Positions 1-64,000 of a stretch of DNA of 64,000 bases are shown here, in pieces. The position numbers were made by a program, and so were the translations under genes. The stretch comes from Plicaturopsis crispa FD-325 SS-3 (lineage: Eukaryota; Basidiomycota; Agaricomycetes; Amylocorticiales; Amylocorticiaceae). The stretch is taken from positions 641,189 through 705,188 of the forward strand of contig KN832567.1 of assembly GCA_000827205.1 (NCBI GenBank), given 5' to 3'. Position 1 is the stretch's first letter; the number at the start of each line of letters is the position of its first letter. The notes beneath the pieces were generated by a model. That model had not been told where the DNA came from. It saw only the letters and a program-made list of their open reading frames with translations, and did not search any database.

Positions 1-361
1 CCTCACCGTCGACGTGGATCGTCAAGTCTTCTCCGTTGTCCGTGTTGTAGGTGAGTTGCCGTCGCGCGATACTCTCGTTGACTACAATTCAAACTGTTGT
101 CAGTCACTTCGTGTTCCTACAGAGGGGAACAACCTGCGGACATTGATTTATGTGGCGTTCTACCAAACATTGGTCGTATCTGTGAATTCGTTGAAGGTAG
201 TGGTATCCTCCTGGGTGCATGTAGCCATCACGGGGATGATATTCGCTGCGACAGTCGTCCTCTGGCATCGGTGGCACATCGTTGGTGTGCACAACTATCG
301 GTAGCAATGCTTGCTGGACATAGTCTCTGGTTGCAATATGACATGGCTCGGTGCTCGACAT
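1..361 (-). CDS. clp1-like family protein, copy 1 (5' part only, cut by window edge)
   Basis: First two exons of a gene that continues off the left edge. Exon 1 runs 361-142 from an ATG (MSSTEP...), exon 2 runs 81-7, and a GTGAGG donor occupies 6-1. The conserved blocks are DYVQQALLPIVVHTNDVPPM, MHPGGYHYLQRIHRYDQ and, across the splice, QFNESIARR...LTIHVD. The same blocks, with the same intron position and phase, occur in the copies at 2561 and 5728, so this is one tandem family. I do not firmly recognise it. The total length and spread in copy 2 would fit the agaricomycete Clp1 (clampless1) family, which acts in clamp-cell and dikaryon development, but that is a hypothesis. No signal peptide or membrane segment is visible. 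Confidence 0.8.
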
Positions 362-814
362 GATGCCAAGCTTTGGGGGAGTATGAGTTTTGAGGATATC
401 GTTTTGAGGATTGTCATGCTCGACTTTATACCTAGGCCAAACGCCGTGTACCTTCGCAGAACCTAAATACAAAGGAAAACAATACGATTGTCAGGATCAG
501 AAAACGGGGAGAACAAATAGCGAAGTGCTCAACTCGGACCGACTTGTCACTGGCAGTTTCTCGAATACAACAGACGAGCAACAGACGATGTCGAATCGCC
601 ATGACAAACAACTCCGTGTGTAGCCATATGTATCCGTGTAGATCCAAGTCGGATAATAACACTTTTTTCAAAAAGCACAATTCAGCCAGGATTCAGCGCC
701 TGCGGCAAGCCTGAGGCTTGAGCTCGAGCTCGGTGCTGCTCGAGTTTCCGGCCGAAGGTTGTATTTTCCGCGGCTGGAGTCCATTCGCAGTGAGCATGTG
801 AGCGGGAACGCTTT

Positions 815-830
815 TTTGTGGCGAGTCGCG
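815..830. promoter_or_regulatory. Shared upstream element of the clp1-like array, copy 1
   Basis: The 16-base string TTTGTGGCGAGTCGCG lies 454 bases upstream of the copy 1 start. Its core GCGAGTCGC is a palindrome around one central base. The identical string lies upstream of the other two copies. Confidence 0.6.
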
Positions 831-1050
831 ACTTCGATCGCGTCCATGGCCACCGCGTGCAAACCGCGTGAGTCTTTGGCCTTCCGCCATCTCAGTAAGA
901 CTATTCCCGCTCGAGATTTATTAGATTCTACATGCTCGAGTATATTGGGTCTACGGTCCTAGCCGCATCTAATGCTAGGCAACAAGCAACGATGTTGGGA
1001 AAGGGCGCTTGCAAACCTCGGTCGAACGAAATTCTGCGAACACAGCCTGC

Positions 1051-2561
1051 TTAAGCACTACCCGTGGCAAGTCCTTGTTCGGCCAGCGCTAAGGGAGAAT
1101 CCGTTCCATTATTGGGAGCCTGAAAATGCATAGAAGGAAAACGAAATTAACCAGCCGTACGAAAAGAGCGCCACGAAATCAATGGCAAGAAAAAACGGCG
1201 TGTACGACCTCCGGGTCGTCATCAAATAGATCTTCGTACGTGCAAGGAGCCTCATCGGTGCTGAGGTGACCTTGAAATGGGGGGCAGTAACCAACTTGTG
1301 ATGGTTTCACTCCAGGGTCGTGTCCGCAAGCAGAGTGCATCCAAAACAAGAATGTTTCGAGTATCGTTGGCCACCGTGAGGTGTAACCACGCACTTCAGA
1401 AACGCAAACGTCTGCAAAATCTACGGAAAAGACGATTAGAAGAAATTCGGAGATATAAGGATAAATAGCCTATACACACCGTCCGAAAAACATCCAAACA
1501 CCCATTCCTCATATGTTGTGAAGGCGAAGTGCTGGACCTGATGCATATAACAGAAATCGTTCACCTGGTTGACGATTAATGCCGCACAGTTAATTTGCAG
1601 ACGATGCATGGCGAAGAAGACGTTTAACTTGCCAAGGCCCAATAGTGCTGACGTTTCTGCTCCATATCTGGCTCTGTGCCCGGCCGTATGAAATCCGTGC
1701 CTTTGAACTAGGTCTAACGTAAGCCCGTGTAGGATGAAACATGACTCGTAGCACGCACTGCACGTATATTGACGAAATCACGCATATCTCTTGGCGCCAA
1801 ATACCATGGCGGAACCACGAAAACAGCCATCTTGCTATTTGTAAACGATTCTGTCTCCTGTGTACAAAGTCGTAGGTAAGCAAAGATGGCTAGCGAGGAA
1901 GACATGACAGCGTACAGTCCAATCCGCGAAAATGAAAGGGATCATGTATTGGGGTTTTAACCCCCACTCTGGATGCCGCCGAAAAGTGGCATTCGGGGCA
2001 ACCGAGGGAAACAATTGATGATAGATGGTGGTGGCTGTATTGAGAATAGTCGTGTCAGTTCTATTGCTAAGATCTCCGTCTGATCTGAGTTGCTGAAGTC
2101 TGAGGAGAGCCTCTTCGACGTTGTCCGGCAAGCCTGCTGGTATCTCCTCGACGATGCCTACAGACACGATATAAGATGATAGCCCCACCCGAATCGTGCA
2201 CGGCTGAGCTTACCATCGACATGAATAGTCAAACTTCCTGCGCCTTTTTGGTTGCGAACAAGCTGTGTTTGTGCGATGCTCTCGTTAACTATCCGGAAGT
2301 CGTCAGAAATTGCTTAGGAAGCTGTTATACTGACTGACATTGAGTAACTGCTCGCTCTATTAAGAATTGATCGTATCGGTGAATCCGACGCAGGTAATGA
2401 AAGCCTCCCGGATGAAGATACCCGTCGGGAGGATGGCATTCACTGCGGCAGTCGACATGCGGTGGCATCGATGGGACCTCTTTGGTGTGCACAACTATTG
2501 GCAGTAGGGCTTCCGGGACATAGTCCTTAGTCGCCACAAAATGCGGCGTAGATCTCGACAT
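1051..2561 (-). CDS. clp1-like family protein, copy 2 (347 aa)
   Basis: Eight exons: 2561-2339, 2288-2214, 2157-1916, 1857-1759, 1671-1633, 1564-1480, 1420-1209, 1119-1051, summing to 348 codons. The start is the ATG at 2561, in context CACCATGTC, and it aligns with copy 1. Conserved blocks in order are VPEALLPIVVHTKEVPSM, YLHPGGFHYLRRIHRYDQ, SLTIHVDGIVEEIP, TIYHQLFPSV, a MAVFVVPPWYLAPRDMRDF block, HFAFTTYEEWVF and ETFLFWMHSACG. The intron after 1633 appears to use a GC donor (GCAAGT). The protein ends about 22 residues after the APNN block, whereas copy 3 runs on for more than 230 residues. No known catalytic motif is visible. Function unknown; clampless1-like is the family to test first, given a size close to 350-370 residues. 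Confidence 0.75.
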
Positions 2562-2959
2562 GGTGGGTATCAAAGTCGCAGGGGAAACGGGTGATAGCAG
2601 TGGTATGCGAAGTGTGACGCCGGAGCCTGATGTTCGACTTTATATAGGTCCGAAGACGCCGTGTATGAGCAGGAACTACAAAAGCAACATAGCACAATTG
2701 TCAGAGAAGAACACTGGAAGAACAAGTACTAACTTAACCTGGACCGCCTTGTCAGATTTTCGGGATGCAACAGGTGATGTGCGTTGTTGACTCGCCGCAA
2801 CAAACGACACCATATGTGTCCATATGTAACCATATGTATCCGTGTGGATCTAGAATAATGGCGCGTTAGGATGTCTTGATTTGTGTCGAGAGCTCGTTCT
2901 TGTTTTTCCAAGGTATCGAATTCCATTAATTTGCAGCATCTTGCCCGTGCAAAAGAAAT

Positions 2960-2975
2960 TTTGTGGCGAGTCGCG
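2960..2975. promoter_or_regulatory. Shared upstream element of the clp1-like array, copy 2
   Basis: Identical 16-mer with the GCGAGTCGC core, 399 bases upstream of the copy 2 ATG. Here and in copy 3 the match extends leftward over TTGCCCGTGCAA. Three CCATATG repeats occur closer to the gene at 2810, 2820 and 2830; one CCATATG occurs in the copy 1 promoter at 624. Confidence 0.6.
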
Positions 2976-3447
2976 TCAGGTAGCGCGTCTCGAACGTGTT
3001 CGTCAAGCAGCCGTTGAATCTTGATTACAGCAATTGCATCAGGTCCCCGTTTCCTCAGCTTGCAGTAGCTGCCCGTGTCGCTGGGAGACCGCCGTGTCGT
3101 TCAGTATACGAGTGCATAGACGGCAACAATCAGTCGCCGTTTGTTTATGAAGGTCAACTCGGTAGGCGCGGCCTCCGGGCCGCCGGGGGCCGAGTCGTTT
3201 TCTAACTTTCGCCGGGAGAGTAACTCGTCGTGGTAGGGCACCACTGGTACTATCGTACGGTTCGCCGTGTTGTACTAATAGTAATATATTAGTAGATTAT
3301 AAGGAAGTATAGTAGGTAGATAAGCACGATCGGGCAGCCCTCAACGCCGGCGTACTAGTACGCTACTTATGAATTGTCTCAAACTATACTGAACTTACAA
3401 GCATCAGTCAAACGGATCCTGCTGGGGCGTCGCTAGCCGCAGCGTGC
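2976..3447. other. Intergenic, no gene seen
   Basis: Between the copy 2 promoter element and the copy 3 stop. It holds a GC-rich patch near 3167-3192 and an AT-rich patch near 3270-3325 (repeated TAGTA/ATTAG). No supported ORF or RNA. Confidence 0.5.
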
Positions 3448-5728
3448 TTAAACGCTGCCCGTAGCAGAATAGTCGCCTTGATGGTCGTTTCCTGTCGGTG
3501 ACCCCGAAGCCCCAGACCAGCGTGGCATCTCGTTGTAATCCAGTCCGGTGAGAGTGTTTTGATGTGGCCCACCTGGAGAAAAGTTGAGGCCACCCAATGG
3601 AACGCAGTCTTCCTGTGAGACCAAGATACCGGGGGAGTAGCATGTCGAGTAGTTTTGAGACTCGGCATAGCCTGTCCCATGCTGGCCCTGCTGATCAAGG
3701 GCACCCGCGTCGAATTGTTCGTCCCAGCTGGTAGTAGGAGGGGGCGCACTCGCGGGAGCTTGGCCATGGAGCTGATGCGACGGCGCCGCGTCGAAGCTGG
3801 GATGCAGAGGCATCTGGGCAAGAGCTCCTGTGAGCTCACTGGAGCTAGCATTATGCGCATTGAATCCTGTTCCGCTAGAAGATGCGTGTTCAGAATTTTC
3901 GAAGAGGGAGTTGAACCAGCGAGAGAAGTCGCCACTTGTATAGTCGTCTTGACCTATGGAAGATGCTGAAAAGTCGGAAAGGTAAGCAGGCTCAGGCCTC
4001 CCGCTCGTTAGCTCCAGTCCTAAAGCATGCCTGTATCCGCCATATCGATCGAATGTCGGTAGAGCGCTCGCATGTCTTGACGGTCCCTGGGAGATACCTG
4101 GTATATGTAGAGCCTGCACTCCATGCCCTTCCATAGGTGGCGGGGATGCCACGTTGGCGGTTGTAAATTCTTGATCGGCCAACATTGTAAAGGAACAATC
4201 CGTGGCATTGTTGGGCGCCTGAAAAATACACAAGAAAAACAAAATCAACTAGCCGTACGAAAGGAGGGCGTTTCGAATCAATAACAAGAAAAAATTGCAT
4301 GAATAGCCTTCGGATCCCCGACAAAGAGATCTTGGTATGTGCAGGGAGCCTCGTCGGTGGAAATCTGGCCGAAGAAGGGAGGGCATTGACCAACCTGTGA
4401 TGGTTTTAATCCTGGACCGCCTCCACAAGCAGAATGCATCCAGAATAAGAACGTCTCGAGGATGGTCGGATACCGCGCCGTGCGTCCACGTACTTCGGAA
4501 ATGGTAACATCAACAAAATCTTGGGGCACCGCAGCCCATTAGAATAGAGTCATAAATACGAGGGATTCGACATACCATCCGAGAAACTCCCAAACGCCCA
4601 TTCCTCATATGTTGTGAATGCGAAATGGTGAACCTCATACATATAACAAACATCGTTCACCTAACCACCCAGAACCGCGGCGTCATCAATATGCCGAAGA
4701 TTTATCAAATAGACAGATGACTGCACTCGCCATGGCCCAGTAGTGCTGTCTCTTCTGTTCTATATCTGGCGGTTTACCTGGCTGAATGAGATCGGAGGGT
4801 GTAAACTAGTGTGCTGTCAGTCTACGCGTGAGTATACAAACGACGCGTGCCACGTACTGTGCGCGTATAGACGAAGTCTCGCATATCCCGTGGTGCCATA
4901 TACCAGGGCGGAACCACGAACACCGCCATTTTCGCATTCGTGCAAGAAGTCGTATTCTAGGAACAAAAAGTCAGCCAAGATAGGTAACCCAGGTTCTCAA
5001 CACAGCATATAGAATGACGCACAGTCCAGTCCGCAAAGACATAAGGAGTGAGGTATTGGTACTGTTTCCCCCACTCTATATGGCGTCGAAAACAGCTTGT
5101 TGGAGAGACGGAAGGGAACAGCTGGTGGTAGATAGTAGCGGCTGTTTTTAAAACAGTCGCGTCAGTCCGGCGGGCCAAATCATCATCGATCCTGAGGTTT
5201 CGCAATTCGAGGAGAGACTGCTCGACATGGGTTGGCAAGCCTGGGGGTATTTCCTCGACAACGCCTAAAGAGAAACACGAAAGCATCGTTATCCGGCAGG
5301 CCATCGTGACCGTAGCATCAGCATACCATCAACATGGATCGTCAAGTTTTCTGTGCCACCGTTGCGAGAAGTAGCCAGCAGTTTGTCTGCAATGGTGTCA
5401 TTGACTGTGTCAAAATGAAATGAGAACGAATTTTAGTGGCCGAAGAGGTCTTTCACTGACATTCAGTAATCAATTGCTCGACCCAGCATTGATCGTATCT
5501 GCGTATTTTGCGGAGGTAGTGGAACCCTCCCGGGTGAAGATAACCGTTATCTGGATGCCACTCGCTGCGACAGTCGTAAGGTGGCATCGGTGGCACATCG
5601 GCGGTGTGGATAACTATTGGCAGCAGAGCATTTGGGACATAGTCCTTGGCCACAACAAAGCGCGATTCAGGCGCTGGCATTTGAGATAGGCAAGCTTGTA
5701 GAGGAAACGGGTGAAATGGAGATGACAT
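3448..5728 (-). CDS. clp1-like family protein, copy 3, with long C-terminal tail (601 aa)
   Basis: Eight exons: 5728-5461, 5404-5327, 5264-5023, 4956-4858, 4781-4731, 4660-4576, 4519-4308, 4218-3448, summing to 602 codons. The intron layout matches copy 2 one for one. It shares the HPGGFHYLRKIRRYDQ, TIYHQLFPSV, MAVFVVPPWYMAPRDMRDF, FAFTTYEEWAF and ETFLFWMHSACG blocks. The intron after 4731 appears to use a GC donor (GCGAGT); the donor of the last intron is uncertain because the expected site reads AAG/GCTATT. The last exon encodes 257 residues and is rich in Ser, Gly, Pro, His and Asp, without repeats or membrane segments. Copy 2 stops at the matching place after its APNN block, so the tail is either gained here or lost there. 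The tail composition would fit a disordered activation-type region, which is inference only. Confidence 0.7.
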
Positions 5729-6068
5729 CGTCGATCTCTGTTGGACTTTAAGTCCGCAGCATCGACCCCGTGTTTCTATGGGCCCTGGAGAGCGAAGCCG
5801 CGGTTGTCAGAATCAGAACAAGAAAGAACAAATAAGAGCGAGTATTCTCAACTCGGACCGCCTTGTAGTCCTTGGAAAACAATAGATGATGCGTGATGAA
5901 TCGCCGCCACAATCGAACTTATGTGTCCATGTGGGTCCGTGTAGGTCTGTGATAAGAACGCATTAGCTAGGGAGCCTTCATTTTGTACGCTGAGCCGCTC
6001 CAGCGGTTGATAGAGGTGTTATTTTTTTTGCGACATCGACGAAGCCAAGTTGCCCGTGCAAGAGAAAG

Positions 6069-6084
6069 TTTGTGGCGAGTCGCG
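6069..6084. promoter_or_regulatory. Shared upstream element of the clp1-like array, copy 3
   Basis: Identical 16-mer with the GCGAGTCGC core, 341 bases upstream of the copy 3 ATG, preceded by the same TTGCCCGTGCAA block as in copy 2. Conservation in three otherwise diverged promoters suggests a protein-binding site. Confidence 0.6.
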
Positions 6085-6299
6085 ATCGGTCGACCGCTTA
6101 GATCGTTCTGGAAAACGGTCTCCCCTCTAACGTCAGCCTAAACAAGGCTGCTCGCGCGAATAGCTTCACTGAATCATCACTGCCAGGGTGCCAGCGAGTA
6201 CTCCAAGAGATGACTTCATACACATATCGCGTAGTACATACATAAGACCCATAAGATAATTAGTGCCGATAACCTGGAGCAATACTATAATGCACTGCC

Positions 6300-8198
6300 C
6301 TATTGAAGAACACATCCTTTGCCCATGTCCGGGGTAAACCCCATCTCCAGTAGCTCCTCTTCAGCTGCCTCGCGCTCGTTCGCCTTCCGTTTTGCGGCCG
6401 CTTCATTGGGGAACCAATCCTGCATGAAGTTGACCAACGCCTTGTCGACATTCGCTGCGAGGGACGATGAGTCAGAAGGCTGGCGACGGGGAGAAAATGG
6501 GGTACAAGAACTCACATCGATCGGCGGAAAGTACGGTTGGAGCACGACACATGGGACAGCAATCCTGGCCTCTCTTCTGCATCTTGACCAAGCACCTACG
6601 AGTGCACGAATTCGGTCAGCGATATGATCCTTCGTGGCAACAGACAATGGCTGCACAAAGGCGACGCGCGAAGAAATGCTAAGTTGGACTCACCTGACGC
6701 AGAACAAGTGCCCGCAGAACAATCGCACAGGTGTATACGCTAGGCTCGTGCATATGAGGCATGCGTAATCATCGATATGCGGAACCAAGGGCAAAAGCGT
6801 TTCACCGATAGCTTGGACGAGGATACGGGGGAACGATAGGCTGATCTGCGGGAGGAGCGCTGAATTCGGGAGCAGGGCGTTCGAAGTCGTATTAGGTATT
6901 AGACCATCATTAGGTTGATGGGTCGATGACATGGTAAAACCTTTGGATGAAAGGGAAGCCAGGTCGAGGAGTTGGGGTGAAGAGGCGGTCGGAAAATGGA
7001 TCGGTGCAGGCGATGCACCCGGGGGAAGGGGCAACGCAGTGCGCTTTGTGTGCTTTTTGAGGATTTTACGAGTCGCTTCTACATTAGCATATTGAAACTG
7101 CAAAACATCAGCCATTAGTAAACATACTGCACAATTCATTGTTAGGCATATAAGCATACCTTCTTTAGATTGAGCACGAAAACATTAAGTTCGACAAAGG
7201 TCTTCAAAGCGGATTTACTCTCCGCGAGATGGAGTTTCGTCGGGCGAAAGCCAAAATCTAACCAAGGCTTCCTGGAACCTGCCCCGCTTTCTCGCACTCC
7301 GATGCGGTCTAGAAAGCCGTGCAGCCTCTGTTCTGAATCCTCAACGGTGCGTTCGCCCCTGCTGGCCTCGGCTACGCTCTCGAATATCTCCGCTTCAAGA
7401 TAAATGCGAAATATCTCGCGCCACGCCGCCAGGTCGGATTTTGCATGAAGCGTGAACGCTGCAGTAGCGTGAGGGGTGGCAGAAGCTGGACGCGCCGAGA
7501 AGGAGATGGCACGTGCAAGTGAGGAGAGAGAGACGATGAAGTCGGCATGAAGCTTGAGCAGATGGAGAGAAAGAGATTGAAGGGCCGTAGATAGGAGGTG
7601 AAAGAAGGCCGTGTCGGAAACGAGAGGAACAACGACTTCTTGCGGACTGGAACTGCGGGGCACGATAAGCCATGTAGAAACAATCACTAAGTATACACGT
7701 ACTCTGGAGGTAGCGAATCGCCGCCCGGGTTTGCATGCGTTTGGAGTATCCAGCGGAGGGATGTCGGGTCCGGGGTATCGAGTGGCGGTTCTTTGTCCGG
7801 GGTATTGGTGATCAGAAATCGTAGTCGCGGTTCGATGTGGTCGACGTCCCCACTGAGCTCGTAAACGAGCCGCGGGTGATGCTCTGCGGTCGCCGTCTCT
7901 GCGAGTTCTACCTTCAGGAGGGCGTCCGTGTCGACCGCCTTCCCCTTCCCTTTAATGTCTCCCGGGACAGGGACCGACCCATTCTCGAGGAGCTCCTGCA
8001 AGACCTCCGGGCTCAGACCTAAAGACTCGAGCTCATTAACGACCTTGTTTATCAACTTCTTCAGCTATGACCCTAGATTAGCGCTTCACCTCCACATAAT
8101 AGGTGGTGACGACATACCTGCCGATACTGTATAGCATTGTCCCTTAGCTCCGGTGGAAGAGTTAGAAGGAGAGACGCATAGGTCTTCGAGAAGTGCAT
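6300..8198 (-). CDS. SPX-RING E3 ubiquitin ligase (526 aa)
   Basis: Six exons: 8198-8118, 8064-7697, 7652-7160, 7097-6694, 6595-6516, 6454-6300, summing to 527 codons. The N-terminus MHFSKTYASLLLTLPPEL and the LKKLINKV segment are the start of an SPX domain, which closes with the basic ILKKHTKRT motif around residue 330. SPX domains sense inositol pyrophosphates and so report phosphate status. The C-terminal third carries a C3HC4 RING: CLIC, then CGHLFCVRC, then CPMC, completed across two splice sites. This order is the family of S. pombe Pqr1 and plant NLA, ubiquitin ligases that restrict phosphate uptake. The protein ends in an acidic helix and GKGCVLQ. A role in phosphate homeostasis follows from the family; the substrate cannot be read here. 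Confidence 0.9.
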
Positions 8199-8658
8199 TT
8201 ATTTGTGGAGTTGAAGTCTTTGTCGCTAGGATTTGGCTGAGCACATAGTAATGTGTGCTGCGCGGTTACCGGTAGCACAGTGGGCGGGCGGTTAACTTCA
8301 AAAGACCGTATGTATGTTCCAGGGTTTCGTTTAGCGGGGTCCAAGATAAGAATGTTTACAGAGGAATAAAAAGCAATTGTAGGGTAAACGTGCTCGTCGT
8401 TCGAGGTTGTTGAACGTTGAACGTTCGTCGTTGCGGTACCGTTGCGGCGGCGGCAAGGCCGACGGCGGGGTCCAGATATGGAAATTCTCGTCGGCGCTCC
8501 TTTCGCGCAATGCCGCAGCGCGGTGTGTGGCACGACGTCGAGACTCGCGACTCGAGGCTACGAGAAAAGAAATTATGGCATAGGCATCTAGCATTATCGC
8601 TACGCACCGCAGTGGAAGAAGAGGCTACATACATGATTACTGTACATTCCCAAATATC
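8199..8658. other. Intergenic: SPX-RING promoter and 3' side of GNAT-Mss4 gene
   Basis: 460 bases between two genes on the same strand. A GC-rich stretch lies at 8425-8475. No TATA box, repeat or RNA gene was recognised. Confidence 0.5.
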
Positions 8659-9843
8659 TCAGTCTACACGGTAGCCGACACGTGTACACGCCACCCAAAA
8701 TTCCTTTCCACCTTGCTGCGCCCATCCCAGCGGACCGAGATCGCATTCCGCGCATGCAAGCAGCTGCACCCCTGGCCCTGTCCCATCTGACTGGGGTATA
8801 CGCTTTGAAAATCCGATGTTTTCAAATGCCATGACAGTGGGGCCAGTACGCCACCAGTGGGTATGCTCGGGAGGCGGAGGCAATGGAGCCAGGAGCGGTG
8901 ACGTTGTTATCGACGGGGGGTCAATCTGCGACAACTGAGTCAACGCGGTTCGGAGAAAAATGCGGGGGACTTCACGGACCGCAAAGCTTACGCCCTCTAC
9001 ATGTTTTGCTGCACCTGCCTTCAAGATGATGCTTCCGCAGCCATCTCGCGGGCAAAGAATATCGAACTTGTTCTCTGAAGATGGCGTCGTAACCTCGGCG
9101 ATGCCACCTTGAAAGTCAGTTAGCAATTTCGCTCCGGGCCGTGGTCGAGACGGGCGTTGGAGGGCCTCCCAGACTCCCGGAGGTATCTCTTGCTGCTGCG
9201 CCTGCTGTGGCCGTAGATCCCGATGCATCTCAAACCATGGTCTGTCTCCATGTACGACCGCGCTTTTCCCACCCCATTGGAATCCAGCACGTTCGTACAA
9301 TCCACGGAGCTCCTCATGCGTTATGAGCAGTACGCGCTCATACTGCGTTTCATCGAGGCGAGCGACGTACTCCTGGAGGAGTCGGAGAGCGATTCCTGTG
9401 CGACGATATGTAGGTGCGACACAGATAGAATGTATGCAGACGTTTGGTGCTCCCGGGACGTGATGAGACATGGACGCCGCGGTGAGAGATGCGTCGGGCG
9501 ACAGCGTCGCGCAGACGTAGCCTACAAGTGTACGTGGAGAGCTGTCTGTTGGCAAGTAGGCGCCAAGGAAAAGGTCACCGGCTTCTTTTTGTCGGTATCT
9601 GGCGCGATCGGGGTGTGAGGTCGAGAACAGGACGGCGGGGAACGAGCGCACCGAAATGCATCGAGTGACGCGGCTTCTGACGGTGGAAATCCTGCAGGTT
9701 TGAACACAATAGAGGGTTAGGGTGTATGCTGATAACAGGCTGTGTAGCATACCGTCTGTCTCGATTTTGTGCGCCGCATCGATGTCGGTGCTAGAGACCA
9801 AATCGAAAGATACCGTCTCCGCCGCCGCTTTTGCAATTGGCAT
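8659..9843 (-). CDS. GNAT acetyltransferase fused to an Mss4-like zinc domain (356 aa)
   Basis: Three exons: 9843-9753, 9691-9652, 9598-8659, summing to 357 codons; the second intron is only 53 bases. The N-terminal half is a GNAT fold: DGFPPSEAASLDAFRYRQ (arylalkylamine-type acetyltransferase start), FLGAYLPT, then the acetyl-CoA loop VAPTYRRTGIALRLLQ and the ERAGF end strand. The C-terminal half has paired zinc ligands CPRDGCGS and CAECDLGPLGW, the signature of Mss4/Dss4 (RABIF), a chaperone-like factor for exocytic Rab GTPases, and ends WVACTRVGYRV. The GNAT substrate cannot be told from sequence; polyamine, arylalkylamine or protein N-termini are possible. The fusion suggests linked action in the secretory route, which is inference. 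Confidence 0.85.
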   Translation of the reverse strand: MPIAKAAAETVSFDLVSSTDIDAAHKIETDGMLHSLLSAYTLTLYCVQTCRISTVRSRVTRCISVRSFPAVLFSTSHPDRARYRQKEAGDLFLGAYLPTDSSPRTLVGYVCATLSPDASLTAASMSHHVPGAPNVCIHSICVAPTYRRTGIALRLLQEYVARLDETQYERVLLITHEELRGLYERAGFQWGGKSAVVHGDRPWFEMHRDLRPQQAQQQEIPPGVWEALQRPSRPRPGAKLLTDFQGGIAEVTTPSSENKFDILCPRDGCGSIILKAGAAKHVEGVSFAVREVPRIFLRTALTQLSQIDPPSITTSPLLAPLPPPPEHTHWWRTGPTVMAFENIGFSKRIPQSDGTGPGVQLLACAECDLGPLGWAQQGGKEFWVACTRVGYRVD

Positions 9844-10105
9844 GGCGAACCCAATCCGTCTAAACTGTCGTTGTCGACGTGGACTACAATGAAGATGACA
9901 AGGAAGACCAATTCAGTACAAAAGCTCAAACGCGAGCGTTGGAAAGTATTGGGTCACTGCGCAAACGGACTTGAAGGCATTACTCCAGGATAGGGGCTAT
10001 TTATCTAATACTGTATACAGCGACGACGCACTGCAACTCTTAGTCTCCTTTGCTGACCTAATAGAGCATGATAGTCGATGCTCTATATAAGGTCTGCCCC
10101 AAGTT
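9844..10105. other. Intergenic, promoter of GNAT-Mss4
   Basis: Upstream region of the GNAT-Mss4 gene up to the transposon. No distinct element recognised. Confidence 0.4.
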
Positions 10106-10136
10106 ATCGGTGGCGCGGTAGGGGGGTACATTCGGT
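10106..10136 (+). repeat. Left terminal inverted repeat
   Basis: 31 bases, G-rich, exact inverse of 11175-11205. Confidence 0.8.
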
Positions 10137-11174
10137 ATTCGGAACCTTCCGACGCTGCTCTCGAGAGTCGGGTATAGCGTCGGTACTGCTAGGTCTTAGC
10201 ACGCGAGGACATACTTATGAGGCTGCTACAATCGTATCTTTCTAATAAACACGGATTGAGCTGGAAGACCAAAAACGAATTTATTTCAACCCAGAGCCAG
10301 TGGCCGCCTAAACAGATGGTCTGCTCATAGAACCTTCGACCCGTGGAATCCGTACAAGTTAACGACATATGCACTAACTCTTTTATATACTACAATTGCG
10401 CGCAATTGGAGTTGGTCGTTGTCGCGCAGAGGGCGACGGTAGATGCAAGCTGTAGTCATTAGCGAGCGTCTGATAGCTGCTTTAGAAAGAATTAACTGAC
10501 AATTAAACTCGGAGCCGCAGGCCCCCCAAACGACACGCAGAGGGGCTGGTGAAGGTGGAGACGCGGGCACTCTCTTCATCTCGCGCTCGAGATTCGGAGT
10601 CGAGCCTACCGCGTCACGTCATCCGGCAGGATGCGCGGTGGGCAAAGAGGGCGCGCAACCATGTCCGGTGCAAGCGTACGGCCTTGGCCAATACCAACAC
10701 CAACGCGCTGTCTTGAGACTGCACACCGGTGTTGGTCGATGCAACGCGTTGTCGCAGAGAAACGATTGCTATGTTGATCGAACATCGGCGCGCGGCGCGG
10801 CGCAATTTTGTTGACGCGTTTGCGCTTGTGTTGTCTTTACCAATGCTCGCGGATCGGCATCGAATACGACCCCGTAGTCCTCGATATATGCTGGCTGTCT
10901 GGTATGAATGCAGAATTCAGTCTCTCGAAAGTCAGGGCTGTATCAAGATACCTGGATATTCGGAGTTAAGCTCTCAGGAAGTCGAGGGCCACTTTTCTAT
11001 CGCCCACGTTGTAGCTAAGAGTCTATCCGTGAAGTAGATTGTCGTAGCGGCGAGAGAATCTGAGCAATAAACCTGAGGCCTGAGGATTGATACACAGAGG
11101 ACGCAGCTGAGCGGCGCCTGTGGCAGGCGGGAGCTGCGCGATTCGGGTACCCGGCACCCGTTGACCGAAAAAAC

Positions 11175-11205
11175 ACCGAATGTACCCCCCTACCGCGCCA
11201 CCGAT
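11175..11205 (-). repeat. Right terminal inverted repeat
   Basis: 31 bases, exact inverse of 10106-10136; followed by AAGTT, which also precedes the left repeat. Confidence 0.8.
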
Positions 11206-11715
11206 AAGTTGGTTCAGACTATGCAACTCTCTGCAACTTTGTGTCCAGTTCAGAGTCCTTTGTTCTACACGGCGCAATCCTAGCGCCTCGTTCGTTTTCT
11301 CTAACGCAGTCCGGATACCAGTTCAATCGACATTGCACCAGGCTGCGGGTCAAGCAGAAAAGACAGTTGTATCGAGACAATCTGCTCTTTGGACAATAAT
11401 CCATTCGGGTGACCGACTCCGAGATCTGTACGTGTTTTTCTTGCCCAGAGTCACTTTCCTCCTAGGCTCACCGCTAACGCAGGTAGTCCGAGCAGGATCA
11501 CGTACACCCTATCCGTGCTGCAGCTAATCGCTTCTCCTCAAGTCCCACTCCCTCCATTTGGAGGCGAAGCGAACTCCCGTCTTGCGCACGCCCGCTAGAT
11601 CGTTGGCCTCTTGTCCTTCAAATACGAGCCGTTCCCCAAAGTTTTGGACTTCAATCCATCTACTTCATAACTGGTGTGTTTTGTTTTCCGATCTATACGA
11701 CGCAGAGACAATCCA
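11206..11715. other. Intergenic, promoter of F-box gene 1
   Basis: 510 bases between the transposon and the F-box start. No element recognised. Confidence 0.4.
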
Positions 11716-13581
11716 ATGACGACGTTATTCATGCGGCTTCCTAAGATCATGTACGCTATGCATCGGGAATGCGTACAAGATCTTCCACCGATCCCCACGT
11801 GCAGTACCTGCAGCAGTCCGCTATTTCACACCAAGGCACCGTCTCCCATATCTCCAGTGTCTCAACTGCTCAATAACAACGAGTGCCCGTCGTCGATGGA
11901 GGCCCGCAGCACGCTTGATATTCTCGCCGAAGAGAAGAGTCGACTTGCGCTTGTAGAGGCCGAGTTCACTCGAATTGAAAACGCCCATATGCGACTCCGG
12001 ATCGAGCGGGAGATACTGAAAAACTCGATAACGAAACACGAAGCCATCCTCTCGCCGTGTCGTCTGGTCCCAGCCGAACTTCTCTCCGAGATATTCTCGT
12101 TCTGCCTCCCATTGGTGGTCACACCGGCCGTGGACACGGCACCGCTTCTTCTTACGCTCGTCTGCCGCAAGTGGCGTGCTATAGCTCTAGCGACTCCTCA
12201 ACTGTGGTCATCTATATGCATTAGGCCTAGCCTTGGTCTGACGCCCATCAATGTTGAAGGCTGGCTTAGACGGGCTGGAAATCTCCCGCTCTCCTTGAGC
12301 ATCATGCGCCATGCCCATAGGCAGCTATCCGAAGAGCATTCAAAATCCTTCATGGACCTTGTTATCTCTCATGCCCATCGCTGGTGTCTCCTCCATCTGC
12401 ACGACATCCACCGTATCAAAGCGGATGTGTGCGGCGAAAAGAAGGTTGCCTTCCCAATTCTAACAGAGCTCCAGCTCAATGTTCCTACCTTCTTGGGCGA
12501 AAATGTCAAACCGATAACGATTTTCCACAACTCTCCATCGCTGCACACTCTCTGCTATTCGGGCTCTGCCGTAGACGAACACCTGGATATCCCGTGGTCT
12601 CAACTAACATCTGTTCTTCTAACCTTTTGTGACGGCCTCGAACACTTCTTCAGGATTGCCCGTCGTTCCCCCAACATGACAAGGCTCAAGGTCATATTCT
12701 CAAATGATCATAACTCGTGGCCTTGGGCAAATGTGCTCGACCCTGTAGAGCATCTTCAACTCCACGAGCTATTCCTGCAGGAGTTCATCCAACTCACTGC
12801 CGACGCGTGCACCAATATATTCAAACAGCGATCCGTGAAATTCCCCTCGCTAAAATCTTTCAAATTCGTTAACTCATACCTGGACAGCGGAAACATAACT
12901 GATTTCCCGTGGTCACGATTATTTAGATTTTGCTCATACTCCGGGTTCAGTCTCACGCATCTTTCTCTGATTCGCTTCACCATCTCGCCAGATGAGTGGC
13001 GCTTGTGCTTCCAAACCTTCCCCTCGCTCGTCTTCCTCGAATCCCGCGAGCAGATACACCGCCGTTTCGATCCTTCGCAGGGCTTCAACTTGTTCGTTTT
13101 GCCCCACGCTTACAATGACTGGATGCTTTGGACCAACATCGATGTCTTGACGCATCTCAATCGCAGGGCGCATCCGACCGGGCCACATCTACTCCCCAGA
13201 TTGCGAACAATCGTATTGCACGACGTGACTCTGGGTATCCACAACAGTGCATGCCTGGCGGAAATGATCGTCTCGCGTATGGAACCTCTAGCCATCGCAA
13301 ACAACACTGTATCGGAGGCAGCGACGGTGACGGTGGGAGAGGCCCAGGAAGGCGCTGCTTATCTCGAAAGCGTCTCCATCTACTCCGCTCATTGGCTCAT
13401 CGCGCTGGAGAACTCTGTGCGATCTGGCGGTGAGACGGATTCAGATCGTCAAATCGGGTCTGCCAGTGAGCCTGACTATGGCCCAATTGTCGAGCCGCTC
13501 CGACGGCTGAAGAATGACGGGTTCGATATCAACATATTTCTTGGAGAGAAGGACTCGGATGTAACTGCGCGAGTACTGTAA
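11716..13581 (+). CDS. F-box-like protein, intronless (621 aa), paralogue 1
   Basis: Single uninterrupted reading frame from ATG 11716 (the frame is open to 11674 but has no earlier ATG). A coiled-coil-like helix (ARSTLDILAEEKSRLALVEA, then RLRIEREILKN) precedes an F-box: LSPCRLVPAELLSEIFSFCL, then LLTLVCRKWRAIALATPQLW. About 450 residues of leucine-containing repeats follow with no further named domain. This is the F-box architecture expanded in agaricomycetes, in which the F-box would bind Skp1 in an SCF ubiquitin ligase and the C-terminal part would choose substrates. The gene at 20744-22585 is a clear paralogue on the other strand. Absence of introns contrasts with the intron-rich neighbours. 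Confidence 0.88.
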   Translation: MTTLFMRLPKIMYAMHRECVQDLPPIPTCSTCSSPLFHTKAPSPISPVSQLLNNNECPSSMEARSTLDILAEEKSRLALVEAEFTRIENAHMRLRIEREILKNSITKHEAILSPCRLVPAELLSEIFSFCLPLVVTPAVDTAPLLLTLVCRKWRAIALATPQLWSSICIRPSLGLTPINVEGWLRRAGNLPLSLSIMRHAHRQLSEEHSKSFMDLVISHAHRWCLLHLHDIHRIKADVCGEKKVAFPILTELQLNVPTFLGENVKPITIFHNSPSLHTLCYSGSAVDEHLDIPWSQLTSVLLTFCDGLEHFFRIARRSPNMTRLKVIFSNDHNSWPWANVLDPVEHLQLHELFLQEFIQLTADACTNIFKQRSVKFPSLKSFKFVNSYLDSGNITDFPWSRLFRFCSYSGFSLTHLSLIRFTISPDEWRLCFQTFPSLVFLESREQIHRRFDPSQGFNLFVLPHAYNDWMLWTNIDVLTHLNRRAHPTGPHLLPRLRTIVLHDVTLGIHNSACLAEMIVSRMEPLAIANNTVSEAATVTVGEAQEGAAYLESVSIYSAHWLIALENSVRSGGETDSDRQIGSASEPDYGPIVEPLRRLKNDGFDINIFLGEKDSDVTARVL

Positions 13582-13872
13582 GGAAAAATGTATGGTACAT
13601 ATCATCTTGGCCCGTGTGTAAGACAATAATGAAACTTTCCCGTGTATCAACACGACGAAGGATGTTCCTCAGTACGTTCAACAAGCGGACTGTTCTTCTC
13701 AGATAAATCCTTTTAGCGCTTGAAGGGGCAGATGATAAAGAATGCAGACATGATTAAATTGTGGTATTGTAGGTGTGTAGGAATGATTGTGTATGCTTGG
13801 GCAGTTTTAGGTGTGTAAGTTAGATAGCGAGGGCGGTGCCCAATTATTAGCTTAAACATGACGTTCGTTTCT

Positions 13873-15333
13873 TTAGTTGGACAAGTCATTCGTGTGCGAA
13901 GTGGTGGCCAGGCCAACCCTCTTGTTCGTGGTGTCGTAAACGGAGTAGTGACGCTCGAGGAACGTGTAACCCGCGATCCAGTCGAAGCCGGACCCGCTGT
14001 TGTGACCAATCTACGAAAAGGCAACGATATGAGTACCGAATGTATATCGCGAATGAGAAATGAACGTACGTCGGCAATGATCAGCAGTATCGAGCTAGCA
14101 GAGCCGCCAAGCGCCGTGTTCAGGGAACGCGGCCACAGCTGCGCATTAGGGGTCATAGTGTGCGTGACACCGTTAATGACGAAGTTGAAGTTGCTGAGCT
14201 TGGAGTACTGTGCGGGCGTGATGCTGAGGAGTCCAGTGGCGCTGTCAACGGTCGCGCCGATTGCCTTCTTGTACTTGGCAAATGTGTCCGACGGGATGAG
14301 AGTCATGGTGGTACCAGTGTCGACGATGCCGGCATTGGAGGTCATGATCTGCGACGAGCCGTACGAGATGGTAGCGTCGAGTCCCCAGTATGCGTTCGAG
14401 GGGCTCTTCTTCGTTATCGGGGCGTAGCTGATCGAGCCAGTGTACTTGGCGCTGTTGACACCACCGAACATCATCTCGCCGCTGGAGTCGGAGCTCGCCT
14501 GCGGGGCGAAGTAGATGCCGACCTGGTTGGACGGAATTTTGCCCTGCGAGTAGAGGTTACCGGTGACGGTCTGAACAGTGCTGCTCGATCCGCCAAGACT
14601 TCCTGCGGTCAAACCGACGGGACCTGCGAAATGCGTTGTCAGCTAAGGAAATCTACGAAATAGGGGAAATTGACGCACCAATTCCGAGGATACCATCGAC
14701 GCCGCCGCCAACATTCGACTGGTTGGCAATGCCAAGGCCCTGCGATGTGATCGCAAGACCGGACGCCAATGTGACGGTGTCGGTATCTGGAAAAATCATT
14801 GCACATGAGCTACGTCGACGAGCACTGTAATATGGTGATGCTTACATTCGGTACCCGAGAAGTAACCAGATCCGTAGGTGACAGACACAGATTTGCCAGT
14901 GTTTTTGCTGGTCGACGACTGCTTGTATGCGGTCCTAGCACCAATCCATGTGTTCGAGCTACCAGTGTCAATAAGAAGGGTATCTAGGCGTTGGGCAACG
15001 TTAGTGTGTATGTGAGCAAGTGTTATGCGGGTACTTACATTGAGTAGCGGGAGACCCAATGCCCACGGATGTGGTGTAGGTGACGGCGGCATTGGAAGCC
15101 GAGGCGGGGTGCATGGTGCTACGCTTGTCGAGCGCAGCGTCGCGCCCGGTCAGCATGAGCGTGGATGCACGAGCCTGGTCTGCAGCAAGGAGGCTGATGC
15201 TGCCGACCTCCGTCGCATTGAACCTGGCGCGGACAGAGAGAACGGCTGCCGGAGGGGCCGTGGGGACCAGAAGAGGGGATGCAGACACAGAGGTCGCGAG
15301 GAGAATGAGCGAAACAAATGCGGTGGAGAACAT
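13873..15333 (-). CDS. Secreted aspartic protease, polyporopepsin-like (410 aa)
   Basis: Five exons: 15333-15039, 14983-14846, 14786-14679, 14623-14070, 14010-13873, summing to 411 codons. A signal peptide (MFSTAFVSLILLATSVSA) is followed by a propeptide ending at a dibasic KR near residues 70-71. The mature A1 (pepsin) fold has both active-site motifs: LLIDTGSSNTWIGA with Asp 104 and GIVDTGTTMTLIP with Asp 282. The flap region VTYGSGYFSGTE and the C-terminal YTFLERHYSVYDTTNKRVGL match polyporopepsin. It should be an extracellular acid endopeptidase for protein nutrition. The promoter on this strand has a long CT-rich run at 15450-15480, a feature of strongly expressed fungal genes. Confidence 0.93.
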
Positions 15334-16105
15334 GATTAAGAAAAAGGAGTGAAAGTTAAAGATAATGTTAAACAAGTAAGAGGAGATCGGAAAGGCGTTG
15401 AGTATTACGGAGCAGCGGAAAGAGCGAATGTGTGTGTGTGTAGGAGGCTGGTGGAGACGGAGGGAGGGGGAGGGGGGATATTACCGAAGATAACTGGGGA
15501 ATAGAGACGGATATTGGCGCGCTTTTATATCTCGCCGCATTTCGTGGCTAATCGTTCTGGAAAGAAAGGTCCGCGGAAGTAAATATGGCTCCGTTAGAAA
15601 GCAGGAAGAAACTTGCTTAGGAGTCTCGACGATTTGTGGGCGAGTGGGGTAATGTTGCGGAACGGATAAGTCGACGCATCCGCCCATGCTGCGCACGGTA
15701 ACATGCGAACGTCACAATTAGCCAATGGCTACGGTGTGCTTGGCTGCTGAGCTGGTGCTGGAAGAGAGCAGGCTGAGCGCTTAAGCGTTAGTGCTTGCAG
15801 GTTGTTGGCAATAACATGGAAACGCCGCGAATCTGATATGAAAGGAGACAACAATGATTTCAGGGATACAAGTATTTGAGTGATACGACGGGAGACAGGG
15901 GAAGGAAAAATTTAACCGTCCGTACACGTACCCTTAGGAAAGGGACGAAGTCCGAGGAGAACCTGGAGAGGCGCGATCGCCGAATATTTATGGAGGAGTG
16001 AGAGAAAAAACAAGCATACATATGAACAATGGCAGTAACCTTGATTGGATCCCAAAATGACGATTTCAACCAGATACGGAATGCAGCTCCTGGCCCCCTC
16101 CATGT
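15334..16105. other. Intergenic, protease promoter and 3' side of AGC kinase
   Basis: Holds a short (GT)n run near 15429-15440 and a purine-rich (CT-rich on the gene strand) tract near 15450-15480 upstream of the protease. Nothing else recognised. Confidence 0.5.
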
Positions 16106-18199
<2,094 letters not shown>

Positions 18200-18648
18200 G
18201 GTTGTGGTCGTGGTTTGAAGTGTTAAAGCGCGTTGGTGCGAGGCAGTATCCTAAATCTGTGCCGTCCAGCGACGCTTACACACTCGCGATAATGCGATAG
18301 ACGATGGTGGTCGGAAGCAAAAGTCCTAAAGTGCTTTACGTAATGAAAGCTGTCTCGCGTCCTTGTAAAATGCCTTCCGATTTCATTTCGGACGGCCCGT
18401 CTATCATCAGAAAAAACTTTGCAAGCTCACGATCAACTTACGATTGATTATAATACGATTACAATGTCCAGAATCCTCAAAATCAGTCGTAAGCCATTAT
18501 AGAAGGCCCGCCTGAATTCTGGACGGTTCGCGATCGTCTCGCGATCGTCGAAATCGCTTGCGAGACTTTTCAAGTTGGAAATCATTACGGCGATTGCAAT
18601 GGATTGTAATGGATTGTAATACCCTCGTGTCAAGGGCAGCGTGCCCGT
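18200..18648. other. Intergenic, kinase promoter
   Basis: AT-rich with short repeats: GGATTGTAAT twice at about 18601-18621 and TCTCGCGATCG-type repeats near 18535-18550. No gene seen. Confidence 0.4.
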
Positions 18649-19091
18649 TCACCCTGCACTTGTAATTGCAATGCATACAGATGGTTTGCTCCAGGCTTGC
18701 GAATGAATGACAGATAATATTGACCAATACAAAATGGCAAGCCTGCCTAACACGCATACGAACCCTCGCAAAACCTGCGTACACGCCCTGCGCACATTGT
18801 CCCCAACTTGAAGACTCCGGTAGCTGCAGTGTGCAGTGTACACACCGTATAGATCACCTAGGTTGAACTGAGAACCGAACGACAACGGTACGGCAGGAGC
18901 TACGCACCGTAAAAGCAAACGAATGCCAGTAGCGCACACCCGGCGAGGGTGCCAACTTTGACCTGCTCCGGGAAATCTGGACGGGCCAGGGCTGTAGGCA
19001 GGTGACGTTCATATGAGGGGAGGATGTGGTGTGACGTCCGCGTCGAGGCCCAGGGATAGCGGCTACTCGTAGACTGTAGCACGCCGAGCAT
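18649..19091 (-). CDS. Small single-pass membrane protein, possibly mitochondrial (about 130 aa)
   Basis: Two exons in matching phase: 19091-18908 and 18857-18649, summing to 131 codons. The N-terminus MLGVLQSTSSRYPWASTRTS is basic and hydroxylated, like a mitochondrial presequence, and is followed by a hydrophobic segment TLAGCALLAFVCFYG and then DLYGVYTAHCSYRSLQVGDN. An in-frame ATG at 19109 is an alternative start. A further intron near the end of the second exon is possible, so the C-terminus is uncertain. I do not recognise the family. The assembly gap starts 163 bases upstream, so 5' exons could be missing. Confidence 0.45.
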
Positions 19092-19254
19092 TAAAAAAAC
19101 ATGAACCATGCTCTGGGCATAACAACCCGTGCGCAACATGAGCGACACTTGCAAACAGCAAAGAGCAAAAATGAATGCCCAACATGACGGGCGAAATAAG
19201 TCCTCAGCGGACTGGGGACGAACAGACGGAGGGGAGCAAGGACAACGATGATGG

Positions 19255-20174
19255 NNNNNNNNNNNNNNNNNNNNNNNNNNNNNNNNNNNNNNNNNNNNNN
19301 NNNNNNNNNNNNNNNNNNNNNNNNNNNNNNNNNNNNNNNNNNNNNNNNNNNNNNNNNNNNNNNNNNNNNNNNNNNNNNNNNNNNNNNNNNNNNNNNNNNN
19401 NNNNNNNNNNNNNNNNNNNNNNNNNNNNNNNNNNNNNNNNNNNNNNNNNNNNNNNNNNNNNNNNNNNNNNNNNNNNNNNNNNNNNNNNNNNNNNNNNNNN
19501 NNNNNNNNNNNNNNNNNNNNNNNNNNNNNNNNNNNNNNNNNNNNNNNNNNNNNNNNNNNNNNNNNNNNNNNNNNNNNNNNNNNNNNNNNNNNNNNNNNNN
19601 NNNNNNNNNNNNNNNNNNNNNNNNNNNNNNNNNNNNNNNNNNNNNNNNNNNNNNNNNNNNNNNNNNNNNNNNNNNNNNNNNNNNNNNNNNNNNNNNNNNN
19701 NNNNNNNNNNNNNNNNNNNNNNNNNNNNNNNNNNNNNNNNNNNNNNNNNNNNNNNNNNNNNNNNNNNNNNNNNNNNNNNNNNNNNNNNNNNNNNNNNNNN
19801 NNNNNNNNNNNNNNNNNNNNNNNNNNNNNNNNNNNNNNNNNNNNNNNNNNNNNNNNNNNNNNNNNNNNNNNNNNNNNNNNNNNNNNNNNNNNNNNNNNNN
19901 NNNNNNNNNNNNNNNNNNNNNNNNNNNNNNNNNNNNNNNNNNNNNNNNNNNNNNNNNNNNNNNNNNNNNNNNNNNNNNNNNNNNNNNNNNNNNNNNNNNN
20001 NNNNNNNNNNNNNNNNNNNNNNNNNNNNNNNNNNNNNNNNNNNNNNNNNNNNNNNNNNNNNNNNNNNNNNNNNNNNNNNNNNNNNNNNNNNNNNNNNNNN
20101 NNNNNNNNNNNNNNNNNNNNNNNNNNNNNNNNNNNNNNNNNNNNNNNNNNNNNNNNNNNNNNNNNNNNNNNNNN
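19255..20174. other. Assembly gap (920 Ns)
   Basis: Unbroken run of N. No coding content can be inferred; any reading frame across it is artificial. Confidence 1.
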
Positions 20175-20743
20175 CGGACCATTTTGATCGAGGCTCCAAG
20201 TTGCCGCGATTGAAAGCCGCACGCCGAGCGCTGGTGCTCCCGTTGACGAGGCCGTTCTGCAGGCGGCCACCCGGTTTGAGGCTTAAGGATCTCGAGGACG
20301 CAGTGAGGCCCCGATGCTGGCAGTTGGCTAGAGCGTATGAGAGGCCCGGGAACGACTCAGATAATACGGCGAGCAGACGGAGGCAACGGGAGCTTATAGC
20401 ATGGATGGAATAGCATTGTAGTCGTCGAAAGGAATAATGAAAGTGACGAGAGGATTGCGAGCAGGTCAGAATGTGTTCAAAATTATTTCGAGCATTGCGA
20501 TCGGCTCCCGAGCGAATAGGAGCTTTCCGAATGCCAAAATCGCTCATAATCGTTTACGATCTCCGAGAGTTTTTCCTGATGATGTTCTTACTGACAATGG
20601 ATACTGTTTCTTACAACTTAGAAAGACTCACAGAGCTCATGATAACTAGCATGCAAACCTGGATGCAAGACAAACTATGATGCGCCGCATACGGATCATA
20701 CGTGGAACAAAGGGTCCTGTAAGTTTCCATCCTCTCGACAGGC
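20175..20743. other. Intergenic right of the gap, no supported gene
   Basis: The minus strand next to the gap is open for about 120 codons, but no start, splice or family evidence supports a gene. The rest is the 3' side of F-box gene 2. Confidence 0.4.
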
Positions 20744-22585
20744 CTACAATATTTGCGTAGCCGCATCCATATCTTCACCAGAAGATATCTTGATATCGAA
20801 TCCGCCGCTATCCTTCAATCGTCGGAGAGGCTCTATAATGGGCACCCAGTTAGGAACAGGCTCGAGTGCCCGGAGCTCTGAGTCGGTATCCATCTCCTCC
20901 GGCTCAGCGGCCTCGGTTGCAGAGTCCTGAGGATCAGGAATCCAACGAACGGAGAAAATGTACACCTCCTCGAGATACGCGCGCGCCCCGTCTGCCTCTG
21001 CCTCTGGCATGGTACTGCCCGCAATGGTTGGCTCCATACGCGAGGCGATCATTTTGGCGAGGAGTTCGCTGCGGTGGCGATTCAGCGCCACATTGTGAAG
21101 TCGGACGGTCCGTAATTTGGGAAGTAGATGTGCGGAATTATAAGACACCGTGCGATCGAGACGCGTCAGTACGGCGGGGTTGGTGAATGTCCATTTTTCG
21201 TATTTTGTGTCCTCGCTGGAATCAGAGGACGCAGAGTCTTCGGAGCCAGATGCGGAGTCGTCGAAGCCTCCATATTGCTCGGCGAATTCTACATGAACGA
21301 GCGAGGGGAAGCGCCGGAAACATGCGACGTAACTGTTTGGGGATGTGGTGAAACGAAGAAGGGAAAGACTTTGGAGTTTGAAGCGGCAGCGCTCGTGGAA
21401 CTCGAGAAAATAACCCCACGTGAAAAAGGCATAGCGCCCAGCGTCCACACATGTGTTCACGAATCTGACACTCCGGAGAGCAGGGAAAGTGATTGAACGC
21501 TGGACGAATAGATTGTCCCATGCATCACCTCCCGTACCAATGTGCTCCTCGAAGGTCAGGTGGAGGAGTCGCGAATGTTTCATGGGTCTCACTTGATCGT
21601 AAGAAGACCAAACGTCAATAGATGTGATTTCGACTTTGAGGCTTGTCATGTTGGGGGAGCGGAGAAAGAGCAGGACGAAGACATCGAAGCTGTGACCTCC
21701 GCTCATATTGACGGATGTCAATTGAGCCCATGGTATATCCAAATCTCTGTCAATGGCACCTCCAGAATAGCTCAGCGTGCGTAACGACGGGGAGTCACGA
21801 AACAGGGTCACTGGCTTGAATTGTGGAATCCAAATCGGGGGAGCATCGATGCCGAGGTATGTCAAGTACGGGAAGCTGGTACTTCTTTCACCATACGGAT
21901 CCCGGAGGAGTCGGAGATCGATGGGAAAGCCGGGCAAGGAAAGGGACCACCAGCGATGGGCATAGGAGATGGCGAGCTCGACGTATAGTTTCAACCGCTC
22001 CTCAAAGTAGGGGCTGAAGGGACGAGGAGAGCAGGTAATGGTTATTTCGAGGGGGAGACTGCCAGCCCGTCCGAGCCATTGTTCAACTTTGGTGGGTCCC
22101 GTATCATCGGTGAGTCCAACGCAGATAGACGCCCACAAGCGAGGCGTTGACAAAGCTATCGCCCGCCACTTCCGACAGACGAGCGTCAGCAGAAGCGGTG
22201 CCGTATCACTGTGTGGTGTGACCATCGGGGGAAGGCAGAATGTAAATATTTCGGAGAGTAGTTCGGCTGGGAGTCGACGACACGGTGAAAGGATATTTTC
22301 GAGGTTCATTATCGAGTCTTTCAGCATCTGCCGCTCGGTCCAGAGTTGACTCTGAGCGTTTTGGACTCCAGCTAACTCGGTCTCCACAGCAGCAAGTCGT
22401 CTCTTTGCCTCGACAAGCATATCGCGTGCGCTGCGGGTTTCTGCAGACGACGGGGGCTCGTTGTTGCGAAGTAGTTGAGAGACTGAAGAAGTGGATAGCG
22501 CTCCCGCAGTTTGACCAAGAGTGGTAGCACATGTGCTGCTTGGCGGTAGATTCGTGCACATAATTCTAGTAGTATACGCGCTCAT
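20744..22585 (-). CDS. F-box-like protein, intronless (613 aa), paralogue 2
   Basis: Single uninterrupted frame from ATG 22585. It is colinear with the gene at 11716: SSVSQLLRNNEPPSS, a helical LVEAKRRLAAVETELAGV segment, then the F-box LSPCRRLPAELLSEIFTFCL and LLTLVCRKWRAIALSTPRLW, then a long Leu-repeat region with matching SPSLRTLSYSGGAID and LLPKLRTVRLHNVALNRH blocks. An acidic Ser-rich insert (ASGSEDSASSDSSEDTK) is absent from paralogue 1. Expected to be a substrate adaptor of an SCF ubiquitin ligase. The two paralogues lie in opposite orientation about 7 kb apart. Confidence 0.88.
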   Translation of the reverse strand: MSAYTTRIMCTNLPPSSTCATTLGQTAGALSTSSVSQLLRNNEPPSSAETRSARDMLVEAKRRLAAVETELAGVQNAQSQLWTERQMLKDSIMNLENILSPCRRLPAELLSEIFTFCLPPMVTPHSDTAPLLLTLVCRKWRAIALSTPRLWASICVGLTDDTGPTKVEQWLGRAGSLPLEITITCSPRPFSPYFEERLKLYVELAISYAHRWWSLSLPGFPIDLRLLRDPYGERSTSFPYLTYLGIDAPPIWIPQFKPVTLFRDSPSLRTLSYSGGAIDRDLDIPWAQLTSVNMSGGHSFDVFVLLFLRSPNMTSLKVEITSIDVWSSYDQVRPMKHSRLLHLTFEEHIGTGGDAWDNLFVQRSITFPALRSVRFVNTCVDAGRYAFFTWGYFLEFHERCRFKLQSLSLLRFTTSPNSYVACFRRFPSLVHVEFAEQYGGFDDSASGSEDSASSDSSEDTKYEKWTFTNPAVLTRLDRTVSYNSAHLLPKLRTVRLHNVALNRHRSELLAKMIASRMEPTIAGSTMPEAEADGARAYLEEVYIFSVRWIPDPQDSATEAAEPEEMDTDSELRALEPVPNWVPIIEPLRRLKDSGGFDIKISSGEDMDAATQIL

Positions 22586-23203
22586 GAATGTCTGTAAATC
22601 AGACTAAGAGCAAAACACACCAGGCAGTAGAAATGATGATCGCTCGAGGGTAGCGGTTCGAGACTTCAATTACAACTGTAGATGGTATTGATCGTAAGCA
22701 CCAATTTTCTGAATTCAATGATATCAAGTATTAGTAGCACTGTTCGAGCCGTATGCTTGAGCTCAACGTCACCAAGATTGAGGCAGCACGCCTTGGACTA
22801 CAGTCGACCGTCAAAAATTTGCCGTGAGGATCAAGCCACTGTTGCAGTACTAGTATAAGCACGCAGAATTGCGTGGTCCAGGATGGTATACAGCACAGAC
22901 CAGGGAGCCGAGCAGGATGAGAGTGTGCTGTAAGTAAGTACGACACGCGGCAAGCCCGCGAATTTGACATGCCTTTACGGGCCGTAAACCTCCCCATTTG
23001 GGAAGTTCTCGGCGTAATACTCATAGATGCTAGCCACGTGGTAAACGAGATTTGCACGGTCAAGATTTTGGCCCAGCGTTGGTGCAGGCTCTCTGCACGG
23101 TGCAAGTTGGTATAAGCCGCCCACACGATCGCCGACATTCCAGCTCGTCAGAACGCGTACGAATACGACACCTCGGATTTCTCTCTTCTGCGACCTCCGA
23201 ACC
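22586..23203. promoter_or_regulatory. Divergent promoter region between F-box gene 2 and mtr4
   Basis: 618 bases between two divergent starts. No ORF; no distinct binding site recognised. Confidence 0.4.
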
Positions 23204-26200
23204 ATGGACTCCAACGATCTCTTTTCCTTCCTGGACGGCTCGCAGGATGGCATGCACGAAGAAGATGCAATGGACACGGACGACGCGAACTACACCTCGA
23301 AGAAGCGAAAGGCCGACACTTCCAAACACTCTCGACCGCCCGTATCAAAAAATGGCGACGACACTCCAATGGAACAGGACAACGAGCCAGGCCCATCCGC
23401 GCCGAAGAAAATTCGCGTGGGTTCTCCAAAGCCGGTGGTCGTAGATGAATTCGAGACGGAGGCTAAGCGAGAGGTGGCAGCTAGCGCTGGGTTGACCGGT
23501 GGTATCGAGGCGGGGTCGCGCTTAGAGCTGAAGCATCAGGTGTGTTACGGGTCTCCCGTGCCAAAATACACGAGCGTTGAACGGGCGGTATACAGGTCAG
23601 GCATCAAGTAGCCGTACCACCAGGGTACAATTACATCCCAATTGCAAATCATGTCCCGCCTACAAAACCTGCACGAGAATACAAGTTTATCCTGGATCCC
23701 TTCCAGCAAGTATCCGTACATGCTATCCAACGGAACGAAAGTGTCCTGGTGTCTGCCCATACCTCCGCAGGAAAAACTGTCGTTGCAGAGTATGCCATAG
23801 CTCAGTGCTTGCAAAATAAACAGCGGGTCATTTATACGAGTCCTATAAAGGTCAATCCAACTGCAGATCTGTCTTTGTTACGAGTCCTGACCGCACGTTG
23901 ACCAAACTCTAGGCTCTCAGCAATCAAAAATACCGTGAAATGCTTGCAGAATTTGGAGACGTTGGACTTATGACTGGTGATGTTACAATAAACCCTTCGG
24001 CGACATGTTTAGTCATGACTACCGAGGTATGCACTATGTACTCCACTTGCTACCGTATTGCACTGACTAATAACCGACAATGAAATAGATTTTGCGTTCG
24101 ATGCTATACCGAGGCTCCGAAATCATGCGCGAGGTTGCATGGGTCATCTTCGACGAAATCCACTACATGCGAGATAAAGAGCGCGGAGTTGTCTGGGAAG
24201 AAACTATCATCCTCCTACCCCATACCGTCCGCTATGTCTTTCTCTCCGCCACCATCCCAAATGCCATGGAATTCGCGGAATGGATATGCAAATCGCACGA
24301 GCAGCCCTGTCACGTCGTTTACACGGACTTCCGACCCACGCCGCTCCAGCACTACTTGTTCCCTGCCGGGGGTGAAGGTATATACTTGGTCGTCAACGAG
24401 AAGGGCGAGTTCAGGGAGGATAACTTTACCAAGGCGATGGGGATGCTTCTGGAGAAGATGGGCGACGATCCTGCGGACCCTAGAGGCGGGAAGGGCAAGA
24501 AGGGCAAAACAAAAAAGGGCGGCGACAAGAAAGGTACAAATCGTTTTCTTCTACTATTCGCCATTCCCTAACACATTATTCGTATGTAGGCCCTTCCGAT
24601 ATCTCCAAAATCATCAAGATGATCATGCTCAAGAACTACAACCCGGTCATCGTTTTCGCTTTCAGCAAGCGCGAATGCGAGGCCCTGGCACTGACGCTAT
24701 CGAAATTCGAGTTCAACAATACCGAGGAGCAGGACCTAGTGACCAACATATTCAATAACGCCATCGAAAACCTATCTGTCGATGACCGCCAGCTCCCCCA
24801 AATATCCAACCTACTGCCCCTTCTGAAACGCGGTGTTGGTATCCACCACGGCGGTCTCCTTCCCATTCTGAAGGAGGTCATCGAGATATTGTTCCAAGAA
24901 GGGCTGATCAAAGTCCTTTTTGCGACGGAGACATTCTCGATCGGCCTAAACATGCCCGCGAAGACTGTCGTATTCACCACAACGCGCAAGTTTGACGGCC
25001 GCGAGTTCAGAAACCTCTCGTCTGGGGAGTATATCCAGATGTCCGGGCGCGCTGGACGGCGTGGGCTCGATGACCGCGGAGTCGTCATCATGATGTGCGA
25101 CGAGAAGTTGGAGCCGGCTGGAGCGAAGGAGATGATAAAGGGCGAGGCGGACCGACTCGATTCTGCGTTCCATCTTGGATACAACATGGTCCTCAATTTG
25201 ATGAAGGTCGAAGGCATTAGCCCGGAGTTCATGCTTGAGCGGTGTTTCTTCCAGTTCCAGAACAACGCAGGCGTTCCCGTGTTGGAGGATCGTGAGTGCA
25301 TTCCGCTCTCTCGAGCGCAGCTCACTTCGATAGCTAACCGTTTATCAAGAACTCAAGCGGGAGGAGGAGACGAAGGATTCCATCGTCATTGCCGACGAGG
25401 GTCTGGTCTCTGATTACTACAACTATCGACAACAACTTGACCAGATGGCGGCTGATTTCCGCGACGTCATCACCCATCCGAGCTATGCGCTACCATTCCT
25501 CCAGCCAGGCCGTCTCGTCAAGGTCAAGCACCAAAAGCTGGATTTCGGCTGGGGCGTCATCATCAACTATCAAAAACGGTTACCTCCGAAAGTAAGCGCA
25601 CTCCGGCCAACCATATTTCGCGCCTATGATTGATATGACTATATCTCCTAGAACAGGCCCATGCCTGTGCCCGAAGAGCTGCCGCCACATGAGCAATACA
25701 TCATCGATGTCTTGTTAAATTGCGCGGTTGGCTCTGCTCTCAATGGCAAGGAGCGTAATAACGTGGTACCCACGCCTGGCGGGATACAGCCTTGTCCTCC
25801 CGGTCAGAAGGGTATCCCGCTGGTCGTTCCCGTGCTCCTTACGACGCTGAATGGTATCAGCCACATCCGCATATTCTTACCGAAAGACTTACGGCAGGAT
25901 CAGGCCCGCGAAACGGCCTGGAAGAGCGTATTGGAAGTACAACGCCGATTCCCAGATGGAATTGCCCTCCTCGATCCGATACAGAACATGGACATCAAAG
26001 ACGAAAAGTTCAAGACGCTAGTCAAGGTGCGTATAGTGACTTGCATAGCTCATACGACGCTTAAATTATGATCGGCAGAAAATTGAAGTCATGGAGGAGA
26101 AGATGTTCTCCAGCCCGCTGCACAAGGACCCGCGCTTACCAGAGCTGTATTCTGTGTTCAGCCGAAAGCAGGAGTGCCAAACAAAGATCCGTGACCTCAA

Positions 26201-26939
26201 GAAGCGCATCCAAGCCACGCACGATGTCTTACATCTGGAGGAGCTCAAGTGTCGTAAACGAGTCTTGAGACGACTAGGCTTTACCACCGCGGCAGATATC
26301 GTCGATATGAAGGGTCGGGTCGCTTGCGAGATCAGCACTGGCGACGAGTTGCTGTTGACAGAATTGATATTCAATGGCGCCTTCAACTCGCTCTCGCCAG
26401 AGCAATCTGCTGGCCTTTTAAGCTGCTTCGTGTTCACGGAAAAAGTGCGTGCTTGCTCTATTTCTTCGTGACCGCAGTACTCACCGCGGGTGTTTCAGAG
26501 CGAGCACCAAGTCAAGCTGAAGGAAGAGCTGGCCGCACCCTTGCGAGTGATGCAGGAGATCGCGCGAAGAATAGCGAAAGTCTCGAAGGAATCCAAACTC
26601 CCTGTCGTAGAGGAAGACTATGTGTCTTCCTTCAAGGTTGAGCTCATGGACGCTGTTGTACAATGGTGTCGGGGCGCGTCCTTTGCCGATATATGCAAGG
26701 TGAGAATCACCCGGTTTCATTCTCTACCTTCACGTTCGCTGACTTCTGGCCTCTAGCTCACCGACCAGTTTGAGGGAAGTCTGATCCGGGTATTCCGTAG
26801 GCTTGGAGAGCTCCTCCGACAGATGTCACAGGCGGCGAAGGTCATCGGGAATACGGAGCTGCAGGAGAAGTTCGAGAAATCCTCAGAGATGCTCGAGCGT
26901 CCCAATTCTGTTATCTTCTGCTCGTCGTTGTATCTGTAG
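23204..26939 (+). CDS. mtr4: Exosome RNA helicase Mtr4 (1072 aa)
   Basis: Ten exons: 23204-23539, 23596-23850, 23913-24026, 24089-24533, 24590-25291, 25350-25591, 25652-26026, 26079-26444, 26499-26699, 26757-26939, summing to 1073 codons. A Ser/Lys/Asp-rich nuclear N-terminus leads into a Ski2-like DExH helicase: AHTSAGKT (about residues 166-173), FDEIHYM (257-260 for DEIH), LSATIPNA, the [11 protein letters not shown] block, and [14 protein letters not shown]/arch insert follows and the C-terminal helical domain ends [20 protein letters not shown]...SSLYL, diagnostic of Mtr4 rather than Ski2. Length equals yeast Mtr4. It unwinds RNA for the nuclear exosome as part of TRAMP-type complexes. 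A Lys/Gly-rich insert ([16 protein letters not shown]) ends exon 4. Confidence 0.96.
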
Positions 26940-27132
26940 TTGATCCTTGTAATGATATGGCTTGGCATGGAACATTGAGGGAGCACCCGAACACACATCG
27001 TAGAAGTTGCACATCTTGCATCGCGTTTCACGAGATCAAGCCAAGTTACATATGAATACTACATTTCCCCGGATTCTTCGCCTACCTACTGATAAAGCAG
27101 GTAAATCAACCTTTATACCAATTGTTTTAATC

Positions 27133-29609
27133 CTAGCATGCAGCACCCTCAACCCAGACACCGGCTTAGTAGAGCGTGAGCGTCAATTAGTGAGAGTGAT
27201 TCATTGAAAAAGACAAGAGCACTGACCTGCTCCGCCCGGGGTGTCGCCCTCAGTCCACCAGGACGCCGTCCACAAGTTACCATCTGTACGGCCACGTTAG
27301 TCATCGAAATAACATGATTTAGCCATCGCTGTACTCACTGTAAGTGACGGTTGAGCCACCGGTGTACGCGGTCTTGTTATACATGGTCAGTATCATGGAA
27401 AGGTGGGTACTACACTACAGATGAAACTCACAGATGAGCTCCAAGCCGATGCCGAGCTGCAGCTCGATCCCGAAGCTGTCGTAGTAGCGGGAGCAGATCC
27501 AGACGTAGATGCGGTTGAAGACGTCGGAGCGGCCGTGGTAGACGCGGGGACTGAAGTAGAGGAGCTAGCAGCAGTGGTGCTAGAACTCCCACTGCTGGAC
27601 GTGGTCGAGGTGCTGGAACCGTTCATGTTGTCGCGGATGTTATCCCATTTACTGTTGGGGTAGCTAATGTGGTTCTAGTCCGAGTGTAAGCATCTCAGTG
27701 ATTGAATAACACAGTCGCCCTCACCTGTGTCTGATCCAAGCTTCCGTAGACACCAGAAACAGTGCCGACCAGCGAGTCGGCGCCAACTTTGTCGGTTGAA
27801 AGATCCCAGTACATGGATCCGGCAAGGTCATTTGCCTGTACGTATTTTGCCTTGAGAGTCACAATATTCGGTGTGTCGTAAGACACGAGCTCCTTCTTGG
27901 CGGAGTCGTACGAGTAACTGGATACGTCCGTCGTATTTTCGTAGACTACAGCCGCAATCAACACGGGAGTCAATCTTAGAGTGTCGGTGTGTACACGCAC
28001 CTTGTGACCCTGAAAGAGGTAGGGTGTTGTATGAGTATACTCCGGCCTGGATTGTACCTGGGCCAATGCCCGTGTACGCATCACCAAGACCATCGGTCTC
28101 CTCGAATGCGCGGCCATAGAGCGGTATGCCTGGCAGTTACGCATAAGCGATACATCCAAATGAATGAGGCGATCGTCAGGAAGTCATACCCATGTTTATC
28201 TTTCCGATTGTGGCACCGTTTGCGGTGAAAAATTTAATGGCCTTGTCGGTACTGACATTGGTGCGCACGCCTCCGTACAAGTTAGCCTGGTTGTCGGCCT
28301 GCGAGATGTCTCAATAAGCAAACGGAACTCTTTGTTTTCGAGGATGTGGATGCTCACAAAGGTTAGCCAAGATCCAGCATAGTCATAGGCCTGGTGATAA
28401 TAGTTCAGACGCTGAGCTTGAGATCAAGGCAGGACACATTTTCACTCACCATGAGATTCCAGTATGTCAGTGCTTTGTCCATTTGACCGAATACGAGATT
28501 CTCCGAGTTGTTGTATCCCGCAGAGACAGCAGCCTGCACGAAGAGCCGTAAGCATCAGCACCTCTAGATACAGCGGTAGACGAACGGTAAGCTGGTAAGG
28601 AGTCTTGTCGCCTTTCTTCGTCTGGAGGTTATCAAAAGCCGTGCGCAAGTCAGTGAGCAGGTCGGCAAATCCTTGGGCGTTTGTCGTCGAAGGGTATTCG
28701 AAATCGATGTCTCTGAATTCGAAGGGTTAGCTTGAGCATCTCCACACGCGTCTGTTACTTACATTCCATCGAAGCCATAGTCTTCGATGAGCTGAACCGC
28801 ACTGGTGATAAATGCTGAACGGAGGGATGCATCCGTGACGAAGTCGAAATGGTTTTCTTGCGAATAGGTCCAGCCACCGATGGACAAGAGAACCTTCAAG
28901 TTTCTGAGGACATTACGAGGATTAGCACGACCATAAACAACCCCCATTGACGGGCACTACCTGTTAGCGAGTTTAAGAAGATACATCTACGAGCCACGTT
29001 AGCCCATGCAAGTCAGCAAAAGAACGAGTGTAAACGCTCACCTGCTTGAGGCATCCGTATAAGTTATTGCCAGGTTCATCCCAGGAATCACCGTCGTAGT
29101 GTTTCTGTTATTGTCCTGGTTTCAGCAACTCCATCATGTGGCATTTGACAGAGACTGTACCTGTTCATCTGCATACGAGTCTGTGAGACTGATCACACCA
29201 GTCGAAGCCGAGACGTCCGCGAACGCATACAGGATATGCGTCAAGTCGGATGGAGTGATGTTTTGTGGCTCTGTAGATGTGACGTATAGTGAGAACGGTA
29301 AACATGTGGATAAGTCAGAACGTACGGAAGTTTGCGCCATATATTCCCCTGCAGAAGATTATTTTTTTCAGTTCAATCGACAGCTGAGAAGGGTGTCGTC
29401 ACGCACCAGTTCGTGAAGTATGCGGCTTGTACCTTTCCGGTGTCGCGCTTCTGGATAGTGTGCGGGTGGACGGTTTTCTCCATGGAATATACGCGTGCCG
29501 GACTCTTATAGTCGGCAGGGCGCTGCATAACCTGCGTCCCTTGGACAAGCACAAGAGACGCGAGCAGGGAAGCCACTAGGAGGGCGGCATTGCGAAAACT
29601 CGGAGACAT
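27133..29609 (-). CDS. Secreted GH18 chitinase with C-terminal chitin-binding module (544 aa)
   Basis: Sixteen exons: 29609-29407, 29348-29326, 29270-29161, 29104-29042, 28986-28961, 28903-28763, 28712-28586, 28533-28450, 28390-28358, 28298-28190, 28129-28001, 27945-27725, 27674-27432, 27372-27339, 27283-27227, 27164-27133, summing to 545 codons. Signal peptide MSPSFRNAALLVASLLASL... is followed by a propeptide with a KR site. The GH18 barrel shows SIGGWTYS and the catalytic FDGIDIDFEYP, with the acid Glu at residue 194, assembled across a splice junction; MAYDYAGSW and MYWDLSTD follow. A Ser/Thr linker then leads to a CBM5/12-like module (TAYTGGSTVTYNGNLWTASW, then GDTPGGAG). It should hydrolyse chitin outside the cell, either in nutrition and mycoparasitism or in wall remodelling. 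Confidence 0.93.
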
Positions 29610-30404
29610 TCTCGCAGAAAGTGCCGTTTATCGACCACAGCGGAGGTTTGGAATCGGGCTGAGTGCTCACAAGAAGGAACCCGCCTTATATCTGAAAGGG
29701 ACCGCCGTAGAAGCAGCGATCCATGAGGGCGCCCTCCCCGGTGCACCTCATGGTCGCAGATAAAGCTTTTGAGCTGTCTTGAACGAATAAGGGCTACAGC
29801 ACCGCGGCAGGGCACCGTACATGAGCATCGATAGGTTCCTGTGAGCACGAGACACTGTAGCGCATGTGTCCGAGGTTCCTAAAGAATCATGGAAATCAAT
29901 ATCTACAACCAGACATACCAACAGATATTCGCCCAGTTTGTTTCAGATTTGAATAGAAAGCATTGTTGATTCCCATGCAAGGTTGAAATCATCTTGAATA
30001 CAAGGGTGAAACTGTGTTCCGTTCATTGAGTTACATCCGCAGAGCAGGCCAAAAACGTGAGGATAGGTGCGTATTCTCCAGGGCACCTCGTAGAATTCGA
30101 AGCTCGGTGAATGCCAATCCAGAACCAAGCCGTCAACGCACGATATTAACAAAGAGACGACAGAACCCGTAGACAACAGATTCAGATCCCGAGAACGCGA
30201 TAAATAGCCAGTACAGCGCCGTGTACATATCAGATGCAGAGAGAAGCAGAGCGAAAGCATGGGTCCCGTGCGATAGCGTTCGGAATCGGAATTCGGATAT
30301 CGCAACTCAAATTGGACAGGAGGGGGAAACAATGGTCGACGGCAGGTCTCGAGTGCAGGGGGAGGCCAGGCCAGGGAGGCGAGATAGCATAGGATAGCAC
30401 GCGG
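29610..30404. other. Intergenic, chitinase promoter and 3' side of protease 2
   Basis: 795 bases, no supported ORF, repeat or RNA. Confidence 0.4.
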
Positions 30405-32208
30405 CTAACGCCTCGGAGTGTAGGCAGTGTGAGGGGCCGAAAATACGTGCAGATCCACGGGAGCGGCGGGCGCAGGATCGTAGAGCGGTCGGTAGACTTG
30501 GCCCTTCATGATAGTACCGCCAGTATTGCTCCTACGTCGTTTGACGAACCAGAAGCCCAGCGCGACAATGGCGCCCGCAGTCAAGGCGCCAAGGACTGTG
30601 ATGGCAGCGATGACCACTGTGCGAGTATTTTTCTGCGTCGCCCGTAATTTCTCGAATTCGTTATGGGCAGCTGTAGTGTCATTCGTCACCGAGAGAAGCT
30701 GAACGAATGGTGGCGCGATAGATGTCCCATTGTCTCCGTCCACGAAATTGCCGAAATTGATGAGCACATATGCATTTCGGACTGGATGGGGATCGCGTAG
30801 TCAGTGATGGCGCCGTGTGACGCAGAGTTTGAGATACATACGCCAAGCCATCCCGAATATCATATCGTACGTTGGCGCAGAATTAGTTGAAACAGGCATG
30901 GGCTGAAACTAAGTAGGAAGTTGGGTCAGGTCAGAGTTGGGCGCTCGTGGAATATAGCGGCGTACCGATCCGATACACATTGAGGCACCCGAATTAAACG
31001 TTGTATCCAAGGGGTGTACAGGAAAGTCCTTCCCTCCAAAACGAAAGCTGATGTTCAAGGCCTGATTGCAGGGTAGCGACCAAAATCCGTTTGCGAACTT
31101 AGCCCCGTCGACTTTGCTATAAATCGCATCCGAGACGGACCTGCGTGATCACGAGGATATGTCCAGGTCAAGACATCGTCGACTGAAGCTGAACTGTACG
31201 CACTTGGGAACTTGTGGAAATGTGAAACCTGTGTCTATTATGACAGTCGGCCTTTTCTCCGTGCCATTAACCATAGTGGTGATCGGAATGACGGAGCCGT
31301 CCGGCCCAGTGATGCCGTTTTCGTCCAGGAATATCCCCCAATGCTGCGTGGTCTTTCCTGGGATAGTTGCGACGTCGAGCTTCGGCTGACTGGAGATGTC
31401 TTCGTATCCAGGAATGATTTCTCCGATGGTTAGATCACCCGGAAATGGATCATCTGGATCGTCGGAGCGACCGAGGAGTACACTTATGAAGTTCGGGGTA
31501 GACGTGTTCTGGCGAAAGATTCTATCCAACGGAGGATCACCAGCACTGCTGTTCATGGTGTGTCGCACCTCGGACCCTGTGCTTGGCCCCAGGCCAATGA
31601 TACCTTGTGTACCGGTAGGAAAGCCGGTCACAGTGCCCAAAGCCGCGTCGACTAGACACATGCTTTGAGTAAAATCGCAGAACAGAGCAGTGACACTTCT
31701 TACTATATGCCTGGTCAGATATCACGTATCCCGAGAAGTTCATGGGTGCAGTCCTGATGGGAGCTGTTTGATTCTTCGTAAGGAACGCGCGAACCGCCTG
31801 AAAGTTGAACGAGTTACTTACCATGTAAACTTCCTTTGACGTATGTGATACTCGCGCTCTTCCCAGTGTCGGTACTCCCCGTAACGTTGCCCAGCACCCA
31901 TAAATCGGCGCTATGCATGCATTGATCAACAGGTGCTGCAGGGTGTGGACGATAGTATGCGCATACCTTCCGGTGTCTATCAGGATATCAAACTGGTGGC
32001 TCCCAACCGTGACTTCGGTCAGATATTTGACATCGTCGTCGTCGGTCAGGGTGGCATTGCCAACGAGGTTTCCTCTTCGAGTCAAAGATGCAGCACTGGA
32101 ATGACGCTTGGGAAGTATGCCCTTCAAGGGCATTCGTATCGCGCCGGCAAGCTCATTGAGCAAGCACGAGCTGGTGAAGAGTAGCATACATTGTGAAAAT
32201 GGCTTCAT
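30405..32208 (-). CDS. Membrane-anchored pepsin-like aspartic protease
   Basis: Multi-exon A1-family protein from ATG 32208. Exon 1 (32208-31967) encodes a signal peptide (MKPFSQCMLLFTSSCLLNEL), a basic propeptide and QFDILIDTGS; exon 2 begins at 31910 and continues ADLWVLGNVTGSTDTGKSAS. The second active-site motif is TVIIDTGFTFP near 31225. A FIGLGPSTGS-type block (GIIGLGPSTGS) and WGIFLDENGITGPDGS lie between. The last exon carries a single hydrophobic helix (about 23 residues from TVVIAAITVLGALTAG) followed by basic WFVKRRRSN and a short tail, so the enzyme should be anchored at the cell surface or in the secretory route. Internal splice sites between 31910 and 30770 were not all resolved. 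The second motif has Phe after DTG, where Ser or Thr is usual. Confidence 0.82.
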
Positions 32209-32696
32209 GAGAGGTGGAGAAAACTAGACAAGTGACAAATTTCTCTACTTACCAAGGTTTGGCGCTTATGGAGGCATGCAGCCATCAGCGTGTAGTTTAA
32301 GGCACTGCCGAGGTGCTGTAAAACTTGTGCGGCTGTGCCAACGCGGCGCGTAGCCTTCGACTTGAGCGCTCAGCGCTCAGCGCTCGTTCATTCCGCTACA
32401 TTGCCGACAAGGCTGTGTACTCACCGTGTCCCGTACTGCAACACTTTCCTGCCACTGGGATATTGACGAAACCAGGCTGGACATCCAGAAAAGAGGCGTT
32501 TTCGAGTTGTCAGTCACGGTACAGCGGCAACCGTGACGATGATTTGATTCCGATGCTCGGCTGCAGTGATTTGTTTGGGACATGGGCGTCGCGGAGATGA
32601 ACCAACCTTCATAGCAATTCTTTGCACTCAGACTTGACTTGGGCTCTATTTCTTGCGTGTGATTTCATTACATCTCCTCATCCAAATACTTCATCG
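32209..32696. promoter_or_regulatory. Divergent promoter region between protease 2 and F-box/propeller gene
   Basis: 488 bases between divergent starts. A short direct repeat of GCGCTCA occurs three times near 32366-32387. No ORF. Confidence 0.4.
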
Positions 32697-34548
32697 ATGG
32701 CGTGTATGCTTTCAGCACTACCCACTGAAGTCGTCTTGGAGGTTTTGGCCTACTTGGACATCCAGATCTTGTGCTCGTTACAGTCATTGTCGCGCAACTG
32801 GAATGACTTCATCAAAGCCAACGAGTCTTCCATCTACCGAAACGCCGCTATCCTTCATCGCCTGCTCGACTCACCCTATGGGACACTATCCGAGACGAAA
32901 TCGTTATATTCAGACAGAGCTATGGACGGCGTAAACGACTGGAAGGACTTTTGTGAGTTGTAGCGATTTGCGTGCAGAGCGTATACACGCTGACAATCCG
33001 TCACGTAGGTCAGAAACGTTTATGCCTGGAGTCAGGCTGGACAGGAAAAGGCCCATCTTCTGCCCACTTTCATGAGGCTGCAGGTAAACGAGTACACCGG
33101 CTGAAAGTTGACGAAAAGGTGGGCATAATCATCACCACGGCGATCGAAGGGGGTGTGGTCGTCGCCGACCTCTATACCGACGAAAGACTCTGGGGTTTAT
33201 CCTCGGTATGCATTTCTCCTTTCTACAGCGTGTTAGTGCTTATGCGTTATGATTTCCCAGGCATACGTGCGCCCTTACGCGCACTGCGAATACTCGAACG
33301 GCTATCTGGTCTTTGACCGTGTTGGTGGCTTCAAAGAGGTATGGCGCCTTGCATCGGATGCAGCTGGTGCCGAGCGACCAACAGCGTCCTCCCCCGATTC
33401 CGAGCAATGGCTTGAGTCCGAGGCATCAGCTCGACGTTATGTGTCTTCTACGACTAGGAAGGGTCATTTCGAGCCATGGGCACTTCTCCGACTTCCTGAA
33501 CACGGGCGGGCCTTCCGTCTAGTGTACCCAACGCTTCTAGTCGCCTCTGCAAACTCCGCGTTCATGTGGGATGTGACCACTGGCGAGCAGCTTACAACTA
33601 TACGCGACACACAGAGGTGTGGCGAGGGTTACATGGGAGGAATAAATTACGTCGAGGTCAGCGACCACTACGCCATTGTATGTGGTTCCGAAAAGCTACG
33701 CATCTTTTCGCGGAGCGATGGTTCCCTTTTGCTCGACCTATCTCCCGATGATCTCCCCTGGTATACGCATTCTATATGTTTGAAAGAGGGAACCGGTCAG
33801 CCGCTCGAATCTTCTGCGGTCGTGGTACCTCAGATACTTGAGCAGGCCGGCGGAGCTCGGACCCCCGCTTTTGCTGAATTCTGTGCAGGTATATACCGAT
33901 TACAGAACATCAGCGTCATGCTCACACATACTTTACAGCGCACATATCTCCGTGCGAACATTTCCTAGTTGCAGTCGTCGACTTTGGGCAGCTGGTCGTT
34001 GTCCATGATCTCGAGGCCTTGCTATCTCGGAAAGTGCAGGTAGCTGATTGCGCTGCCATCTTGGACCTCAACCCCAGAGACATCGGAAGCTCCGTGTTGT
34101 ATCTTGCGTTTGAGAATGGGAAGGTTGGCTTTGCCACAGTACGTCTATCAGTTGGCGGTCGTGCGTGTAGAAAATTCATCTATCGACATTTCACAGAGTC
34201 TAGGCATATATGTCGTTGTGATCGATCGAGAAGTCCATCGTCCTGATGCTCCGCCATTCTCCGCTAACGACTTATCCACACTCTTGTCGAGGCTTTCTGT
34301 TTCTCGCGTCATGCACTTCAACAACGAAGAGCTGATCGATGATTTGAGCTGCCTTCAACTATCGGACACACGGCTCTTTTTCGTCTGGAGCTCCTCCGAC
34401 CGCACCTTGCCAACTGCGATTCAACCAGCAACTCCATCGCTATGTGAGTACTGTGGTTTATTGCCCTTCCCCGCTATAGACTGATTACGCACAACGCCCA
34501 GCCGAATCTCAGTTCTCTGTCTATAGCATTGACTTTTCACCACCATGA
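32697..34548 (+). CDS. F-box protein with a predicted beta-propeller (524 aa)
   Basis: Six exons: 32697-32952, 33009-33205, 33261-33888, 33939-34138, 34197-34443, 34502-34548, summing to 525 codons. The start MACMLSALPTEVVLEVLAYL opens an F-box that continues DIQILCSLQSLSRNWNDFIK. The rest has WD-like strands (ALEG-type EGGVVVADLYTDERLWGLSS, NSAFMWDVTTGEQLTTIRDT, KLRIFSRSDGSLLLDLSPDD, FGQLVVVHDLEALLSRK), suggesting a degenerate seven-blade propeller. Domain order resembles Fbw-type SCF adaptors. The fold is inferred from strand pattern, not from strict WD repeats. It is unrelated to the two intronless F-box paralogues beyond the F-box. Confidence 0.82.
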
Positions 34549-35264
34549 ATGTGTACTCGTTCTTGTTACCGATCGATTAAAGAGCACCTTTCATAACGAG
34601 CGAATATATGGGATGCATTAGGACATGGATAAAGAAGGGGTTGGCCATAGGAAAAAAGTACAAGTAATGCGACTGGCTGTCCGAACGTGACCTTGTTGAG
34701 ATGGGAAATATATAGTAAAGACTGTGCGGGGGGCGGTCGATCTTGGGGGAGGTGACGAAAATCTGTCTTGGTGAAGGGGAAGTGAGAATAATGAACAGCC
34801 TGGGGAACGATTTGTAATTGTGCAACGGACGAGCGAGGAGCGTGAACAGATTATGCAGCAAAACGAAGTTAACGACAACACGACAGATGAGGGGATGGGG
34901 GTATGGCCTCGCAAAGGTGCGAGACGCGGAAATACAAGTGCGAGAATAGAAATATGGGATGGTGTTGGATAGTTTATCTTGCGGTAGTCCTTCCGCTCTC
35001 CGTCAGCGATCAAGATGTCTATGGGTGGACCAAGTGTCGATACGAAATCGTTCGGTCGCCGTAGGGTGAAGGGACTTGTTGAGGAACTGTTTCCCCGTGG
35101 ATGGAGCTGCATGGTCACGACGATCAGGAATGTAGTACGATATTGTAGGGGTCATTGCATGCTTACATTCGCGCCTTTCACCTATCCCTCCATTCCCCTC
35201 AAAGCCAGTAGACGCAGCTACCATTGGTATGCATTTTCATGGTAGGACCGCCATCCCGGTCACA
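34549..35264. other. Intergenic between convergent genes, no gene seen
   Basis: 716 bases of 3' flanking sequence. Open frames here lack starts, splice sites or recognisable protein content. Confidence 0.4.
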
Positions 35265-36263
35265 TTATACATCGACGTAGATCAGCACCGGCTCTCCCAC
35301 CCCCTCGATCTCTGGTATGACACATTTAAGGTCGAAGGCTTTTGCGAGAACGATCTTGAAGATCTTTTGCACGTTTATCGATGCGGACGTCGAGCAGAAG
35401 ATTAAAGACGCGTGCATCGCTCGCGCGAAACGTTTGGCCTGAGCACGCGCCGTGTTAGCCATGATGCGTGAAACGAGGCATAGCAGATATGCGCACCTGT
35501 TTCGTGATTTCTTCTTGCTCGTCACGCGGGAAAGTGGCGAAAGTGTCGAACTTTGTCCCAATTAGAAATGGAATGGCAGTCTGGGACATAGTAGTACCCA
35601 GTCAGCACAAGGTCTCAGAAACGCGGATAGATGTCAAGGGAACGCCACAGTTGCAAAGGTACAGCACGCGCCCAAATGATGATACATCCCAAACCACAGC
35701 TCTTTATGCTGTGTTGAAACCGATATCGGACGTGCTTACTTTGTTGAATCCTCGTGCTTGTCGATACCACTCCTTCACCGAATTTAGCGTCGATTTCCGC
35801 GACAGGTCGAACATGAAGAGAATCGCGACAGCATCGTTACAAACCAACGGTAGCATGTTGACAAACTCCCGCTGTCCGCCTAGATCCCATATAGAAAAGG
35901 TGATGGTCGTCCGCCGCACGGATATGGTTTTCTCCATGAAATTGACGCCTACGCTGCTGTGAATACGGGAAAGCGATGCAAAAAGCAATAGAGCGCACCT
36001 AATGTTTGAATGTAGTCCTCGTCAAAACTTCCTTCTACGTACTTGACCATGAGGCTCGTCTTTCCTATCTGCGAGTCTCCAACCATGCCCACTTTGATCA
36101 CCACGCTGAGGCGTCACATTTCGTCAGGACGCGATTGCGGCTAGTCGACCACGATTCGAACTGACCTATTCTTCTCATCGTTGTTTTCTAACAGAGGATG
36201 AGGATTTTGGCCGCTAGGACCTGCGTTCGAAGATGACGTTGATGAGGAAGCTGAAGCAGACAT
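35265..36263 (-). CDS. spg1: Ras-like GTPase, Spg1/Tem1 type (223 aa)
   Basis: Five exons: 36263-36166, 36105-35999, 35948-35740, 35580-35497, 35438-35265, summing to 224 codons. A Ser/Ala-rich N-terminus of about 32 residues precedes the G domain: P-loop GDSQIGKT (residues 42-49), the switch region [11 protein letters not shown], the [10 protein letters not shown]3 motif and the GTKFDTF G4 motif. Gly-Gly-Gln with WDLGG, absence of a C-terminal CAAX and the end ...PVLIYVDV set it with Spg1 of S. pombe and Tem1 of yeast, the GTPase that starts the septation or mitotic exit network at the spindle pole body. The G4 motif reads TKFD rather than the Ras NKxD, as in Spg1. Confidence 0.93.
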
Positions 36264-38490
36264 GGCGATCGACACAATCCACTATACAGACGAATGAACG
36301 TATGTGAGCAGTGCGATTGTTCCAGTGGATCGGAGGGAGGTGTTGTCGAGGCGAGGCAGAGGTGAAGGCGAAAGGCGGCTAAAAAATAAAGGAAACGAAG
36401 GAACGTGTTCTGTCGTGCGGGTTGTGATCAAGAATGTTGAATCGAGCAACTAGCCCTCGTCCAGTCAAATACGCGATTCCGTAGAGCAATTGACTGGTGG
36501 TCTTGAACACAAACCACTGCAGCAGACAGAGCAAAGAAAATGAACAAGACAAGGTACGAAAGGGTCTCCTCGGCGCTCGCTGCCGCGCGACTTGCTATCG
36601 GAGTCGGATTCGGCAAGTGAACGTTCTTTCAACTTTGGTGGTAACGGTGGCGATTTTATTTCTCAGCGTCAGCTTTGCCCGTCAATCTCTGGTATGGCAC
36701 AGGTGAATCTCATCAACGATTTATTTCCTACGAGGACAATGGGTGTTTGTGTTTTTTTTTTCATTCTCGAATCTCGCCGGATGATTTCGAAGTGGCAAGC
36801 GCAGGCAGGCCATCTACTTGTGTGCTTCTCTCGTTACGCGTTACGAGATCACTTCTTGTAGACAATGTAAGTCGGGAACGGACAGGCCAAGAAGCAGGAG
36901 AACAAAAGGCATATTGCTCGTGCGCTGGTCATATATCACAATTGACACGGCGTTTGACAAGATCTACTGCATTCGAAATCTTGGGGACTGTGCGCCGTTT
37001 GGCATAAAAGCGTTATGGTATGACAAACGCACGTACTATCTGTAGGGTCCACAGCTGCGACGCCGAGGTGCGTAGCGCTTGCATACATATCCACGGCGGC
37101 GGGTGAAGAGGGAGTCCAAGAGCTGGGATCCTACTCGGACTAGTGCTGGCATGACGGCCTCTTGAACTTACCTATGCGAGGCATTTGCATTAACTTCAAT
37201 CCATCCCCGAGTTCGAAGTATCAACATATCGAGGATCCGTGAATGCCGACGAGTCGATGGGGATCAGGCGGAGGTAGTACAAATCGACATGTAGGCGCCA
37301 TCTAGGCATTGAAGCGACCCACTGCTGGTCATTGACTGGTATGATCGAAAATGCCGATGGGCTTGAAACTAGAGATAGGACACATTGTCTTGTTGTGGAT
37401 GAAATGCCTGGTTCCAGGGCTCAGAGAGTCTCGGACACAGTCGAGCGGAAGTAAAAACCAAAGCGGACACCGGAGGCAAAAGCGTGTGTTTGGCTGTGGC
37501 GTGGCTTTCTAACTCGTAACTCGTCCTCTTGTACTGCCATCCCCGTCGCCGGGCTCCCTATTAGCGCTAAAACGCCTTCAAACCTCAGTATGTATGGACC
37601 ACTGTAGACGCAATCACAGACCTAGTGCTGTTTCCCTGCTATGTGACTCCTGCTCCCCGAAAGTCCTTCTCGTTGACACACGGATACGCGTCTCTGCTGA
37701 TAATTTTCCGAAGTTTTTGGATGTCAACGAGTCATGATCAATGAACTGATCAGAATCTACTCTTCTGCGCAGAGCTTGTCACCAGAACCCACGGTTTAGA
37801 GCTAGTGGTCATGCATCATGTCTGACCAAGCTGGACCACCAAATTGCTATCCGTCTCATGTGGACGATTATCAGAAGCCGGAGAAGTTCAGTCGTGCGCC
37901 CTCGACACGTCGACAAGCCCAAGAGAAGTCCAGGCCCTGTGGGGAGTGTTTTGAGCCAGCTAGCCACATGTTACGATTATGGATCGAATAGCGTTCGGTG
38001 TGTCTGCAGTCATGGTATGTCGTGACCATCTACTCAACTTGCTAAATAAGTCATGGATATAGGTCGGAACGTTATCGGGTCGGCGACTCTACGGAATCCA
38101 TTGGCCGGGCGTATAAAGCGTTCTCTAAATCATGGAAAACGACGAATGCAAGGAAAGACGAAATATTCTCGGAGTTTCCGAATATCGTTGGTCTCCGTAT
38201 CTACGACACGAGGGTCACGGGCATCACCACGGTCCCGAATTCTTTCCGCATTTAAGGCCATTGTCTATAACGGATACGCTCTTCCCCTCTCATTCTCTCG
38301 ATCGTTCCTTGTTCCTTGATATCAGAGTGCAACTCTACCCCCCAGTCTGCTCATGACACGGTACCGCATATGCAAGGTACAGGATTGGCACGCCGTCTAC
38401 CCCAGCTCCCGGAACCATTTCGCTGGGACCAATTTTATAGCACCGCATAAATAGCCCCGCTGAGATTAGCGTCTGACAGACTTCACGAAC
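36264..38490. other. Long intergenic region (2.2 kb), no supported gene
   Basis: Divergent promoters of spg1 and cellobiose dehydrogenase lie at its ends. A 62-codon minus-strand frame at 36616-36428 has a hydrophobic stretch (YLVLFIFFALSAAVV) but no ATG. No tRNA or repeat was recognised. The CDH-proximal part has TATAAATAG-like sequence (ATAAATAGCC) at 38446-38455, about 40 bases before the ATG. Confidence 0.4.
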
Positions 38491-42149
<3,659 letters not shown>

Positions 42150-42358
42150 GGGCTTGAATAACATCGCGGGTATAGCTGTAGAATGTTGCATTGTTTATCG
42201 GGTTTTGCGGGGTCCAACTTGACGTTCGGTTCATATCATGATGGTCGCGACTTTGGAAGGAAGCAAAAATGTGGATATTAACGGGACAGACACAACTACG
42301 GATATCCTCAGTCCAAATGCATGCGGAGGAAGGCAGTTTGAGTGAGCAGGGAGTGGGC

Positions 42359-43312
42359 TCATGTGAAGAATTTCCGGTTCTCGTTCGGTCCAAAGAGATC
42401 TTTCCGGATTTCGGGCAACATCTAAGGAGAACATTGAGAGCCGTCAAGTTGAACGAGAGCGCGCGACGAACCCTGTCCTCCAGCAACCGCAATCGCTCGT
42501 CGAGAGTATTATCGATCGTTATGCGATTTGATCCGCTCACAAGTTTAATCCCACCAGCACTGAGGGGGGCAATAAGTCAGACAATGCTTAGCTAAACTCG
42601 TATAGACTCACCCCTCGTCGCTGAGAGAGCCCTCAACCTCCACGGTGACTTCCCTCCCGCTGATTTCTTTATATGTTTCAGCGGCCGAGGCAGAAGCTTG
42701 TTTCACTAGCTCCACGTCCTTTGGCCGGGAGTGGACGGTCACCGAGGGTTCCAGTAATTGGAGGAATCCTTGCACAATTATACCCTCCAGGAACTGAACG
42801 TACTGGCCCTCTTCCTGCGCAAGGGCGACTATGCGTTCACGGGATGTAGAGAAGAGGTCCTGTAGGTGCTCTTCGCGACGCTGGAGGAGTTTCAGGCGGG
42901 ATTTGTTCGTCAGGGTAGATTGTGCACTGAGGGTATACAAGTTGAGTCGCGGTACGGTGATATATGAATCTGAGTACATACATCTTCTGAGCAACGTCTG
43001 CGCCTTTGCTCTTCTTCTCGTATAGCGCGTCAATGGCCTGTTGCTCTTGCTTCACTAGCCTAGCCTGTGTACCTACCGCCTAAGAAAAGAGAGCGTGTGT
43101 ATTACAGTCGAGACGAACCTTTTCGATGGCAAACTCCTCGTCGGCCTTGACCTTGATTTCGCGTGCTTTCTCAAGCGCCTCCTGCTTGATGAAAGCAACC
43201 TGGAATGACGAGGATTACTGAGCGTACTCCGGCGGTGCTAGTGCCCACCCTCCCATACCATTTTGTTCATCTCGCTGAGAACCTCATCGTCGTTCAAGGG
43301 TCGTGAAGCCAT
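42359..43312 (-). CDS. vma4: V-type ATPase subunit E (232 aa)
   Basis: Six exons: 43312-43259, 43199-43119, 43079-42982, 42926-42612, 42559-42472, 42421-42359, summing to 233 codons, the length of yeast Vma4. It begins MASRPLNDDEVLSEMNKMVA and has the long helical stalk ALEKAREIKVKADEEFAIEK, then GIIVQGFLQLLEP, and the conserved end RLRLLEDRMLPEIRKDLFG...RKFFT, restored only when the last 50-base intron is removed. It is the peripheral stator stalk subunit of the vacuolar proton pump. Divergent from the DUF2461 gene across 215 bases. Confidence 0.95.
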
Positions 43313-43527
43313 ATTGTCTGGAGTCTGAGGAGTGAAGCAGCTGCAGGTAAATGGTGTAGAGCACGGACGTCGGAGGCCAAGTCCAAAGTCGATCGAATCA
43401 AGGCCTGCTACCGCCGAAAAAGGAATACCCCTGGATCTCGCCACTCAACTTCGCGTCTTATTCAGATTCTACCCTGCACTGTCTACGCGCACAAAACTCC
43501 ATAGTACGTCCTTGAAACTATCTAGCA

Positions 43528-45191
43528 ATGCCACCAAAACGTGCAGCATCGACGCGAGCCTCTTCAAAAAAGTCCAGCCCTCGCAAGAAAGCGACAAGTC
43601 GAAAACCTGCGAAAGCATCCACTGACGAATCGGTATCCGAAGGGGACGCGTACTCAGAATCGGAGCCTGAGTCTCTCGATAGCGACGCGCTGGACGAGGA
43701 TGATGACGAGAATGTAGGAGCGAAAAGAAAACGCGTCACTAAGAAGAAGACGCAGAAGAAACCGAGCCCGCGAAAGAGGCGCAAGAACTCAGACGAGGAG
43801 GAGGAGGAGGGAGAGGATATCGAACTGAAGGAAGGGCAGAAGATTGTTGGGTCTGTCGTGAAAGCGCCTACGACTGGAAGAGGTACGTGGCCTAGCTCAA
43901 GAATCCCTGTCGGTAACTCATGGGCGTGGATCGACAGTACCCGCGGGTCAGATATCACAGAACACCTTGGATTTCTTGAGAAATCTTAAGGACCCGGCAT
44001 GTAATGACAGAGAATGGTAGGTGCAATATGCTACATTAAGAAGGTAGCCTAATCACGGCTATGCCAAAGGTTCAAATTGCATGGTGTGTTCGTCGATACT
44101 CCGATACTACACACAAGATATTTACTGGACGCGCAGAGCCCGTCTACCGCGTCGCGGAGCAGGAATGGAAGGATTTTGTCGAAGAGTTCACCAATAATTT
44201 GACAGAGGTCGACGAGCAGATACCACCGCTACCACCTAAGGACCTCATTCACCGCATTTACCGAGACGTACGCAGTGCTTTGTTTTCTTCGACTTCGCAT
44301 CCGCACCATCTCATCTAGACCTTGCTCTAGGTTCGCTTCAGCCCGGACAAAACGCCTTATAAGCGTGGCTTGTCTGCTAGTTTCTCGCGCAGCGGACGCA
44401 AGGGAATTTTTGCGGCATGTCAGTCTCAGCATTTGTCTTTGACCGCTCAGCTCTTCTGACAGACCGAGTGTATAGATCATGTGTATGTATTTCTCTAGTT
44501 TGCCAGAGCTGGGTGCCCCATTCTAACAACGGCACCTACATTCGATAGTGCTAGTACGTTGAGCATACTGCAGCTGTCGGGAGCTAGAACACTGACTTGC
44601 CTGTTCCCCATTGTAGTCAAACCAGGCGGCGAAAGTCTGCTTGCTGCTGGTACCTGGTGCCCTGGAAAAAATGAACTCGCTACTATGAGGTTCGTATTCT
44701 CTTTCTCGTCCCAATATACTGTATGGGTACCGATGTACGCGTCCTAGATCACACATACTGCGTTCTCCAGCACGACTGCGCGCCATTATTGCCGACCCCG
44801 AATTCGTCGCCGAATTCGGTGAGGGAAGCATCTTCGGCCGCGAGGACGAGCTGAAAACTGCTCCAAAGGGCGTGGACAAGACACACCCGGATATTGATCT
44901 GTTGAAATGCCGCTCATTCAGCGTCGTCCACTAGTACGTCTTTGCCTTGGCTTCTTTACGGTACGCCTTTGCTCTGCTCTGATACTTTCCGTGTAGTTTC
45001 ACAGACCAACAAGTTACTTCGCCTGAGTTTAGACAAGAACTTGCTCGGGTAGCACGCGTGGCGCGGCCTTTCGTGCATTGGTGCGTTTTCTCCCTGTGCA
45101 TCGCGAAGTCGTGCTCATATCCATATACTTATGTAGCATTAACGACATGAAGACACTACCCCCAGGTGGCTCGTCCGACGATGACGAGTAG
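43528..45191 (+). CDS. DUF2461 family nuclear-type protein
   Basis: Exons checked: 43528-43882, 43938-44016, 44070-44083 (14 bases), 44137-44267, then from 44331; one or more small exons between 44417 and 44612 were not resolved. The first 110 residues are basic and acidic clusters (MPPKRAASTRASSKKSSPRK, later SDEEEEEGEDIE), resembling a nuclear or chromatin-associated tail. The DUF2461 (TIGR02453) domain follows: ISQNTLDFLRNL, EPVYRVAEQEWKDFVEEF, PPKDLIHRIYRDVRFSPDKT, SASFSRSGRKGIFA, GGESLLAAGTWCPGKNELA, DIDLLKCRSFSVVHYFTDQQ. The stop is at 45189-45191. The family has no settled function; the fungal form regularly has this charged N-terminus. Confidence 0.85.
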
Positions 45192-45983
45192 TCGTGTCCT
45201 ATCAGAAGGCGATCCTTGAAGTGCTGGACCGTTTACCAAGTGCAGGTGTCTCCGTTCTACCATGGCTAGTCATTTCCCTCTCACGGTGTTTCTGTCTTTT
45301 GGACTGTTTCTTTGCTATACACGCTTTCCTTTTTGTACGTACACGTCGTTGTGAATAGTATATGGTTTCCTGATAATACATTGCAGCTTCCTCGGTGTAA
45401 TAATTCAAAGGCATGAGCAAAGAATGTCTTGCGCCTTGCTACAGCAGGCTAAAGCCGTGATTGAGATGGATGATTGATATCCGGCATTGGAGGGACCAGC
45501 GAGCAGGCATAGTGATTCGTCAATGGTGAAGACCTTTGAACAGCTTAAAGCGACCTTCACGCAAGCGTATAGAGGGAATTCCCTTTTTGGGAGTACAAAG
45601 TTCTGTTATGTAACGTGCAGTATATCGCGCGTCTGTGTTAGCGTTCGCCATTGACCTACCTTGCACAACTCTCTCGATTTTGTGGGCATGAGCTGATCAG
45701 CAGACAACATCCACGGATGTAGCATACCTGATGTCCGCACCAGCTGCATTTATTAGCTCGACTTTGACCTATGAATATACGAATAGTCGAGCTGTAATTT
45801 AAACGACTCGGAAAACTAAATCACCTCGAAGTGGGCCATTCATCCCGAAAATGATAGCATTATTGCAAGGGCATCATAAAGAAGAGATCGACTGTCATCT
45901 CGAAATTTTGTCTGACTACAGGAGACTACAAGGGTATGCGTGCAACAATATGAGCAGCATTCAAATAGTAAGTACCTTCGCAG
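45192..45983. other. Intergenic between convergent genes, no gene seen
   Basis: 792 bases of 3' flanking sequence; no supported ORF or RNA. Confidence 0.4.
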
Positions 45984-47081
45984 CTAGGAATCTGAGTCAC
46001 CGTCTGTCCCAAAAATGATGTTCAAAGGCGGCATGCTCGCTTTATACTCCTCCCGGCTGAGGGTAGACTTGCGGTAATTTTCTAGCCAGGTCAATATGGT
46101 GCGCAGATTGATCAGAAGGTCGGACACGTTGTAGTCCTCTTTCGGAAAGAAGAAGTCGATATCCTCCTGCGATGGATATCTCTTTGACGAGTATTTGGAG
46201 CCGGCGATCTTGACATCAGGGTAAATGTCTGCGCGAAAAAAAATTAAGCATGCATCTATAATCTTCTGTGACTGGACTCGCCGATGGTCCAGATCGATAA
46301 TTCTTTGCAGTTCATGTACAGGTCAATGCACCCCATGTCATCGACCTCTGGCTCACGTTCGCCCACGTACAGATTTCCTGGCCACTCGCACTTGTGCGGT
46401 TTCAGGCCATGGAAGTCAATCAAGCGATATTGTCCGTCTCGGCAGACGAGGTTCTGCTCCGCGAAGTCGTCTGGTATGCATCCAGCATGGTGCAATTTTG
46501 CCAAGAGGCGAGCTATCTCGGCCCTACACACGCACGTTAGGGAACCCGTCCGTCAGCGCGTCGATCAAACGAACGCACCTGTCGTCGAAAGAGAGCTCGT
46601 AAAAGAATTTCTCGACGCTTTCGCCGCAATCCTCCAACACAAGACAGCCAATTGGTTTCTCGCCTATGCGTCCGACAAGGCAAGTCCCGTGGAAGAACCC
46701 ATGGAAGTTTGGTACGACGGTGCCGTGAAGCGTTTTGAGGCGCTTTTGATACGCATGCGCCTCGGCTTTCAGATCGTTGAAAGAAGTGTGGTCATGTATA
46801 CGGAATGGACTGGGAACAGAGCATTTGATGATGACTGTGTCGTTGTCTAATGTGGCACGATAGACGATAGAGTGGTCGCTTCTGGACACGACCGATTGTG
46901 CGGTGGCGACGGACAGGAGATCCTGTGAGACACCCCGTTGGGCGGTCGCGGGCCTGCGGTGCTTGGACCGCGACTTCGTGGATAATTGACCTTTCTTCAG
47001 GAGAAGGGTTCTAGCCTCACGGATACCCCGCTCTTTGAAGGCAGGAATTTCGATACGAAGCTGGGGCGCCAGGGAGTCCAT
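45984..47081 (-). CDS. Protein-kinase-like fold protein, paralogue 1 (329 aa)
   Basis: Three exons: 47081-46579, 46523-46282, 46228-45984, summing to 330 codons. A short N-lobe (SVVSRSDHSIVYRATLDNDT, VIIKCS with the candidate ATP Lys) leads to a hinge GEKPIGCLVLEDCGESVEKF and a catalytic loop AKLHHAGCIPDDFAEQNLV with Asp 187 and Asn 192. The metal-binding motif is LIDFHG, Asp 204. This is a minimal kinase-like or aminoglycoside-phosphotransferase-like fold of the lineage-specific agaricomycete type. The second intron appears to start with GC (ATCG/GCGAGT), while its paralogue at 60570 uses GT in the same place. Substrate unknown. Confidence 0.8.
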
Positions 47082-47600
47082 GCAGAAAAGGTGGTGGTGC
47101 GAGATGGCTAGTTGAAAGCGTAAGTACTTAGACCCAATTTAAGTGCCACCCATTGTGCACTCATCTAGTTCACCATACTTAGTTGAAAGTCCGCGATTGA
47201 ACGGTGTGACACTGTCCTTTAGCCGAGTGTCACCTCCTGGTACAAGACGTTTTGAAGTGTTGTACTGACCTAGTGCTATCGCGAGTGGGCCACGATAATC
47301 GAGCCACAAAACTACATTACCTGAAGAAAGAGTCCATGCGATCGAAAATAGTAGACACTGTACGACACAGAATTCAGCGTTCAAACGTTCAAGATCATTC
47401 AGAGAAGCACTTCGGTCGTGCAAGGTCGAGCCACCCATTGGCTGAAGGGTTTGGGCCCAAAAGTTGAGGCTGGGGCGGTGACGGACCAGGTCAGCTTTGG
47501 CTGAGGAAAGTGAATACAGCACCAATGCGATTGCTCGTCCGATATATCTCACAAGCACACCTATATATCGTACGCGAATCTCCTTCCCAAAAACCTGCAA
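47082..47600. other. Intergenic, promoter of kinase-like gene 1
   Basis: 519 bases. A 150-codon minus-strand frame lies here but has no coding character or family match that I recognise. Confidence 0.4.
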
Positions 47601-49984
47601 CTATGCGACTTTGGTGCCGCCCCATGCTACCTTTTGTCCTGCAGTTCTTGTCGCGCCAGATGCGCCGGCAGGGGTAGGGGCTTCAACGATGGGCGTAGAA
47701 CCTGGTGCCGGTTTTGCTGGGGGTGGCAGAGGTGCGTTCCGAAGCCCGTCGAGAACACGCTGAGCATGCTCAGTATTCCGGATAAACCACCCGGCATAGC
47801 GTCGCCCAACAGTCGACTCCGCGATGTGCACCATGTTCTGATATCGCGTAAGTCCCTGAAAAAGGCGAATGGCGGGAGAAAAGACGTACTTCATTGATGA
47901 CGAAATTGAGATCACTTGTCGAGATAGTCTGGCCCTCCAGTAATCCTCGCTCGTTACCCACTCGGCTGACGCTTCTGCTTGCTTGCTTCATCACCATCAT
48001 TTGCTGAACCATGTCTTCTTCGTCTGCGTCCAGGAAATTTGCGAGTTTCTGCGCGTCCAGAGACGTGTAAAGCTTCAGGAAACTGCGCAGCGTTGGAACG
48101 GGGGCTTGGGCCCGGACATCAGAGAGGAAAAGTGCAAGGTGACGCTGGGCCGGCTCTAGGGGTGGTTCGTCGACAATGCTTGCCAGCGCTTCGGGGTCAT
48201 CGTATGGAGGAGGGTTGGCAGAAATGAATTTCGGGCAAGCGTGAATGAAGAGCTCCTCGAAGGCAGGAATGCCCTCCTCTCTGATAGTATCTAAATCAGA
48301 ACCATGAATACCCGATAATGAAATAGAATCACGGACCCCCGAGACATTTTTCCAAGTTGCTCGCCGTAGCGTTCCTTCACAATATTGAGGATATTGTCGT
48401 CCAGCCGACTGGGCGAGAGAGCATTGCATATCGCAAAAAGGGCGTACATACGGTCAGCAGTTTTGTTGATCTGGATCTATGTAAGTTGCCATGTCGCTGG
48501 AACGGAAAACCGTCATTTACCTGATCGTACTGGTAGCTGCGTGTGTGATATTGCCGCATACGCATGATGAAGTTCAAGATCGTGACGAATGCGCGAATAG
48601 CATCGGGATATCGCCTGAGCATGATGTAGCAGAACCCAACATAGTAGTATGTCGTCACATTGCATGCTGTTACCCGCGTTATTGATGCCTGCAAAAGCGA
48701 TGAGACATCATGAACATGTCTCGAAGGGAAATCTCGATGCGACGTACCTTTTGACTGAGCTCGACGTTGTCCATCACTTTCAAAGCCAGAGTGAAGTCGC
48801 CCAACAAAACGTGCACCCGTAATAGGCCCACAAGACTGAAGTAGCCAAGCATGCGATAGAGTGGTCGTCCACCGTATTCCCCGACGAGTTCGCTAATTTT
48901 TTCACCGTTGGAATGACACCAATATAACAGAGGGGACTCGACACGCACGATATTTCTTCGGGACTTTTGCCGTCTTGGACAGCAACAACGTATTCGTTGA
49001 TTTTCGATTTTTGGATGAGCGAGTACAAGACATTGAGCACACTGTATGAACTCCAAACCTATGTGAATGAACCGTATTAGCCGAAAACGAGGTCGAGCAA
49101 AGCTAAGCACGAACCTGGCCTCCGTCCGCCAGCATAACAAGCTCGTCGTCAGATTTTGATTTGACTTTAGAGCGCCATACACAGAACGATTGGAACTGGT
49201 AGATGAATTCATCTATGATGTCCCACAGCCATTGTTCAGGAAGGTCCAGCGGTACGGGGCCATCGGAATCTACAGGCAAAAGTGATTAATTTGTGTTCAT
49301 GCGAAGCTAATGGATATACGTACTGAGAAGATAATTGAAAAGCTCGCAGCTGTTCTCGTATGAATGGAATCGGTCGTCGATGTTGGGAGAAAGTCGCGAA
49401 TAGACATGTCGGTAGTACAGTTCCCGGTACAAAATGAGGAATATTTGGTCTGAGGGTATCATGTCATTTTCAGTGGCGCTATTGGACTGTGAAAAATCAC
49501 GACGGACCATCGTTGACCAAAGGTGCGATAACTTCGGCTTCCGGCCACTCCGCCTTCGCATAAAATTTCTCTGTTAAGCGGTTCCATCCACTTTCGTATG
49601 CCACCGTGATTTCGGACAGATTGTTGTCGAGGACGGCTTGGTGAAAATGAACGATAAACTGGCAACGTCTGGTGAGCTTTTGAGACGAAATACATGAGAC
49701 AAACGTACTCTTTTGACAGCATCTGGGATTTGCGCGAACGCAGCCTGTTGCACCATCTGCTGTTGGACGGCGAGAAACGTAGCTTCATCGATGCGGTTTG
49801 CTGGTTGAGCTGTAGACGTTTCCTCCGTTGGATCATATTCACGCCAAACGAAACGCTACAGCATACCTTCATCATAGAGTCCGTTCTGACCGTAGTTTCC
49901 AATCGCCATGTTGATATCGACATCCTGCAGATCCTCGTCGACTTCGGCTTCGGCAGCCCATAGGGCCATTCTTTGTTGAGACAT
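47601..49984 (-). CDS. eif3l: Translation initiation factor eIF3 subunit L
   Basis: Multi-exon gene from ATG 49984 ([20 protein letters not shown]) to the stop at 47601. Recognisable blocks in order are [48 protein letters not shown]-type text, [80 protein letters not shown] and [26 protein letters not shown]. The last two are the PCI domain of eIF3l. The C-terminus adds an Ala/Pro-rich tail and [12 protein letters not shown]. Subunit of the eIF3 complex that organises 43S pre-initiation complexes; present in most fungi but absent from S. cerevisiae. Exon ends were not all worked out. Confidence 0.9.
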
Positions 49985-50132
49985 TATAAGCAGATATGAA
50001 GTATAAAAAGTCGATGTCGAGGTCCGTGCTGAGGCCCTCGAGAAATTTACCAGACTTTCTCGCTGCTCGGATTACAATTACGTAAGGGTCCAATACAGCT
50101 GGCGGCGCACAACTTGGCTTGAAAACGACGAT
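49985..50132. promoter_or_regulatory. 148-bp shared promoter, eIF3l and mitochondrial RF1
   Basis: Only 148 bases separate two divergent start codons, so both genes must be driven from this stretch. Both products serve translation (cytosolic initiation, mitochondrial termination). Confidence 0.6.
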
Positions 50133-51685
50133 ATGTTTGCCCTGCTCCTACGTTCTGCGCATCGGCCTATACGAACGCAATGCTTCAGATATTCTATCGA
50201 CGCAGCTTTCAAGCCTACACCGAACACAACAAACCCGGACTTTGTGCAGCAAATAGAGAAGGATGGTGCACGCATACTGGGCATTGTGAAGAACCGAGTC
50301 GCTCAACGCGCTAAACTCATGGACGAGGTGGGTCTTTCGTCCACAATAGTCCCAGGCAATCCCTCATAAAAATAGATATCCGACGACATGTCATCGCCTG
50401 AGGACATTGCACGCGCAAAACACGTCAAGGAACTCGAACCTGTGAAACTTGCATGGGATGAATGGACGCGTACAAGCCAGGTCCGCCCTCGGGGATAGCT
50501 CATGGAAATAATTCCTAACACTGGATTGAAACAGTAGTCGCTTCGAGAAACTGTGCCCCTTCTCGGCGATCCGGATCCAACTATGCGGTCTTTGGCCATC
50601 GAAGAATATGACGCATTATCGACCGCACTTACACATCAAATCAAGACAGTATTCCCTTCATTGCTTGTCCCGCCCTCGTCCACGGCCCACCTTTCTGCGA
50701 TGATAGAGTTAAAGTCGGGCGTTGGTGGCTCAGAAGCATCGCTCTTCCTCGCCGACCTCCTTCGCGTGTACATGCGGTTTGCCAATACACGGAGATGGAA
50801 GGCACAAATTGTGGCGAGCAACCACACGGAAGGTGGAGGTGTGAAGGACGCTATCGTGGAGGTGAAGGGTCAGGGCTCTTACGATGCACTGAGGTGGGAG
50901 AGTGGTGTTCACCGTGTTCAGAGGGTGCCTGCAACAGAAGCGAGCGGAAGAACACATACGAGTACGGTGGCCGTGGTGGTTTGTGTCTTTTGTTCTTCTC
51001 CATACATACTATGCGAACTCACGGAACCGTCCAGGTTCTTCCCCTCGCAGACGAGGCGGATGTCAAAGAACGGGATAACGAACTCTTTTCAATGGACGAC
51101 GTGAGACTCGAAGTGATGCGTGCTCGTGGAGCCGGAGGGCAGGTTAGTGTGTCTCGCAAAGTAATATCTTGAGCCGTCGCTAACATAACATATCAGCACG
51201 TCAACAAAACTGAGTCTGCTGTCCGGCTCACACATATACCCTCGGGCATCACAGTATCTATGCAGGATGAACGAAGCCAGCATCAGGTGCGCGTCTTCTC
51301 TGGCTGATCTCGCCTGCATAGTTTCTCAACTTCGGCTGCCAGAATCGACGTCGGGCGTTCCAAGTGCTCACCTCGCGCCTGATGGACCTGAAACTTACTC
51401 GGGAAATGCACGAGCGGCGCGCCTCGCGCCAGAACCTCGTTAAAACTGCTGACCGAAGTGAAAAAATCCGGACTTACAATTACTCTCAGGTATGCCAGTC
51501 CTCTACTATGGCTATTTGATAGTTGACTGAGTATCTTGTAGGACCGCATCACGGACCACCGGATAGGATTGTCTGTCATGAATTTGATATCGTTCATGGA
51601 CGGCGACGGGTTAGAGGTGTTCGTAGATGCCCTGCGCAAAGATCACGATGAAAGTGTCCTCGAAAATCTTCTGCACGATTCGTAG
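50133..51685 (+). CDS. mrf1: Mitochondrial peptide chain release factor 1 (409 aa)
   Basis: Seven exons: 50133-50327, 50376-50480, 50538-50978, 51035-51142, 51197-51286, 51343-51489, 51542-51685, summing to 410 codons. The N-terminus [20 protein letters not shown] is a mitochondrial targeting sequence. The class I release factor core follows: [40 protein letters not shown] and the peptidyl-hydrolase loop [20 protein letters not shown], with GGQ split by the 51142/51197 intron. The end [15 protein letters not shown] is the RF1 type. It terminates translation at UAA/UAG in mitochondria. Yeast Mrf1 is 413 residues. Confidence 0.94.
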
Positions 51686-51907
51686 CGCGTAGTCGACGCG
51701 TAGATACTGGGGAATACGCGTTTATCTGCCTGCGTACACCATGTAATCGTCCCCTAGCTCAGTCTAGCTGTCCCTAAATCAGTTTGAGACTCCCCAAATT
51801 GGATTACGTAAACCGTGCATACTGCGTCGGCGTCATGACGGCCAGCGTCCTGCAGTCTCTTTCTGTCTGCGACTCCTGCGGCTGGCCAACTCGACTTTGC
51901 TGCAGCA

Positions 51908-54900
51908 ATGGCCTCGCACATGTTTCTGCAGTACCTTGGGGTGGACGATGGCGACAGTGGTGATCCAGATTTGCCCCCAGGCTCTCCACCGATGAGTACG
52001 ACGCGAACATTGCATACACTTTGGACGAAAACTCACCAATTTATGTGCTTTCTCATTGCAGTGAAGTTTGAAGGACCTTGGTTTACGACCCAAATTATTC
52101 TCTCATTGTCTATCGGGATTGTATCGTTCTTCCTGTTCTCTTACTGCCGCACGCGATGGCCAGTCTTGTTCGCCCCTCGCACCAAGCTGAAAGGTGTGCT
52201 CGTGTGCACTCGCAAAATGGGTTATAATTTGACCATCTGCATCTCACTATAGGGTTCTCGCCGCACGAGGCGCACGCGCACCAAGCGTTTTTTGGGTGGA
52301 TTCTCCCAACCATTAGAACGTCGGAATTCACGGTCTTGCAGATAGTCGGGTTAGACGCGGCAGTGGTCTGTACACAGACAGATTCATTTTGAGGTCTTGA
52401 ACTAACTCGAGCGGACGATAGTTGCTGAATTTCTTCAAGATGTCATTCTATCTATTCTCCGTATGCTCAGTCTTTGCAGTGACTATTCTCATGCCTATAA
52501 ATTGGAGGGTACGGATACATGCATCGCGCCTCATGATGGGGAAGACTCTAACGATCCTCTACTTACTAGACGAATAAGCCCGTCGACGGGGAGACCGACG
52601 ACGAAAGTGATTGGCCCTCCTTCACGAACAACACCCTCCCCGCTCCTGGGAGTGATTGGCTAGACTTAATCAGCGAAGCCAACTCCTACTTGACCGTGCA
52701 CCTTCTGTTCACCTACCTGTTCACGCTACTCGCCCTGCGCTTCATCCACAAGAACTACAGACGATTCATCCGCTCTCGGCAGTTATTCTCGCTCGAGCTC
52801 GTGCATTCGATACCGGCGCGCACCGTCATGGTTACACATCTACCCAACCACTTGCAGGGAGAGAGGCCCCTGGCGGAATATTTCGAGAACATGGGCTTGA
52901 GCGTGGAGAGCGTTAGCGTTTGCCGCGAGGTAGCGACGTTGAAAACGCTCCTCGACCGCAGGACGAAGGCTCTGTTGAAACTCGAAAGTGCGTGGGTGAA
53001 GTATGTCGGCAACCCGAGCTCAGTCGAATCGTATGATCCGTCGACAATGGGGGACTTGGAACCGTCGACGTTGGAGGGGCAGCACGAGCGGTTGGTGGTC
53101 CCGCACCGCAAGCGACCCACCATTCGCCCAAGCTTGTTCAAAGGGAAGGTGGATGCGCTGGAATACCTCGACACTCAGTTTCAGGAAGCCGATGAACTGG
53201 TCAAGAAATGGCGACGCTCTGGGAAATTCAAGGCGACCCATGTTGCCTTCGTCACATTCGAAAAGATGTCGTGCGCGGTGAGTAAAGGCTACAGCTCTCA
53301 ATGTAACGATTTCGCTAAGCCTCTGCTATATAGCAAATCGCCATACAAGCCGCAACCGCGCCGAACCCATTGGAGTGCACAACATATCCTGCACCAGAGC
53401 CGCGCGACATTGTTTGGGCCAACATGGCACTATCGCCCCAGGCTACGCGTGTCCGTGAACTCATCACTCTCGGATGCCTAGGATTGCTATTCTTCTTCTG
53501 GACATTCCCTATCATCGCCCTCGCCGGTTTGCTCAGCTACACCGAGATCAAGAAGGTCATGCCATGGCTGGGCGAGATCATAGACAGCAACGAGAAGCTG
53601 CGTGCTATCGTTCAGAACTCGCTGCCTTCATTAGCCATGATCTCCCTCAACGCGCTGCTACCGTTCCTACTCGAAGGCATGCGCCCATTATATATCCGCC
53701 TCGATGAGCGTTACTAACATTCCCGTAGCTTTGACGTACATCCAAGGATACCGTGCGCGCAGCTGGATAGAATATTCTATCTTGAAGAAGTACGCGTTAT
53801 ATGTTCCCTCCGCTTGCTCATTGTTGCTAACAGTCCTACCCAGATATTTCCTATTTCTACTGGTCAATGTCGTCTTCATATTTCTATTGGCCAGCACATA
53901 TTGGCAACTGATACGTGAACTGGCCAATTCGCCTGCCAAAATACCCGAGAGACTAGCTGAAGCGCTGCAACGCGGCAAAGCCAGGTTGGCGCTCAATAAC
54001 TTGCTTCTTATGCACGGGCTTATCCAGATTTCTTCCTAGATATTTCTTCCTCTCATACGTGATACTTCAAGGTATACTTGAATCTAAAGCACTCCCACCG
54101 TTACTTATATGTCGTAGGTCTGGGCATCATGCCCTTGCAATTGTTGAACCTCGGGGTAATAATACCACGGATGTTTTCGCGATTGCTCTTTACGCGGTCT
54201 CCTCGTGGTATGTGTTGCGTATTGCATTTCCAAAGACCTTGCATTTAACCCTTATCCAGACTTTGCGGAACTTAATGCGCCTCCCATGATAAACTATGGC
54301 ACCGTCTATCCGCAAGCGATACTCATATTTGTGGTAACAATGCTGTACAGTGTTGTCCAGCCTCTGATTGTCATCTTCGGCGCCATCTACTTCGGCGTGG
54401 CATACGTCGTGTACAAGTACAAGCTTTTATTTGGTGAGCTTATGGCACTTCGCATTTGTCTCGCACCATCTCAATTTCTGCCCAGTATTCTACAAGCCGT
54501 ACGAGTCGCAGGGACAAGCCTGGCCGCTCACATTTATCCGCCTCATCTGGGGCGTCGTCATGTTCTTGGTCTTCATGATAGGCAATTTCATCCTAAAGTC
54601 CTCATTCATCCTGGCCGGACTAGTAGGCCCTCTCCTTGGAGTTACGGTCTTGTGGGCCTGGTACATCCACAAAAACTACAGGCCGCTGAGCAAGTACGTC
54701 AGCTTGAGCTCGGTATCCGAGGTGGAAAGGGGAGAGGAGACGGCAGAAGTGATGCGACTACGCGCGGGCCACCCTGTGACATGGTCTCAGAGGTAAGGTT
54801 TTTGATGGTGTCCAACTAGTGTTTTTCTGATAATTATTTTCATTCAGCAACTTGAATCGACGGCGGTATGCCCAAAATGATGAGACGCTGTATGTCGCGC

Positions 54901-55700
54901 CCGAGGATGAACGCACGGATTATGTAGGGGGTGCTTCTCCGTGGAATCAGAACTCTTGCTGACAGTGTCCTCTAGTCCCAACCGCCTATGGCCAACTGGT
55001 ACAGCGGTGTCCTCAAGTACGTTCCAGTCCGAATCGAAAACATCAGCGTACTGATCCCTCATCTAGTACCGGGAAACGAAGATATGGACACCCAGCCCTC
55101 AACGGAGTGCTCCCCCAACCTTGGCTTCCCTTGAAGAAGGGGCAGACTCTCGTCAACAACAGCGGAACCCGGGCGAAGACAGACTCGGACGCCGTAGTCT
55201 TGACCCTCCGGAAACGGCCCAGCATGGCACGCAAGAGTGTCCGCCAGCTTGCCGCCCCCAGGCGCGCGAGCGTTGGCAACTTGTTATCTGGATCTATTGA
55301 TGGAGACACATCGTCGGCACCCCCGGCAGCTGCGGATTCCACGGCTCTCAACCCATGGGATGACACGAGGCCGCGGCCGCCCCATCGCTCACGCACAACC
55401 CCTGCCGTCCTCAGTCACCGCCTGAGCTTTGACCACGCCACTGGCGTGATCATGCTCCCGGAGGACGGAGACTGGATCGCTGGCGACGAAGGGGACGTGG
55501 ACTCGGACGAGGAGGACTACGGGAGCCCAACCGGAGACACCCCGCCCCCGGAGCCTGCTGTCGCTGCAGGATCGTCTGCCGTGCCTCTCGAGGTGCCAAA
55601 CCCAGCACCTTCGAAACGTCGGTACGGGACATACTACCATCATCCCGAAAGGCGGGAACGTCGTCAAACCATACCTGGAGCGTTCAGCCCTCACGACTGA
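51908..55700 (+). CDS. CSC1/OSCA-like calcium-permeable channel (DUF221)
   Basis: Multi-exon gene from ATG 51908 to the stop at 55698-55700. N-terminal membrane helices (FTTQIILSLSIGIVSFFLFS, FYLFSVCSVFAVTILMPINW, LLFTYLFTLLALRFIHKNYR) are separated by a cytosolic PHM7-type domain (RTVMVTHLPNHLQGERPLAE, RSGKFKATHVAFVTFEKMSC). The RSN1_7TM block follows: DIVWANMALSPQATRVRELI, LLFFFWTFPIIALAGLLSYT, LPSLAMISLNALLPFLLE, YPQAILIFVVTMLYSVVQPL, and others. The last 250 residues are hydrophilic, Pro/Ser-rich and acidic. The family (yeast Csc1, Phm7; plant OSCA) forms osmotically or mechanically gated cation channels at the plasma membrane. Exon ends inside the helices were not all checked. Confidence 0.9.
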
Positions 55701-55981
55701 TGGATTTTTCAGGTCGATATTTGTGTCGGATTATGCTTGCTTCGGAGGTTGGACCTGTACTCAGTAGAAAATAGGATACCCATATATTAATGGACACCGT
55801 CATTTTTATACTTTTGAGCTGCATGCTTTTGAGGCCCGCAAATTTACTTGCCGCGAGCGTTCGCAAGGTTCATTTGAAACTAACGCGTACTTTGACGTGA
55901 CGCGCGTCGCGTCCCTTTACTGCAACGTCCACTTCGTTTGCTCGCGACCTGGCTCCATATTGATTTTCACCACTGAATATC

Positions 55982-57049
55982 ATGGTAAGTACATGCCTTG
56001 TACTATGTACACACAACAAGGCCTGATCCAGTATCATTTAGGATATTGATCCTTTGGGAGATACCGTGCCTCCTCGTCACGCCGTCGAGTCTGACGATGA
56101 AGAGGACGAGTACAATCCACTGTCGACAACTTCAAAATACGAATCCCCGGAGGTCGATGTCAAACTCGTTGGTAATCCCAGCGCCGGAGCGCCTCTCGTC
56201 ATTGCAACAGGCGACGCTGGCAAGGAATGGGCTCCTGGTGCCAAACTCGGCGAACAGATCGGGGCAGTATTCGTGAACAAAGTTCAAGTACGCGCGTTCT
56301 CTCCTCACCGTTGCAGTCTAGGTCACTGATACGACTCAGGTTGGCCTCCTCTTCAGGCCGCCTTGGACAAAGGCTACTGTTCTGGTGTCCGAAGTAACTA
56401 CAAGGCTTCCGGTGTGGGCAATGCACACATATGCAGAGTGTGTCGTCGATTCCATACACCCATCAAGGTGCGCCGTTACGCTATTCTATGCCTTCTGTCG
56501 GGGATGGTAACATCTTTTCAGCGTCTCACTGCTCGATACGTATCCCATACCATCCTATATGTCGTCTGAGCCTTTGGCGTACGACCAGGCGCCGGTGCGA
56601 TATCTCGATATTGGCAATGGCAGCCCTTCCAAGGTATGTCGCTACTTCGTTTTTCCCCCTGGTCCAGATCAGTAAAACGATATACCCAGCTCCCTCATCT
56701 TACGAGACTGGAGCCTCCCAACATGATCTCCTCCACGTCTGCCTCATTCCTGTCCATCCTACTCCTCCGCTCCATCTCCGAGTCTGACAACCACCATGGC
56801 ACGGCGATTTTCTTGCCCTCACCGCACATCCCCCCGCCCCCGCCGCATGACATCGCACCAACGCGCCTGCCTCCCGTGGACGACGATGCTGCTTGGCCTT
56901 CCGATGTTGTTGCGGCATCGCATCGCTCGCTGTTCCAGGCGATCGGTGAAACCGAGCCCGTCGTTTGGGAACGCGATCAGGGTAGAAAAAGTGACCACAG
57001 CGCCTCGAAGAAGAGGGGTGACATTGGAGACGGCGGGATGTACATATAG
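55982..57049 (+). CDS. Small conserved protein of unknown function, possibly a proteasome assembly chaperone
   Basis: The first coding exon is only the ATG (55982-55984), followed by a GTAAGT donor; exon 2 runs 56042-56287 and begins DIDPLGDTVPPRHAVESDDE. No other ATG is available in this frame. Later exons start at 56340 (VGLLFRPPWTKATVLVSEVT, LPVWAMHTYAECVVDSIHP), then LLDTYPIPSYMSS, then LPHLTRLEPPNMISSTSASF, and end RGDIGDGGMYI at 57047-57049. The alpha/beta pattern with a central WAM-H-YAE helix and LLDTYP strand is reminiscent of PAC1-type proteasome chaperones, but I cannot confirm that. Tandem with cdc4-like downstream. Confidence 0.7.
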
Positions 57050-57274
57050 GCGGGCAGCATGCAGAATTTAACCACAACAGCAATTTGTACTACAACGAAG
57101 CAGCATGATGTATATCAGTCTATGTCTGCGTCTTTCAGTGTTTAGAATCCCGGCTTTTGCTGCACAGCGAAATGGACGCGTCTGTGTCACGCTCGCCACT
57201 TCTCGCAAGACGCCCTATTTTGTACCCTAACCTCACAAACGTCTCGACGATCGCAGTAAACGACTTGCACAACC

Positions 57275-57995
57275 ATGGTACGTATCATTCAGTCCCATAT
57301 CGCCTCTATGATTCCTTACAAAAACCATGTCGCATTGACAGAGTGACAACGCTGGTAAGCGCTTCGATCACCTTTTGCGCAACCTGGTCCTGGTTTGACG
57401 CGCCGCAGAGTACAAAGAGGCGTTCGCGCTGTTCGACAAGAAGGGCACCGGCGCTGTCCCCCGCGAAACCCTTGGTGATCTGCTGCGCGCCCTTGGCCAG
57501 AACCCGACGCAGGCAGAGGTCGCCGATCTCATCAACGGTGCTCCACGGGAAGGTGAGCGCTACTCTGCTTGGGCGGGCGGGCGTGCAGCCCTGAGCTCAT
57601 CTGTCGTCCTTTTCAGTGGACTACCGGACGTTCCTAGGGATCCTGAATCGCCCGGATGGCTTTAAACCTGCTGGGACACCAGGTGCGTGTGCATGCTCTA
57701 TCGATGGGCCATCGAGGGCACTTAATTGTCCGTGCAGAGGAGTTCATCCGCGGGTTCCAAGTCTTCGACAAAGAAGGGAACGGATTCATTGGTGCAGGAG
57801 AGCTGCGGTACGTGCTTACACAGCTGGGGGAGAAGATGTCCGACGAGGAGGTCGACGAGCTATTGAAGGGTGTGCAGATTGGAGCGTGAGTGCCAGCGAC
57901 CGTTCCTCGACGCCAGCTTAAACTTACTCACATCTGTGCGCAGGGACGGCAATGTGAACTATGAATCATTCGTGCGCACTATCCTGAGTCAATAA
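57275..57995 (+). CDS. cdc4: Myosin essential light chain, Cdc4 type (141 aa)
   Basis: Six exons: 57275-57277 (the ATG alone), 57342-57354, 57409-57552, 57617-57682, 57738-57885, 57944-57995, summing to 142 codons, exactly the length of S. pombe Cdc4. The protein starts [20 protein letters not shown] and contains EF-hand-like units: [74 protein letters not shown] and [16 protein letters not shown]. Only the third hand ([12 protein letters not shown]) keeps most calcium ligands. It binds the IQ motif of type II myosin and is needed for the contractile ring. The 57277 donor is GTACGT. Confidence 0.94.
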
Positions 57996-58123
57996 TCGCA
58001 TTGTTTCATACCCACTCTCCTGTAATTATGACTAGCCTCGAAGTTGTCTCCCAGCAAATGTAAACGCTGTTAGTGTGCAGTGATGCAAGGCGCAAGGTAC
58101 CCCATACATATAATTATCAGTCT

Positions 58124-60046
58124 CTAATCGCTCTCAGTGCTATACCCATCGGATTCGGTATCCGCTTCGCCACTGTCGCGCCGCCCGGGCTCAATGATTA
58201 GCTCGACGACAAGCTGGGCACCACCATCCAAGCCCTCAACGCTCGCCAGCGTCTTGCCCGCCTCCCACAAGATTTCCCGCCTCGGATATGCAAGCACCAG
58301 CTTGAACCCCCACCAGCCCTCCGCGTGCCCCTCGTGCTGTCGTATTTGCCGCTCGAGCGCCGCCTCGCCGATCGCCGACCCTTGCGGGGGTGCCTCGGGA
58401 TCGTCGTCCGGGGACAAGTGCTCCGGTACGAGCTGCGCGTCGACAAACGCGTACAGCCCCGTGAGCGTGGCAGTCGGGGAGAAATACCGGATGCACCGTG
58501 CGTTCCCGGGAAGCTTGATGGCCAGGCGAAGGTCCTCCTTCGTGCCAACTTCGGGGGGAGCAGGGAGGGCGCGCCGCGACCACCTTCGCCAGTCCATCCG
58601 CACGACCGCGCGCTTCCTCGCCTCCTCCTCCAGCCGCCGCGCGCGCTCTGCCTCTTCGCGCTCCTCCGCCTCTCTTTGCTGCCGCTCCGCCGCGAGCCGG
58701 CGCTCCTCCGCCATCTTTGCCTCAATGCGCTCCTTGTCGCGCCGCGCGGAGTCCTTGAACGCGCGGTCCTGCTCCTCGCGCAGGAGCCGGTCGCGCTCGC
58801 GCTCGCGTGCGGACGCCTGGATGCGGTCGAGGAACGGCTTGACGCGGGGAAGGAGTTGCCGCTCGAGGTGGTCCGTCAGCGTGTGGGCGGAGGTGGGCGC
58901 GGTGTCGGGCACGCAGCGGCCCTGGTGGCGCGAGAGGATCGTCAGCACGGGAGGCGCGGCCGTGCGCGAAGTGGTTGAGGACGGGCTGCGGCGCGGCTGT
59001 AGGGCTAGGAAGGCGACGAAGGGGTATGTCGTGACTTGCAGTTTCTGGGCCGCTGTTTGTGATAGTGGGTCAATGTCAGAAAGCAATGAAGAGACAATGT
59101 CGTACCACTCCAGGCATCCTGGTCGCGAACATCCCCGCCCCAGACCACGATATCATTCTCTTGTAGCGTATTGACGAACCTAGGGTTCGTGAGGGTAGTT
59201 CTGCATCGTCACGTCAGCACAGTTCGCGTCGGAAAAGATGCTGCGCGTGCATACCGTTTGAACTCGGGCACATCGTCATGCTCTTCACTGACGAGTATCA
59301 CGCAAGCTATCCTAGCGTCTCGTTGACAAGTTCGCAGCACGTCCTCGTAGCTGCCTATAGTGAAGTCGGGAAGCGGAGTCTTCCCCTCGTCGAAACCGTT
59401 TGCCCCGGACCGCGAGGTCAGCGTAGAGGGCCCAGCATCCGCGCCCGACGCCGCAACGGCGCGTGAGGCAGCAGCGCGTGCGCGAGACACGCAGACACCG
59501 CCTGTTTCCTCCTCCAAGGCGCGCACCCACCGGTCTGCTGCGCTGTGCGGGTCTGACGGTCCTGAGCGCAGCGGGCGGTAGAAGTTGAGGCTCGAAAATC
59601 GCAGCTGTGGAATCGGGATGCGGAGGACACCAAAGAAGAACCGGAATATGCTGGATAGCAGGTGCAGTGGGTACGCGAAAAGGGACCAGATAGACCTGGG
59701 ATTCGAGGGGAAGAGCCGGCGCGAGGGGCGCGGCTTGAGGAGAAGTAAGGCGACAAGTCGTGCGGTGACACTGTAGGACTCACACCACGGCCAACGTGCT
59801 CGCCCTGTCCAGAGTCATCTATCTCCATTGCCTCTCTTCTGGGCGCCGGTGTAGGCTCAAAAATGATGTCTGCAGCGCGCTTTGGAATTGTTAGCGACTT
59901 GAGTATCAGGTGGCGCATGTGGTTCGCACCTGGACATCCCAACCGACGCTGGACAAGACGCCAATTGCAGCCTGGTCGTCTCCGCCGTCGGTAAGCACCT
60001 GGAGCTGTGCTAGTGCGCGCTGTTGCTCTGCGCTGAGATTCTCCAT
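58124..60046 (-). CDS. UBX-domain protein, Ubx2/UBXD8 (FAF2) type
   Basis: Starts MENLSAEQQRALAQLQVLTD at 60046, a UBA-like segment ending GWDVQ. A hydrophobic hairpin (IWSLFAYPLHLLSSIFRFFF, then GVLRIPIPQLRF) follows, then a UAS thioredoxin-like domain (NDIVVWGGDVRDQDAW, LQVTTYPFVAFLALQP), a long charged coiled coil of Arg/Glu repeats (58600-58830) and a C-terminal UBX domain (LRLAIKLPGNARCIRYFSPT, GFKLVLAYPRREIL). This order is that of UBXD8/Ubx2, which recruits Cdc48/p97 to the ER or lipid droplets for protein degradation. The stretch 58124-59086 has very high GC and is open in other frames, which are not genes. Exon ends between 59090 and 59930 were not all resolved. Confidence 0.88.
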
Positions 60047-60569
60047 GCGGCGTACGTGTAGTCCGATATATTGGAAGAGCGCAGTTCCAGTAACAAGAGA
60101 AAGTATTCCTACCCCGGTTTCACCCTATGTAGTATTGGCGAGTCAGACAGGCCCGCAAAACGTTGGAAGTGAACCCAATGCTAGGTGATATTGGACAGGT
60201 CAAAATGTAGGCGAGAAACGAAGTCAAGGAGAGGACAAGTTTCAAGCAGCGCGTCCTTGCACCGTCCACGCGGCGGAGACTGGAGCTCGGCGGCGGCGTG
60301 CAAGGCCTAAACTGGTCGTTTCCCCGGCTCATTGCTAACCAAAAAGGGAATTTTCCCCTGAGTCCTCGGACGCGTTTGCAGTTCTCGCTGTCGCTCTTCA
60401 CTACTACCCGTCGATTTCTCTGCATCCTCACTGGATCTAAAGTCTTTGCTCGGCCGTCCTCGCGTACGAATTTGTCTCTGCAAAATAGTGCCTGGACTCC
60501 CCGATAACGCTCTTTCACGAAACCCAGGCAGTAATACGCGACGCGCGTAGGAGCGACACCCCTACTGCA
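60047..60569. promoter_or_regulatory. Divergent promoter region between the UBX gene and kinase-like gene 2
   Basis: 523 bases, no ORF. No distinct element recognised. Confidence 0.4.
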
Positions 60570-61658
60570 ATGCCCGTGATCACTTCCCACTGGCAGCAAC
60601 TCCGTATCGATATTCCTGCCTTCGAAGAGCGTGGCGTTTTCGAGGCCCGAACCCTTTTCATGAGGAAAGGACATCTGCCCACAAAGTCGCGGTCTAAGCG
60701 ACGTGCCACTGCCCGCGGTCTCGCAAAACAAGGCATCTTCGAGGAGGTCCTGTCGATCGCCACAGTGCAGTCGCTCGTTTCCAATACAGACCACTCAATC
60801 GTATATCGTGCCACACTGGACAACAACACAGTCATTCTCAAATGCTCTGTGCCCAACGAGTTCCGTATACGCGACAACAGCTCTTACGTGGATCTCGAAG
60901 CCGAGGCGCAAGCCTACCAGAATAAACTAGGATCACTCCGTGGTATTGTTGTTCCAGAGTTCTATGGGTTCTACACGCAAGAAGTAAAAGGCGAGAAACC
61001 GATCGGTTGCCTTGTGTTGGAGGACTTTGGCGACTGCGTCGAGACATTCTTTTACGAGCTTTCTTTCGATGACAGGTAGGTTTGCTTATTCGCCGCTCAA
61101 AGCTATCCGCACCCTAACGCTTTTGTGCGCAGGGTCCAGATCGCCCACCTTTTAGCTACATTGCACCGTGCTAATTCCAGGCTAGACAACTTTTCAGAGC
61201 AAAATGTCGTTTGTCGTGGTGGCCGGTATCGACTAATCAATTTCCATGACCTGAAATCGCACACCTGCAAGTGTACGGGACACGTTTACGCAGGTGAACT
61301 TCAGCCAGAGGTGGACGAGCTCGGCTGCCTTGATCTTTTCATGGACCTCGAAGAGTTAGACATATGGTCTAATGGTGGGTCCTCCTGAGGAACCTCATAA
61401 ACACTTGCTCACTGCTTTGTTTCAGACATCGGCCCCCATGTCGTGATTGCCGGTGGCAATCATTCCATCGAAGAATACCCGTCGCAGGAGGATATCGACT
61501 TTTTCTTCCCGGCAGACGAGTACAACGAGGCCGATCTCAGTGCCAACCTCCCTACTATACTGACCTGGCTGCAAGGGTTCAAATCTTTCACTGGCAGCCG
61601 GGAAGAGTATAAGGCCAACATGCCTCATTTAAATATCATTTTCGGGGAAAAATTCTAG
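60570..61658 (+). CDS. Kinase-like protein, paralogue 2, probable pseudokinase (326 aa)
   Basis: Three exons: 60570-61075, 61133-61374, 61426-61658, summing to 327 codons. It is colinear with paralogue 1: SLVSNTDHSIVYRATLDNNT, VILKCS, GEKPIGCLVLEDFGDCVETF, LHRANSRLDNFSEQNVV, YRLINFHDL, YPSQEDIDFFFP. Intron positions are identical. The catalytic Asp of paralogue 1 is replaced by Asn 188 (codon 61188-61190) and the metal-binding Asp by Asn 205 in INFH, although the preceding residue 187 is Asp. With both key acids changed it is probably inactive as a kinase. The ATP Lys is kept, so nucleotide binding or a scaffold role is possible. Confidence 0.8.
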
Positions 61659-62247
61659 GCTAGTCTCGAAGGTATACTAGTGTGCCGTTCCACCGTGCGA
61701 TATACACGATACTAACAATGCCCCTTATCATCACAGTATGCTATATTGTTGCATCCTAACGTAGCGCCTTTTCTGCTTTGCGCGCGATTCCAACTCTTGT
61801 ATTCTGCCTTCACACCATGTCCGCCATCGTCTTTGTACTCCAATACTCACTGTCCTGTTATACAAGTTTCGCTCTTTCAATGATATACCTTGAATTGTTC
61901 TCTCTCGACAATCTCAGTACGTGCATGTTTACTGAGCCGGCATTGAGTCCCCTGACGCCGCCGGATCGCGCTCAAAGCCTCAAATCGAGCTGTACGGACA
62001 CTCCTGCCACGCCGCTGTCCACACCCAGGTCACCGGTCTGCACGCTCACTGAGTCTCTATCTACGCATGTCCTCATTTCACTGACTGTGACCCACAATTC
62101 TTATCATGCACATGGGAGGAAGACGTATGAAAACAGAAAGTCATAAGTATAATCATACATGCATGAATTAACGTGGCATAAATTCGTTGAAGTCCCTGTG
62201 CCCTTCCCCGTCGCAGACACGGGTCTCTCGGGCAGTGAGCATCTTGG
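61659..62247. other. Intergenic; one weak small ORF
   Basis: 589 bases. A plus-strand frame from ATG 61817 (context CACACCATGTCC) to 62146 would encode 109 residues with a hydrophobic start and a Ser/Pro/Thr-rich middle (EPALSPLTPPDRAQSLKSSC). It has no family match that I know and may be chance. Confidence 0.25.
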
Positions 62248-63558
62248 CTAAGCCTTCTTCGTCGCGCGCATGCGCTGACCAACCGAAATTGATGTATCAG
62301 CGCTGTCGTCGTCATCGTCAGCAATCTCGGGCTTCTGGCGCTTCCGAGACCGTTTCGTGGTGGACGGTCCACTGGCAGCTGGAGCTTGAACCGCAGACGT
62401 GTTAGGGGTCGGCAATTTCACCTCCCCAGTGTCGGCGTAATACTGTGCCATCCTGGAGTAAAAATGACTGCATCAGCCTTAATGTTCGTGCAATGGGTCG
62501 GATTCCCTAGTGGACCAACTAACGTACTTGATACATGCCCCGAATGCTTTGTATCCGGACCGAGGTGTAGACTCGTGTACACGGTTGACACATTCCATGT
62601 TGATCGTCTGTGGCACCTGGAAGATAGATTCCGGGAGTACCCCGGAAGCCTGAGCCAGCCATGCAAATACATGTCCAAGCGACAACTCATGCCACTGATA
62701 GGCCGGAGACATAAAAAGTATGTTCTTGCCGTCAACCTGCTGCCAATAGAAGAATATTGTAGCATCATATGACGACAGGACGCTGTAGTGGACGCGGTGT
62801 CTGACCATTTGAGAGAAGACCTAAAATAAAAGATGGTGAGCATGCAAATATGTGATTATGATTGAGAGGCAACTTACCTGGGTCAGTATTCGCGTGGACT
62901 TGTCTACACCCTTCAAGGATGTTGGCCACACAAACGGTATGGCGAAAGGAGTTGAGTCGTCGTAGCCATGAAGGGCATGGATGTCGCTAAATGTGGTGTA
63001 AGGCATGGCGTTCCCTGTCTTGTTCTCCCAGGATAAACAGAAGTCAATGAGATTATGCATGCCCTCGTATTTGGCCGCAGAGTATATACCATCAGGAACA
63101 GGGTATCCCCTTATGCTCTCTGATGATGCTGCCCACGGGAAGGCCTTGCCAGGGTCCTCTCCAACATCAAGCGGCATGCCAAGGGACGCACGAATGGCAG
63201 AGAGTGCTGCGCGCAGAAATACATTGAGGAACCATGCCACCGTATCGGTCTCACTGTTGACAGTAGGCGGCATGAGATGCTGGGTAGCGTGGGGATCGAC
63301 TGTGCCGAGCCACTTGGCGTCGTCGGGACTGGTAGGGTCAACTGCGACGTGATCGGCCCAGGCCAACGCGGTGTCGAGAAGTTGATCAACCAGCTCCGGG
63401 TGGTTGACAATGCCGTGTAGTTTCTGTGTCTGGTCGAAGGCGATCTCGTGTGCGGACACATTACGAGTGGATTTGGTCGTTTTGGGTGATCGCGGAGAAG
63501 GACGATAACGAGGTGTCCGTCTAAGATATTGGGACAGCGTCTCTGGTGTGCCGGGCAT
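62248..63558 (-). CDS. Lineage-specific hypothetical protein with basic C-terminus (392 aa)
   Basis: Three exons: 63558-62878, 62820-62528, 62452-62248, summing to 393 codons. The N-terminus is basic and Ser/Pro-rich (TPRYRPSPRSPKTTKSTRN). The middle has regularly conserved-looking blocks (WLGTVDPHATQHLMPP, ETDTVAWFLNVFLRAALSAI, YEGMHNLIDFCLSWENKTGN, TQVFSQMVRHRVHYSVLSSY, SPAYQWHELSLGHVFAWLAQ). The end is a nuclear-localisation-like TTKRSRKRQKPEIADDDDDS. I do not recognise the family; its style (a query-like beta fold with ATIFFYW and ILFMSP) recalls proteins that stand beside fungal-type FunK1 kinases, but no kinase motif is present. Confidence 0.65.
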
Positions 63559-64000
63559 CGTAGGTGGATTCAGTTATAAGGTGATGGTGCGTTCACGGCG
63601 TTTGACGAGGGTGCAGTTTGAATGATCGCACTCGCTTGTCGTTGCCTCACTAAATAAGTCTTGAAAAACAATTGGACACTGTAAGCGGCGCAGGAATACA
63701 AGGAAAGACAAAAGCATGAGAGCATGCCTTTGTTATTGTCAAATATGTGCTAGAGCGTACACCGTTGCAAACGGGAAAAGTGCGGGCGCCCACTGTTCCA
63801 CCCTGATCATCAAGACGCCTAGAAAAACCTTGAGCGGTGTACTATGCCCGCATGCGAAAAAAAAACGGCTGAATAATGTACCCATGGCACATCGGCCCCT
63901 GGCAAAATCGTTCGAAGGGCAACTTGACATAGCAAAGTGAGGTTAGCGTCCACCAGTTACGCGTATCAAAGCACGGAGACACTTTGAGGACACGACAATA
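63559..64000. other. Intergenic to window end, nothing recognised
   Basis: 442 bases upstream of the hypothetical gene. No supported feature. Confidence 0.4.

Follow-up and report, generated by a model that had tools for sequence, protein, structure and literature searches.

Three or more paralogous fungal genes in an old tandem array with a shared promoter word

Three related genes lie side by side within about the first 6 kb of the 64-kb window, that is, the whole stretch of DNA analysed here, and they raise the question of what kind of family they represent and what holds them together. The copies, here called A, B and C, are paralogous and are arranged head to tail on the minus strand. 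They form an old tandem array, with three or more members, of a fungal and probably basidiomycete family without a recognised domain, and we consider it rather probable that this family is co-regulated and regulator-like.

The gene models were obtained by reading the splice sites of all three copies from the sequence and then splicing the exons by script. Copy A has a coding span of 4278..5680, with seven exons at 5680-5461, 5404-5327, 5264-5023, 4956-4858, 4805-4731, 4660-4576 and 4519-4278 (stop included), and copy B occupies 1179..2561, likewise with seven exons, at 2561-2339, 2288-2214, 2157-1916, 1857-1759, 1707-1633, 1564-1480 and 1420-1179 (stop included). The spliced product is 346 amino acids long in both cases, which corrects the length of 347 residues given in the initial annotation. 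The window begins inside copy C, and this copy is therefore a fragment (1..361), consisting of an exon at 361-142, an intron at 141-82 and a further exon that starts at 81 and reaches a donor, GTGAGG, where the window ends; its frame is open throughout the visible part. An alternative start for copy A at 5728 was rejected, as the start common to the three copies is at 5680 and a TATA-like block at 5752-5739 lies close before 5728.

Of 340 aligned residues, the A and B proteins share 232 (68%), and the visible part of C matches A at 58 of 100. A and B have their six introns, of 50-70 nt each, at the same positions and in the same phases, so that the proposal of a tandem triplet with identical introns holds in full for these two copies; for C it extends over the first exon, the first intron and the second exon as far as its donor. 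The protein blocks that had been described as strongly kept were recovered as well, the first being exact in B and the second in A; elsewhere the blocks differ slightly. A search with the three proteins against the whole window (tblastn, E up to 1; 920 bases of the window are N) found no further copies. The locus is thus confirmed as a tandem array of paralogs, with adjacent copies on the same strand that share introns and flanks (for C, within the window only), and the shared introns, the shared promoter words described below and the head-to-tail order all back the suggestion that it arose by tandem duplication of a whole gene. GC-AG introns are uncommon, and intron 5 reads as one in both A (4661-4730) and B (1565-1632), having been kept since an old duplication.

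The duplications are old, a point absent from the initial annotation: synonymous sites are near saturation. Over 345 codons, the comparison of A and B by the Nei-Gojobori method gives a pS of 0.652, a dS of 1.53 (a rough figure with this method), a dN of 0.224 and a dN/dS of 0.147, with values of 0.08 to 0.28 across the seven exons. A dN/dS this low at a dS of about 1.5 argues that A and B have both been kept by purifying selection, and the same value over 345 codons led us to reject chance open frames as an explanation. For C, the 99 codons available have a pS of 0.75 against A and 0.77 against B, beyond the limit of correction, and a pN of 0.25 and 0.21, respectively; dS being saturated, no dN/dS is given for this copy. 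Global alignment of the six introns of A and B yields identities of only 42-57%, and three of these introns were equalled by one or more of 60 shuffles. A recent duplication, or an assembly duplicate, was rejected on the grounds that synonymous sites are near saturation and that the introns can barely be aligned.

Against this background of divergence, the promoters of the three copies share a word. When the 600 nt upstream of each start were compared, an exact 16-mer, CGCGACTCGCCACAAA, was found upstream of all three, with its 5' end at -404 in A (6069..6084), -414 in B (2960..2975) and -469 in C (815..830), each on the minus strand like the genes; the longest word common to the three promoters in 1000 dinucleotide shuffles was 9 bases. 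Four looser blocks, drawn as patterns from the alignment and also on the minus strand, follow the 16-mer in the same order in every copy. These are ACACGGAYMCAYATGG (5927..5945 in A, 2830..2848 in B and 624..642 in C), ACAAGKCGGTCCRRGTTRAG (5847..5866, 2733..2752 and 528..547), TAYTTGTTCT (5825..5834, 2719..2728 and 510..519) and a TATA-like block, which reads CTTAAAGTCCAACA in A (5739..5752), TATAAAGTCGAACA in B (2631..2644) and TATAAAGTCGAGCA in C (417..430), with TATAAAGTCGARCA as the form found in B and C. A sixth pattern is confined to B and C. Across the 64-kb window, the 16-mer and the four patterns match upstream of the three copies only, a result that gauges their rarity rather than providing an independent test, because the patterns were derived from these same copies. 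The only exact 8-mer beyond the 16-mer that occurs in all three promoters is CGAGTTGA, which falls in the third block in A and C and at -600 in B. The strength of the shared-promoter claim therefore rests on the 16-mer, since the other blocks are looser patterns and CGAGTTGA lies elsewhere in B. With synonymous sites near saturation, a word kept this well is best read as a putative working control site. The promoter of B also contains a 10-bp tandem repeat, CCATATGTAT, in 3.2 copies at 2810-2841, overlapping the second promoter block; no repeat of this kind was reported near A or C.

The 3' ends of the genes are less straightforward. Behind the stop codon, 59 columns of the A-B alignment are 66% identical, above every one of the six introns, and end in a TTTTCAG acceptor; the 55 columns that follow the conserved CAG are 69% identical (the boundary in B being off by one base). 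In A, the conserved TTTTTCAG acceptor opens onto a possible C-terminal exon of 256 codons plus a stop (3448..4218, minus strand), for which there are candidate donors only. Its counterpart in B has the same acceptor and a similar end block, and is only about 22 codons long plus a stop (1051..1119, minus strand, from the alignment, with coordinates counted from the sequence). The tail predicted for A is rich in Ser, Gly, Ala and Pro, lacks Lys and has a net charge of about -20. None of 20000 base shuffles left the frame open over 256 codons, and only 8 of 20000 were free of Lys, the shuffle mean being 6.4 Lys.

These features bear on the possibility that the exon models are wrong in detail, with either the GC-AG intron 5 or the 3' end being spliced otherwise; the main products would then finish with the tail, or the last intron would be retained in part of the transcripts and both copies would make two isoforms. 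We entertain this reading tentatively, with the balance against it. The conservation behind the stop and behind the CAG speaks for it, as does a shared donor candidate, GTTGGT (4394 in A and 1295 in B), which is in phase with the tail and whose use would place the conserved end of exon 7 inside a retained intron. However, exon 7 up to the stop has a dN/dS of 0.10 between A and B, and must therefore be translated in at least one form. A second shared candidate, GTACGG (4258 and 1160), is situated past the stop codon; its use would instead produce an intron of about 40 nt in the 3' untranslated region and leave the tail untranslated. For intron 5, inspection by eye revealed no GT donor with which A and B would both stay in frame. 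As for the tail itself as an exon of A, no canonical donor common to A and B was found just before the stop, and codon usage, which is best in the tail frame among the six frames, is only weakly coding-like, with 11.6% of random windows scoring as high or higher. The tail of A may thus be a copy-specific exon, part of an isoform common to A and B, or a separate reading frame, to judge from these sequence features.

The initial annotation had called the family undescribed-looking, and this is supported: no significant match emerged from Pfam, NCBIfam, PHROGs or the PDB. The Pfam scan covered copies A and B; the best match of A was NDUFB11 (E 0.061, with 14.4 bits where the cut-off is 27.9), and B had none. 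In the PDB, B had a single weak match (E 0.3) and the family profile had none, PHROGs gave a best E of 0.49 for one of the three members, and NCBIfam gave zero matches for all three. Scans for two short peptide patterns each, which distant relatives could escape, returned 57 and 37 pattern sites in IMG/VR viral contigs and 51 and 59 in GTDB genome contigs, none of them confirmed by tblastn. AlphaFold was run on single exons (two sequences of exon 7 and three of exon 1) and was uninformative, with a mean pLDDT of 42.7 for each. The best 19-residue hydropathy values, 1.08 for A, 0.81 for B and 0.63 for C, indicate that none of the copies has a signal-peptide-like or membrane stretch.

For the surroundings, 207 open frames of at least 90 codons were kept, and 20 of them were scanned against Pfam. 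Nine of these gave a match with an E of 0.01 or less: a GNAT-Mss4 frame, two F-box proteins, an aspartyl protease, a protein kinase, an Mtr4-like helicase, PAF67 and two pieces of a CSC1-like channel. Taken with the short introns, these matches indicate a fungal genome, probably that of a basidiomycete. Mating-type homeodomain and pheromone-receptor families were absent from the matches of the 20, and so the scanned frames hold no pointer to a mating locus near the array. The GNAT-Mss4 frame (8662-9912, minus strand) is uninterrupted and carries GNAT acetyltransferase and Mss4 domains, possibly as a fusion protein. The gene upstream of A (6300-8200) resembles, by eye, an SPX plus RING protein; the one piece scanned (7145-7951) had no Pfam match at E 0.01. 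A run of 920 N at 19255-20174 explains why GC seems low at 18-20 kb and why long frames are open on both strands in that part. Long frames are also open on both strands at 58127-59171, where the window reaches its highest GC content (62% at 58-60 kb).

Two accounts of the family's identity have to be weighed, and their probabilities overlap with each other, since a relative of Clp1 could belong to a larger family; the splicing question is separate. One account makes the array something ordinary: the copies would belong to a large group of unnamed mushroom proteins that has expanded within a lineage and often occurs as tandem copies. This is close to an even possibility in our estimation. Tandem arrays are a usual way for lineage-expanded families to grow, and the PPW, DxxDFV, TTYxxWxFGxFS and PTxxExxxFW blocks resemble, in their order and spacing, those of unnamed Agaricomycete proteins. 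Such families also seem to resemble the array in their tandem copies, in having no Pfam model and in their conserved aromatic and proline blocks. The array differs from them in that A and B are old and strongly constrained. The 64-kb window holds only three copies, although the array may continue past its left edge, and the constraint on A and B together with the shared promoter words favours a maintained function over rapid turnover.

The other account, raised as a possibility in the initial annotation, is that the family is Clp1 (clampless1), the array being a local expansion of a homeodomain-regulated gene for clamp formation. This seems rather unlikely to us, and membership in an unnamed expanded mushroom family, which draws on the resemblance just described, is somewhat more likely. 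Coprinopsis Clp1 has 365 amino acids, a length that the 346-residue products fit, and the absence of a Pfam domain fits as well: Clp1 of Coprinopsis cinerea, Ustilago maydis and Cryptococcus neoformans is not known to have a recognised domain. A basidiomycete setting is probably shared, too. The promoter of clp1, an A-regulated gene, carries the motif GATGN9ACA. This motif, however, is not common to the array copies: it has 9 matches on both strands of the 64-kb window and, among the three promoters, lies upstream of A alone, which is about what chance predicts (about 0.23 for at least one match in three 600-nt promoters at the window rate). Two further motifs are uninformative: GATGN9TGA is absent from all three promoters, and TGTGA, with 98 matches, is too common.

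Clampless1 is described as not conserved outside basidiomycetes (PMC3360767), with which the lack of confirmed relatives in the prokaryote and viral contigs does not conflict. The U. maydis protein interacts with Cib1 and alters its stability, phosphorylation and localisation (PMC6490947). On the Clp1 account, the array proteins would likewise act by binding and modifying transcription factors. Expression of clp1 or a homolog is described as rising on mating signals in Lentinula edodes (PMC7288658) and with compatible mating-type genes in Pleurotus eryngii (PMC10100773). On the other side, the published passages considered here name one clp1 gene or homolog per species, in contrast to the three tandem copies seen here, and no report of a clp1 gene array appeared among the matches listed from the open-licence literature. 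A more elaborate form of the Clp1 account would have Clp1-type mating regulators clustered since an ancient duplication and governed by one promoter code, with copies that have or lack an acidic activation tail giving graded or opposing outputs of the mating-type pathway; the presence or absence of the tail would be set by gene structure or by alternative splicing. We regard this combination as quite improbable.

Whatever its name, the array is an old, apparently co-regulated tandem family. In the reading that we favour, the same regulators would switch the copies on together through the shared promoter words. The products would be soluble intracellular proteins, and they might act as protein-binding regulators rather than as enzymes, with the copies specialising through their divergent linkers and C-terminal ends; in A, this may include a tail that is acidic and disordered, comparable to a transcription activation region.

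A strongly constrained family without a name, together with a promoter word that has outlived neutral divergence, provides a handle on a co-regulated fungal programme, and the 16-mer can be used in a genome-wide search for the partners in that programme. If the family does prove to be Clp1, then the view that a single gene acts at the step downstream of the mating-type homeodomain proteins will have to be revised.
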